Positions 1 to 39,608 of a stretch of 39,608 nt of DNA are shown here, in pieces. The notes under the pieces are model-generated. The model saw only the letters and a list, made by a program, of their open reading frames with translations, had not been told where the DNA came from and did not search any database. Source of the DNA: Bacteroidaceae bacterium. Lineage in GTDB: Bacteria > Bacteroidota > Bacteroidia > Bacteroidales > Bacteroidaceae. Where the stretch lies: the NCBI GenBank assembly GCA_017534535.1, contig JAFXVZ010000026.1:1-39608 (forward strand). Reading direction: 5' to 3'. Position 1 is the stretch's first letter. Every line of letters starts with the position of its first letter. A program made the position numbers and the translations under genes.

Positions 1-25
1 GGGGGTTCGAATCCCCCAGCTTCCG
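1..25 (+). tRNA. tRNA-Ser, 3' part only (window edge)
   Basis: The window opens inside a tRNA. A T arm with a 5-bp G/C stem around the loop TTCGAAT (1-17) is followed by the 3' acceptor strand AGCTTCC (18-24) and discriminator G25. A G discriminator with an expected GGAAGCT 5' strand fits bacterial tRNA-Ser. The next bases are CAT, so CCA is not encoded. The anticodon lies outside the window, so the isoacceptor is not determined. Confidence 0.8.
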
Positions 26-29
26 CATC

Positions 30-72
30 AAACGAAAGAACTGGTTGAGATAATCAACCAGTTCTTTCGTTT
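30..72. terminator. Bidirectional terminator hairpin, 19-bp perfect stem
   Basis: Positions 30-48 and 54-72 are perfect reverse complements around the loop GATAA. The AAACGAAAG and CTTTCGTTT ends supply a T-rich tail in both directions. It sits between the tRNA-Ser on the plus strand and the end of the trkH-trkA operon on the minus strand, so it can serve both. Confidence 0.85.
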
Positions 73-73
73 A

Positions 74-760
74 TTATAAAGCTCTCCAGAAACGACGAAA
101 ATCGGAATATTTGCCGAAGACAACTAACTGATCGCCTTCTGCCAGGGCAAAATCTTCTGGTATAACCTCCACGACATTACGCTCGGTATACTTAATACCC
201 AAAGCGTTTTTCTGCACTTTACCTCGTATGGTAGCCATGAGGCGCAGGCCGAACTCCTCCTCTATGTGAAGCTGAGGTACTGTATAGCCATATAACTTCC
301 CAGGAACACTGAACTTTGCCACCGCATAGTCTTTATCCACGCGAAAGATCTCGATATCATATCCAAACTCAATCCGTTCCACAAGGTTATGGGCTGCATC
401 AGCCTCAGGTGAAAGTATCTTCTCTATTTTGAATGCTTGAAGGATAGAGCGATGCACCTCATCGTTGGCTCGGGCAAAGATATGCTCTACCTTCATTTGT
501 ACAAGTAGGGCAGCTACTCGCACGGAAGCTCCAAAATTTTCACCAATCGCCACGATCACTGCATCTACATTGTGCAAAGGTAAAGCTGACAGGGCTTGCT
601 CATCAGTGGCATCCATCATAAAAGCTGCCGCAAGCTTTTCTTTAATGGGTTCAACACGCGTGGATTCTTTATCAACGCCTATCACTTCATGACCTACGGC
701 TGCCAGTTCCTCTGCTAAAACGTAGCCATAGTCTCCTAATCCAATAACAATGTATTTCAT
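74..760 (-). CDS. trkA: Trk/Ktr potassium uptake regulatory subunit (RCK domain)
   Basis: Peripheral cytoplasmic subunit that gates a K+ channel-like membrane partner by binding nucleotide. At 228 aa it has the length of single-RCK KtrA-type proteins, about half of the two-domain E. coli TrkA. The N-terminal Rossmann fold shows GLGDYG (residues 7-12) and the acidic residue D30 at the end of strand 2, as in NAD/ATP-binding RCK_N domains. The C-terminal part (about 140-228) fits a TrkA_C domain, with the typical ending EGDQLVVFGKYSDFRRF. The gene lies 18 nt downstream of trkH, so the two are co-transcribed. The ATG start at 760 fits the start of strand 1. The symbol ktrA would be equally valid. 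Confidence 0.9.
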   Translation of the reverse strand: MKYIVIGLGDYGYVLAEELAAVGHEVIGVDKESTRVEPIKEKLAAAFMMDATDEQALSALPLHNVDAVIVAIGENFGASVRVAALLVQMKVEHIFARANDEVHRSILQAFKIEKILSPEADAAHNLVERIEFGYDIEIFRVDKDYAVAKFSVPGKLYGYTVPQLHIEEEFGLRLMATIRGKVQKNALGIKYTERNVVEVIPEDFALAEGDQLVVFGKYSDFRRFWRAL

Positions 761-778
761 ATTGAGTTTCTATGTATT

Positions 779-2626
779 TTAGTTAATAATGATTTCCCCA
801 CTCGGATAGCGATAATTCACCACTTTCTTTTGTTTCACTACACCCAACAAAATAGTCATCATACCCAAACGACCAATAAACATAAGAGGTATCATAAACA
901 TCTTGCCTTGATCATGTAACATGGCAGTAGCATTCAAACTGAAACCATCAGTACTCAGGGCACCCATACACTCATAAAATACTGCCCTTAGAGGCATCTC
1001 AGGTTCCAAGAGATTGAGAATGAAGATAGCTAAGCCCAACACTGCCAACGACAAAAGCACGGTGGCATTGGAACGACGGATAGAGCTGGCCGACAACTCA
1101 CGATGGAAAACTTCTACCCTGTCACTGCCTCTCAACATAGCCCCAAGATTCATCAGCATCACAGCAAAAGTATTAACCTTAATACCGCCTGCAGTGGATT
1201 GTGAACCACCGCCTATCCACATCAGTATCGAGAACATAATCATTGAGGAGGTAGTCCAAGTTAACGGATCAATGGCAGCAAACCCCACGGAACGTGGACA
1301 GACAGCCATAAAGAAGGCCTGCGTGATCTTGTCACCAACCGTCAGACCTATCAAAGCATTATCCCATTCCAAAAGAGCAAAACTGATGGTGGGAATAGTG
1401 AGCAGCAGCAAGGTCATTATCAACACAATACGTGTATTGAGGCTATATTGGTGATAAATCTTTCTCTCTTCCCAATGCCGACGACGAATTAAAACCCAAA
1501 GCCTGCGGCACATATTCACAATGATATCCTTGATGTTCACTAAGATGGGGAATCCGATTCCACCCAAGATAACCAGTATTGACAGATAAAGATAAAGGGG
1601 GGCATGGTTACCAAAAACCAAAGGATTGGCCATGCCATTGGGCAAAGTACTGAATCCTGCGTTACAGAATGCAGAAACTGCATGAAAGATGGAGAAGTTT
1701 ACCTCTTCCATCAATTCATATCCCATAGTGCCATGAATATCCGTCCAGATTGCAAAAGCTCCCACAGCCTCGATGACCAGGGTGAAGCCCAAAATATATA
1801 ATAAGGTGGAAAGCAACGAATTTAGCGAGTTACTACTTACCATATCCTTTACCATCATGCGATTGTAGATGCTGGTATTGCCCATAAAGAACAGGGTGAA
1901 GAAGCTGGTGAAGGTCATCACGCCCAAGCCTCCAACCTGGAAAAGCAACATCAGCACAACCATACCGGCAGGCGTGAACGTCTGGGTATAATCTATGGGA
2001 CTCATACCCGTTACACAGACGGCACTGGTGGAAAGAAAGAGAGAATCAAGCCACGAAATGCCGTTATAGGTACAACGAGGTAAGAGTAGTAATCCAGTAC
2101 CAATTAATATGATAAACAGGAAACTGATAGCAAGAATAAGCGAGGGATTTGCCCTGCGTCCAAGCAGAAAAGTAAACCCTTTGGCTAGATTGATCAACGC
2201 AAATACCATACATATTACCACCCGATAGGTGACATCCTTCATCCATAGCCAAAACTGCTGAATGGGTCCATCTTGAGGCTGGTGGAAAATAATTGGTATG
2301 AGCGTAAGAAGCAGTAATATTGTCAAAATCCACGAGAAAGTGTTCATCTCATGGCGAGTGTCACCATATCTAAGCAACAAGTGAGCAATGGTATCCGTCA
2401 AAAAGATGATCCAAACAACAAGATAGATTTGGTTCAGCGTCTGCATCTCACTGGGAGAAATGACAAAACCATGCTCATAGACCACCGCCAATGGAAGCAG
2501 TACCGATGCCATAAAAGATAGCACACGGATAAAACCAAGCAGGAGCTTGATATAGGGATGAATCCACCTGTGGCGATACAATAAAAACTTGTTATCTGAC
2601 AATTTCATTGGTCTATTAAAGCTCAT
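779..2626 (-). CDS. trkH: Trk/Ktr potassium transporter membrane subunit
   Basis: Integral inner-membrane K+ translocating subunit of the SKT superfamily (TrkH/KtrB). The four pore-loop signatures appear in order: SAVCVTGMSP, SAFCNAGFST, CPRSVGFAAI and GALSTDGFS, each with the conserved filter glycine. At 615 aa it is longer than typical KtrB (about 450). The first about 160 residues add several hydrophobic helices ahead of the channel core. The first M-P-M loop follows LIGTGLLLLPRCTYNGISWL. It forms an operon with trkA (18-nt gap). Transcription probably starts from the minus-strand TAnnTTTG element at 2686-2693. Met7 (2608) is an alternative start. Confidence 0.92.
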   Translation of the reverse strand: MSFNRPMKLSDNKFLLYRHRWIHPYIKLLLGFIRVLSFMASVLLPLAVVYEHGFVISPSEMQTLNQIYLVVWIIFLTDTIAHLLLRYGDTRHEMNTFSWILTILLLLTLIPIIFHQPQDGPIQQFWLWMKDVTYRVVICMVFALINLAKGFTFLLGRRANPSLILAISFLFIILIGTGLLLLPRCTYNGISWLDSLFLSTSAVCVTGMSPIDYTQTFTPAGMVVLMLLFQVGGLGVMTFTSFFTLFFMGNTSIYNRMMVKDMVSSNSLNSLLSTLLYILGFTLVIEAVGAFAIWTDIHGTMGYELMEEVNFSIFHAVSAFCNAGFSTLPNGMANPLVFGNHAPLYLYLSILVILGGIGFPILVNIKDIIVNMCRRLWVLIRRRHWEERKIYHQYSLNTRIVLIMTLLLLTIPTISFALLEWDNALIGLTVGDKITQAFFMAVCPRSVGFAAIDPLTWTTSSMIMFSILMWIGGGSQSTAGGIKVNTFAVMLMNLGAMLRGSDRVEVFHRELSASSIRRSNATVLLSLAVLGLAIFILNLLEPEMPLRAVFYECMGALSTDGFSLNATAMLHDQGKMFMIPLMFIGRLGMMTILLGVVKQKKVVNYRYPSGEIIIN

Positions 2627-2685
2627 TTAGCTAGCAAACTTAATCAAAAGATGAATTATAAGCAAAAAAACAGAGCAAAAAGCGT

Positions 2686-2693
2686 CAAACTTA
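2686..2693 (-). promoter_or_regulatory. Candidate promoter -7 box for trkH-trkA
   Basis: On the minus strand this reads TAAGTTTG, matching the Bacteroidetes TAnnTTTG -7 element. A TTG about 22 nt upstream (2716-2718) could be the -33 box. The element lies 60 nt before the trkH ATG and overlaps the region used by the divergent trpB2 promoter. Confidence 0.5.
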
Positions 2694-2704
2694 AAAAAAT
2701 TGAT

Positions 2705-2712
2705 TACTTTTG
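2705..2712 (+). promoter_or_regulatory. Promoter -7 box for trpB2
   Basis: TACTTTTG matches TAnnTTTG. It lies 30 nt before the ATG at 2742, predicting a short leader of about 23 nt. No clear TTTG is seen at -33. Confidence 0.6.
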
Positions 2713-2741
2713 TGGCAATTTACACTAAAAACTATACTAAA

Positions 2742-4112
2742 ATGAGTAACAAAACTAAAAGATTTATCCTCCCTGAGGAAGAGATACCACATTACTGGTA
2801 CAACATTCAAGCAGATATGGTGAACAAACCTCTGCCACCCATTCACCCTGCTACCAAACAACCTTTAAAGGCAGAAGATCTATATCCAATTTTCCCTGAA
2901 GAGTGCTGTCGTCAGGAAATGAATCAGACAGATCAGTGGATAGAAATTCCTGAAGAAGTACGTGAAATGTACAAGTATTATCGCAGTACACCCCTAGTTC
3001 GTGCTTACGGACTGGAGAAAGCATTGGGAACGCCTGCACATATTTATTTTAAAAACGAGAGTGTAAGTCCTATGGGTTCTCACAAACTGAACTCTGCCTT
3101 GCCTCAAGCATATTATGCCAAGATGGAGGGTACGACCAATATCACTACAGAGACTGGTGCTGGGCAATGGGGTGCTGCATTATCATATGCTGCTCGTCTG
3201 TTTGGTTTGGAAGCAGCTGTTTATCAAGTAAAGATAAGCTATGAGCAAAAGCCTTATCGCCGCAGCATCATGCAGACATTTGGCGCCCAGGTTACTCCTT
3301 CACCTTCTATGTCAACGCGTGCTGGTAAGGATATCTTAACAAGGGACCCATTCCATCAGGGTTCACTGGGTACTGCCATTTCTGAGGCTATCGAATTGGC
3401 AATGATGACACCTAACTGTAAATACACTTTAGGTTCAGTTTTAAATCATGTGGGTTTACATCAGACCATCATTGGTTTGGAAGCTGAGAAGCAGATGGCA
3501 ATGGCTGGCGAATATCCGGATTTAGTAATTGGCTGCTTTGGTGGTGGTTCTAATTTCAGCGGCATCGCTTTCCCTTTCATGCGCCACACCATTTTGGAAG
3601 GCAAGAAAACTCGCTACATTGCTGCAGAGCCTGATTCTTGTCCAAAACTGACTCGCGGTAAGTTTGAATATGACTTTGGTGATGAGTCTGGTTTAACTCC
3701 ATTGTTGCCAATGTACACTTTAGGTCACAATTTCCGCCCAGCAAATATCCATGCTGGTGGTTTGCGTTATCATGGTGCTGGTGTGATTATCTCGCAGTTG
3801 TTAAAAGACAAGTTGATGGAAGCAGTTGATATACCTCAGTTGGAAACCTTTGAAGCTGGTACGCTGTTTGCTCGTGCTGAAGGCATTATCCCAGCACCTG
3901 AGTCTAGCCACGCTATTGCTGCTACCATCCGTGAGGCTAAAAAGTGCATTGAAACAGGTGAGGAGAAGGTGATTCTGTTCAATCTTTCTGGTCACGGATT
4001 AATTGACATGGCAGCTTACGACCAGTTTATCGCTGGTAACTTGCAGAATTATCGCGTAACGGATGAAGATTTGAAGAAGTCAATGGCTGACGCCGATGCT
4101 CTGAATAAGTAA
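2742..4112 (+). CDS. trpB: Tryptophan synthase beta-like PLP enzyme (TrpB2 type)
   Basis: PLP-dependent enzyme that joins indole and L-serine to give L-tryptophan. From the ATG at 2742 it is 456 aa, longer than TrpB1 (about 400 aa), which is characteristic of TrpB2. The PLP lysine is K115 in MGSHKLN, and the phosphate-binding loop is seen as GCFGGGSNF. The aldimine-proximal motif TETGAGQWG also fits. TrpB2 proteins often act without TrpA, and no trpA or other trp gene is near, so indole salvage is likely (inference). Frame upstream of 2742 is open only from a TTG that overlaps the promoter, so the ATG is chosen. A strong terminator follows at 4133-4165. Confidence 0.9.
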   Translation: MSNKTKRFILPEEEIPHYWYNIQADMVNKPLPPIHPATKQPLKAEDLYPIFPEECCRQEMNQTDQWIEIPEEVREMYKYYRSTPLVRAYGLEKALGTPAHIYFKNESVSPMGSHKLNSALPQAYYAKMEGTTNITTETGAGQWGAALSYAARLFGLEAAVYQVKISYEQKPYRRSIMQTFGAQVTPSPSMSTRAGKDILTRDPFHQGSLGTAISEAIELAMMTPNCKYTLGSVLNHVGLHQTIIGLEAEKQMAMAGEYPDLVIGCFGGGSNFSGIAFPFMRHTILEGKKTRYIAAEPDSCPKLTRGKFEYDFGDESGLTPLLPMYTLGHNFRPANIHAGGLRYHGAGVIISQLLKDKLMEAVDIPQLETFEAGTLFARAEGIIPAPESSHAIAATIREAKKCIETGEEKVILFNLSGHGLIDMAAYDQFIAGNLQNYRVTDEDLKKSMADADALNK

Positions 4113-4132
4113 TTTCAGTTACTATATAATTA

Positions 4133-4165
4133 TGAGGGGAGTTTCTTATTAAGAAGCTCCCCTCA
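4133..4165. terminator. Bidirectional terminator between trpB2 and btuC
   Basis: Stem TGAGGGGAG/CTCCCCTCA is extended by six further pairs (one T-G wobble) to a 4-nt loop ATTA, about 15 bp in all. The AATT-rich flanks serve convergent trpB2 (plus) and btuC (minus). Confidence 0.8.
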
Positions 4166-4172
4166 CAATTTG

Positions 4173-5201
4173 TTAATTCATTTGGTGACTACTCCGTTGA
4201 TGTATAATAACATAGATAATGATGGGAGCACCAATGACTGGAGTAACAGCATTCAATGGAATGATGCCATTCTCGCCAGGCAACACACAAATCAGGTTAC
4301 ACAATAAAGCTACGGCACTGCCCGTCAAAATAGTGATTGGCAACAGGGAATTGTGGTTCTCTGTACCCAAAATTAGTCTTGCCACATGGGGCACCGCCAA
4401 GCCGATAAAAGCGATGGGACCGCAAAAAGCTGTAGTAATAGCGGTAAGTAAACCTGTTATAACTAACAAATAATTTCTTACTCGCCTCGTATTCACTCCA
4501 AGATTTTCTGCATAGCGTTCACCCAAGAGCATCGCATTCAAAGGCTTGATTAGCAACACAGAGCAAAGTAATCCAGTAAGTATCAGAGGAGCAAAGACAG
4601 GCATCTGATGCATCGAAACTCCTCCAAAATTGCCTAAGCCCCAAATCAGATAGGACTGTACACCTTCTTCTGTTGCAAAGAAATTCAGCAACGAAATAGC
4701 AGACGACGCGATGTAACCTACCATAATACCAGTAATCAACAACATCACACTGCTGCGTATCAGGGTAGAGAAGAACAGGATCAACGCCATAATGGCCATT
4801 GCACCCAAGAAAGCGCCAACAAATATGGACAAGAAACCTGATATAGTGAAAGAAGCGGTAGTGATGCTGCCTCCAAATGCCAACATAACTAAGGCGACAC
4901 CTAAGCTGGCTCCAGCATCAATACCTAAGATGGAGGGACCTGCCAAGGGGTTTTTCAGTGAAGTCTGCAACATCAAACCACATACAGCTAAGGAGCCTCC
5001 ACAGAGAAGGGCTGTCAATGCTTGGGGTAAACGACTTTGCCAAATGATGAATCGCCAACTGGGTTTGGCAGATTCATCACCCAAAAGGACGCTGACCACA
5101 TCTCCTGCTGGTATGGAAACTGAACCCATCAGCAGATTAGCCACAAACAGCAGCAATACCATTACCGCCAACCCTATGCCATATTTCGTACCTTTATTCA
5201 T
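4173..5201 (-). CDS. btuC: Cobalamin ABC transporter permease (FecCD/BtuC family)
   Basis: Inner-membrane permease of a type II ABC importer. At 342 aa with about ten hydrophobic segments it matches BtuC/FecCD. The cytoplasmic coupling signature is clear in GPIAFIGLAVPHVARL near residue 240, and the N-terminal PAGDVVSVLLGD and WQSRLPQALTALLCG are typical. The family also carries heme and iron-siderophores. The cobalamin assignment rests on the operon with btuB, btuG and btuF under a B12 riboswitch. The ATG at 5201 is preceded by a run of seven G and a 7-codon reading frame whose TGA overlaps this ATG. No ATPase gene (btuD) follows; a terminator lies just downstream. Confidence 0.87.
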   Translation of the reverse strand: MNKGTKYGIGLAVMVLLLFVANLLMGSVSIPAGDVVSVLLGDESAKPSWRFIIWQSRLPQALTALLCGGSLAVCGLMLQTSLKNPLAGPSILGIDAGASLGVALVMLAFGGSITTASFTISGFLSIFVGAFLGAMAIMALILFFSTLIRSSVMLLITGIMVGYIASSAISLLNFFATEEGVQSYLIWGLGNFGGVSMHQMPVFAPLILTGLLCSVLLIKPLNAMLLGERYAENLGVNTRRVRNYLLVITGLLTAITTAFCGPIAFIGLAVPHVARLILGTENHNSLLPITILTGSAVALLCNLICVLPGENGIIPLNAVTPVIGAPIIIYVIIHQRSSHQMN

Positions 5202-5221
5202 TTTTGTCCCCCCCGATGCAT
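5198..5221 (-). other. Possible 7-codon leader ORF coupled to btuC
   Basis: On the minus strand AGGAGG (5225-5230) precedes ATG (5219-5221), followed by MHRGGQK and a TGA whose TG is shared with the btuC ATG. The ORF contains G7 (5208-5214); one extra G would fuse it in frame to btuC. Spacing of AGGAGG to the ATG is only 3 nt, and Shine-Dalgarno use is rare in this group, so this may be chance. Confidence 0.25.
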
Positions 5222-5280
5222 TATCCTCCTTCCTGACTCCATAATTTGTCGGAGAAAAGCAACTCCTTTACAGGACAGAA

Positions 5281-6408
5281 TTATTCATCTTTCAATTTCT
5301 CAAAGTAGGTTAACCCTCCCAAATCTATTTCTGGGTGAGAAATCTGAATATAGTCACGCAAAAGTCTGTCTGGATGGAACGGTGTTTCTTCATAAAAAGC
5401 AGTATGACCCGTATTACAACCATATACCTGATGACTCTTAAACGCCTTCAATTCTGCATACCCATGATAATCAGCCACCAAACCTTGATAGGTCATATCC
5501 TGAGGACGATTATACCGCATGACCCAAATATCAGCATCACCCGCCTTTTCAAACACCGCCTCAAAAGATAATGCCAGCGAACCACTATGACTATCATCCG
5601 CATATGGATATGCCACATTAGCATCTGCCCACAGCTTGCCCTGCGTACTTTGCCCGCCAGGCACATACCAAACCGAACCTGTCTTCAAGTCGGTGATAAC
5701 AGTAGGTCGGTTTCCCGCTTGTGATGCCTGCGCCTTCAATGCCAGATAGTTCTCACTCACCTCAGAAAACAGTTGGTCAGCTACCTCAGCTCGTCCAAAC
5801 AATCGACCATAGAACTTCATCCATTCGGCACGACCCAACGCCGAGGTTTCCATATAGTCGGCACACTCGATAAGGGGAACACCCAATTCCTCAGCCCTAC
5901 CATAACCTCCACTGTTTTCAAAAGGTGAGAGCATTAAAGCATCGGGTTCCAGGTCAATGATACGTTCAATGTCTGGACTCATCGCATCGCCACAATCCAA
6001 AATGCTTCCTTCCTCCACTCCTTTTATGATATAAGGAAGATGTATATATTGGAAGTCGCACACACCAGCTATCTGATTCAGGGCTCCCAATTCCTGCACT
6101 AAGGCACTATGTACCGCAGTATATATCACCACCTTGCTAACAGGTGTACGCACCAATGTTCCCTTAGGCAAACTCTCTGGCAAAGCTGCTTGACGAGGCA
6201 CCAACACATACTTATGCAGCGTGCGACCTTTGTTCCAAGGGTCACGGATGCTCGCCACACTATAACCTTCATAATCTATCAAAGTTATCAACTGGGCATA
6301 CTGCAAGGTTAGGGTATCTCCTTCAGGAGACACCCCATCCTGCCTGTTACCTTGACAACTGCAAAATATCAGTGCAGCAAAGCAGACATAAATCAACCTG
6401 TGGTACAT
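5281..6408 (-). CDS. btuF: Cobalamin-binding periplasmic lipoprotein (BtuF-like)
   Basis: Substrate-binding protein that delivers corrinoid to the BtuC permease. From the ATG at 6408 it is 375 aa with a lipoprotein signal peptide: hydrophobic stretch, then CFAALIFCSC with the lipidated Cys at residue 18. Two lobes of the TroA/PeripBP_2 fold are visible, the first around the segment ALVQELGALNQIAGVCDF and the second around SLALSFEAVFEKAGDADIWV. A TTG start six bases upstream is possible but lies within an ATTGACN-type repeat at 6411-6425. The family includes heme and siderophore binders; the cobalamin role is taken from the riboswitch operon. It sits 20 nt after btuG and 79 nt before btuC. Confidence 0.85.
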   Translation of the reverse strand: MYHRLIYVCFAALIFCSCQGNRQDGVSPEGDTLTLQYAQLITLIDYEGYSVASIRDPWNKGRTLHKYVLVPRQAALPESLPKGTLVRTPVSKVVIYTAVHSALVQELGALNQIAGVCDFQYIHLPYIIKGVEEGSILDCGDAMSPDIERIIDLEPDALMLSPFENSGGYGRAEELGVPLIECADYMETSALGRAEWMKFYGRLFGRAEVADQLFSEVSENYLALKAQASQAGNRPTVITDLKTGSVWYVPGGQSTQGKLWADANVAYPYADDSHSGSLALSFEAVFEKAGDADIWVMRYNRPQDMTYQGLVADYHGYAELKAFKSHQVYGCNTGHTAFYEETPFHPDRLLRDYIQISHPEIDLGGLTYFEKLKDE

Positions 6409-6410
6409 TA

Positions 6411-6425
6411 TCAATTGTCAATTGT
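6411..6425. repeat. Heptanucleotide repeat, two units (TCAATTG)
   Basis: TCAATTGTCAATTGT is two perfect 7-nt units, the reverse complement of the ATTGACA repeats at 24397-24438. It fills the gap between the btuG stop and the btuF start. Confidence 0.7.
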
Positions 6426-6428
6426 TAA

Positions 6429-7613
6429 TCATCTCAGCACTAACATAAAGCAAGGGCCAACACCCACATCATACTTCTTTTCTAGATTGCCATTCAAATC
6501 ATATTGGTTCACATAGCCATCAGTGTCGTATGTAGTAAAGCCACTCACCTTATTATATGAAGACACATACAACTTGCCTCCTTCGTGGTCAATGGCAATA
6601 CCAGCTGGAGCATCTACCACATTCTCACCCAAATAAGCAGAACTCAACACAGACATATCAGAGAGGCTGTACTGAGTATAGGCATCTATAGTGTACCAAT
6701 TGCCATCAGCATCAGATGTCCAAGCCGAACTAATGGTATAAAGCATACCATCATTAACAGCTAACCAAGCAGCTTCCACATTAAGATCAGTTACCTTGTC
6801 ACTCGAATCTATCTTGCAAATGGTTGATGGCATTGTATAATAGTCACCGTTACACAATGCATAAACGTTTTCACCATCGGTGGCTATACGAGTAGGATTC
6901 ACACCTACCTCTATTTTCTTCGCCTCGCTAAATGTAGCCAAGTCAATTTTCGACACACTCATACCATTTGCATATCCATTCTCATAGTTCAGGCCATCAG
7001 AGTTCACCACATACAGGAAACCATTCACAATCACCATCTCCTCGGGATTAGGTCCCACCTTAACAACTTTATCAATTTCCTGTGTTTCAGGATTGATACG
7101 TATTACCTCACCACTATATAAAGACGCATAAACATAATTATCGTCAGCAATGATATATCGTGGTCCATCATCATAATCCGTTGGAATAGCTATCTGCTTC
7201 ACAGACTCAAGTGTCAGCTTATCCATTACCTCAATGGTTCTTGACCCATACACTGCTATATACAAATTACCTTTATAAATGGCACCATTCTGAACTGTGC
7301 CACCCAAGCTACGCCCATTCTTGGCAGCAAAAACACCATTTGTTACTTCTTGCTTAGAGAAGTTTATGAAAGACAACGAGCCGTCGATGCTCTTGCCTTG
7401 ATTACCACCGTTGAATACATACAAACCCTGCTTGTCGGAAGCTACAGAGTAGTCTGGTTCGGGTTCAGGCTCTGGCTCTGGTGCTGGAGCTGGAGTAGGT
7501 TCAGGTGCTGGTGTTGGTTTAGGATCATCGTCCTTACTGCAGGCAGCAACTACAAAAGGCACTGCCACCACTAAAGCAAAAAGCTTTAAGAATTGTCTTA
7601 CATTCATTTTCAT
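6429..7613 (-). CDS. btuG: Surface cobalamin-binding beta-propeller lipoprotein (BtuG-like)
   Basis: Predicted surface-exposed lipoprotein that captures cobalamin and passes it to the TonB-dependent channel BtuB, as shown for Bacteroides BtuG. The signal peptide ends in VVAAC with the lipid-carrying Cys at residue 25. The following SKDDD is a Bacteroidetes lipoprotein export signal for the outer face. A Pro/Glu-rich spacer (residues 32-54) leads to seven YncE/DUF5074-like propeller repeats, visible as recurring motifs such as GNLYIAVYGSRTIEVMD, DDNYVYASLYSGEVIRI, NGFLYVVNSDG and GGKLYVSSYNK. It sits 13 nt after btuB. The gene order btuB-btuG-btuF under a B12 riboswitch is the main reason for the name, since sequence alone supports only a YncE-like propeller. 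Confidence 0.8.
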   Translation of the reverse strand: MKMNVRQFLKLFALVVAVPFVVAACSKDDDPKPTPAPEPTPAPAPEPEPEPEPDYSVASDKQGLYVFNGGNQGKSIDGSLSFINFSKQEVTNGVFAAKNGRSLGGTVQNGAIYKGNLYIAVYGSRTIEVMDKLTLESVKQIAIPTDYDDGPRYIIADDNYVYASLYSGEVIRINPETQEIDKVVKVGPNPEEMVIVNGFLYVVNSDGLNYENGYANGMSVSKIDLATFSEAKKIEVGVNPTRIATDGENVYALCNGDYYTMPSTICKIDSSDKVTDLNVEAAWLAVNDGMLYTISSAWTSDADGNWYTIDAYTQYSLSDMSVLSSAYLGENVVDAPAGIAIDHEGGKLYVSSYNKVSGFTTYDTDGYVNQYDLNGNLEKKYDVGVGPCFMLVLR

Positions 7614-7626
7614 AATTACTATTTAT

Positions 7627-9663
7627 TTAAATTGTTACACTTATTGTAAACTTAAAAGCCCTGCCTGGCATAGGGTAACTCTTCACAATAGCATATTGCT
7701 TATTGCCCAAGTTGATGCCATCCAAGCGAGCCGCCAACTCAAAGTTCTGAAACTTGAAAAAACGGTACAGGGCTGCTCCCCATTCACCATAACCTGGAAG
7801 TCGGTTATCAGGCTTATGATCCTCTACCGTATAGCGTGCACTCGCCAAAGTACTGTGTACCACCACATTCACCCACGGATTCTCCCAAGTAAGAGAAGCT
7901 GACCCAGAGTTCTTGGGGGTATAGACTATCTGATTCTTGTAGTATTGCGATTGTGGGTCAGTGAGGTTGGAAGCAGACTGTAATGTATAAGAAGCATTCA
8001 GCAACAGTTGGTGTTTTTTAGCCAAAGCCACAGTGGCTTCTACATTCACATCGGCGCCCCATATATCCACACGGCCCAGATTAATCATTGTCCAAAAGAA
8101 CATATTGAAGGGAACCGCTATTATCTTATCTTTCACACGGTTGTAATAGCCATCGGCAGTAATATTAAGATTTGCCAACCAATGATTACTCTGCTGTAAA
8201 CCATAGGTTACACCCACATTCAGTTGGCGAGCTACCTCAGGACGGATGTCCCTACTGCTATACCTGGCAAAATAGTTTTCGCTGAAAGTCGCCACTCGAA
8301 AAACATCTTTATAGGCGGCACGCAAATAAAGGTCTTGGCCTCTGAAAGGTTTGTACGATAACGACAAAGAGGGGGACAACCGGTTAGCACTCCGAGAGCC
8401 AACACCATTCTTGGCTCCATTATCGTATATCGAAGCCAACAAGCGAGCAGTCAGCAACCAATACTTGCCTTGATATTTGGCAGTGAAGGTTTGCAGTAAG
8501 GTATTGCGATAAGGCCGAGTACCAGCGGTTGTATTGCTATTGAGGTTGTTATAGGAATAGTCGGCACCGTAAGCCAAAGCCCAGTGTTCATCAGGTGTAA
8601 ACATCAATGTGCCTGAACCATAATACTCTCGCTGGTAGTAATAGTTACTGAGTTCTCCCCCAGGATATTGGTTGCCAACATCCTTGTAATGGGTATAAGC
8701 CCAGTTGAACTTGCCGTTAAGTTGCAGGTGCCACAGCGAACCCAAAAGGGTTTGATAGTGCAACTGTGTAAAGAAGTTGCGGTCTATTTCCTGCTCCTTG
8801 CTCACATTGTTGTACAAAATCACAGGACCAGGCAGCTGGCGAAAAGAGTTATAATAATACATCTTACCCTGTAGCAAACCTGTTTCGGAAGTATGTACCG
8901 TCAAATTCGCCTCCCCACGATAGGTTTCGATGAAATTGTTATTACGCTTCTCAGTAGTAACATACTTACCATTCACCAAGCGGAAAGGATATTGGTTATC
9001 GGCACGCAGGTAATCGCCATAAGCCGACAAACTAACTCTTTCCCCAAGTTGCTGGTCGTATCTGAGATAAGGGTTCAACAAACCAAAAGAACCAGTCTTG
9101 ACTTCTGCTTTTAGACGATAGGACTTATCAACAAAGTCGGGCACTTCAGTTTGGAGCCTTAACACAGCTGCCGAAGCCACTGTTCTGGCTGGCAGGAAGA
9201 TATCATCATTATCGCCAATGGTCAATGATAGCGAACGGATATTGTCGAGTGAGAAACGAGAAAGGTCTATCTGTCCACTTTGGGCATCAGTGATGGTAAT
9301 CCCATCATATGCCACCGCCGTATGTTGCGAGCCCAAACTCCTTACAGAGACAGTCTTGACCCCACCAGCACCTCCATAATCTCTAACATTCACGCCAGAA
9401 AAGCGTCGCAAAGCATCACTTAGGTCGGTAACTCCCTGCGAGAGCATCTGTTTCTGGGTAAACTGCAAAGTAGGAGCCGTACTGATTACATTTCTACTTC
9501 GACCAGTAGTACTTACGGTCACTTCATCAATGACATGAATCTTATCCGCAATAGTATCTGTCACCTGATTCTGTGCTTGTAAACCTATGGGCATAACAAC
9601 CAAACAGAGTGCCCAAAGCACACTGCACGCAGAGCCAGCCAATTGTATGAGTTTATCTATCAT
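7627..9663 (-). CDS. btuB: TonB-dependent cobalamin receptor (BtuB)
   Basis: Outer-membrane receptor importing cobalamin with energy from TonB-ExbBD. At 678 aa it has a signal peptide (about 1-30), a TonB-box-like segment IDEVTVST (about 46-53), a plug domain (about 60-165, with QKQMLSQGVTDLSDALRR and GVKTVSVRSLGSQHTAVAYD), and a beta-barrel with alternating aromatic strands to a C-terminal strand. Unlike SusC proteins it lacks the carboxypeptidase-regulatory N-terminal domain and no SusD follows. It is the first gene after the cobalamin riboswitch and is followed by btuG, btuF and btuC. The ATG at 9663 begins MIDKLIQLAG and fits the signal peptide. Confidence 0.92.
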   Translation of the reverse strand: MIDKLIQLAGSACSVLWALCLVVMPIGLQAQNQVTDTIADKIHVIDEVTVSTTGRSRNVISTAPTLQFTQKQMLSQGVTDLSDALRRFSGVNVRDYGGAGGVKTVSVRSLGSQHTAVAYDGITITDAQSGQIDLSRFSLDNIRSLSLTIGDNDDIFLPARTVASAAVLRLQTEVPDFVDKSYRLKAEVKTGSFGLLNPYLRYDQQLGERVSLSAYGDYLRADNQYPFRLVNGKYVTTEKRNNNFIETYRGEANLTVHTSETGLLQGKMYYYNSFRQLPGPVILYNNVSKEQEIDRNFFTQLHYQTLLGSLWHLQLNGKFNWAYTHYKDVGNQYPGGELSNYYYQREYYGSGTLMFTPDEHWALAYGADYSYNNLNSNTTAGTRPYRNTLLQTFTAKYQGKYWLLTARLLASIYDNGAKNGVGSRSANRLSPSLSLSYKPFRGQDLYLRAAYKDVFRVATFSENYFARYSSRDIRPEVARQLNVGVTYGLQQSNHWLANLNITADGYYNRVKDKIIAVPFNMFFWTMINLGRVDIWGADVNVEATVALAKKHQLLLNASYTLQSASNLTDPQSQYYKNQIVYTPKNSGSASLTWENPWVNVVVHSTLASARYTVEDHKPDNRLPGYGEWGAALYRFFKFQNFELAARLDGINLGNKQYAIVKSYPMPGRAFKFTISVTI

Positions 9664-9710
9664 CTTTGCGTATCAGAGTCATGCACGTCCTCGAATGCAT
9701 TTATCTACAT

Positions 9711-9880
9711 TATGCTTTGCAGGTCTTCTGACTTATTCCATGTCTGTGGCCTTCCCACCCACTAAGGGCAGTGGCAAAGATTCACAGACACCATATGGAA
9801 ATCACAGCAGCGGGACTGCTCGGGATTTGCACCCGATTCCCTTTTCACCCTCCTCCTCGAATAGAAGAGTTGGAACAAAG
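9711..9880 (-). promoter_or_regulatory. Cobalamin (B12/AdoCbl) riboswitch
   Basis: On the minus strand the leader carries the class features in order: AAAAGGGAATCGGGTGCAAA with CCCGAGCAGTCCCGCTGCTG (about 9801-9847), a GCCACTG/CAGTGG-rich core, and the B12 box AAGTCAGAAGACCTGC (9720-9735). It lies 47 nt upstream of btuB, so cobalamin is expected to lower expression of the btuBGFC operon. Outer limits are estimated from the promoter on one side and the end of the B12 box on the other. Confidence 0.96.
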
Positions 9881-9886
9881 CGGGCA

Positions 9887-9894
9887 CAAAGATA
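9887..9894 (-). promoter_or_regulatory. Promoter -7 box for the riboswitch and btu operon
   Basis: TATCTTTG on the minus strand matches TAnnTTTG and lies just ahead of the riboswitch, placing the start of transcription near 9880. A good -33 box is not obvious. It is only 40 nt past the fbp stop codon. Confidence 0.65.
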
Positions 9895-9933
9895 CGCAAT
9901 ATTTTGCAATAAATAATGTAAAAATGTAATAAT

Positions 9934-11928
9934 TCAATCTTTCTCCTGTACCAAACCGCTGCGAAAGGCCACGAGGAGTTTCTGCAGGTCATTGATCTGT
10001 TCTCGAATCTCCCTTCCCTTATCTGTATCTCTCACTAACACGCGTTGCTGGGTGTAATCCACTAAAAAGATGGTAGATTTGATATCAAGGCCTTCCTTGA
10101 TGGCTTTCTCCCTACTTTCGAATGGTTCATGCTGTACCAGCTGGAAGCCGTGACTATGATATACCAACGTATAACCAGCGATACCCGTAGTAGGTTGATA
10201 TGCTTTCGAGAAACCTCCGTCAATCACCAAAAGCTTTCCGTCAGCCTTCACAGGTTTCTCACCCTTAATGGTTCGTACGGGCACGTGACCGTTGATAATA
10301 TGCGAGTGCGATCCTGGCTCTATGCCAAACTCCCTGAGGATATTATCGCACACCTCAGCTTGGTCACGAAGTTCGTAATAATGTCCCTTTTCCTCCTTGT
10401 GGGTCTCCTTATCAGCCACGAAAATACGCTCGAACGTTGCCATCTTGCTCTTGTCGAAGGTAGGAGTATCTGCACCACACCACAGATACCACGCATAATC
10501 CATTGCATTGCGTTTGCGTTCTTTGTCGTGGTCTTCATAATAAGCAGAACGCAGCATACGGTCGGCTTTCTGCAGCAGGTTCTTGCCCCAGTATTCCTTC
10601 TGACCAATCTGCACATGCTTGAAGGTACCATCGGCATTCAGCGGAATAGAGGCGTGGAACAGCAGGTTACTGTTGCTTACCTTATACATACTGCCATTTG
10701 AGAACAAGCAATGCATATGTTTGCGCAACTTCTCGCTATTCATGAACGAAGCATACATTTTGTCCATGATGTCTCGCTCCTCATCGGTAAGCTTGTAAGG
10801 ATCTACAGGGTCAACGGTAGGCAAAAAAGTGTCGAGCATCTCATAATCCTTATCGCCAATCCTGATAGTGCCTTTTTGGAAATCAATTTTATCCAACAGT
10901 AGGCGGTCTTCCATCTGATATTCAGGATGTCGATGAATAATCTCTGCCTCCAACTTAAACTGAATGATGGTGATGGCCTTGTGCATTTGCGATATCAATC
11001 GCTGGGTCTTCTCGTCAGGCTTATTGTCGCTGAACTCGCTGAGCACAGGCATAAAGCGAGTGCAAGGGTCATCCTTGTAAGTATCCATCGCAAAAGTAGC
11101 CAACGGCAAGAGGTTGATACCATAGCCGTCCTCCAAAGTGGTGAGGTTGGCATAGTGCATACACATGCGAATCACGTTGGCGATACAAGCCATATTGCCA
11201 GAGGCTGCTCCCATCCAAAGCACATCGTGGTTACCCCATTGGATATCAAAATTATGATAATCACAAAGGGTATCCATAATAATATGAGCACCAGTACCCC
11301 TATCAAAGATGTCACCCACAATATGTAGCGAGTCAATACAAAGGCGTTGTATTAGGTTACACATCGCCACGATAAACGCATCTGCCCGACGAGTTGAGAT
11401 AATAGTCCTGATGATACCATCCAGATAAGCCTCCTTATTATGGTCCCCGCCCGATTCGTGCAGCAACTCTTGGATGATGTATTCAAAATCCTTCGGCAAT
11501 GCCTTGCGAACCTTTGAGCGGGTATATTTCGACGATACATTCTGGCACACACGCACCAATCGGTTCAGCGTAATCCTATACCAGTCGTTCAAATCCTCCT
11601 CCTCCTTCTTGATGAGCCTCAGCTTCTCCTCGGGATAGTAAATCAGCGTGCAGAGGTCCTTCTTCTCTTGGTCTCGCAGGGAGTGGGCAAAGATTTCATT
11701 CACCTTGCGTTTCACGGTACCCGAGGCATTCTTCAGTACATGCTGAAACGCCTCATACTCACCATGTACATCACTCAGGAAATGCTCCGTACCCTTGGGC
11801 AGGTTCAGTATTGCCTCTAAGTTGATAATCTCCGAGCTGGCGGCGGCGATGGTTGGGAAACTGCGTGCCAACAGCTGCAAATAGCGCACATCATCCACTA
11901 AATCTTCGGGGGTCAGGTTGTCAGTCAT
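9934..11928 (-). CDS. fbp: Fructose-1,6-bisphosphatase, class III
   Basis: Gluconeogenic enzyme removing the 1-phosphate of fructose 1,6-bisphosphate; cytoplasmic. The 664-aa length and metallophosphoesterase motifs identify the class III (Firmicutes/Bacteroidetes) family: HFLSDVHGEYEAF (D53, H55), GDIFDRGTGAH, WGNHDVLWMGAASGN and a late INGHVPV. Class I and II enzymes are about half this length. The ATG at 11928 (MTDNLTPEDL) is chosen. The only extension begins at a TTG ten codons upstream. It is a single gene: its terminator-side flank runs directly into the btu promoter with no hairpin seen between. A strong terminator of the upstream gene lies at 12005-12052. Confidence 0.95.
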   Translation of the reverse strand: MTDNLTPEDLVDDVRYLQLLARSFPTIAAASSEIINLEAILNLPKGTEHFLSDVHGEYEAFQHVLKNASGTVKRKVNEIFAHSLRDQEKKDLCTLIYYPEEKLRLIKKEEEDLNDWYRITLNRLVRVCQNVSSKYTRSKVRKALPKDFEYIIQELLHESGGDHNKEAYLDGIIRTIISTRRADAFIVAMCNLIQRLCIDSLHIVGDIFDRGTGAHIIMDTLCDYHNFDIQWGNHDVLWMGAASGNMACIANVIRMCMHYANLTTLEDGYGINLLPLATFAMDTYKDDPCTRFMPVLSEFSDNKPDEKTQRLISQMHKAITIIQFKLEAEIIHRHPEYQMEDRLLLDKIDFQKGTIRIGDKDYEMLDTFLPTVDPVDPYKLTDEERDIMDKMYASFMNSEKLRKHMHCLFSNGSMYKVSNSNLLFHASIPLNADGTFKHVQIGQKEYWGKNLLQKADRMLRSAYYEDHDKERKRNAMDYAWYLWCGADTPTFDKSKMATFERIFVADKETHKEEKGHYYELRDQAEVCDNILREFGIEPGSHSHIINGHVPVRTIKGEKPVKADGKLLVIDGGFSKAYQPTTGIAGYTLVYHSHGFQLVQHEPFESREKAIKEGLDIKSTIFLVDYTQQRVLVRDTDKGREIREQINDLQKLLVAFRSGLVQEKD

Positions 11929-12004
11929 ATCGTAATCTTTTAAATAGTATGTCTGCAAAGCTACAAAATAAAAAGGAGAAAAGCTATGGACAAACGTAAA
12001 AAGT

Positions 12005-12052
12005 TGAAAAAAGGGAGGAGCATTTCAAGTATTTGCCCTCTGATGCTCCTCC
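12005..12052 (-). terminator. Terminator of the fimbrillin-like gene
   Basis: Ten-base stem GGAGGAGCAT/ATGCTCCTCC (12014-12023 and 12043-12052). On the minus strand it is followed by CTTTTTTC. It separates the lipoprotein gene from fbp. Confidence 0.8.
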
Positions 12053-12062
12053 TTCATCACGG

Positions 12063-12980
12063 TTAATTACCGCTCAAGTCATAAGTGTTGGTGATAGATT
12101 CTGGCCAAGAAACATCAGCGATAGTGACGGCCCACGTACCGTCACTCTGAAAAAAAGTGCCGCTATAGTAGGTGTTATAGGCTGGCTTCATCTGAACGTT
12201 AGTAAACGTATGTGACTTGACAACCTCGTTCGATGCGTTATAGGCGGTTGCCTTAACGGTAACGCTAGCGTTACTTGAAGGGAGGAAAGTGTATATTCCG
12301 CAATGAATAATCGCATTGTCAGCTTTGTTACTCTGGTCGATAACACTCAGTTGCGTGCCGCTACCCACGCCAAGACCAGTAACTGGATTGAACGACATAC
12401 TGCCACCTGTCAACTCCAGAGCAAACGACTTCACCTCTGTTGGTTTGGGTTCCGTTTGGAACTCGAAACGGGCAACGGCGCGATTCAGGCTCACATTCAC
12501 AGTACCTGCCGTCAGAGCACTCTTCTGCAAGGTTCCATAATAATAGAAGGTGTCGTTCACCTTTTCACCCGTAGGATGAATGTTTGTAAGGGCTTCTATC
12601 TCCATCTCCACTTTTGAAGCAATGACCACCAAGCTATAAGTATCTGCCACCACTTTGGCAGAAATGTTTCCAAAATTCTCATCCTCAAATGTTTGAGTAA
12701 ACTCATACGCCTTTGTTTCGCCCTTGAACAGCGCCACATTCAGGTAAGACACATTCCCGTCCAATGAGGCACGAGTATTGGCGCCTAAACCCATCTCCTT
12801 CAGTGTCATATCAAAATCCACCATACTGAAAGTCACCTCAACCAACTCATCTTTATCTACATCTTTCACCAGCTGAGCCGTCAGTTCTTTACTCTCTGGT
12901 TCTTTGTTACCAATCTGATTCTCGCATGCGACAAGCATCATTGCACAGCACACAGCTATGCCATATAATCCTTTTTTCAT
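12063..12980 (-). CDS. Fimbrillin/Mfa-like (type V pilin family) lipoprotein
   Basis: Probable cell-envelope lipoprotein of the Bacteroidetes type V pilin/FimB-Mfa superfamily. The 305-aa product has a signal peptide ending LVAC with the lipidated Cys19. After a charged spacer comes NTRASLDG (about residues 68-75), whose arginine resembles the gingipain-type maturation site of these pilins. Two beta-sandwich halves follow; SLNRAVARFEFQ in the middle is a typical family segment, and the C-terminus ends in short strands (VTIADVSWPES). No neighbouring pilin, anchor or tip gene is present, so it is solitary. It could instead be a general surface adhesin. It is preceded by a 200-nt leader with a good promoter. 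Confidence 0.65.
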   Translation of the reverse strand: MKKGLYGIAVCCAMMLVACENQIGNKEPESKELTAQLVKDVDKDELVEVTFSMVDFDMTLKEMGLGANTRASLDGNVSYLNVALFKGETKAYEFTQTFEDENFGNISAKVVADTYSLVVIASKVEMEIEALTNIHPTGEKVNDTFYYYGTLQKSALTAGTVNVSLNRAVARFEFQTEPKPTEVKSFALELTGGSMSFNPVTGLGVGSGTQLSVIDQSNKADNAIIHCGIYTFLPSSNASVTVKATAYNASNEVVKSHTFTNVQMKPAYNTYYSGTFFQSDGTWAVTIADVSWPESITNTYDLSGN

Positions 12981-13038
12981 TGTTTTCAGTTTTTTAATTA
13001 ATAATGATGCATCATAACAAATCAGGGAACGATTCCTC

Positions 13039-13130
13039 CTTTTGCGGAAGCGTAGATAGCTAAATTAACAAGTCATGAAAAAGATGCAGCCTTCGTTGAC
13101 TGCAGGGGCGGTAAGGAACTTCCGCAAAAG
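13039..13130 (-). promoter_or_regulatory. Structured 5' leader of the fimbrillin-like gene
   Basis: A perfect 12-bp inverted repeat (13039-13050 CTTTTGCGGAAG with 13119-13130 CTTCCGCAAAAG) encloses 68 nt, including a small hairpin TGCAG/CTGCA (13085-13089, 13100-13104). The element lies inside the transcript expected from the promoter at 13189-13219 and overlaps a 34-codon ORF. No known riboswitch class was recognised. Confidence 0.5.
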
Positions 13131-13164
13131 AGACCTTTGACAATCCAATAATCATAGCCTTCAT
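13060..13164 (-). CDS. Possible 34-aa upstream ORF in the leader
   Basis: ATG at 13162-13164, starting MKAMIIGLSKVSFAEVPYRP, to TAG at 13060-13062. It starts about 18 nt after the predicted transcription start and spans the 3' arm of the 12-bp inverted repeat and the inner hairpin, so its translation would disrupt that fold. No family is recognised. It may be a regulatory leader peptide or chance. Confidence 0.3.
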   Translation of the reverse strand: MKAMIIGLSKVSFAEVPYRPCSQRRLHLFHDLLI

Positions 13165-13188
13165 TGTTTATGATGAATTTTTCGGATG

Positions 13189-13219
13189 CAAAGTTAAGAA
13201 ATGTTGTTTATTTAGCAAA
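13189..13219 (-). promoter_or_regulatory. Promoter of the fimbrillin-like gene
   Basis: On the minus strand TTTG (13216-13219), 19 nt, TAACTTTG (13189-13196), a full match to the Bacteroidetes vegetative promoter. Start of transcription is expected near 13182, giving a leader of about 200 nt. Confidence 0.75.
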
Positions 13220-13234
13220 CAAATCAGCTAAAAA

Positions 13235-13266
13235 TTTGCAGGATTAGAAAAAAGAGACTACATTTG
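13235..13266 (+). promoter_or_regulatory. Promoter of tRNA-Pro
   Basis: TTTG (13235-13238), 20 nt, TACATTTG (13259-13266): full TTTG/TAnnTTTG match, 41 nt before the tRNA. It is divergent from the promoter at 13189-13219. Confidence 0.75.
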
Positions 13267-13307
13267 CATCCGCAAATCGGGTTACGATGCTCGTTTGGCG
13301 AGTGTTT

Positions 13308-13382
13308 CGGGGTGTAGCTCAGTCCGGTTAGAGTATACGTCTGGGGGGCGTGGGGTCGCTAGTTCGAATCTAGTCACCCCGA
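13308..13382 (+). tRNA. tRNA-Pro (anticodon GGG)
   Basis: Acceptor strands CGGGGTG/CACCCCG, D arm GCTC/GAGT, anticodon stem TACGT/GCGTG with loop CTGGGGG (anticodon GGG), T arm GCTAG-TTCGAAT-CTAGT and discriminator A13382. The next bases are CAA, so CCA is not encoded. A dedicated promoter and terminator flank it. Confidence 0.95.
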
Positions 13383-13395
13383 CAACGCAAGGAGC

Positions 13396-13427
13396 AGGAG
13401 GTAGTTTTCACTACCTCCTATTTTTTT
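13396..13427 (+). terminator. Rho-independent terminator after tRNA-Pro
   Basis: Ten-base stem AGGAGGTAGT/ACTACCTCCT around TTTC, followed by A and seven T. Confidence 0.9.
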
Positions 13428-13435
13428 GCGGCAAC

Positions 13436-13496
13436 TTACTTCAAGCTGAAGGCTCAATTGCTTGAAGTAATTGGGTCTTTTACTTGAAGTAATTGG
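13436..13496. repeat. Short inverted and direct repeats after tRNA-Pro
   Basis: TTACTTCAAG (13436-13445) is followed by two direct copies of CTTGAAGTAATTGG (13461-13474, 13483-13496), 22 nt apart. The first ten bases of each copy form the reverse complement of the left element. Purpose unknown; no gene overlaps it. Confidence 0.7.
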
Positions 13497-13550
13497 TGCA
13501 AGAGAGATTATGTGTCGAAAATCGAGTTGTCGTGATATGGTCTGCTTCTG

Positions 13551-14414
13551 TTAGAATTCAGCATTAGTACCAAAGTCTATCTCAGCGGCACACTGATAAC
13601 CTTCATCGTAGAGGGCTTGAAGCTTTTGTACATTCTTCTCCATGCGACCCACCTGAATGGGGTTGACAGGACGAATGACCAGGGCTTTGCCCTCACGTTC
13701 CATCTGCTCCAGTTTGTTAAGCTGGCGGTTGTACATCTGACCTCGCAAGCGGATGGCCTCCTTGAGAAGTGGATATCGGCGATAGAGGAACCCAGGGATA
13801 TAGGGTTTCTTCTCGCTCTTGCGATAACCGGCATTGCGGGTGAGCACCACCACCACTTTCTGATAGCCCTGACTGAAAGCTCGTTCGAAGGGGATGGAGT
13901 CGGTGATGCCACCATCAAGCTGCGGACGGCCATCTACCATCGCAATCGGACAACCGAAAGGCAAGCTGCACGTAGCAGTAACAATGTCGATGATGCGCTT
14001 CGGGTCGTGCTTTTCTTCCCAATAGACAGCCTTGCCCGTCTGGCAATCGGTAGTGACCATCTCGAACCGCTCGGGGTTCTGCTCATAAACATCATAATGA
14101 TAAGGTATAATCCGCTCAGGGAATTCGTGGAATATCAGGTGGAAGTCCATGATGTTTCGTTGGGTAAGAAGGGGCTTCAAGCCTATGTAATTGTACTTCT
14201 TCATCAAGTCGATGTTTGCCACCTTTGCCCTACCCCGCTGATAGGACATATAGGAGATACCGTTGCTGGCACCAGCACTCACACCTACGACGTATGGAAA
14301 ACGGATGCCCCGATCCATGAAGTTGTCGAGCACACCGCAAGTGAACACCCCTCGCATGCCTCCTCCCTCCAACACGAGGGCTGTTTTATCGTCAATAATA
14401 ACCCTTTGAGTCAT
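13551..14414 (-). CDS. Patatin-like phospholipase family protein
   Basis: Predicted cytoplasmic acyl hydrolase with a Ser-Asp dyad. The oxyanion-hole loop GGGMRG is at residues 17-22, the nucleophile S46 lies in GVSAG and the partner D167 in DGG. At 287 aa it matches the small bacterial RssA/YjjU-like patatins. There is no signal peptide. It has its own TAnnTTTG promoter at 14434-14441, divergent from the peptidase gene. The substrate cannot be told from sequence. No terminator was seen downstream; about 170 nt of non-coding sequence separates its stop from tRNA-Pro. Confidence 0.88.
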   Translation of the reverse strand: MTQRVIIDDKTALVLEGGGMRGVFTCGVLDNFMDRGIRFPYVVGVSAGASNGISYMSYQRGRAKVANIDLMKKYNYIGLKPLLTQRNIMDFHLIFHEFPERIIPYHYDVYEQNPERFEMVTTDCQTGKAVYWEEKHDPKRIIDIVTATCSLPFGCPIAMVDGRPQLDGGITDSIPFERAFSQGYQKVVVVLTRNAGYRKSEKKPYIPGFLYRRYPLLKEAIRLRGQMYNRQLNKLEQMEREGKALVIRPVNPIQVGRMEKNVQKLQALYDEGYQCAAEIDFGTNAEF

Positions 14415-14433
14415 GTTTTTATATTTTTTAGAG

Positions 14434-14441
14434 CAAAGATA
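14434..14441 (-). promoter_or_regulatory. Promoter -7 box of the patatin-like gene
   Basis: TATCTTTG on the minus strand, 20 nt before the ATG, implying a very short leader of about 13 nt. Confidence 0.6.
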
Positions 14442-14463
14442 AGCATTTTTAAGATATTTTGTT

Positions 14464-14471
14464 TAACTTTG
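14464..14471 (+). promoter_or_regulatory. Promoter -7 box of the peptidase gene
   Basis: TAACTTTG on the plus strand, 40 nt before the ATG at 14511. It is divergent from the patatin promoter 23 nt away. Confidence 0.6.
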
Positions 14472-14510
14472 CAAGGTTTGTTGGGAAATAAAATTCAAAA
14501 TTCAATAATT

Positions 14511-15716
14511 ATGATGAAGAAAACATTGTTATTTGCTGCTTTAGGTCTGATGAGCCTCAATATAGCAGCACAGAATGCCCCCAAAGAAGACGAGGGCTAC
14601 AAGTTTACTGTAGTGAAGGAAATTCCAATTACCAGTGTGAAGAATCAGGCTCGCGCCGGCACGTGCTGGTGCTATTCTGGCTTGGGTTTCCTGGAAGCAG
14701 AGTTGCTGAAGGCTGGTAAGGGCACTTACGATTTCAGCGAGATGTTCATCGTGAAGAACACTTATATGGATCGTGCCGATTATGCCGTTCGCACACATGG
14801 TGATGTAAGTTTCTCACAAGGTGGCTCTTTCTACGATGTAATTTATGGTATGGAGCATTTCGGCTTGGTACCTGACGAGGTGATGCCTGCGGGCAAAATG
14901 TATGGCGACACCATCAGTAATCACTCTGAGCTGAGTGCCATCGCTGATGCTGCTGTTGCTGCTATCGCTAAGGGACGTCTGCGCAGCTTACAGCACGACA
15001 ATGACAACAACCTGCTGTGGAAGAAGGCTGTGAAGGCTATCCACGATGTGTATCTGGGCGAAGACCCAACATCTTTCACTTATCAGGGAAAGACCTACAC
15101 TCCGAAGAGTTTCTACGAGAGCACAGGCTTGAAGGCAAGCGACTATATCTCACTGACTTCTTACACTCATCATCCATTCTATGAACCATTCGTGCTGGAG
15201 ATTCAGGACAACTGGCGTTGGGCTCAGAGCTATAACCTGCCTCTTGACGAGTTCATGGATGTGTTTGACTATGCTATCAACAACGGTTACACCGTATTGT
15301 GGGGCTCTGACGTAAGCGAGGAAGGTTTCAACCGTCAGGGTGTAGGTGTTTTACCTGACATCGATAAGGTGGTGGAACTGAGCGGTTCAGATATGGCTCA
15401 TTGGCTGAAACTACCTGCTACCGAGCGCGATGTAACATCAAAGCCTATGCCTCAGAAGTGGGTGACACAGGCTGAACGCCAGCTGGCTTATGACAATTAT
15501 GAGACTACCGACGATCATGGTATGTTGATCTACGGTACTGCTAAGGACCAAAATGGCACCGACTACTATATGGTGAAGAACTCTTGGGGCGACAGCGGTA
15601 AGTATCATGGTCTGTGGTATGTGTCAAAAGCTTTCGTTCGCTATAAGACTATGAATATTCTGGTGAACAAGAAGGCTGTGCCAAAGGCTATCTTGGATAA
15701 GCTGGGAGTTAAATAA
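14511..15716 (+). CDS. Secreted C1B cysteine peptidase (bleomycin hydrolase/aminopeptidase C-like)
   Basis: Papain-fold cysteine peptidase of the PepC/bleomycin hydrolase family. The 401-aa product carries the catalytic Cys52 in RAGTCWCYSG, the histidine in TTDDHGMLIYG and the asparagine in VKNSWGDSG. The N-terminus (MMKKTLLFAALGLMSLNIAA, then Q21) is a signal peptide, so this copy acts in the periplasm or beyond, whereas classical PepC is cytoplasmic. ATG at 14511 or 14514 are both plausible. The reading frame is open far upstream, but that part overlaps the opposite patatin gene and is not coding. The gene is single, with its own promoter and a terminator at 15737-15778. Confidence 0.9.
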   Translation: MMKKTLLFAALGLMSLNIAAQNAPKEDEGYKFTVVKEIPITSVKNQARAGTCWCYSGLGFLEAELLKAGKGTYDFSEMFIVKNTYMDRADYAVRTHGDVSFSQGGSFYDVIYGMEHFGLVPDEVMPAGKMYGDTISNHSELSAIADAAVAAIAKGRLRSLQHDNDNNLLWKKAVKAIHDVYLGEDPTSFTYQGKTYTPKSFYESTGLKASDYISLTSYTHHPFYEPFVLEIQDNWRWAQSYNLPLDEFMDVFDYAINNGYTVLWGSDVSEEGFNRQGVGVLPDIDKVVELSGSDMAHWLKLPATERDVTSKPMPQKWVTQAERQLAYDNYETTDDHGMLIYGTAKDQNGTDYYMVKNSWGDSGKYHGLWYVSKAFVRYKTMNILVNKKAVPKAILDKLGVK

Positions 15717-15736
15717 GATTGACGATTGAAGATTAT

Positions 15737-15778
15737 AAAAGTGGAGATGGGAGGACCCTTTCTCCACTTTTTTCTTTT
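15737..15778 (+). terminator. Terminator of the C1B peptidase gene
   Basis: Stem AAAAGTGGAGA/TCTCCACTTTT (15737-15747, 15761-15771), 13-nt loop, then a T-rich run. Confidence 0.85.
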
Positions 15779-15806
15779 TATATATGGTGGAGTAAAAAAA
15801 AAACTG

Positions 15807-15814
15807 TACCTTTG
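15807..15814 (+). promoter_or_regulatory. Promoter -7 box of the etf operon
   Basis: TACCTTTG, 49 nt before the etfB ATG; it matches TAnnTTTG. No clear -33 box. Confidence 0.6.
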
Positions 15815-15863
15815 CACCCAAATTTGGCTTAGGCTATTTTGAAATAATTTAAAATAAACAATA

Positions 15864-16757
15864 ATGAGTTTGAAAATCGTAGTATTGGCAAAACAAGTAC
15901 CCGACACCAGAAACGTGGGGAAAGATGCCATGAAGGCTGACGGAACCATCAACCGTGCAGCTTTGCCTGCCATCTTCAATCCTGAAGATCTGAACGCTTT
16001 GGAGCAGGCTCTCAGACTGAAAGACGCTTTCCCAGGCTCTACCGTAACGCTGCTGACAATGGGACCTGGACGTGCAGCAGAAATTATTCGTGAAGGACTC
16101 TTCCGTGGCGCTGATGGCGGTTATCTATTGACCGACCGTGCTTTCGCAGGCGCAGACACATTGGCTACTTCTTACGCTATCGCTACCGCCATCAAGAAGA
16201 TTGGCGAGTATGATATCATCGTTGGTGGTCGTCAGGCTATCGATGGCGATACCGCTCAGGTAGGTCCTCAAGTGGCAGAGAAGTTGGGTTTGCCACAGGT
16301 AACTTATGCTGAAGAAATTGTCAGCTTAGACGAAGCTGCTCGCAAGGTGGTAATTCGCAGACATATCGACGGAGGTGTAGAAACCGTAGAGGCTCCATTG
16401 CCTTTGGTGGTGACAGTAAACGGTAGTGCCGCTCCTTGTCGCCCTCGCAACGCTAAGTTGGTACAAAAATATAAACGTGCTATGGGTGCACAGGAGAAGT
16501 CAGCCATCATCAAGGAGGCTGGTTCCCTGCCTTATGCTGAGCTCTATGAGCAGCGTCCTTACTTGAATCTGGTGGAATGGACAGCCACTGATGTGGATGC
16601 TGATTTCAACCAGTGTGGTCTGAATGGTTCACCCACAAAGGTGAAAACTGTACAGAACATTGTGTTCCAAGCAAAGGAAAGCCAGACACTCTCCAGCAGT
16701 GATTCTGATGTGGAAGGGTTAATAAAAGAATTGTTGGACAAGAAGATAATCGGCTAA
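15864..16757 (+). CDS. etfB: Electron transfer flavoprotein, beta subunit
   Basis: Small subunit of the cytoplasmic ETF heterodimer that carries electrons from acyl-CoA dehydrogenase. The 297-aa product shows the family segments LLTMGPGRAAEIIREGLFRG, AFAGADTLATSYAIA and GGRQAIDGDTAQVGPQVAE (AMP-binding region), in the usual order. It is the first gene of a three-gene operon (4-nt gap to etfA). The partner dehydrogenase in the same operon indicates a dedicated redox pair. Confidence 0.95.
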   Translation: MSLKIVVLAKQVPDTRNVGKDAMKADGTINRAALPAIFNPEDLNALEQALRLKDAFPGSTVTLLTMGPGRAAEIIREGLFRGADGGYLLTDRAFAGADTLATSYAIATAIKKIGEYDIIVGGRQAIDGDTAQVGPQVAEKLGLPQVTYAEEIVSLDEAARKVVIRRHIDGGVETVEAPLPLVVTVNGSAAPCRPRNAKLVQKYKRAMGAQEKSAIIKEAGSLPYAELYEQRPYLNLVEWTATDVDADFNQCGLNGSPTKVKTVQNIVFQAKESQTLSSSDSDVEGLIKELLDKKIIG

Positions 16758-16761
16758 GACT

Positions 16762-17784
16762 ATGAACAATGTATTTGTATATTGTGAGATTGAAGGCACA
16801 ACCGTAGCCGAAGTATCTCAGGAGCTGCTGACCAAGGGTCGCAAGCTCGCCAATCAACTGAATGTTGAGTTACATGCCATCGTGGCAGGCACAGACATCA
16901 AGGGTAAGGTGGAAGACCAGATACTGCCTTATGGTGTCGATAAATTGTTTGTGTTCGACGCTCCAGGATTGTTTCCTTACACATCAGTTCCTCATACTGA
17001 AATCTTGGTAAATCTCTTCAAGGAGCAGCAGCCACAGATTGCCCTGATGGGTGCTACCGTGATAGGTCGCGACTTGGGTCCTCGAGTTTCCTCTTCGCTG
17101 ACCAGCGGTTTGACTGCCGACTGTACGCAGTTGGAGATTGGTGACCACACCGATGCTAAGACAGGTACTGAGTACAAGGACCTGCTTTATCAGATTCGTC
17201 CCGCTTTTGGTGGCAACATCGTGGCTACCATCGTGAACCCAGACCATCGCCCTCAGATGGCTACCGTACGTTCTGGTGTGATGCAAAAAGCTATCTACGA
17301 AGGTGCTTGCAAGAAAGAAGTAATATATGCCGATGTGGATAAATATGTAAGTCCTGAGGCATTCGTAGTGAAGGTGCTTGACCATCACGTGGAAGCTGCC
17401 AAGCATAACCTGAAGGGTGCCAAGATTGTGGTAGCCGGTGGTTATGGTATGGGTAGCAAGGAAGGTTTCGACATGTTGTTTGAGTTGGCAAAGGTGCTTC
17501 ATGGTGAGGTAGGTGCCAGTCGTGCTGCTGTGGATGCAGGCTTCTGTGACCACGACCGTCAGATTGGTCAGACTGGTGTGACCGTTCATCCAAAGGTGTA
17601 TATCGCTTGCGGTATATCTGGTCAGATTCAGCACATTGCCGGCATGCAGGATTCCGATATCATCATCTCCATCAACAGCGACCCAGATGCACCCATCAAC
17701 AAGATTGCCGACTATGTGATTAACGGCACTGTAGAGGAAGTGGTTCCAAAGTTGATTAAGTATTACAAGCAAAATTCGAAGTAA
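16762..17784 (+). CDS. etfA: Electron transfer flavoprotein, alpha subunit
   Basis: FAD-carrying subunit of ETF. At 340 aa it has the N-terminal alpha/beta domain and the C-terminal FAD-binding signature GISGQIQHIAGMQDSDIIIS followed by INSDPDAPINKIADYVI, diagnostic of EtfA. It overlaps nothing; gaps are 4 nt from etfB and 2 nt to the dehydrogenase, typical of translational coupling. No extra ferredoxin domain is present, so a bifurcating function is not suggested by this subunit alone. Confidence 0.95.
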   Translation: MNNVFVYCEIEGTTVAEVSQELLTKGRKLANQLNVELHAIVAGTDIKGKVEDQILPYGVDKLFVFDAPGLFPYTSVPHTEILVNLFKEQQPQIALMGATVIGRDLGPRVSSSLTSGLTADCTQLEIGDHTDAKTGTEYKDLLYQIRPAFGGNIVATIVNPDHRPQMATVRSGVMQKAIYEGACKKEVIYADVDKYVSPEAFVVKVLDHHVEAAKHNLKGAKIVVAGGYGMGSKEGFDMLFELAKVLHGEVGASRAAVDAGFCDHDRQIGQTGVTVHPKVYIACGISGQIQHIAGMQDSDIIISINSDPDAPINKIADYVINGTVEEVVPKLIKYYKQNSK

Positions 17785-17786
17785 CT

Positions 17787-19493
17787 ATGGCAAATTATTA
17801 TACCGACTATCCAGAACTGAAGTTCCATCTCGACCATCCGTTGATGGAACGCATCGTGGAACTGAAGGAACGCGGCTATGCCGACAAGGATACATTTGAT
17901 GATGCGCCTGTTGACTATCAGGACGCTATCGACAACTATGACCGAGTACTTGAAATCGCTGGCGACATTGCAGCTAATGTGATAGAACCAAATAGCGAAA
18001 GTGTTGATATCGAGGGTCCTCATTTGGTAGATGGACGTATGGTGTATGCAGAAAAGACCAAAGAAAACCTGGCTACTACCATCAAGGCTGGTCTAAACGG
18101 TGTGCCTATGCCTCGTCGTTATGGAGGCTTGAACTTCCCTACCGTACCCTATTCTATGGCTTCTGAGATTATCTCTGCCGCCGATGCTGGTTTCCAGAAC
18201 ATCTGGTCATTGCAGGATTGCATTGAGACCTTGTATGAGTTTGGCACAGAGGAACAGCGCCAACGCTACATCCCTCGCGTTTGTCAGGGTGAGACGATGT
18301 CAATGGACTTGACAGAGCCTGATGCCGGTTCTGACCTGCAGCGTGTGATGCTGAAGGCTACCTATAGCGAGGAAGAAGGTTGCTGGTTGCTGAATGGTGT
18401 GAAGCGTTTCATCACCAACGGCGATTCTGATATTCACTTGGTACTGGCTCGTTCTGAGGAAGGTACTCGTGACGGTCGTGGTTTGTCAATGTTCATTTAT
18501 GACAAGCGTCAAGGTGGTGTTACCGTTCGTCATATAGAGCATAAGTTGGGTATTCACGGCTCACCAACTTGCGAGCTGGTTTATAAGAATGCCAAAGCTG
18601 AACTTTGTGGCGACCGTAAGTTGGGTCTGATCAAATATGTGATGAGCCTGATGAACGGAGCCCGTTTGGGTATTGCTGCTCAGAGTACAGGTGTGAGCCA
18701 AGCTGCTTACAACGAGGCTTTGGCATACGCCCGTGACCGCAAACAGTTCGATAAGGCTATCATTGAATTCCCTGCAGTTTATGAAATGCTGGCTCGTATG
18801 AAGGCCAAACTCGATGCTGGTCGTAGCATTCTTTACATGACATCTCGCTATGTGGACATCTATAAAGCTTTGAACGATATCAGTCGTGAACGTAAGCTAA
18901 CCCCAGAAGAACGTCAGGAGCAGAAGAAATACACTCGTTTGGCAGATGCCTTCACCCCACTGGGTAAGGGTATGACTTCTGAGTATGCTAACCAGAACAC
19001 TTACGACTGCATCCAGATTCATGGTGGTTCGGGCTTCATCATGGAGTACAAGGCACAGCGCCTGTATCGTGACGCTCGCATCCTCTCTATTTATGAGGGT
19101 ACTACCCAGTTGCAAGTGGTAGCAGCTATCCGCTATGTCACCAACGGTACTTACCTCGACATTCTACGTGAGTTCGAGCAGGAGCCTGTAATTGACGAGC
19201 TGAAGCCTTTGCAGGAGCGTGTGATTGAGATGACCAACAAGTTTGAGGCAGCTACTAACTTGGTGAAGGAAGCTGGCAATCAGGAATTGCTTGACATCCT
19301 GGCTCGTAGTCTGTATGAGATGGCAGCAACAAACGTGATGGCTAATCTCTTGCTGATGGATGCCTCTCGTGCTCCTGAACTGTTCGCCAAGTCTGCTAAG
19401 GTATATGTAAACTTGGTAGAATCTGAAGTGGAGAAGCATTTCAAGTTCATCAATAGCTTCAAAGCAGAAGACTTGGAGGCTTATAAACAATAA
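17787..19493 (+). CDS. Acyl-CoA dehydrogenase, long form
   Basis: FAD enzyme that oxidises acyl-CoA to 2-enoyl-CoA and passes electrons to ETF. The core (about residues 60-440) has the flavin-site segments MSMDLTEPDAGSDLQ, GVKRFITNGDSD and GIHGSPTCEL, plus the C-terminal IYEGTTQLQ. At 568 aa it is about 180 residues longer than a standard dehydrogenase. An extra helical C-terminal domain (about 450-568) resembles the longer subclass with a DUF-type tail. Substrate length is not determinable. It ends the etfB-etfA operon with a terminator at 19513-19539; no thiolase or hydratase genes accompany it, so a full beta-oxidation cluster is absent here. Confidence 0.9.
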   Translation: MANYYTDYPELKFHLDHPLMERIVELKERGYADKDTFDDAPVDYQDAIDNYDRVLEIAGDIAANVIEPNSESVDIEGPHLVDGRMVYAEKTKENLATTIKAGLNGVPMPRRYGGLNFPTVPYSMASEIISAADAGFQNIWSLQDCIETLYEFGTEEQRQRYIPRVCQGETMSMDLTEPDAGSDLQRVMLKATYSEEEGCWLLNGVKRFITNGDSDIHLVLARSEEGTRDGRGLSMFIYDKRQGGVTVRHIEHKLGIHGSPTCELVYKNAKAELCGDRKLGLIKYVMSLMNGARLGIAAQSTGVSQAAYNEALAYARDRKQFDKAIIEFPAVYEMLARMKAKLDAGRSILYMTSRYVDIYKALNDISRERKLTPEERQEQKKYTRLADAFTPLGKGMTSEYANQNTYDCIQIHGGSGFIMEYKAQRLYRDARILSIYEGTTQLQVVAAIRYVTNGTYLDILREFEQEPVIDELKPLQERVIEMTNKFEAATNLVKEAGNQELLDILARSLYEMAATNVMANLLLMDASRAPELFAKSAKVYVNLVESEVEKHFKFINSFKAEDLEAYKQ

Positions 19494-19512
19494 AAAAGGA
19501 CAATGAATAATT

Positions 19513-19539
19513 AGAGCGGTTTCCAAAAGAAACCGCTCT
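19513..19539. terminator. Bidirectional terminator between the etf operon and the aldo/keto reductase
   Basis: Perfect 11-bp stem AGAGCGGTTTC/GAAACCGCTCT around CAAAA, with TTTATTTT on the plus side and a T/A-rich minus side. The genes converge here. Confidence 0.85.
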
Positions 19540-19544
19540 TTATT

Positions 19545-20663
19545 TTACAACTCCAATTCTTTGGCAACTTCCTTCATTACCTCACTAATCTTAATGTGTT
19601 GCGGACAAATTTTCTCACACTTCTTACACTCTATGCATTCAGAAGCCTTACCATGGTCAACAATTAGGTTGTTGTAGTATGCCACCTCAGTAACGAAACC
19701 TTTCTTTCCAAAGCGTTTCTTTTGGTTGTAGAGCGAGAAATATTCAGGTATTGCAATCTTCTTAGGACAACCCTTCACGCAATAACGACAACTGGTACAA
19801 GGTACAGCAATACTGCTGTTGATAATCTCAGCTGCTTTGTGAGTCAGGGCAATCTGTTCCTCAGTCAGAGGCTTGAAGTCCTGCATATACGAAGTATTGT
19901 CATCCAACTGCTCATAGCTCGACATTCCCGAGAGCACCATCATTACCTGCGGTTGTGAAGCAGCAAAACGTATCGCCCATGAAGCCACCGACAAGTTCGG
20001 TTCAGATTGCTTGAACATCTTCTTCACCTCGTCAGGCACATTAATCAGTGTGCCACCCTTGATAGGCTCCATCACCACTACAGGCTTGTTGTGCTTGCAA
20101 ATTACCTCGTAGCATTTACCCGACTGAATGCTGTCACTATCCCAATCCACATAATTCAACTGAATCTGCACCAATTCGATTTCAGGGTGTTCCGTCAGAA
20201 TCCTATCCAATAGTTCGGCATTATCGTGGAATGAGATACCCATGTGCTTAATCTTCCCTTCTGCCTTCAGCTGTTGCAGGTACTCAAAGCTTTTCAGCTT
20301 CACTGCATTCTTATAGGTATTCTCGTTTAGTGAATGCACCAAATAATAGTCGAAATAATCCACGCCCACCTTCTGCAACTGGCGTTGGAAGGTTTCACGT
20401 TGCTTCTCTTCCGTATAAATCATCATGATGGGAAGCTTAGAGGTAATGGTGTAACTCTCACGTGGATAACGCTCCACCAATACCTCCTTCAATACCTCCT
20501 CACTCTGGAAGTTGTGATACATCCACGCCGTATCAAAATAGGTGAAGCCACGTTCTATAAACGTATCCACCATACGCTTCAATTGCTCTTTGTCAAAACT
20601 TGCCTGATCTGCTGGGTTCAGCAATGGCAGTCGCATACATCCAAATCCTAATTTCTTAGCCAT
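19545..20663 (-). CDS. Aldo/keto reductase with C-terminal 4Fe-4S domain
   Basis: Cytoplasmic oxidoreductase of the aldo/keto reductase superfamily fused to a ferredoxin-like tail. The TIM barrel (about residues 1-270) shows FTYFDTAWMY with the Asp/Tyr region, TITSKLP and MGISFHDNAE. The C-terminal 100 residues contain two cysteine motifs, CTSCRYCVKGCPKK and CIECKKCEKICPQ, each fitting a 4Fe-4S cluster. This domain pairing is frequent in anaerobes; its substrate is unknown. Length 372 aa is normal for this subfamily. It is a single gene with its own full promoter at 20693-20723. Confidence 0.9.
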   Translation of the reverse strand: MAKKLGFGCMRLPLLNPADQASFDKEQLKRMVDTFIERGFTYFDTAWMYHNFQSEEVLKEVLVERYPRESYTITSKLPIMMIYTEEKQRETFQRQLQKVGVDYFDYYLVHSLNENTYKNAVKLKSFEYLQQLKAEGKIKHMGISFHDNAELLDRILTEHPEIELVQIQLNYVDWDSDSIQSGKCYEVICKHNKPVVVMEPIKGGTLINVPDEVKKMFKQSEPNLSVASWAIRFAASQPQVMMVLSGMSSYEQLDDNTSYMQDFKPLTEEQIALTHKAAEIINSSIAVPCTSCRYCVKGCPKKIAIPEYFSLYNQKKRFGKKGFVTEVAYYNNLIVDHGKASECIECKKCEKICPQHIKISEVMKEVAKELEL

Positions 20664-20692
20664 AACTACGTAGGTTTATTATTGTTACTTCG

Positions 20693-20723
20693 CAAAGATA
20701 CACATTTTGGGGGAATAAACAAA
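20693..20723 (-). promoter_or_regulatory. Promoter of the aldo/keto reductase gene
   Basis: Minus-strand TTTG (20720-20723), 19 nt, TATCTTTG (20693-20700). The -33 box touches the base of the groEL terminator. Confidence 0.7.
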
Positions 20724-20755
20724 AAAATGAGGCGAAGCTTTATGAGCTCCGCCTC
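20721..20755 (-). terminator. Terminator of the groES-groEL operon
   Basis: On the minus strand GAGGCG/CGCCTC plus AGCT/AGCT stems separated by one mismatch, then ATTTTTTTG. Confidence 0.8.
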
Positions 20756-20782
20756 TAAAATATATAAGGTGTTTGCGATGCA

Positions 20783-22432
<1,650 letters not shown>

Positions 22433-22440
22433 TTATTTAA

Positions 22441-22713
22441 TTATTCAACAACTGCAAGCACATCACTCTGACGCATAATCAGATACTTTGTGCCATTTGC
22501 TTCCAGCTCAGTGCCGGCGTACTTACCGTAGAGCACCTTATCGCCTACCTTCAGTACCATTTCTTCGTCCTTTGTACCGTTGCCCACTGCAACAACCTCG
22601 CCCTTAACAGGCTTTTCCTTCGCTGTGTCTGGAATATACAGACCAGTAGAAGTTCTTTCTTCAGCAGCTTCTGGTAATACCAGAACTCTGTCTGCCATTG
22701 GTTTTACTGTCAT
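22441..22713 (-). CDS. groS: Co-chaperonin GroES (Hsp10)
   Basis: Heptameric lid for GroEL. The 90-aa length and the motifs [37 protein letters not shown] and [14 protein letters not shown] are classic. First gene of the groES-groEL operon with a complete promoter 50 nt upstream. Confidence 0.98.
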
Positions 22714-22762
22714 AATTTCTATTGTTTTTATTTGTTATTTATTAGTTTTCAAAATCCGGATG

Positions 22763-22794
22763 CAAAAGTACTAATTTCATGCCAAACCACCAAA
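22763..22794 (-). promoter_or_regulatory. Promoter of groES-groEL
   Basis: Minus-strand TTTG (22791-22794), 20 nt, TACTTTTG (22763-22770). The leader is about 43 nt. No CIRCE element is visible. Confidence 0.7.
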
Positions 22795-22849
22795 CATTAT
22801 TTTCGCTACATTTTATCTGCAATATTTGTCAGCCTGTCGTGACACTTTG

Positions 22850-25153
22850 TCACACTACATACTTCCCCGCTTTCTTCAGCACCTGTGTTCTGCCTTTCCA
22901 ATTCACCGTAACCTGGCATCCGGCAGGAATCTCCACCTCGCAATGACCATTCTTCTGCAAATTAATATGGATAAAACCTTCCTTCACTGGGATTCGTCCC
23001 TTTGCCCAATCCAAGTGCAAAAGATTAGGGGTGAGGGTATATGCATTAATGGGCTTATCACTTTGACTGAATCCAAAGATGCCGTATGCCGCCAGCACCA
23101 CAGGAGGAGCACCATTGGCACCATGACACAGACTCAGTCCAAATGGTCTGCCATAAAACTCCAACTGCTTTGCCAAATCGCTGTTCACCCTGAAATTTTC
23201 AGGAAAACGGGTATAACCCTGACGAAGCCAGTCACCCCACACTTCATCCAGCAACTGCAGTAATTCCTCTGTTCTGCCAGCCTTGATATACGCCAAAGCC
23301 TCATAGCCCTTTTCGTAGGAGATATTATCTTTATAATAAGGTATTCCGGTAATCACCGACTCATACATATAATCATACAAGCGTTCAGGATAAATACCTG
23401 CCAAAATAGCCCAATACTGAGCATGATGTGAGATACGCTTATCCAACGAGCCATCTTCCCGATAGCCATTCACGAAAGCCTTCTCGGTGTTGTCCCAGAA
23501 ATGCTCATAGATATTTTTCTCCAGTTGGTCGGCACGCCTAGTATAATCCTTCGCCTTAGCATTCTCCTTCGTTAGCTGACAGAAATAGGCGGCAATGCGG
23601 AAGTTCATATAGAGCATGATCTGCGGATAACATGCCACACCATAGTCATCGGGCCCGTTATCACGACTCCATCCAGGAATGAACCCCGAGGATGGCTTAG
23701 AAGCATGGATAAAACCGTTTTCATCTTGTTGGTTGATGTAGAAATCCATCTGCTCAAAGATGCGGTCTTTGAACATCTCGAAGGAAGATAAGTCGCCATA
23801 TCGCAGATAATCCTGCTTCAGTCCTATCAAAGCATGCAACGGATAATCCACAATGCCCCAATGACTTGTCTGTGGATGAGGAGGCATCAGACAAATGCTG
23901 ATATTATTGCGAGCCACCTGCCTGTCACCCATTACCAGATTCATGCCCAGCATACTTGCCACAGCGTCCATCGACCATGGCAGGAAATCACGCTTGATGC
24001 CATCCAGGTTGAAATCGTGCATCGAGGTATGCAGGGTGGCTACACCTGCATTAAACAAGTCGTTCAGTGAAGCGTCACTACTCTCAAACGTCATCAGCAT
24101 CTCATTGACAGGCCACATCATAGCACGGAACTTCACATCATGAATGGTACAAGCTTCTGAAGCTGTTACTTTCACATATCGCAAAGCCCGTTCAGGCAAG
24201 GTAATGGTCTTTGGAGAGCCACTCAGTGGCACGTCCTCAATGGGTTGCTGCTCAAAAAGTTTAGTGTTCTCATTCATCACCTCTTCTATCGACTCGCCCA
24301 CTGTAAAGTGCAACGCACCTGTGCCAGAGGCCTCCAGCTCAACAGTACCTACTTCGTCATACCAGAAGTCGTAGATGACTGAGCCGTTCTTTTTCAATTG
24401 ACAATTGACAATTGACGATTGACCATTGACAATTGACTGCGTCCTATTTTGTCGCGACTCGGCATAGCCCAAGCAAGCTTGGCTCTGCCCTCGCTGCTCC
24501 AAAAAGTGACCATTGACAATTGACGATTGAAAATTCTTCAAAGCAATTACGTTCTTTGGTTGAATAATTACTTCGTCGTTGATGCGAGTATTAGGAGAGA
24601 CATCGGGGTTGTTGAAGCGAGCATCAGACTCAACGGGCAACCAGTCTTTTTGATTGATTGACGATTGGCAATTGGTGATTGATAATTTATCATTGTCCTT
24701 TATCATCAAAGCTGGAAGCTGCCTTGAGGTTGAGACCTTAACGATTACCTCATGCTTACCTTTGGCCAACTGTCCAGTAAACGCTTTGCCATTATCTGTT
24801 ATTTCAACACGCTGTGCTCCAGCAGTAGCAAATTCCAGTGTCGTTGCTTCCTTTGCCGTGAGATTCACCTTGAACCAAGTTACCTCCTGCATAGGATTGA
24901 ACTTACCCACATAACCCACATTCACACAACGCTCCTGACTACGTTCCAACAACCACTGTTGACGATAAGCAGCCAGCTGACCAGGATACCACATGTAGGA
25001 TTGACGATTGACCATTGACGATTGACCATTGACAATTGACCATTGACGATTAATCACTACATCAGGATCCAGCACAGGGTCATATATCTTTTGAGCCATA
25101 CCCCATAAGCTCACCACTGACAAAACCAGTAAAAATAAAAACTTCTTCATCAT
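22850..25153 (-). CDS. Secreted GH78-like alpha-L-rhamnosidase family glycosidase with in-frame repeats
   Basis: Signal peptide (about 1-20, ending GMAQ), N-terminal beta-sandwich region, then an (alpha/alpha)6 six-hairpin catalytic domain (about 340-690) with DGIKRDFLPWSMDAVASM, typical of the acid-containing segment of GH78, and a C-terminal beta domain. Activity on rhamnosides is inferred only from the family. Unusual: three stretches of the N-terminal half are encoded by heptanucleotide repeats (about residues 35-52, 157-166 and 208-253). The last also includes a palindromic element (about 216-235), giving low-complexity VNGQSS-like peptides. All keep the frame open. It likely shares an operon with the upstream DUF5597 gene. 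The start lies in a CATTGTT repeat. Confidence 0.75.
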   Translation of the reverse strand: MMKKFLFLLVLSVVSLWGMAQKIYDPVLDPDVVINRQWSIVNGQSSMVNRQSYMWYPGQLAAYRQQWLLERSQERCVNVGYVGKFNPMQEVTWFKVNLTAKEATTLEFATAGAQRVEITDNGKAFTGQLAKGKHEVIVKVSTSRQLPALMIKDNDKLSITNCQSSINQKDWLPVESDARFNNPDVSPNTRINDEVIIQPKNVIALKNFQSSIVNGHFLEQRGQSQACLGYAESRQNRTQSIVNGQSSIVNCQLKKNGSVIYDFWYDEVGTVELEASGTGALHFTVGESIEEVMNENTKLFEQQPIEDVPLSGSPKTITLPERALRYVKVTASEACTIHDVKFRAMMWPVNEMLMTFESSDASLNDLFNAGVATLHTSMHDFNLDGIKRDFLPWSMDAVASMLGMNLVMGDRQVARNNISICLMPPHPQTSHWGIVDYPLHALIGLKQDYLRYGDLSSFEMFKDRIFEQMDFYINQQDENGFIHASKPSSGFIPGWSRDNGPDDYGVACYPQIMLYMNFRIAAYFCQLTKENAKAKDYTRRADQLEKNIYEHFWDNTEKAFVNGYREDGSLDKRISHHAQYWAILAGIYPERLYDYMYESVITGIPYYKDNISYEKGYEALAYIKAGRTEELLQLLDEVWGDWLRQGYTRFPENFRVNSDLAKQLEFYGRPFGLSLCHGANGAPPVVLAAYGIFGFSQSDKPINAYTLTPNLLHLDWAKGRIPVKEGFIHINLQKNGHCEVEIPAGCQVTVNWKGRTQVLKKAGKYVV
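24397..24438. repeat. Heptanucleotide tandem repeat ATTGACN, six units, inside a gene
   Basis: Units ATTGACA, ATTGACA, ATTGACG, ATTGACC, ATTGACA, ATTGACT; the seventh base varies. Read on the minus strand in the glycosidase frame it gives SIVNGQSSIVNCQ, with a 7-residue period. Confidence 0.9.
24451..24507. repeat. Palindromic element, copy 1 (inside the glycosidase gene)
   Basis: A 57-nt element beginning GTCGCGACTCGGCATA and ending GCTGCTCCAAAAAGT. The inner hairpin is CCAAGC-AA-GCTTGG (24469-24482); outer pairs are GCGA/TCGC and GGCA/TGCC. It is flanked on both sides by ATTGACN repeats and encodes about 19 residues (around EQRGQSQACLGYAESRQ) in frame. Confidence 0.85.
24512..24532. repeat. 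Heptanucleotide repeat, three units, beside the palindrome
   Basis: Units ATTGACA, ATTGACG, ATTGAAA, on the other side of palindrome copy 1. A degenerate unit AGTGACC lies just before. Confidence 0.8.
24657..24684. repeat. Degenerate heptanucleotide repeat, four units, inside a gene
   Basis: Units ATTGACG, ATTGGCA, ATTGGTG, ATTGATA. In the glycosidase protein this yields LSITNCQSSINQ near residues 157-168. Confidence 0.7.
25000..25051. repeat. Heptanucleotide tandem repeat, seven units, inside a gene
   Basis: Seven ATTGACN units (last bases G, C, G, C, A, C, G) plus a partial. They encode residues 35-52, INRQWSIVNGQSSMVNRQS, just after the signal peptide of the glycosidase. Confidence 0.9.
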
Positions 25154-25164
25154 TGTTCATTATT

Positions 25165-25175
25165 ATGCTTCGCAT
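25165..25175. repeat. Mini-hairpin ATGC-TTC-GCAT
   Basis: Reverse complement is ATGCGAAGCAT, containing the GCGAAGC core also seen at 34829-34892. It lies next to palindrome copy 2. Confidence 0.5.
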
Positions 25176-25182
25176 CAATGCT

Positions 25183-25240
25183 GTCGCGACTCGGCATAAC
25201 CGATGCAAGCATCGTTTCTGCCCTCGCTGCTCCAGAAAGT
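25183..25240. repeat. Palindromic element, copy 2 (intergenic)
   Basis: A 58-nt element with the same ends as copy 1 but a different inner hairpin, CGATGC-AA-GCATCG (25201-25214): changed bases on both sides preserve pairing. It lies between the glycosidase gene and the DUF5597 gene, followed by CATTGTT repeats. Confidence 0.85.
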
Positions 25241-25256
25241 CATTGTTCATTGTTCA
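25241..25256. repeat. Heptanucleotide repeat CATTGTT, two units plus
   Basis: CATTGTTCATTGTTCA precedes the DUF5597 stop. A related CATTGTTCATT lies at 25151-25161 over the glycosidase start codon. Confidence 0.7.
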
Positions 25257-26936
25257 TTAATAATGGAACATTTTAACTTTCAGCGCATTCACCTTATCAT
25301 ACGTTGCAAACACATTGCGCTCGTCACCATTCAGCAAACGTCCCGGGATGAACTTACCATCCTCAAAACGCCCTTCCCAAATACTGTCATACCCACAGAA
25401 CTTGCTCTTCACGCTGTCCTTCAACTTGAAATCGGCATTGAAGCCATAGCCCACCACATAGAACTCATCGGCACTGGTCTGCACAATCAGGGCACCACCC
25501 TGCTCTATCTGTTTCTTTTCTCCCTCAGCCTGGAAACCACCACCAGCAGGCGCCATCAAGGCACCAATGTCAAAACTCTTTCGAGGCGTGAAAGTCAGAA
25601 CATAGTTGCCCATCTCCACCGTATCCGTCTCACGACCTGTATAGAGATAGATGCCACGCATCTTGTCGGAGCCCAGATTATCGGTAATCAAACTACCCAT
25701 CTGCTGCATCTGGTCGTAACTCTCAGCCAACAAACGATGTTGCTTCTCCAGCTGAGGCGTCAGCTCGCTATCCTCATAGTCGATGCCAAAGGGCGAGAAA
25801 GCAATCGCATCGTGTTCACCTATTATATATAAACCACGGGCACCTATCAGCGTACTCTCAGGAATCAAGATAGGGTTGCCTTTCCAAGAGAAAGCCTGAC
25901 CAATCCAGTCGAGCTGTTGCATATAGCTGTTGGGAGTCAAGATGTCAATGCTGGGAGCTGATGCCTTGTAAATGTCGAAGAACTCAGGAATCGAACAGCC
26001 ATTGCCCAAGCTATTGCCCCGGGTATTCATACCAAACACACTGGCGTTGATGAACACAGGCAGAGGATAGACCTCCTTGCCTGCCTTCGCCATCTGCTCT
26101 AAATAATTGGCATAGCCGTATGCCGTAAACAGATGTTCTGTCATATTGCGGATGGGGTTCTCAGCCTGGTTGTTCACCTCACTCTTGCCGAAGAGCTCCT
26201 CCCAGTTACCCACAGTCTTGTTGCCATACTTTGCCCACACTTGCTCCAAGTCGGGTTGCAAGTTACCCTTATTGGCTTTCAGATAATCCACAATCTGCTG
26301 AGGCACCTGAGCCTTCCATGCCTTGTTGGCATCCGCACTGAAATCGCGAGGCGTGCCCCTCAACCCAGGCTCGTTCTGCAGTTGGATCATCACCACCGTA
26401 TGGTCTTTGTCAGTATCCTTAATATGTTGCAGGAAAGCTTTGTAGGCTTTGGTATCAGCCTTCAGGATTTCTGATCCATACACAGAAATATGTTCCATCT
26501 CCTTGCCTTTATCATCCACCGCATGAGGATATTTCTTTGGGTTGGTCTTCACCCAAGTGGGCGCGTATGTCATCATCGGGTTCTTGAAAGCGCCAAACCA
26601 CAGGAAGGCTATCTTCATGTTGTGCTTGCGAGCCTCAGCCAGGATGCCATCCACCAGCGTGAAGTCATATTGACCCTCCACAGGCTCCACCAATTCCCAA
26701 CTTGCGGTGGCAATCACCGAGTTGAGATGCATAGCCTGCAATTTGTCCCACACTTTGTGTTCCTGCATATAGCTCAGCGACGAAGCCGTTGAGTTATGCA
26801 ACTCACCACAATACATCACGAATGGCTTGCCATCCACCATCAGGCAAGTACTGCTTCCCACCTTCTGCAGGGCAGGAATTTGTGCCGATGCAGCCATTGC
26901 CAGCATCAACAACCCTGTAAAAAATGCTTTTCTCAT
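25257..26936 (-). CDS. Secreted DUF5597-type beta-galactosidase (GH35-like)
   Basis: Predicted exo-beta-galactosidase of the GH35-like clan GH-A with a DUF5597 C-terminal domain. The 559-aa protein has a signal peptide (about 1-18, ending AASAQ), a TIM barrel with WELVEPVEGQYDF and GAFKNPMMTYAPTWV, acid/base E189 in IQLQNEPG and the probable nucleophile E360 in ILIPES. The C-terminal 150 residues (from about 400) are beta-rich, matching DUF5597. The substrate may be a pectic or host galactoside (inference). It is the upstream partner of the GH78-like gene, 103 nt apart, suggesting a small glycan-degradation operon. Confidence 0.85.
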   Translation of the reverse strand: MRKAFFTGLLMLAMAASAQIPALQKVGSSTCLMVDGKPFVMYCGELHNSTASSLSYMQEHKVWDKLQAMHLNSVIATASWELVEPVEGQYDFTLVDGILAEARKHNMKIAFLWFGAFKNPMMTYAPTWVKTNPKKYPHAVDDKGKEMEHISVYGSEILKADTKAYKAFLQHIKDTDKDHTVVMIQLQNEPGLRGTPRDFSADANKAWKAQVPQQIVDYLKANKGNLQPDLEQVWAKYGNKTVGNWEELFGKSEVNNQAENPIRNMTEHLFTAYGYANYLEQMAKAGKEVYPLPVFINASVFGMNTRGNSLGNGCSIPEFFDIYKASAPSIDILTPNSYMQQLDWIGQAFSWKGNPILIPESTLIGARGLYIIGEHDAIAFSPFGIDYEDSELTPQLEKQHRLLAESYDQMQQMGSLITDNLGSDKMRGIYLYTGRETDTVEMGNYVLTFTPRKSFDIGALMAPAGGGFQAEGEKKQIEQGGALIVQTSADEFYVVGYGFNADFKLKDSVKSKFCGYDSIWEGRFEDGKFIPGRLLNGDERNVFATYDKVNALKVKMFHY

Positions 26937-26958
26937 AGTCGATTTTATTTATTTTGCG

Positions 26959-26966
26959 CAAAGATA
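26959..26966 (-). promoter_or_regulatory. Promoter -7 box of the glycosidase operon
   Basis: TATCTTTG on the minus strand, 22 nt before the DUF5597 ATG. No comparable element precedes the GH78-like gene. Confidence 0.6.
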
Positions 26967-27084
26967 GTAAAAATTTGGGGCATTCTCTAAATTTTTAAGC
27001 CTTGATGCAGGGTTTTTCTAATTTTATTTGTAACTTTACGGCGATTGTACACCAATGTGTGATAATAATAAAAATTGAAATACC

Positions 27085-27726
27085 ATGACAAGAGACGAAC
27101 AATTTGTGATTACCATTAACCGCGAGTTGGGTTCAGGCGGACGCACCGTGGGTAAGAGACTGGCTGAAAGGCTGGATGTTAAGTTTTATGACAAGGCCGT
27201 TCTGAAGGCTTTGAAGGAGAAGTTCCACCTCACTACTGAGGAGATTGAAAAGCTGAAAGGCAAGAAAGAGGGCTGGGCAGAGTTCCAACGCCGTGTAGTT
27301 CCTTTCGCAGAAGTTGAGCCCGATTTTGACGGCTATAAAGAAGCCTCTAACATCATCACCACCGAAGAGGTGTTCAAAGTAGAGACTGAAATCATCAAGG
27401 GCATCACTTCCGGTGAGTCATGTGTCATCCTGGGTCGTAGTGCATTCTATGTACTGAAGGACCATCCTAACCACCTGAGCGTACTTATTCAGGCTCCGAT
27501 GGAACAGCGTATCGAACGTATTATGAGTCGTCAGAAACTGAGTCGTGAAGATGCCATCGATGCTATCAAGAAGGTAGATGAACGTCGTGAAACTTATGTG
27601 AAGACATTCTGCAAAACTTCTCGCTATGACACCCGTAACTACGACCTGGTGATTTCTATGGAACACCTCAAGGAAGAAGATGCCGTAGATATCATCATGG
27701 ACTATGTTTACAGACAGTCGAAATAA
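27085..27726 (+). CDS. Cytidylate kinase-like family protein
   Basis: P-loop nucleoside-monophosphate kinase-like protein, 213 aa, cytoplasmic. The Walker A-like loop is INRELGSGGRTVGKRLAERL near residue 11. RSAFYV follows near residue 117 and the LID-type region SRQKLSREDAIDAIKKVDERR near residue 150. The family is common in gut anaerobes, is distinct from the essential Cmk, and its substrate is not established. It has no neighbours in an operon. A weak TAACTTTA box at 27031-27038 may be its promoter, and a good terminator follows. Confidence 0.85.
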   Translation: MTRDEQFVITINRELGSGGRTVGKRLAERLDVKFYDKAVLKALKEKFHLTTEEIEKLKGKKEGWAEFQRRVVPFAEVEPDFDGYKEASNIITTEEVFKVETEIIKGITSGESCVILGRSAFYVLKDHPNHLSVLIQAPMEQRIERIMSRQKLSREDAIDAIKKVDERRETYVKTFCKTSRYDTRNYDLVISMEHLKEEDAVDIIMDYVYRQSK

Positions 27727-27752
27727 GGGTTAAGAAAAAAACAGCAAAAAGG

Positions 27753-27780
27753 GAGACGTCTCTGCGAGGCGTCTCTTTTT
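27753..27780 (+). terminator. Terminator after the cytidylate kinase-like gene
   Basis: Stem GAGACGTCTC/GAGGCGTCTC (one wobble) around a 3-nt loop, then five T. Confidence 0.85.
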
Positions 27781-27815
27781 AAGAGTGTATATATCAATCT
27801 AAAATAAACGAAGTT

Positions 27816-28952
27816 ATGAAGAAAATTCTTTTATTCGTATTTGCTGCCATGATGGCAGTAGGTGCAAGTGCACAGGAGTTGGCTAATTTCAGCCGCAATG
27901 CACAGCAGATCGTATCACCTGAGATTAAGGGTGATTCAGTGACCTTCCGTTTGAGTGCCAACTATGCTACCGTAGTCAACCTCTATGGCAACTGGATGGC
28001 TAATTACTCTGATGTAGTACCTTTGACCAAGGGCAATGACGGCGTTTGGGAAGTCACCATCGTTGCTCCCGAACCAGAGATTTATACCTACAACTTCATC
28101 GTTGACGGTGTAAGCGTGAACGACCCACGCAACTATATGGTACAGCGTGACGGAACCCGTTACCTGAACATGCTGTTGGTGCCAGGCGAGCGTTCAGCTA
28201 ACTACAACGAGACATTGGCCCATCGTGGCACAGTAAGTTACCGTTGGTATGACAGCAACATCCTCGGCATCAATCGTCGTGTCACTGTCTATACCCCTTA
28301 CGGCTATGAGAATAGCAAGAAGAGCTATCCAGTGCTTTACCTGCTGCATGGTGCAGGTGGCGACGAGGAAGCTTGGTCAAGCATGGGCCGTACCGCTCAG
28401 ATCATGGACAACCTGATTGAGCAGGGCAAGGCTGTTCCTATGATTGTGGTAATGCCTAACGGCAACCCTGGTCAGCAGGCAGCTTCAACCATGGGCTTGC
28501 CAGTGAAGAACCTTGACTATCGTGCTCCTGAGAATGCCAATATCTATGTAAGAAGTTTGGTGGAAGAGCTCGTTCCATTCATCGAGAAAGAATACCGTGC
28601 AATACCTAAAAAGGCCTCACGCGCCATCGCAGGTTTGTCAATGGGTGGTGGCCACACCTTCGCTGCTACTACCTTGTATCCTGACAAGTTCGACTATATC
28701 TGCCCACTGAGTGCAGGTACTCGTGAGAGCGACACACTGGATCAGCAACTGCAAGGCATCAAGAAGGCAGGCTACAAGCTCTACTGGATTGGTTGCGGTA
28801 CCGCTGACTTCGCATATCCAAACAACCAGGTACTCGACAAGGCGCTGACCCGCAACGGCATGCCTCACACCTTCTTCGAGAGCACCGGCGGTCATGAGTG
28901 GAAGAACTGGCGTCTGTACCTCAACACCTTTGCTCCATTGCTGTTCAAATAA
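27816..28952 (+). CDS. Secreted CE1-type esterase with N-terminal E-set domain, copy 1
   Basis: Predicted carbohydrate esterase (feruloyl or acetyl esterase type) acting on plant polysaccharides in the periplasm or outside. The 378 aa comprise a signal peptide (about 1-19, ending GASAQ), a CBM48/E-set-like sandwich (about 30-125, LYGNWMANYSDVVPL and WEVTIVAPEPEIYTYNF), and an alpha/beta hydrolase (about 135-378). Catalytic residues: S275 in GLSMGGG, the aspartate in GCGTADFAY, and H360 in GGHEW. A near-identical paralogue follows 30 nt downstream. Both share the leader AATAAACGAAGTTATGAAGA, so the pair arose by tandem duplication. Confidence 0.87.
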   Translation: MKKILLFVFAAMMAVGASAQELANFSRNAQQIVSPEIKGDSVTFRLSANYATVVNLYGNWMANYSDVVPLTKGNDGVWEVTIVAPEPEIYTYNFIVDGVSVNDPRNYMVQRDGTRYLNMLLVPGERSANYNETLAHRGTVSYRWYDSNILGINRRVTVYTPYGYENSKKSYPVLYLLHGAGGDEEAWSSMGRTAQIMDNLIEQGKAVPMIVVMPNGNPGQQAASTMGLPVKNLDYRAPENANIYVRSLVEELVPFIEKEYRAIPKKASRAIAGLSMGGGHTFAATTLYPDKFDYICPLSAGTRESDTLDQQLQGIKKAGYKLYWIGCGTADFAYPNNQVLDKALTRNGMPHTFFESTGGHEWKNWRLYLNTFAPLLFK

Positions 28953-28982
28953 AAACTAATCAACCATATAATAAACGAAGTT

Positions 28983-30113
28983 ATGAAGAAAATTGTATTA
29001 TTGGCATTTGCTGCCATGCTGGCAGTAGGTGCAAGTGCACAGGAATTGGCTAATTTCGGCCGTGGTCAGCAAATCGTCTCTCCTGAAGTGAAAGGAGATT
29101 CAGTAACCTTCCGTCTGAATGCCAACTATGCCACCGTGGTGAACCTCTATGGCAACTGGATGGCAAACTACACCGATGTAGTTCCTTTGAAGAAGGGTAC
29201 TAACGGCATTTGGGAAGTGACCATCGCTGCCCCGGAACCCGAGATTTATACTTACAATTTCATCGTTGATGGTGTAAATGTAAACGACCCTGTGAACTTC
29301 ATGGTACAGCGTGACGGTACCCGTTACCTGAATATGCTGTTTGTCCCAGGCGAGCGCTCTGCCAACTATAACGAAGCTGCTCATCGTGGTACCGTAAGCT
29401 ACCGTTGGTACGACAGTAGCCTGCTTGGCAGCAACCGTCGTATGACTGTCTATACCCCTTACGGCTATGAGAACAGCAAGAAGAGCTATCCAGTGCTCTA
29501 CCTGTTGCATGGTGGTGGTGGCGACGAGGAAGCTTGGTCAAGCATGGGCCGTGCTGCTCAGATTCTGGACAACCTGATTGAGCAGGGCAAGGCCGTTCCT
29601 ATGATTGTGGTCATGCCTAACGGTAACCCTGGTCAGCAGGCAGCTTCAACAATGGGCTTGCCAGTGAAGCAGATTGACACGCGTGCTCCTGAAAATGCCA
29701 ACCTCTTCGTAAAGAGTTTGGTAACCGAGATTATTCCTTTCATCGAGAAAGAATACCGTGCTATTCCTAAAAAGTCAGCACGTGCCATCTCTGGCTTGAG
29801 CATGGGTGGTGGTCACACCTTCGCTGCCACTACACTCTATCCTGACGTATTCGACTACATCCTGCCAACCAGTGCAGGTGCTCGTGAGAGCGATCAGTTG
29901 GATGCTCAGCTGCAGGGCATCAAGAAGGCTGGCTACAAGCTCTACTGGATTGGTTGCGGTACCTCTGATTTCGCTTATCAAGGCAACGAGGTGCTCGACA
30001 AGGCATTAACCCGTAATGGCATGCCTCACACCTTCTTCCAGAGCTCTGGCGGTCATGAGTGGAAGAACTGGCGTCTGTACTTGAACACCTCTGCTCAGTT
30101 GCTGTTCAAGTAA
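28983..30113 (+). CDS. Secreted CE1-type esterase with N-terminal E-set domain, copy 2
   Basis: Tandem paralogue of the preceding esterase, 376 aa, same architecture: signal peptide, E-set domain, esterase domain with the GLSMGGG nucleophile, GCGTSDFAY and GGHEW. Most differences are single substitutions (for example SNILGINRRVTV to SSLLGSNRRMTV, and NTFAP to NTSAQ near the end). Two single-residue deletions shorten the N-terminal part. The genes are probably co-transcribed; the terminator at 30136-30170 ends the pair. Whether the copies differ in substrate cannot be seen. Confidence 0.87.
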   Translation: MKKIVLLAFAAMLAVGASAQELANFGRGQQIVSPEVKGDSVTFRLNANYATVVNLYGNWMANYTDVVPLKKGTNGIWEVTIAAPEPEIYTYNFIVDGVNVNDPVNFMVQRDGTRYLNMLFVPGERSANYNEAAHRGTVSYRWYDSSLLGSNRRMTVYTPYGYENSKKSYPVLYLLHGGGGDEEAWSSMGRAAQILDNLIEQGKAVPMIVVMPNGNPGQQAASTMGLPVKQIDTRAPENANLFVKSLVTEIIPFIEKEYRAIPKKSARAISGLSMGGGHTFAATTLYPDVFDYILPTSAGARESDQLDAQLQGIKKAGYKLYWIGCGTSDFAYQGNEVLDKALTRNGMPHTFFQSSGGHEWKNWRLYLNTSAQLLFK

Positions 30114-30135
30114 GAGACAAAAACCTTTATGAAAA

Positions 30136-30170
30136 AACAAGAGGTGGGGATTCGTCCTCACCTCTTTGTT
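30136..30170 (+). terminator. Terminator after the esterase pair
   Basis: Twelve-bp stem AAGAGGTGGGGA/TCCTCACCTCTT (one wobble) around TTCG, followed by TGTTT. It may also act on the minus-strand operon ending at 30180. Confidence 0.8.
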
Positions 30171-30177
30171 TATGTCT

Positions 30178-30192
30178 GTTCATTGTTCATTG
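30178..30192. repeat. Heptanucleotide repeat TTCATTG, two units
   Basis: GTTCATTGTTCATTG overlaps the stop codon of the M15 gene; same family as 25241-25256. Confidence 0.65.
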
Positions 30193-30689
30193 AAGAAAAG
30201 AATTTTCTTCCGATTGTCATTAGGGCGAACCGCAAAGTGAAGCCAATAGACACTTTTGCGACGCTCCAAGATCAGTTCATCGAAATCACGATGGTTTTGG
30301 TCTGACATATCCAGCAAGATGACCATATACCTCAGTGCCTGTTCAATGCCAGCACAGCGGATATCCACGGCACAGCCCCTCATGTGATTCGATGTAGGAC
30401 TGGGGTTCAGCCCAGCCCTTTTCATAGCCTCATAAACTTGATAGGAACGAAATCCTTGATTGATTATAATACCTTCCACGTTTTCAGAAGTATCATAATC
30501 CTCATGAGGTTCAAGCACATACAAAGTGTTGTAGGTAAACCGCAATTCCTCCAACCAGAATTCGCAGATGCCCACCAAGTTCTCCACTGCTTCCAGTGGT
30601 GGCTCATTACCATCTGGAGTTTTGTAACTCGTCTTAATCAACTCTCCGAGCGTGAAGTGCTCGGAGAGGTTCTGATGCTTATCTACCAT
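30180..30689 (-). CDS. M15 family zinc peptidase (phage-lysin-like)
   Basis: Peptidase_M15-type domain predicted to cleave peptidoglycan cross-links. From the ATG at 30689 the protein is 169 aa (MVDKHQNLSEHFTLGEL). The opening segment EHFTLGELIKTS and the zinc ligands H and D in SNHMRGCAVDIRC, with the second histidine in WLHFAVR, support the assignment. No signal peptide is visible, as in lysins exported by other means. It ends a phage-like operon after the primase-helicase gene, 39 nt away. The stop codon is inside a TTCATTG repeat. A TTG start two codons upstream is less likely. Confidence 0.85.
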   Translation of the reverse strand: MVDKHQNLSEHFTLGELIKTSYKTPDGNEPPLEAVENLVGICEFWLEELRFTYNTLYVLEPHEDYDTSENVEGIIINQGFRSYQVYEAMKRAGLNPSPTSNHMRGCAVDIRCAGIEQALRYMVILLDMSDQNHRDFDELILERRKSVYWLHFAVRPNDNRKKILFFNEQ

Positions 30690-30696
30690 AATCAAA

Positions 30697-30727
30697 ATGT
30701 GATGTGTGATGTTGTGATGTTGTGATG
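30697..30727. repeat. TGTGATG simple repeat, left copy
   Basis: Four units of GTGATGT(T) between the primase-helicase stop and the M15 start. The reverse-complement array lies at 39511-39544. Confidence 0.8.
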
Positions 30728-30728
30728 C

Positions 30729-33113
30729 TTAGCTAATCATGATTTTATCGGTTTTGACAAAGGAAGCACAAGAATGTCCGTTCACATTGACATCATCTGC
30801 TTTCTTCACTAATCCATCTTTAATCAACCTGTTTATTCGCATACGTGCAGCATTGATTAATTTGAGATCAAAGCAACGCATCACATCTTGATAAGTAAAT
30901 TCTTCAGGCAGTCGTTTGAAGCCATCCTTTGTTTTCTGATGATGCTGATGTTTCATGGAAGCCTCCTTCAACTTATTGTCGAAGTACATCTCCGCCATCG
31001 CGCCAAAATAATGCTTCTGACAAGCATACTGCATATTTACAAACAACTCCGCTAATTGCCAGTCTATATCATCCGTCTTGAACTCGCCACACCAGAACTC
31101 ACCATCCTGATGCAGTTCGTTCCAATGACGCATCACGATGAAGGGAGCTGAGAAGTTCAGGCCATGATAAGCACATCGCTTCAGGAGCATTTCATCGGCT
31201 TCCGAGTCATTCTCCTGGGCATCCGCCATTCGGCGGGCAGTCCAATCGTACAACTCCCTCACCAGCTTCCCGAAGGGCAGTTCCCCCTTCGTCCTGTCAA
31301 GCTTGAAAGCCCACTCTGTCAGTCGGTTGTCACTCTCATAGTCTATGGTACTTTCAAATTCTATCATCTCGAATCTGGTAGAAGGCAATGGAATACAGGT
31401 GAGGCGTGTGGCCAAGCCAGAGCCGAAATTGCTTTCATTCACTTTCTTCTTCAGGGCGATGGGCGTACCCGTGTAGATGAAATTCCATGTCACACGGAAC
31501 TTTTGCATCACACTGTCCACATTCGAGTATGCCTGACCGTCCTCTTCGTTGTGGAAGGCCTTCAATTCCATGCTCATCTTGTCAATCCACGAGCCACCCT
31601 TCTGAACACTCAGCGTATTGTCCAACTCAGTGTCGAAAGTCAGCATATGGAGTTGCATCTCAACGCCATCCACCGTCTCGGTGGCATTCACCATGTCCTG
31701 AATGAACTGGGCATTGGATGTTCGGGCTGGATGGATGCGTACAACCACCTTCGGTTTCTTGGGTTTCTCCTTGTTGGCGCCCTTGGTCCTCATCATTTCA
31801 CGATAGGCATTGATGGCATCTATGCCTATTTTGTCCGATGCGAACAGGGGAGCCATGAGCAAATTGTAAAGCCTGGTGGCGAACGACTTGCCTGATGCAG
31901 GGTCACCGATAATCATAGCCGAGCCATTGAGTCGCCTCAGTTCCTCAGGCCTGTGATAGAAACGATAGGTGCATCGGGTCATTAAGGTCATCAGCAGCAA
32001 GCCACCCACAACCAGTGCAGCAGGGTATTGGTTTTTCTTCAAACCCTTGCACACGTCTTTCAAGGCAGGAAAATGCTCGGACATTTTCTCAATTTGCTCA
32101 CCCCAGTACCACAACAACTCATTGATTTCATCGTCATCACGTTGACCGTTGACCGTTGACGGTTGATCGTTATTCGTGGCAATGTTGATGATTTCCTGCA
32201 TCTTCTTTGATATTCCCTTAGGTTGCTCTTTGCAAGCTGAATCCACAATGTTTAGCAACTCCTGCTCATCCAAGCCCAACCTTGGCATAATCTCCAGCAG
32301 CAATTGCCTGTTGTTGTCACAGATAGCCCGTAGGTTCACAGCCAAATTGTATAGCTTTACATTACGCTCACCCTCATGAGGAAGGCCACCGTTACGTTTC
32401 CACCATTCTTCAATGATGGTAGAGTAAGAAACACCTTTAAAGGAACGTTGGACGTTGACCGTTGACGGTTGACCGTTGACGGTCAATGGTAAATGGTCAA
32501 TAGTCGGGTTGCTATGGCCATTCCGATACTGACCATCATACTTCTTAGCAAACGCATCATTGTGATAGGTGAAGAGTTCCTTGTCCAAGTACAGAATATC
32601 TTCTTCCTTGCAGACGAAGCTCATGCGTGAAGCATCCTTGCAGCTCTCATCTACCTGCACCCCTAACAACTCAGCCATCTTGTGCTGATTGTCAATCAGG
32701 TTGCCCCAAAGCACATTAGCTTTGAACACAATCTTCAGGCCCTTGCCGGAAGGCGTTACATACACCAATAGAATACATGAACGTAAGTCATTGTCAATGG
32801 CCAGACGTCCATTGTCAATTTGAGCCCAAAGTTCTTTGGGCGAATCAACATGGTCGATGTCCATCACCACCAAGCCCGTCAGCCTTGTGGCTGATTGTTT
32901 CCTCCAAGCCCCCGAAACACCCTTCTTAGAGGTTGTCTCATCAAACATAGCTTGGAAGATAAAGGCAGGCAGTTTTCGTTTCAGTTTGGCATCGCCCGAC
33001 TGACGGAACTCGTCAATCAGGGCGTTGCTCTTTTTGTCTCTCACCAGCTGATAGAACACTTGTTCATCCACCGGCTGAGTCGGGTTAAAAAAATTCTTTT
33101 GGTAACTGAACAT
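30729..33113 (-). CDS. BT4734/VirE N-terminal primase-like plus DUF3987 helicase-like protein
   Basis: Large replication-type protein of mobile elements, 794 aa. Residues about 50-190 match the BT4734-like (VirE_N) domain with TGLVVMDIDHVD, a primase-like acidic motif. Residues about 340-690 form a DUF3987 P-loop domain with Walker A GDPASGKSF near residue 400. Three segments contain heptanucleotide-repeat peptides: IDNGRLAIDNDL (about 97-108), LTVNGQPSTVNVQ (about 207-219) and QPSTVNGQR (about 316-324). The repeats preserve the frame and sit in predicted linkers. The genes around it (Rha, M15) suggest phage or transposon ancestry. Function in replication is inferred from the family. Confidence 0.82.
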   Translation of the reverse strand: MFSYQKNFFNPTQPVDEQVFYQLVRDKKSNALIDEFRQSGDAKLKRKLPAFIFQAMFDETTSKKGVSGAWRKQSATRLTGLVVMDIDHVDSPKELWAQIDNGRLAIDNDLRSCILLVYVTPSGKGLKIVFKANVLWGNLIDNQHKMAELLGVQVDESCKDASRMSFVCKEEDILYLDKELFTYHNDAFAKKYDGQYRNGHSNPTIDHLPLTVNGQPSTVNVQRSFKGVSYSTIIEEWWKRNGGLPHEGERNVKLYNLAVNLRAICDNNRQLLLEIMPRLGLDEQELLNIVDSACKEQPKGISKKMQEIINIATNNDQPSTVNGQRDDDEINELLWYWGEQIEKMSEHFPALKDVCKGLKKNQYPAALVVGGLLLMTLMTRCTYRFYHRPEELRRLNGSAMIIGDPASGKSFATRLYNLLMAPLFASDKIGIDAINAYREMMRTKGANKEKPKKPKVVVRIHPARTSNAQFIQDMVNATETVDGVEMQLHMLTFDTELDNTLSVQKGGSWIDKMSMELKAFHNEEDGQAYSNVDSVMQKFRVTWNFIYTGTPIALKKKVNESNFGSGLATRLTCIPLPSTRFEMIEFESTIDYESDNRLTEWAFKLDRTKGELPFGKLVRELYDWTARRMADAQENDSEADEMLLKRCAYHGLNFSAPFIVMRHWNELHQDGEFWCGEFKTDDIDWQLAELFVNMQYACQKHYFGAMAEMYFDNKLKEASMKHQHHQKTKDGFKRLPEEFTYQDVMRCFDLKLINAARMRINRLIKDGLVKKADDVNVNGHSCASFVKTDKIMIS
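32141..32168. repeat. Heptanucleotide repeat GTTGACN, four units, inside the primase-like gene
   Basis: Units GTTGACC, GTTGACC, GTTGACG, GTTGATC; encodes QPSTVNGQR on the minus strand. Confidence 0.85.
32447..32505. repeat. Heptanucleotide tract that changes orientation, inside the primase-like gene
   Basis: Five GTTGACN-like units (32447-32481) are followed directly by three inverted units GTCAATG, GTAAATG, GTCAATA (32482-32502). The frame is kept and encodes TIDHLPLTVNGQPSTVNVQR. Confidence 0.85.
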
Positions 33114-33118
33114 AAAGA

Positions 33119-33406
33119 TTAAATCAGTTGAATATCGGTTATATAGAAGGCATTCTCATGGCGATCATTGTTTTCGCCCCAAGTACGGTGTTTCCAATAA
33201 CCCTTCACTACGTATAATTGACTTTGGAAATACTCCGTATCTCTGTTCTTAGAGGCAAAGTCTCCAGTCAACTCCCCATACCAGGTGTCACCACCATGTC
33301 TCAATACCAAGCCACGACTCTTGAAAAACTCAGTAGTTGCGTCCTGTTTTTGGTACTGGCGCTCAGCGTATGCGCCCACCGCGACAATAGTCATAATACT
33401 TTCCAT
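33119..33406 (-). CDS. Small protein, possibly OB-fold
   Basis: A 95-aa protein without a recognised family. The C-terminal half, QLYVVKGYWKHRTWGENN, then a gap and FYITDIQLI, resembles the last strands of an SSB-type OB fold. That fits its place 5 nt before the primase-helicase gene, but it is only a resemblance. Mid-protein FFKSRGLVLRHGGDTWYGELTGDF is distinctive and may help a search. Met5 is an alternative start. Part of the operon driven from the region near 35740. Confidence 0.6.
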   Translation of the reverse strand: MESIMTIVAVGAYAERQYQKQDATTEFFKSRGLVLRHGGDTWYGELTGDFASKNRDTEYFQSQLYVVKGYWKHRTWGENNDRHENAFYITDIQLI

Positions 33407-33423
33407 TTTGTAAATGTGTTAGA

Positions 33424-33999
33424 TTAAAGAATGTTTCCCAGTTGGAACCCAGTAGTTGACTCTTCCAGATTATCCAAAATCTCATGGGCACACATCAGCT
33501 TGGCATTTATCCTCACGCCGTTCTTGCGGAAGAAGTTGGCGTAATACTTTGCCCAAACCAATGCCGAATCGGCATCATCGAAGTCATCCAGGCAAAAATA
33601 GCAGACATCATCATTCCTGGCATCCAGACAGGAAACCATGTAATTGCCTTTCAAGCGGGATTCCCTGATGTCCTCTATCTCGAAATTCAAGTCAAGGGTC
33701 TGAGGGATTGCCTTGAACCTCACGCCTAAACGAACCAAATCGTCCAAACGAGAATCCAATGTCTTACCCACCTCGAAAGATGGGTCTTCTATCACATGCC
33801 CCATCATGCTTGCCAAATCCTTCATCTGGATTTCTTCGCCAGCATCGCAAAGGTAATAGTATTCATCACACAGCTTGACCCTGTTATCATTCAGTGTTGT
33901 CAGAATATCATCCTTTGTCAAGTTCCACCATTCACCGCCCAAGTAAGCCACTGCTTGCGGTACACCCCCAAGGCTACTGTAAACTACAATCTTGTCCAT
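33424..33999 (-). CDS. Hypothetical protein of the phage-like operon, 191 aa
   Basis: No family recognised. The protein is soluble and acidic with an LDARNDDVCYFCLDDFDD segment (about residues 125-142) and VWAKYYANFFRKNGVRINAK near 150. It lacks a signal peptide or membrane segment. Gap of 17 nt to the 95-aa gene downstream and 25 nt from the 113-aa gene upstream, so it is translated from the same mRNA. Codon use looks like its neighbours. A helper of the replication protein is possible but unproven. Confidence 0.6.
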   Translation of the reverse strand: MDKIVVYSSLGGVPQAVAYLGGEWWNLTKDDILTTLNDNRVKLCDEYYYLCDAGEEIQMKDLASMMGHVIEDPSFEVGKTLDSRLDDLVRLGVRFKAIPQTLDLNFEIEDIRESRLKGNYMVSCLDARNDDVCYFCLDDFDDADSALVWAKYYANFFRKNGVRINAKLMCAHEILDNLEESTTGFQLGNIL

Positions 34000-34024
34000 C
34001 AGTAAAGATTTAATTGGTTACACA

Positions 34025-34366
34025 TTATTCTAATACGTAGTCTGTAGTTTCCAGAATCTTCAGGACTGATTTCAGGTCCTGAATCATGACCTTGCCCATA
34101 GTGGGTTTAGCCACTTCCTTAGATACCTTGCTCTTGAAGGTGATGTTCTTCAAGCCCTCAATGAGAGAGCTGTTAGGCAGGCGACAGATTAAACGATAGT
34201 TACCACTTTTGGAATCGGTGATGTTCCAATGTGTAAAGCACACAAGGCCGGTCTGCTTGTCAAGGCGCAGAGAGCCTTTCACACACTTGCCTGTTTCCAG
34301 GCGTTCCAGCAATTCAGCTGAGATTTCAATTGTTTTTTGCATTTTTTGAATCGAATTTTTGAGCAT
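34025..34366 (-). CDS. Hypothetical protein of the phage-like operon, 113 aa
   Basis: No family recognised. Residues from Met9 (34342), MQKTIEISAELLERLETGK, read like a natural start, similar to the MQKKKK start of the upstream gene; the ATG at 34366 adds eight residues. Beta-rich centre (GSLRLDKQTGLVCFTHWNI) and helical end (VMIQDLKSVLKILETTDYV). It is followed 25 nt later by the 191-aa gene. The deduced protein is basic in its second half (KSKVSKEVAKPTMGK). Confidence 0.55.
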   Translation of the reverse strand: MLKNSIQKMQKTIEISAELLERLETGKCVKGSLRLDKQTGLVCFTHWNITDSKSGNYRLICRLPNSSLIEGLKNITFKSKVSKEVAKPTMGKVMIQDLKSVLKILETTDYVLE

Positions 34367-34448
34367 CTGAAAAGCGAAGTTTTTAGTTTGAGCTCAATTG
34401 TATCCGGATACTTTTCCTCGCTCATCATCGACTCTGGTTAATTAATAA

Positions 34449-34802
34449 TTAGAAGCTGTTGAGCCAATCGTCAATCACGGCTGGTTTCACGATATCCAGT
34501 TCCATGCCGATAAAGACATACGTCTCGGCCAACACCAAATCCACACCTTTGCATCCAGTGAAGTTGATTACCTGTGAGTCCAGAAACTCCAAGTAATTCT
34601 CAGCCATTTCCTGCTGCATCTCACCACTGAAGCCCAGTACAGAGTTAAGCATCATCTTGTAGAGAGATTCGCTAACCCTTCGTTCCACACGGTCAAAAGT
34701 CGTCATGGCATTGCCATCCACTTCCAGACCGACACTCAGATCATGACAGGAAACCTTCATCTCCTTGATGAAGCAATCCTCAATCTTTTTTTTCTTTTGC
34801 AT
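34449..34802 (-). CDS. Hypothetical protein of the phage-like operon, 117 aa
   Basis: No family recognised. The N-terminus MQKKKKIEDC is encoded across an A/T-rich homopolymer region. The rest is acidic and mostly helical (VERRVSESLYKMMLNSVLGF, EMQQEMAENYLEFLDSQV), with the end AVIDDWLNSF. It lies 98 nt after the Rha gene, a gap filled by three tiny hairpins (34829-34892). Confidence 0.55.
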   Translation of the reverse strand: MQKKKKIEDCFIKEMKVSCHDLSVGLEVDGNAMTTFDRVERRVSESLYKMMLNSVLGFSGEMQQEMAENYLEFLDSQVINFTGCKGVDLVLAETYVFIGMELDIVKPAVIDDWLNSF

Positions 34803-34828
34803 AAAAAAGTTTTTAAGTAATACTCATA

Positions 34829-34892
34829 GTTGCGAAGCAACTTCTCAATTTTCATAATCGCGTCAGCGATTTCTCAATCGTGCGAAGCACGA
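34829..34892. repeat. Three small hairpins in a row (two with a GCGAAGC core)
   Basis: GTTGC-GAA-GCAAC (34829-34841), AATCGC-GTCA-GCGATT (34856-34871) and TCGTGC-GAA-GCACGA (34878-34892), each followed by a TCTCA or CCTCA spacer. GCGAAGC is known to form very stable DNA mini-hairpins. They sit just after the Rha stop codon. Confidence 0.75.
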
Positions 34893-34900
34893 CCTCATCC

Positions 34901-35563
34901 TCACCTTCCCACCGCATTGACAATGAAGTCAGCCCCCTTGGGAGTCCAGACGAGATAGGTTTGTTCTTTTTTCTTTCCGCTCTTAGAGTAATAGATGAAG
35001 AGTCGGTTCTCTGCGAGTCCCCGACCCTCATACGCTGGTGTCAGGCGGAACTGACCACCACTCCTACGTTGAATCCCCTGGTCACACAGGAAAGAATTCA
35101 AGTCCCTTGCATCGATACCTATTTCCTTGGCAATCTGTGTCACGGTAAAACAGTCGTTGGAATCTTGGTTTCGGCAAGCCAGCTCAACACCCACGATGCG
35201 TTCTGCCTCGTCCATCACATCCGCGTCCGTTACCAGCAGATGGCGTACAGCCCCAGCTTGTATGCGTTCGCGCTCCAGCTGTTCCCAACGCAGCACCAGC
35301 CTTGCTCGTGCCTCGTCATTGAACTTGGTGGCGATATACAGGCACTCCGTCTTAGTCAGGTTGTAGCAAGGCACTTCCTTGTGTCCGCCGTTAGGCATTT
35401 CATAGATTCTCGATGAGAGGGAAAAATTTCCCCCTCGTACTTTCACCCATGCCTCCTCCATCTTGCGGATGGCCTTCAGCACATCATTGTGAGGTTTTCC
35501 TGTCACATCGGCAATCTCCAGAGAAGTCATCCGCTGGAGATTCGTCATCATCAAATTGTTCAT
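34901..35563 (-). CDS. Phage regulatory protein, Rha plus ANT (KilAC) domains
   Basis: Phage-type antirepressor or regulatory protein. From Met at 35563 (MNNLMMTNLQRMTSLEIADV) it is 220 aa. Residues about 10-95 match Rha (VTGKPHNDVLKAIRKMEE, YNLTKTECLYIATKFND). Residues about 130-215 match the ANT/KilAC domain (FTVTQIAKEIGIDARDLNSF, TPAYEGRGLAENRLF, TYLVWTPKGADFI). An in-frame ATG at 35587 would add MRRKKLLY but lies within a GTCGCA/TGCGAC hairpin (35581-35600), so the inner start is preferred. It is the first gene of the seven-gene operon running to 30180. Confidence 0.85.
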   Translation of the reverse strand: MNNLMMTNLQRMTSLEIADVTGKPHNDVLKAIRKMEEAWVKVRGGNFSLSSRIYEMPNGGHKEVPCYNLTKTECLYIATKFNDEARARLVLRWEQLERERIQAGAVRHLLVTDADVMDEAERIVGVELACRNQDSNDCFTVTQIAKEIGIDARDLNSFLCDQGIQRRSGGQFRLTPAYEGRGLAENRLFIYYSKSGKKKEQTYLVWTPKGADFIVNAVGR

Positions 35564-35580
35564 ATACAATAGTTTTTTGC

Positions 35581-35732
35581 GTCGCATCCCTTGGTGCGAC
35601 CTTTAGCGTTTTTAAGAATAGATTAAGATTAAATTATGGTACGCACGTACGCACATGTACATGCGTGTAAGCGTGTTTGTTTTCCACTGTAGCAATAAGT
35701 CATAGAGCACCGTCGCATTTCTCACTTGCGAC
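35581..35732. promoter_or_regulatory. Leader of the Rha operon with matching palindromes
   Basis: Two hairpins share the same arms: GTCGCA/TGCGAC at 35581-35600 and at 35712-35732. Between them lie CATGTACATG (35654-35663), a perfect 10-bp palindrome, and several CGTAC/GTACGC repeats. These look like operator sites, but no binding protein is identified. Confidence 0.45.
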
Positions 35733-35736
35733 AGTG

Positions 35737-35744
35737 CAAAGGTA
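35737..35744 (-). promoter_or_regulatory. Promoter -7 box of the Rha operon
   Basis: TACCTTTG on the minus strand matches TAnnTTTG; transcription would start near 35730, leaving a leader of about 165 nt. No -33 box is evident. Confidence 0.5.
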
Positions 35745-35749
35745 GGTAG

Positions 35750-35794
35750 AATAAAAAAAAGAAACCCCCTACGTGGGGGGTACGCGTAGGGGGT
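35750..35794 (-). terminator. Terminator of the two-gene motif operon
   Basis: On the minus strand stem ACCCCCTACG/CGTAGGGGGT (35785-35794 with 35764-35773), then TTTCTTTTTTTT. It lies 22 nt past the stop of the 148-aa gene. Confidence 0.85.
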
Positions 35795-35815
35795 ACGGGT
35801 TTTGTTAACTTGTTG

Positions 35816-36244
35816 TTAATCAGCGAATAAATTTTTCAACAAATCTTGCAATTCCAGAGATTGCCGTTGGTCAAGAGCACTATTGTAATCATTTCGCATA
35901 TTATTCCTCTTCCATAATTCCTCAAAATATTTCCACTTGAAAGGAATATTTAGGCATTCTGACATCTCGTTTGCTATGAATGCGGCTTTCGTCCTTGAAA
36001 CCTTGGGGTAATAGTTTTCATCCATCAGTCCAGCATCTTGCAATCTTTTCCAGTACTTCATGGCTTGGGGTGTTGCCAAGGGTTCTGGCAACTTGGTTTG
36101 CTTCTCCCCGTCAGCTTGTTTCTCTTCAGGGATTACACCATTAGTTATGTGTACATGCTGGTTGTCATGTATGTCGAACATCGGGCCGTTCACAGTTACA
36201 TTGCCCGTGAAGGTGACATGTGGGTTTACGTCTTTGTCAGCCAT
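35816..36244 (-). CDS. Hypothetical protein with N-terminal GP-D-N motif, 142 aa
   Basis: No family recognised. From Met at 36244 (MADKDVNPHVTFTGNVTVNG) it is 142 aa, placing its start one base after the stop of the upstream gene. A start at 36262 would overlap that gene by 17 nt. The N-terminal beta stretch contains NGPMFDIHDNQHVHIT. The linker is charged (PEEKQADGEKQTKLPEP). The C-terminal 85 residues are helical, with AMKYWKRLQDAGLMDENYYP and FKWKYFEELWKRNNMRNDYN. The upstream gene ends in a closely similar motif. A strong terminator follows. Confidence 0.65.
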   Translation of the reverse strand: MADKDVNPHVTFTGNVTVNGPMFDIHDNQHVHITNGVIPEEKQADGEKQTKLPEPLATPQAMKYWKRLQDAGLMDENYYPKVSRTKAAFIANEMSECLNIPFKWKYFEELWKRNNMRNDYNSALDQRQSLELQDLLKNLFAD

Positions 36245-36245
36245 A

Positions 36246-36818
36246 TCATTCTTCTCCCACATTCACGTTTTCGTTGTTATTTACATCATACAGAGGTCCA
36301 TGTATTTGGGCATTATTCATGGTCAAATGATTGGCATGGATGGTGGTGTTTCTCTTCTCTTTCTTCTCCATCTCTTCATCCATATCATCCAACATATTGA
36401 ATTCTGCTTCGGTGGCAATGTGTCTCAAAAAGACGCCGAGCATTATCTTGACGGGCTTGTACTCTTCCTTGTTCATGTGTTTCAGACAATACTTCAAGAT
36501 CTCTTTGAGCGAGAAACGCACCACCTCTCCATCTTCGCCGAAATACGAGAGTTGTTTATTCAGATTCACAACCTGAGCTGTCATGTATTCTATCTCACGT
36601 TGTTGCCTTTTCGTCTTGCATTTCTCCAAGTCCAGGTCTATTTGCAGTTTCTCCTTGTCCAGATTCTGCTGGTCGATGACACTCTGCATATCAGCTATTG
36701 TCTTCTTGTCTTTTATTGCCTCTGCCCTGAGTCTTTTGTTTTCACTATTGATATTATCTTCAAAGAAATCCAGTTGGTCAATTAAATTCTTTCCTCGCTT
36801 CTGTTGATGTTTACCCAT
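36246..36818 (-). CDS. Hypothetical coiled-coil protein with C-terminal GP-D-N motif, 190 aa
   Basis: No family recognised. A basic N-terminus (MGKHQQKRGKN) precedes a long predicted coiled coil (about residues 20-95), with many K, E and Q heptads. A helical region follows (FSLKEILKYCLKHMNKEEY), then a C-terminal beta stretch ending NNAQIHGPLYDVNNNENVNV. That last motif matches the N-terminal motif of the next gene. It starts 85 nt after the 120-nt structured element at 36903-37022, which sits in its leader. The leader also has two GTTTACAA direct repeats (36839-36859). Confidence 0.65.
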   Translation of the reverse strand: MGKHQQKRGKNLIDQLDFFEDNINSENKRLRAEAIKDKKTIADMQSVIDQQNLDKEKLQIDLDLEKCKTKRQQREIEYMTAQVVNLNKQLSYFGEDGEVVRFSLKEILKYCLKHMNKEEYKPVKIMLGVFLRHIATEAEFNMLDDMDEEMEKKEKRNTTIHANHLTMNNAQIHGPLYDVNNNENVNVGEE

Positions 36819-36902
36819 GATATAATTCTAATTTTGATTGTTTACAACTTCGTTTACAATATGTGAATAGGAGAAACGTGAGGCATTGTTAGAAACAACA
36901 AT

Positions 36903-37022
36903 TCTCATCAGGACTACGACATCCCATCCTCTTGTTGTAACTGCCAATGCTCACGCCATAAAGTGACATGAGCTGACAGCCTTAACATTTCGAGGATTTC
37001 AAATTAGTCGTAGTTGATGAGA
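36903..37022 (-). ncRNA. Rod-like structured 120-nt element (candidate leader RNA)
   Basis: Nested complementary arms, listed as plus-strand positions: TCTCATCA 36903-36910 with 37015-37022; ACTACGAC 36913-36920 with 37007-37014; ATCCTC 36926-36931 with 36992-36997; TGTT 36933-36936 with 36984-36987; CTGCCA 36941-36946 with 36974-36979; GCTCACG 36949-36955 with 36967-36973. That is about 39 pairs with small internal loops and an 11-nt apical loop. A TAnnTTTG promoter at 37070-37100 would transcribe it on the minus strand. No known RNA class was recognised. Confidence 0.6.
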
Positions 37023-37069
37023 AAAACGAAAAGCCTTAGGCTCAGCTTTTAATAAATATGTCAAACGCA

Positions 37070-37100
37070 CAAAGATAAACATTGTTTACCTATGCACAAA
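37070..37100 (-). promoter_or_regulatory. Promoter upstream of the structured element
   Basis: Minus-strand TTTG (37097-37100), 19 nt, TATCTTTG (37070-37077). Transcription would start near 37063, 40 nt before the structured element. A small hairpin AGCC-TAA-GGCT followed by TTTTCGTTTTT (37024-37042) lies between and could attenuate transcription. Confidence 0.7.
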
Positions 37101-37147
37101 ATAATACTTTACTTCTATTTATCGGTACTACCTCCTTCTTTTAATGG

Positions 37148-37333
37148 TTACTCAATGTTGCAAAGATAAAGAATATGTTTCAAATTTGCAAATAAAGAAC
37201 TGATTTGTTCTATATAACGTGGATTGTGTAACTCATTTAGGGGATAATTAACCCACTGACCTTTGGCATATCTGCTAAAATCAGTGGGCTTACTCGTTCG
37301 ATTGTCAATCTTGAAAAGATGATGAATGCCCAA
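37148..37333 (-). pseudogene. 61-codon open frame after the WG-repeat gene stop
   Basis: It begins at a TTG (37331-37333) in the same frame as the WG-repeat gene, three codons after that gene's TAG stop, and encodes MGIHHLFKIDNRTSKPTDFS and so on to ILYLCNIE. Reading through the TAG would join the two into one ORF. No family recognised. A promoter (37161-37192) overlaps its end, which argues against a real gene. It may be the remnant of a longer protein. Confidence 0.3.
37161..37192 (-). promoter_or_regulatory. Second upstream promoter
   Basis: Minus-strand TTTG (37189-37192), 20 nt, TATCTTTG (37161-37168), about 90 nt upstream of the promoter at 37070-37100 and in tandem with it. Confidence 0.6.
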
Positions 37334-37342
37334 ACAATTGTT

Positions 37343-38515
37343 CTAATCTATATTCCAGTAAGCATCCGGCTCACCATCAAATGCATCAGATACTGAATCA
37401 GCTGCATATTTTTGATATTCTCTCCATGATTCATTAGCAGCCTCCTCGTCAATACCTGTTTGGACGTCTTTTGGGAAAATAGGTGGTATAACAATATGTC
37501 CTTCGTTATTCATAAAGCCAATTTTATTATCCTTTTCTATTTCAGCGAAGCCACAATTGTCGCTATAAAATTCGTCAAATTTTATGTTTTCAGGCAAATT
37601 AAATAATCTTCCATCAGGGCATAATATATACTCACGATTTATTATAATTCTATTGTGGAACGTCCTAGGATAGATATCAAAGCCATCTTTAGAATAATAA
37701 ATTACATCGAAAGAATCATTAAGTATGGCAATGCATTTTCCTTCTTTGTATTTTGGCTGTTTGTCATATCCAGTATAAGATGGATTTTCTTCCATTTTAA
37801 TCAGAATAAGAAATTCTCCCCAGGCAAAACTAATTTCAACATTGTGAAAGTCATATTTTTCAGACAAATTAAAATCACAAATATTGAAATATTTATCATC
37901 GGTTCTTCTTGCCAGTTCATTTATGCGCCCCCACCTTTTATCTACGTTATCGGCTAGAACATCTATATAAACAAGATTGGAAAAATCTTGTTTGCGAAAC
38001 CCGAAAAGGACTCGTTCTACTGATTCTTTTGATTCAACTTTTGCTTCTTTCAGTACATTTCCTTTAGCATCGATATATTGATACCAATAACCCCCTTTAT
38101 AAGATTCATACCAATATTCACCTTTTACTATTGCGTTTTTAAAGTCGTACATATAAAAAGGATATTTGCTCAAATAAACTCCAAGCTCATTATCCCAGAT
38201 ATAGTCATCTAAATAGCTGAGTTTATTTACAGGCACTCCTTTGTTCTTGCAAATAATAAAAGAATCATAAGGATAAACAAAATCGAACTCCCTTTCTGAT
38301 ATGGGTCTTCCTTTTACATCTACCAACTGATACTTGTAAGTCGAGTAGTAGTAGTAACCTGATTGATAAATGTCTGCTCTTCCGACAATAGCAATCTTAT
38401 CTTGAACGATTTCCAAGATAATGTCAAATCCTTTTTCAGAAGACATTTTCTTTTCTTCACTATCACATATATAGTATTTTTTTGTAATCGGACTTTTTAT
38501 GACTGTATATCTCAT
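37343..38515 (-). CDS. WG-repeat-like protein, 390 aa
   Basis: A soluble protein rich in Tyr, Lys and Asp (AT-rich DNA unlike the core genes). A recognisable WG-type repeat is KDNKIGFMNNEGHIVIPPIF near residue 345. Weaker copies of the pattern are YQLVDVKGRPISEREFDFV (about 60-80) and YQYIDAKGNVLKEA (about 145-158). WG-repeat proteins are beta-rich and often occur in accessory regions; function unknown. The C-terminus DAYWNID is followed by TAG, with an open frame continuing. It may be co-transcribed with the 125-aa membrane protein 86 nt upstream. Confidence 0.65.
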   Translation of the reverse strand: MRYTVIKSPITKKYYICDSEEKKMSSEKGFDIILEIVQDKIAIVGRADIYQSGYYYYSTYKYQLVDVKGRPISEREFDFVYPYDSFIICKNKGVPVNKLSYLDDYIWDNELGVYLSKYPFYMYDFKNAIVKGEYWYESYKGGYWYQYIDAKGNVLKEAKVESKESVERVLFGFRKQDFSNLVYIDVLADNVDKRWGRINELARRTDDKYFNICDFNLSEKYDFHNVEISFAWGEFLILIKMEENPSYTGYDKQPKYKEGKCIAILNDSFDVIYYSKDGFDIYPRTFHNRIIINREYILCPDGRLFNLPENIKFDEFYSDNCGFAEIEKDNKIGFMNNEGHIVIPPIFPKDVQTGIDEEAANESWREYQKYAADSVSDAFDGEPDAYWNID

Positions 38516-38601
38516 AATTGTTATTTTATAAGCGAGTTCTTCAAACTGTGTAATGAAAACATCTGGGACTTATTCTGTTATCATTCTCGATAAGATGATT
38601 A

Positions 38602-38979
38602 CTACTTTTCCCCATCTATGACTGGAACAGTCATCGGTATGCCTCCTTTGTTTGTGTAGCTGTATGTACCTACACGCTGCGGATTTTTAACAGTAACCAC
38701 TTGGTCACTATAAAAATTCTCACCAAGTATCACGACAATATTGCCATTGTACCATTTATATTCCTTGTTTGATATTTCACTTGCCAAAGCTGCGCTTCCA
38801 AGAACTTGGAACACCTTGAAAGATGTCTCAGTCTTGTTCTCATAGCTTACAGGCTGATCAAGATACTTTATCGGGACTGCTCCTTCGGAGTTTTGATTGA
38901 CTAACCCAATAACAAATAAAATTACGAATGTCAGGACAACACCTGTCACGAAACCTAAGAAGAATGATTTCTTATTCAT
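38602..38979 (-). CDS. Small membrane-anchored protein, 125 aa
   Basis: The N-terminus MNKKSFFLGFVTGVVLTFVI is a single transmembrane anchor (about residues 5-27). The remaining 100 residues would lie outside the cytoplasm and are beta-rich, with YKWYNGNIVVILGENFYSDQ as a distinctive segment. No family recognised. It follows the zinc-ribbon gene by 44 nt and precedes the WG-repeat gene by 86 nt on the same strand, so the three may form an operon. Confidence 0.6.
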   Translation of the reverse strand: MNKKSFFLGFVTGVVLTFVILFVIGLVNQNSEGAVPIKYLDQPVSYENKTETSFKVFQVLGSAALASEISNKEYKWYNGNIVVILGENFYSDQVVTVKNPQRVGTYSYTNKGGIPMTVPVIDGEK

Positions 38980-39023
38980 ATTGATATTATATTAGTTGTT
39001 ACCAGAAGAAATACTTTCTGCAG

Positions 39024-39263
39024 CTATGGCTTCTTCATCTCCGCCAAGTTCCTGACTCGCTTACCATAGAAAAAGGATTGGTGGCAAGCGGGGCAGATTA
39101 TGGCTTCCTCTTGACCAATGGTGTATCTCAGGCCATTCTGATGGGGCTTGCCACAGAGCAGGCACTTATAGAAACCCTTGTGAATTTGCCTTGCAAAACG
39201 GGTTTCAAGTTCTGACGCATTGTCATTGGCTGTGAAAAACTGCTTTAATTCTTTAGCTTTCAT
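39024..39263 (-). CDS. Small zinc-ribbon protein, 79 aa
   Basis: Two CxxC pairs, C34-x2-C37 and C57-x2-C60, form a zinc ribbon (YKCLLCGKPHQNGLRYT and IICPACHQSFFYGK). The N-terminal 30 residues are helical and charged (MKAKELKQFFTANDNASELE). Small zinc ribbons of this kind are common in mobile regions and often bind nucleic acid, but the partner is unknown. First gene of a possible three-gene operon with a promoter at 39409-39438. Confidence 0.7.
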   Translation of the reverse strand: MKAKELKQFFTANDNASELETRFARQIHKGFYKCLLCGKPHQNGLRYTIGQEEAIICPACHQSFFYGKRVRNLAEMKKP

Positions 39264-39408
39264 AATATACAGTTTTTAAAATGCTAATACCAGAAAGCAT
39301 AGCATGGACATTGAGCACTATGTTTTCAGCACTTTGCAAAGCAGGTGCTAGAAGGCAGAGGGGCGATATGTAAATGTTTTGCTTCTTCATGGTATATGTA
39401 CATTAATG

Positions 39409-39438
39409 CAAAGATAGGTAAATAATTTTAGATTTCAA
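39409..39438 (-). promoter_or_regulatory. Promoter of the zinc-ribbon operon
   Basis: Minus-strand TTG (39436-39438), 19 nt, TATCTTTG (39409-39416). The transcript would have a leader of about 140 nt, containing AGCAC/GTGCT (39333-39353), a weak hairpin. The rest of 39264-39608 is AT-rich with no ORF. Confidence 0.6.
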
Positions 39439-39510
39439 TACTATTAGACAAAAACTTGTTCAAGGGTATGGAACTATCCAATATAAATTATCAACCTTTT
39501 CTAGGAGAAG

Positions 39511-39544
39511 ACACATCACAACATCACACATCACAACATCACAT
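39511..39544. repeat. TGTGATG simple repeat, right copy (inverted)
   Basis: ACACATCACA, then ACATCACACA, TCACAACATC and ACAT: the reverse complement is a TGTGATGT(T) array like that at 30697-30727. It lies in the AT-rich tail of the window. Confidence 0.8.
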
Positions 39545-39608
39545 TTGCTTTTTACAATAGCCCAAAATAAGTGGGGATAACTTTTATATTTATATATATT
39601 ATAATATA

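Follow-up and report, generated by a model that had tools for sequence, protein, structure and literature searches.

The 39,608-nt stretch of Bacteroidaceae DNA analyzed here (the window) contains a structured element of about 200 nt (36,866-37,066, minus strand), which may well be a promoter-attached leader RNA that acts as a transcription attenuator before genes unrelated to one another; this is the reading that we favor. Computation gave two folds of this RNA: a rod that joins its 5' and 3' halves (fold A) and a terminator-like rod of the 3' half (fold B). The leader belongs to a large family in Bacteroidales of gut, rumen and other habitats, apparently undescribed as judged through Rfam, in which motifs such as Bacteroides-2 and GUCCY-hairpin (PMC2864571) have no number.

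Results

The leader element in the window

The first-pass annotation had described a rod of about 39 pairs at 36,903-37,022, and this fold was borne out. The minus strand of the segment folded at -53.9 kcal/mol, compared with -27.6 kcal/mol (SD 3.2) for shuffled sequences (z -8.23), and its minimum free energy structure held 48 pairs as counted by eye, more than had been claimed. The plus strand folded at -38.4 kcal/mol (z -4.61), and on both strands none of 200 shuffles was as low. The hairpin is an RNA of the minus strand, i.e. of the strand of a 190-aa gene whose start codon (36,818, minus strand) is found about 85 nt past it, in agreement with the spacing first given. The limits proposed for the element enclosed only its core and were too narrow: a 5' hairpin (37,027-37,050) and a tail extending to about 36,866 were missed, and the second fold was likewise overlooked. 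The 190-aa gene begins about 47 nt beyond the 3' end of the ~200-nt element. On the other side, a Bacteroides-type promoter (37,070-37,100, minus strand) is made up of TTTG (37,097-37,100), 19 nt and TATCTTTG (37,070-37,077); this -7 box starts 48 nt from the edge of the hairpin, the distance at which a promoter had been predicted.

Fold A consists of P1, which closes both ends, P2, a small 5' hairpin, P3, a rod of three helices, and a conserved head, all on the minus strand. The 5' strand of P1, GTTTGACATAT (37,056-37,066), may pair with 36,852-36,862, imperfectly in the window, and P2 is the conserved hairpin AAAAGCTGAGCCTAAGGCTTTTCG. The strands of P3 are 37,015-37,022 with 36,903-36,910 (P3a), 37,007-37,014 with 36,913-36,920 (P3b, strands x and x') and 36,992-36,997 with 36,926-36,931 (P3c); the 5' strands of P3a and P3b served in the swap tests described below, and x' is placed between complementary segments g and g' (about GGGA and TCCT, by eye). 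The head hairpin, GGCTGTCAGCTCATG...GGCGTGAGCATTGGCAGT, occupies 36,940-36,981, and its 3' strand is common to folds A and B.

No RNA family had been recognized in the element from its sequence, and comparison with covariance models led to the same result: no Rfam family reached the gathering score over the element in the window, and an Rfam 15 scan of 14 related loci gave no match over it. At E ≤ 5, the sole match within 36,700-37,200 was NCRUPAR_2 (E 3.7), which is far under its gathering score and covers the start of the 190-aa gene, not the leader. Elsewhere in the window, Rfam identified a Cobalamin riboswitch (9,701-9,906, minus strand), and a short tandem repeat of the CATCACAACATCACA type is present near the contig end (39,511-39,545). 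The window also contains a hammerhead-like CUGAUGAG, which was set aside, being without conservation.

A family of leaders in one bacterial order

In a DNA search of 158 genomes of the genus, G100 alone contained a true relative (E 1.2e-25), and four other genomes had matches of 22-32 nt only. The window and G100 are almost the same in the 5' hairpin and the head; their lower stems are unrelated in sequence, yet complementary in each. The relative folded at -52.0 kcal/mol (z -8.74) in the sense and -38.9 kcal/mol (z -6.20) in the antisense orientation. With a covariance model of these two sequences (R1), a second copy was found in the genome that the window comes from (G000:C3, E 7.6e-5), its lower stem again different in sequence but complementary. 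A model of three sequences (R2) gave matches at E ≤ 0.5 in 21 of 399 genomes of the family and 8 of 30 genera, own genome included; nine of the 21 genomes had a match under E 0.001, and the inclusion of G072 and G492 depends on weak matches, L060 and L061, that were later dropped. Searching genome contigs for the head pattern yielded 50 loci, of which 44 were kept, mostly from Prevotella and Bacteroidaceae metagenome-assembled genomes, many of them from ruminants; isolates were also among them, e.g. Prevotella sp. P6B1 and the aberrant member Xylanibacter brevis ATCC 19188. At E ≤ 1, R2 gave 66 matches in the 74 sources given to it.

The third model (R3), of 66 sequences, matched at E ≤ 0.01 in 31 of 247 genomes of the order, own genome included, and in 28 of 173 genera, at up to six places per genome and twice in the genome of the window. 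The best match was read in 29 of the other 30 genomes, and the architecture was present by eye. R3 gave no match in 38 genomes of the phylum from outside the order, and its best E-value in 32 control loci (236,748 bases) was 1.2. In G694, three of the six copies (contigs C24, C44 and C65) are situated some 1.55 kb from the contig's first base, as if the assembly broke in a repeated neighbor.

Removal of chance loci and exact duplicates left 87 distinct members for analysis, distinct meaning different in core sequence, so that some are near-identical. Pattern matches without an R2 match at E ≤ 1 (L067, L070, L089, L094, L104, L105 and L115) and weak model matches (L037, L060 and L061) were dropped; L099 was retained despite being missed by R2, L057 was left in as a doubtful member, and the R2 match covers only part of the model in L065, L075, L076, L081 and L095. 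Three strict-pattern matches in the family, L011-L013, were rejected, as they have the look of coding sequence (the sequence of L013 was inspected) and are without the rest of the element; we take them to be FeoB coding sequence. DNA patterns of the element gave none or chance matches only in viral contigs, and the window region had no match at E ≤ 1e-5 among phage and plasmid records. A literature search, without supplements and most subscription journals, returned no paper that we recognized as describing the leader family.

The rod of fold A is kept by compensatory change

Arms were exchanged between members, and the lower rod was refolded. Among 26 divergent members, which included order-wide members and excluded L076, native arms folded at -38.4 kcal/mol and swapped arms at -18.4 kcal/mol, the native partner being best in 26 of 26. 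The first round, with L076 included, had given -37.0 against -19.4 kcal/mol, with the native partner best in 22 of 23. L076 was the only miss (-18.0 against a median swap of -19.6 kcal/mol) and, having an unpaired lower rod, was omitted from several of the tests. The arms of 26 of 86 members are less than 70% identical to each other, with compensatory change. The rod is kept by compensatory change, and pairing, whose loss in homologous loci the first-pass annotation had named as the result that would speak against its proposal, is clearly conserved. The head has the consensus GCUCAC...GUGRGCAUUGG, with conserved unpaired stretches around it, and 7 of its 15 predicted pairs changed on both sides with pairing kept, in an alignment fitted to a model containing the head.

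The control for P1 was weak. Some members have a long P1, with 18 bp in L093, and native strands gave -18.3 kcal/mol against -15.3 after swapping, with the native partner best in 2 of 22; under other limits the values were -14.9 and -11.6 kcal/mol, with the native partner best in 4 of 22. Within the rod, complementary g:g' segments flank a 3' strand of P3 in 80 of 87 members, where 34.5 were expected from shuffled arms (GGT/ACC in 38, AGG/CCT in 9, GGA/TCC in 7 and GGG/CCC in 7). Hairpins in the 3' arm of 22 divergent members gave a combined p of 0.0015, compared with 0.99 for the 5' arm. Since the members are related, the statistics for fold A and g:g' are optimistic. The near-identical RNAs L051 and L052 differ in the 3' strand of P3b; L052 keeps g:g' (GGGG/CCCC) and loses x:x' by eye.

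A second fold of the 3' half

Fold B in the window (36,866-36,957, minus strand, -32.4 kcal/mol) is a terminator-like rod of the 3' half. Its base helix is formed by the head 3' strand and the complementary 3' tail CAATGCCTCACG (36,877-36,888), GCGUGAGCAUUG pairing with CAAUGCCUCACG; a helix ACAACAA:UUGUUGU follows, for which TTGTTGTTTC (36,892-36,901) provides the partner of ACAACAA, and then the g:g' hairpin, with x' in its loop. The U-rich run TTTCTCCTATT (36,866-36,876) comes after the rod and is weak in the window copy.

In 22 members, the complementarity of the tail to the head 3' strand had a mean z of -2.77 against mononucleotide-shuffled tails. When the halves were folded alone in 37 members (the 22 divergent ones and 15 order-wide members picked by the analyst), the mean z was -3.09 for the 3' half, -1.26 for the 5' half and -0.76 for a downstream control, with p 1.6e-6 in a paired test of the two halves. 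In 47 of 51 members, the minimum free energy structure of the 3' half included a helix of at least 6 bp between head 3' strand and tail. The 8 nt after this helix contained 4.3 T on average, compared with 2.4 expected, and at least four T in only 31 of 47. A shorter 3' piece without head strand and tail gave no folding signal (mean z -0.27). Of 22 members, 12 formed 70% or more of the enforced fold B helix when the 3' part was folded by itself. Swapping the sides of fold B in 26 members changed the energy from -24.1 to -19.4 kcal/mol, the native value being under the swap median in 20 of 26; the native 3' side was the single best in only 6 of 26, and a previous version of the test had found it so in 3 of 22. 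The shuffle statistics for fold B are optimistic because the members are related.

The head 3' strand is needed by both folds. With B enforced as one helix (n = 22), the complete fold A had a mean advantage of 16.1 kcal/mol. By computation, the leader appears to have two mutually exclusive folds; B, too, appears to be conserved, and is less strongly backed than A.

Position, neighbors and other readings of the element

Of 83 members, 53 had TAnnTTTG within the 60 nt where it was expected upstream, compared with 4 of 83 for a control window; a TTTG-like -33 box spaced by 18-21 nt was present in only 25. A T-rich 8-mer followed the tail in 59 of 81 members (control, 16 of 81). By positions from a mechanical caller, which errs for the window itself, a same-strand ORF came first downstream in 65 of 77 members, at a median distance of 40 nt and within 150 nt in 57 of the 65. 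The element lies between a promoter and the first gene of a unit. In Prevotella-type members such as L074, L088 and L098, a ATGAGTCC(A/T)TAA-like stretch is conserved some 50 nt ahead of the -7 box, perhaps as the edge of the element or an operator. Of the three functions that had been proposed from the sequence, regulation of the operon by the RNA agrees best with the data, as the element is promoter-attached, on the strand of the gene, conserved as RNA and followed by a same-strand ORF in most members; the other two, an RNA partner of the encoded proteins and a single-strand DNA hairpin, were weakened by the findings given below.

We considered the possibility that the element is a stand-alone RNA of about 200 nt, running from promoter to U-rich run and acting in trans or bound to protein, with the downstream gene as a neighbor reached by partial read-through. 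Its own promoter, T-rich 3' end and very strong fold would agree with this, as would the pairing of its ends in P1 in several members, including the 18 bp of L093. We nevertheless hold it to be rather unlikely, given how regularly a same-strand ORF follows at short distance, often presumably too near for a promoter of its own. The downstream gene is moreover without conservation, so no partner protein is evident, and an RNA that partners the encoded proteins is disfavored because these are mostly unrelated between members.

The window leader precedes a 190-aa coiled-coil-like protein (P0001, 36,246-36,818), a 148-aa protein (P0002, 35,816-36,262), a Rha/KilAC-type antirepressor (34,901-35,587) and, further on, the BT4734-like_N protein of the island (30,729-33,113), all on the minus strand. 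The C-terminal part of P0002 is by eye like the first-gene products of other members. Relatives of P0001 were found in 2 of 398 other genomes of the family, and in G402 a leader is directly upstream of the better of these two distant relatives. Searches of viral contigs with P0001 and P0002, and of genome contigs with P0001, yielded no relatives, and the 269-aa protein of G100 matched 0 of 198 relatives. P0001 and P0002 share a short beta-like motif (IHGPLYDVNNNENV and VNGPMFDIHDNQHV), with similar ones in other first-gene products, e.g. NNFNAPVGQHIDHVDTINF; it recalls, by analogy, bacterial amyloid-signaling motifs.

The downstream proteins of 64 members (in each, the longest ORF on the same strand whose start was no more than 450 nt away) belonged to 33 Pfam families, the commonest being DUF6261 (6), Peptidase_S24 (3) and HU-HIG (3); the consistent gene function expected behind a riboswitch was not seen among them. 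Genes that look by eye lipoprotein-like or surface-protein-like follow the leader in many of the order-wide members. In 8 of 87 members (L063, L066, L078, L083, L107, L108, L112 and L114), the leader is followed by a small ORF with GRPPP or SRPPP, where PPP could be a ribosome-stalling motif. Rfam identified DUF805 RNAs in L134 (1719-1784 and 2683-2751, plus strand) and L136 (1388-1456, minus strand); both members have one between leader and gene, and L134 also has one before the next gene. An element of the same architecture could act on translation or RNA stability, or bind a ligand as a riboswitch, and the conserved unpaired stretches around the head and the short distance from leader to ORF are what such an element might display. 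This is distinctly improbable in our view, as the downstream genes share no pathway and the tail is complementary to the head strand.

Upstream of the copy in G000:C3 (L039, 7926-15987) are a methylase-like gene, an ORF6N-like protein (by eye), McrB and McrC, and downstream of it a coiled-coil-like protein and, further on, a large BT4734-like relative (by eye); Pfam confirms only McrC among the genes named. This copy appears to sit in a defense-like island, and the leader of G100 follows an HsdR-like gene. Upstream neighbors were scanned for 34 of the 72 listed, giving 46 Pfam families, and the 25 families listed include type I restriction, HSDR_N, NgoBV, C5 methylase, McrBC and AbiH; PADLOC gave restriction and methylase models. 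The presence of defense genes upstream, seen without a background rate, is a lead only. The upstream ORF shares the strand of the leader in 57 of 73 members, and the element could for this reason be the terminator of the upstream gene only, or an insulator before the island, as a rod followed by a U-rich run and the "mobile attenuators" thought in PMC2965389 to derive from IS ends might suggest. With a promoter -7 box just before the rod in 53 of 83 members and a 5' half conserved by pairing, we give this very little weight.

Of 87 members, 84 had a rod that folded lower in the sense than in the antisense orientation, and for the 3' half this was so in 83 of 86, which speaks for RNA. A DNA-level hairpin serving recombination or replication of a mobile element would suit the island-like settings, some of them beside restriction systems, but is scarcely credible given this strand preference, a mean of 5.9 G-U pairs, the free divergence of the arms, the lack of an integrase among the 25 of 33 downstream Pfam families listed and the occurrence of a transposase-type nuclease (PDDEXK_2) in no more than one of 64 downstream proteins. 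Retron-like msr/msd was set aside, no reverse transcriptase being seen among the neighbors, as were a type III toxin-antitoxin and a bridge-RNA-like guide. An integron attC-like hairpin was also rejected: variable ends and a conserved head are the reverse of attC.

Discussion

We regard the leaders as a new family within a known class of device. In the antisense-controlled attenuators of plasmids pT181 and pIP501 and in trp-type attenuators, the leader has two exclusive folds, one of which is a terminator, and a 5' segment pre-empts a strand of the terminator. The leader family is similar in having two exclusive folds, one terminator-like, and a 5' segment that would pre-empt a strand of it. 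It differs in its proposed antiterminator, a rod in which the entire 5' half is paired with the 3' half, and in standing before unrelated genes; homology to known attenuators was compared through Rfam only. The immunity RNAs P4 CI and P1 c4 act through termination. Like them, the leader is a small structured RNA heading a mobile-element operon; c4 (RF01695) had no match in the window or in the 14 loci scanned and, unlike the leader family, is listed for Proteobacteria and phages. The DUF805 RNA (RF03081), a cis-regulatory RNA of related bacteria, is a separate motif of 68 nt that does not overlap the leader.

The "mobile attenuators" of PMC2965389 are described there as related, highly conserved, terminator-bearing sequences before unrelated genes in enterobacteria and bacilli, ascribed to IS elements; the strings Bacteroid- and Prevotella occur nowhere in its main text. 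By comparison with that description, the leader family is divergent and has a promoter and compensatory change, and the high sequence conservation of recent IS spread was not observed, as seen from the arm identities above. HMP_4078, described in PMC8040213 as a palindromic candidate of 109 bp from Bacteroidetes near D5_N and an integrase, is by this description like the leader family in size, taxon and mobile setting, and could be a partial description of it. The RNA map of B. thetaiotaomicron (PMC7366714) reports many long leaders and small RNAs, none of which could be matched to the leader family from what that text gives.

How might such a leader work as an attenuator? Both folds, the position, the strand, the promoter and the U-rich run were found by computation, and we infer from here on termination by fold B, its trigger, the responding genes and the transcript ends. 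Transcription would start a few nucleotides after TATCTTTG. Fold A would be the antiterminator, its 5' half pairing with the 3' half and keeping the head 3' strand from the tail. Were the 5' half unavailable, the head 3' strand would pair with the tail and the 3' half would fold on itself into rod B, which with the U-rich run would form the terminator state. Read-through would be the default, given an advantage of about 16 kcal/mol for the complete fold A over B, and an antisense RNA, a protein or a ligand that engages the 5' half may cause termination. No trigger suggests itself, since the genes behind the leader share no function. If the leader is an attenuator, its large, well-defined two-state fold opens the trigger to direct testing.

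An extension of this mechanism, which we regard as a long shot, would make the leader a spreading promoter-plus-switch module with the variable P3 stem as an identity code: the RNA of one element, by pairing in trans with the leader of a similar element, would terminate it and so confer RNA-based immunity or incompatibility on islands of Bacteroidales that carry defense genes, the module being later recruited to surface genes.

Leaders of this family occur in 28 of the 173 sampled genera of one order and are without an Rfam match where scanned. They could serve as a gene-control part in Bacteroides. If the attenuator reading is true, they would represent a common switch for mobile islands and surface genes in the Bacteroidales of gut and rumen.
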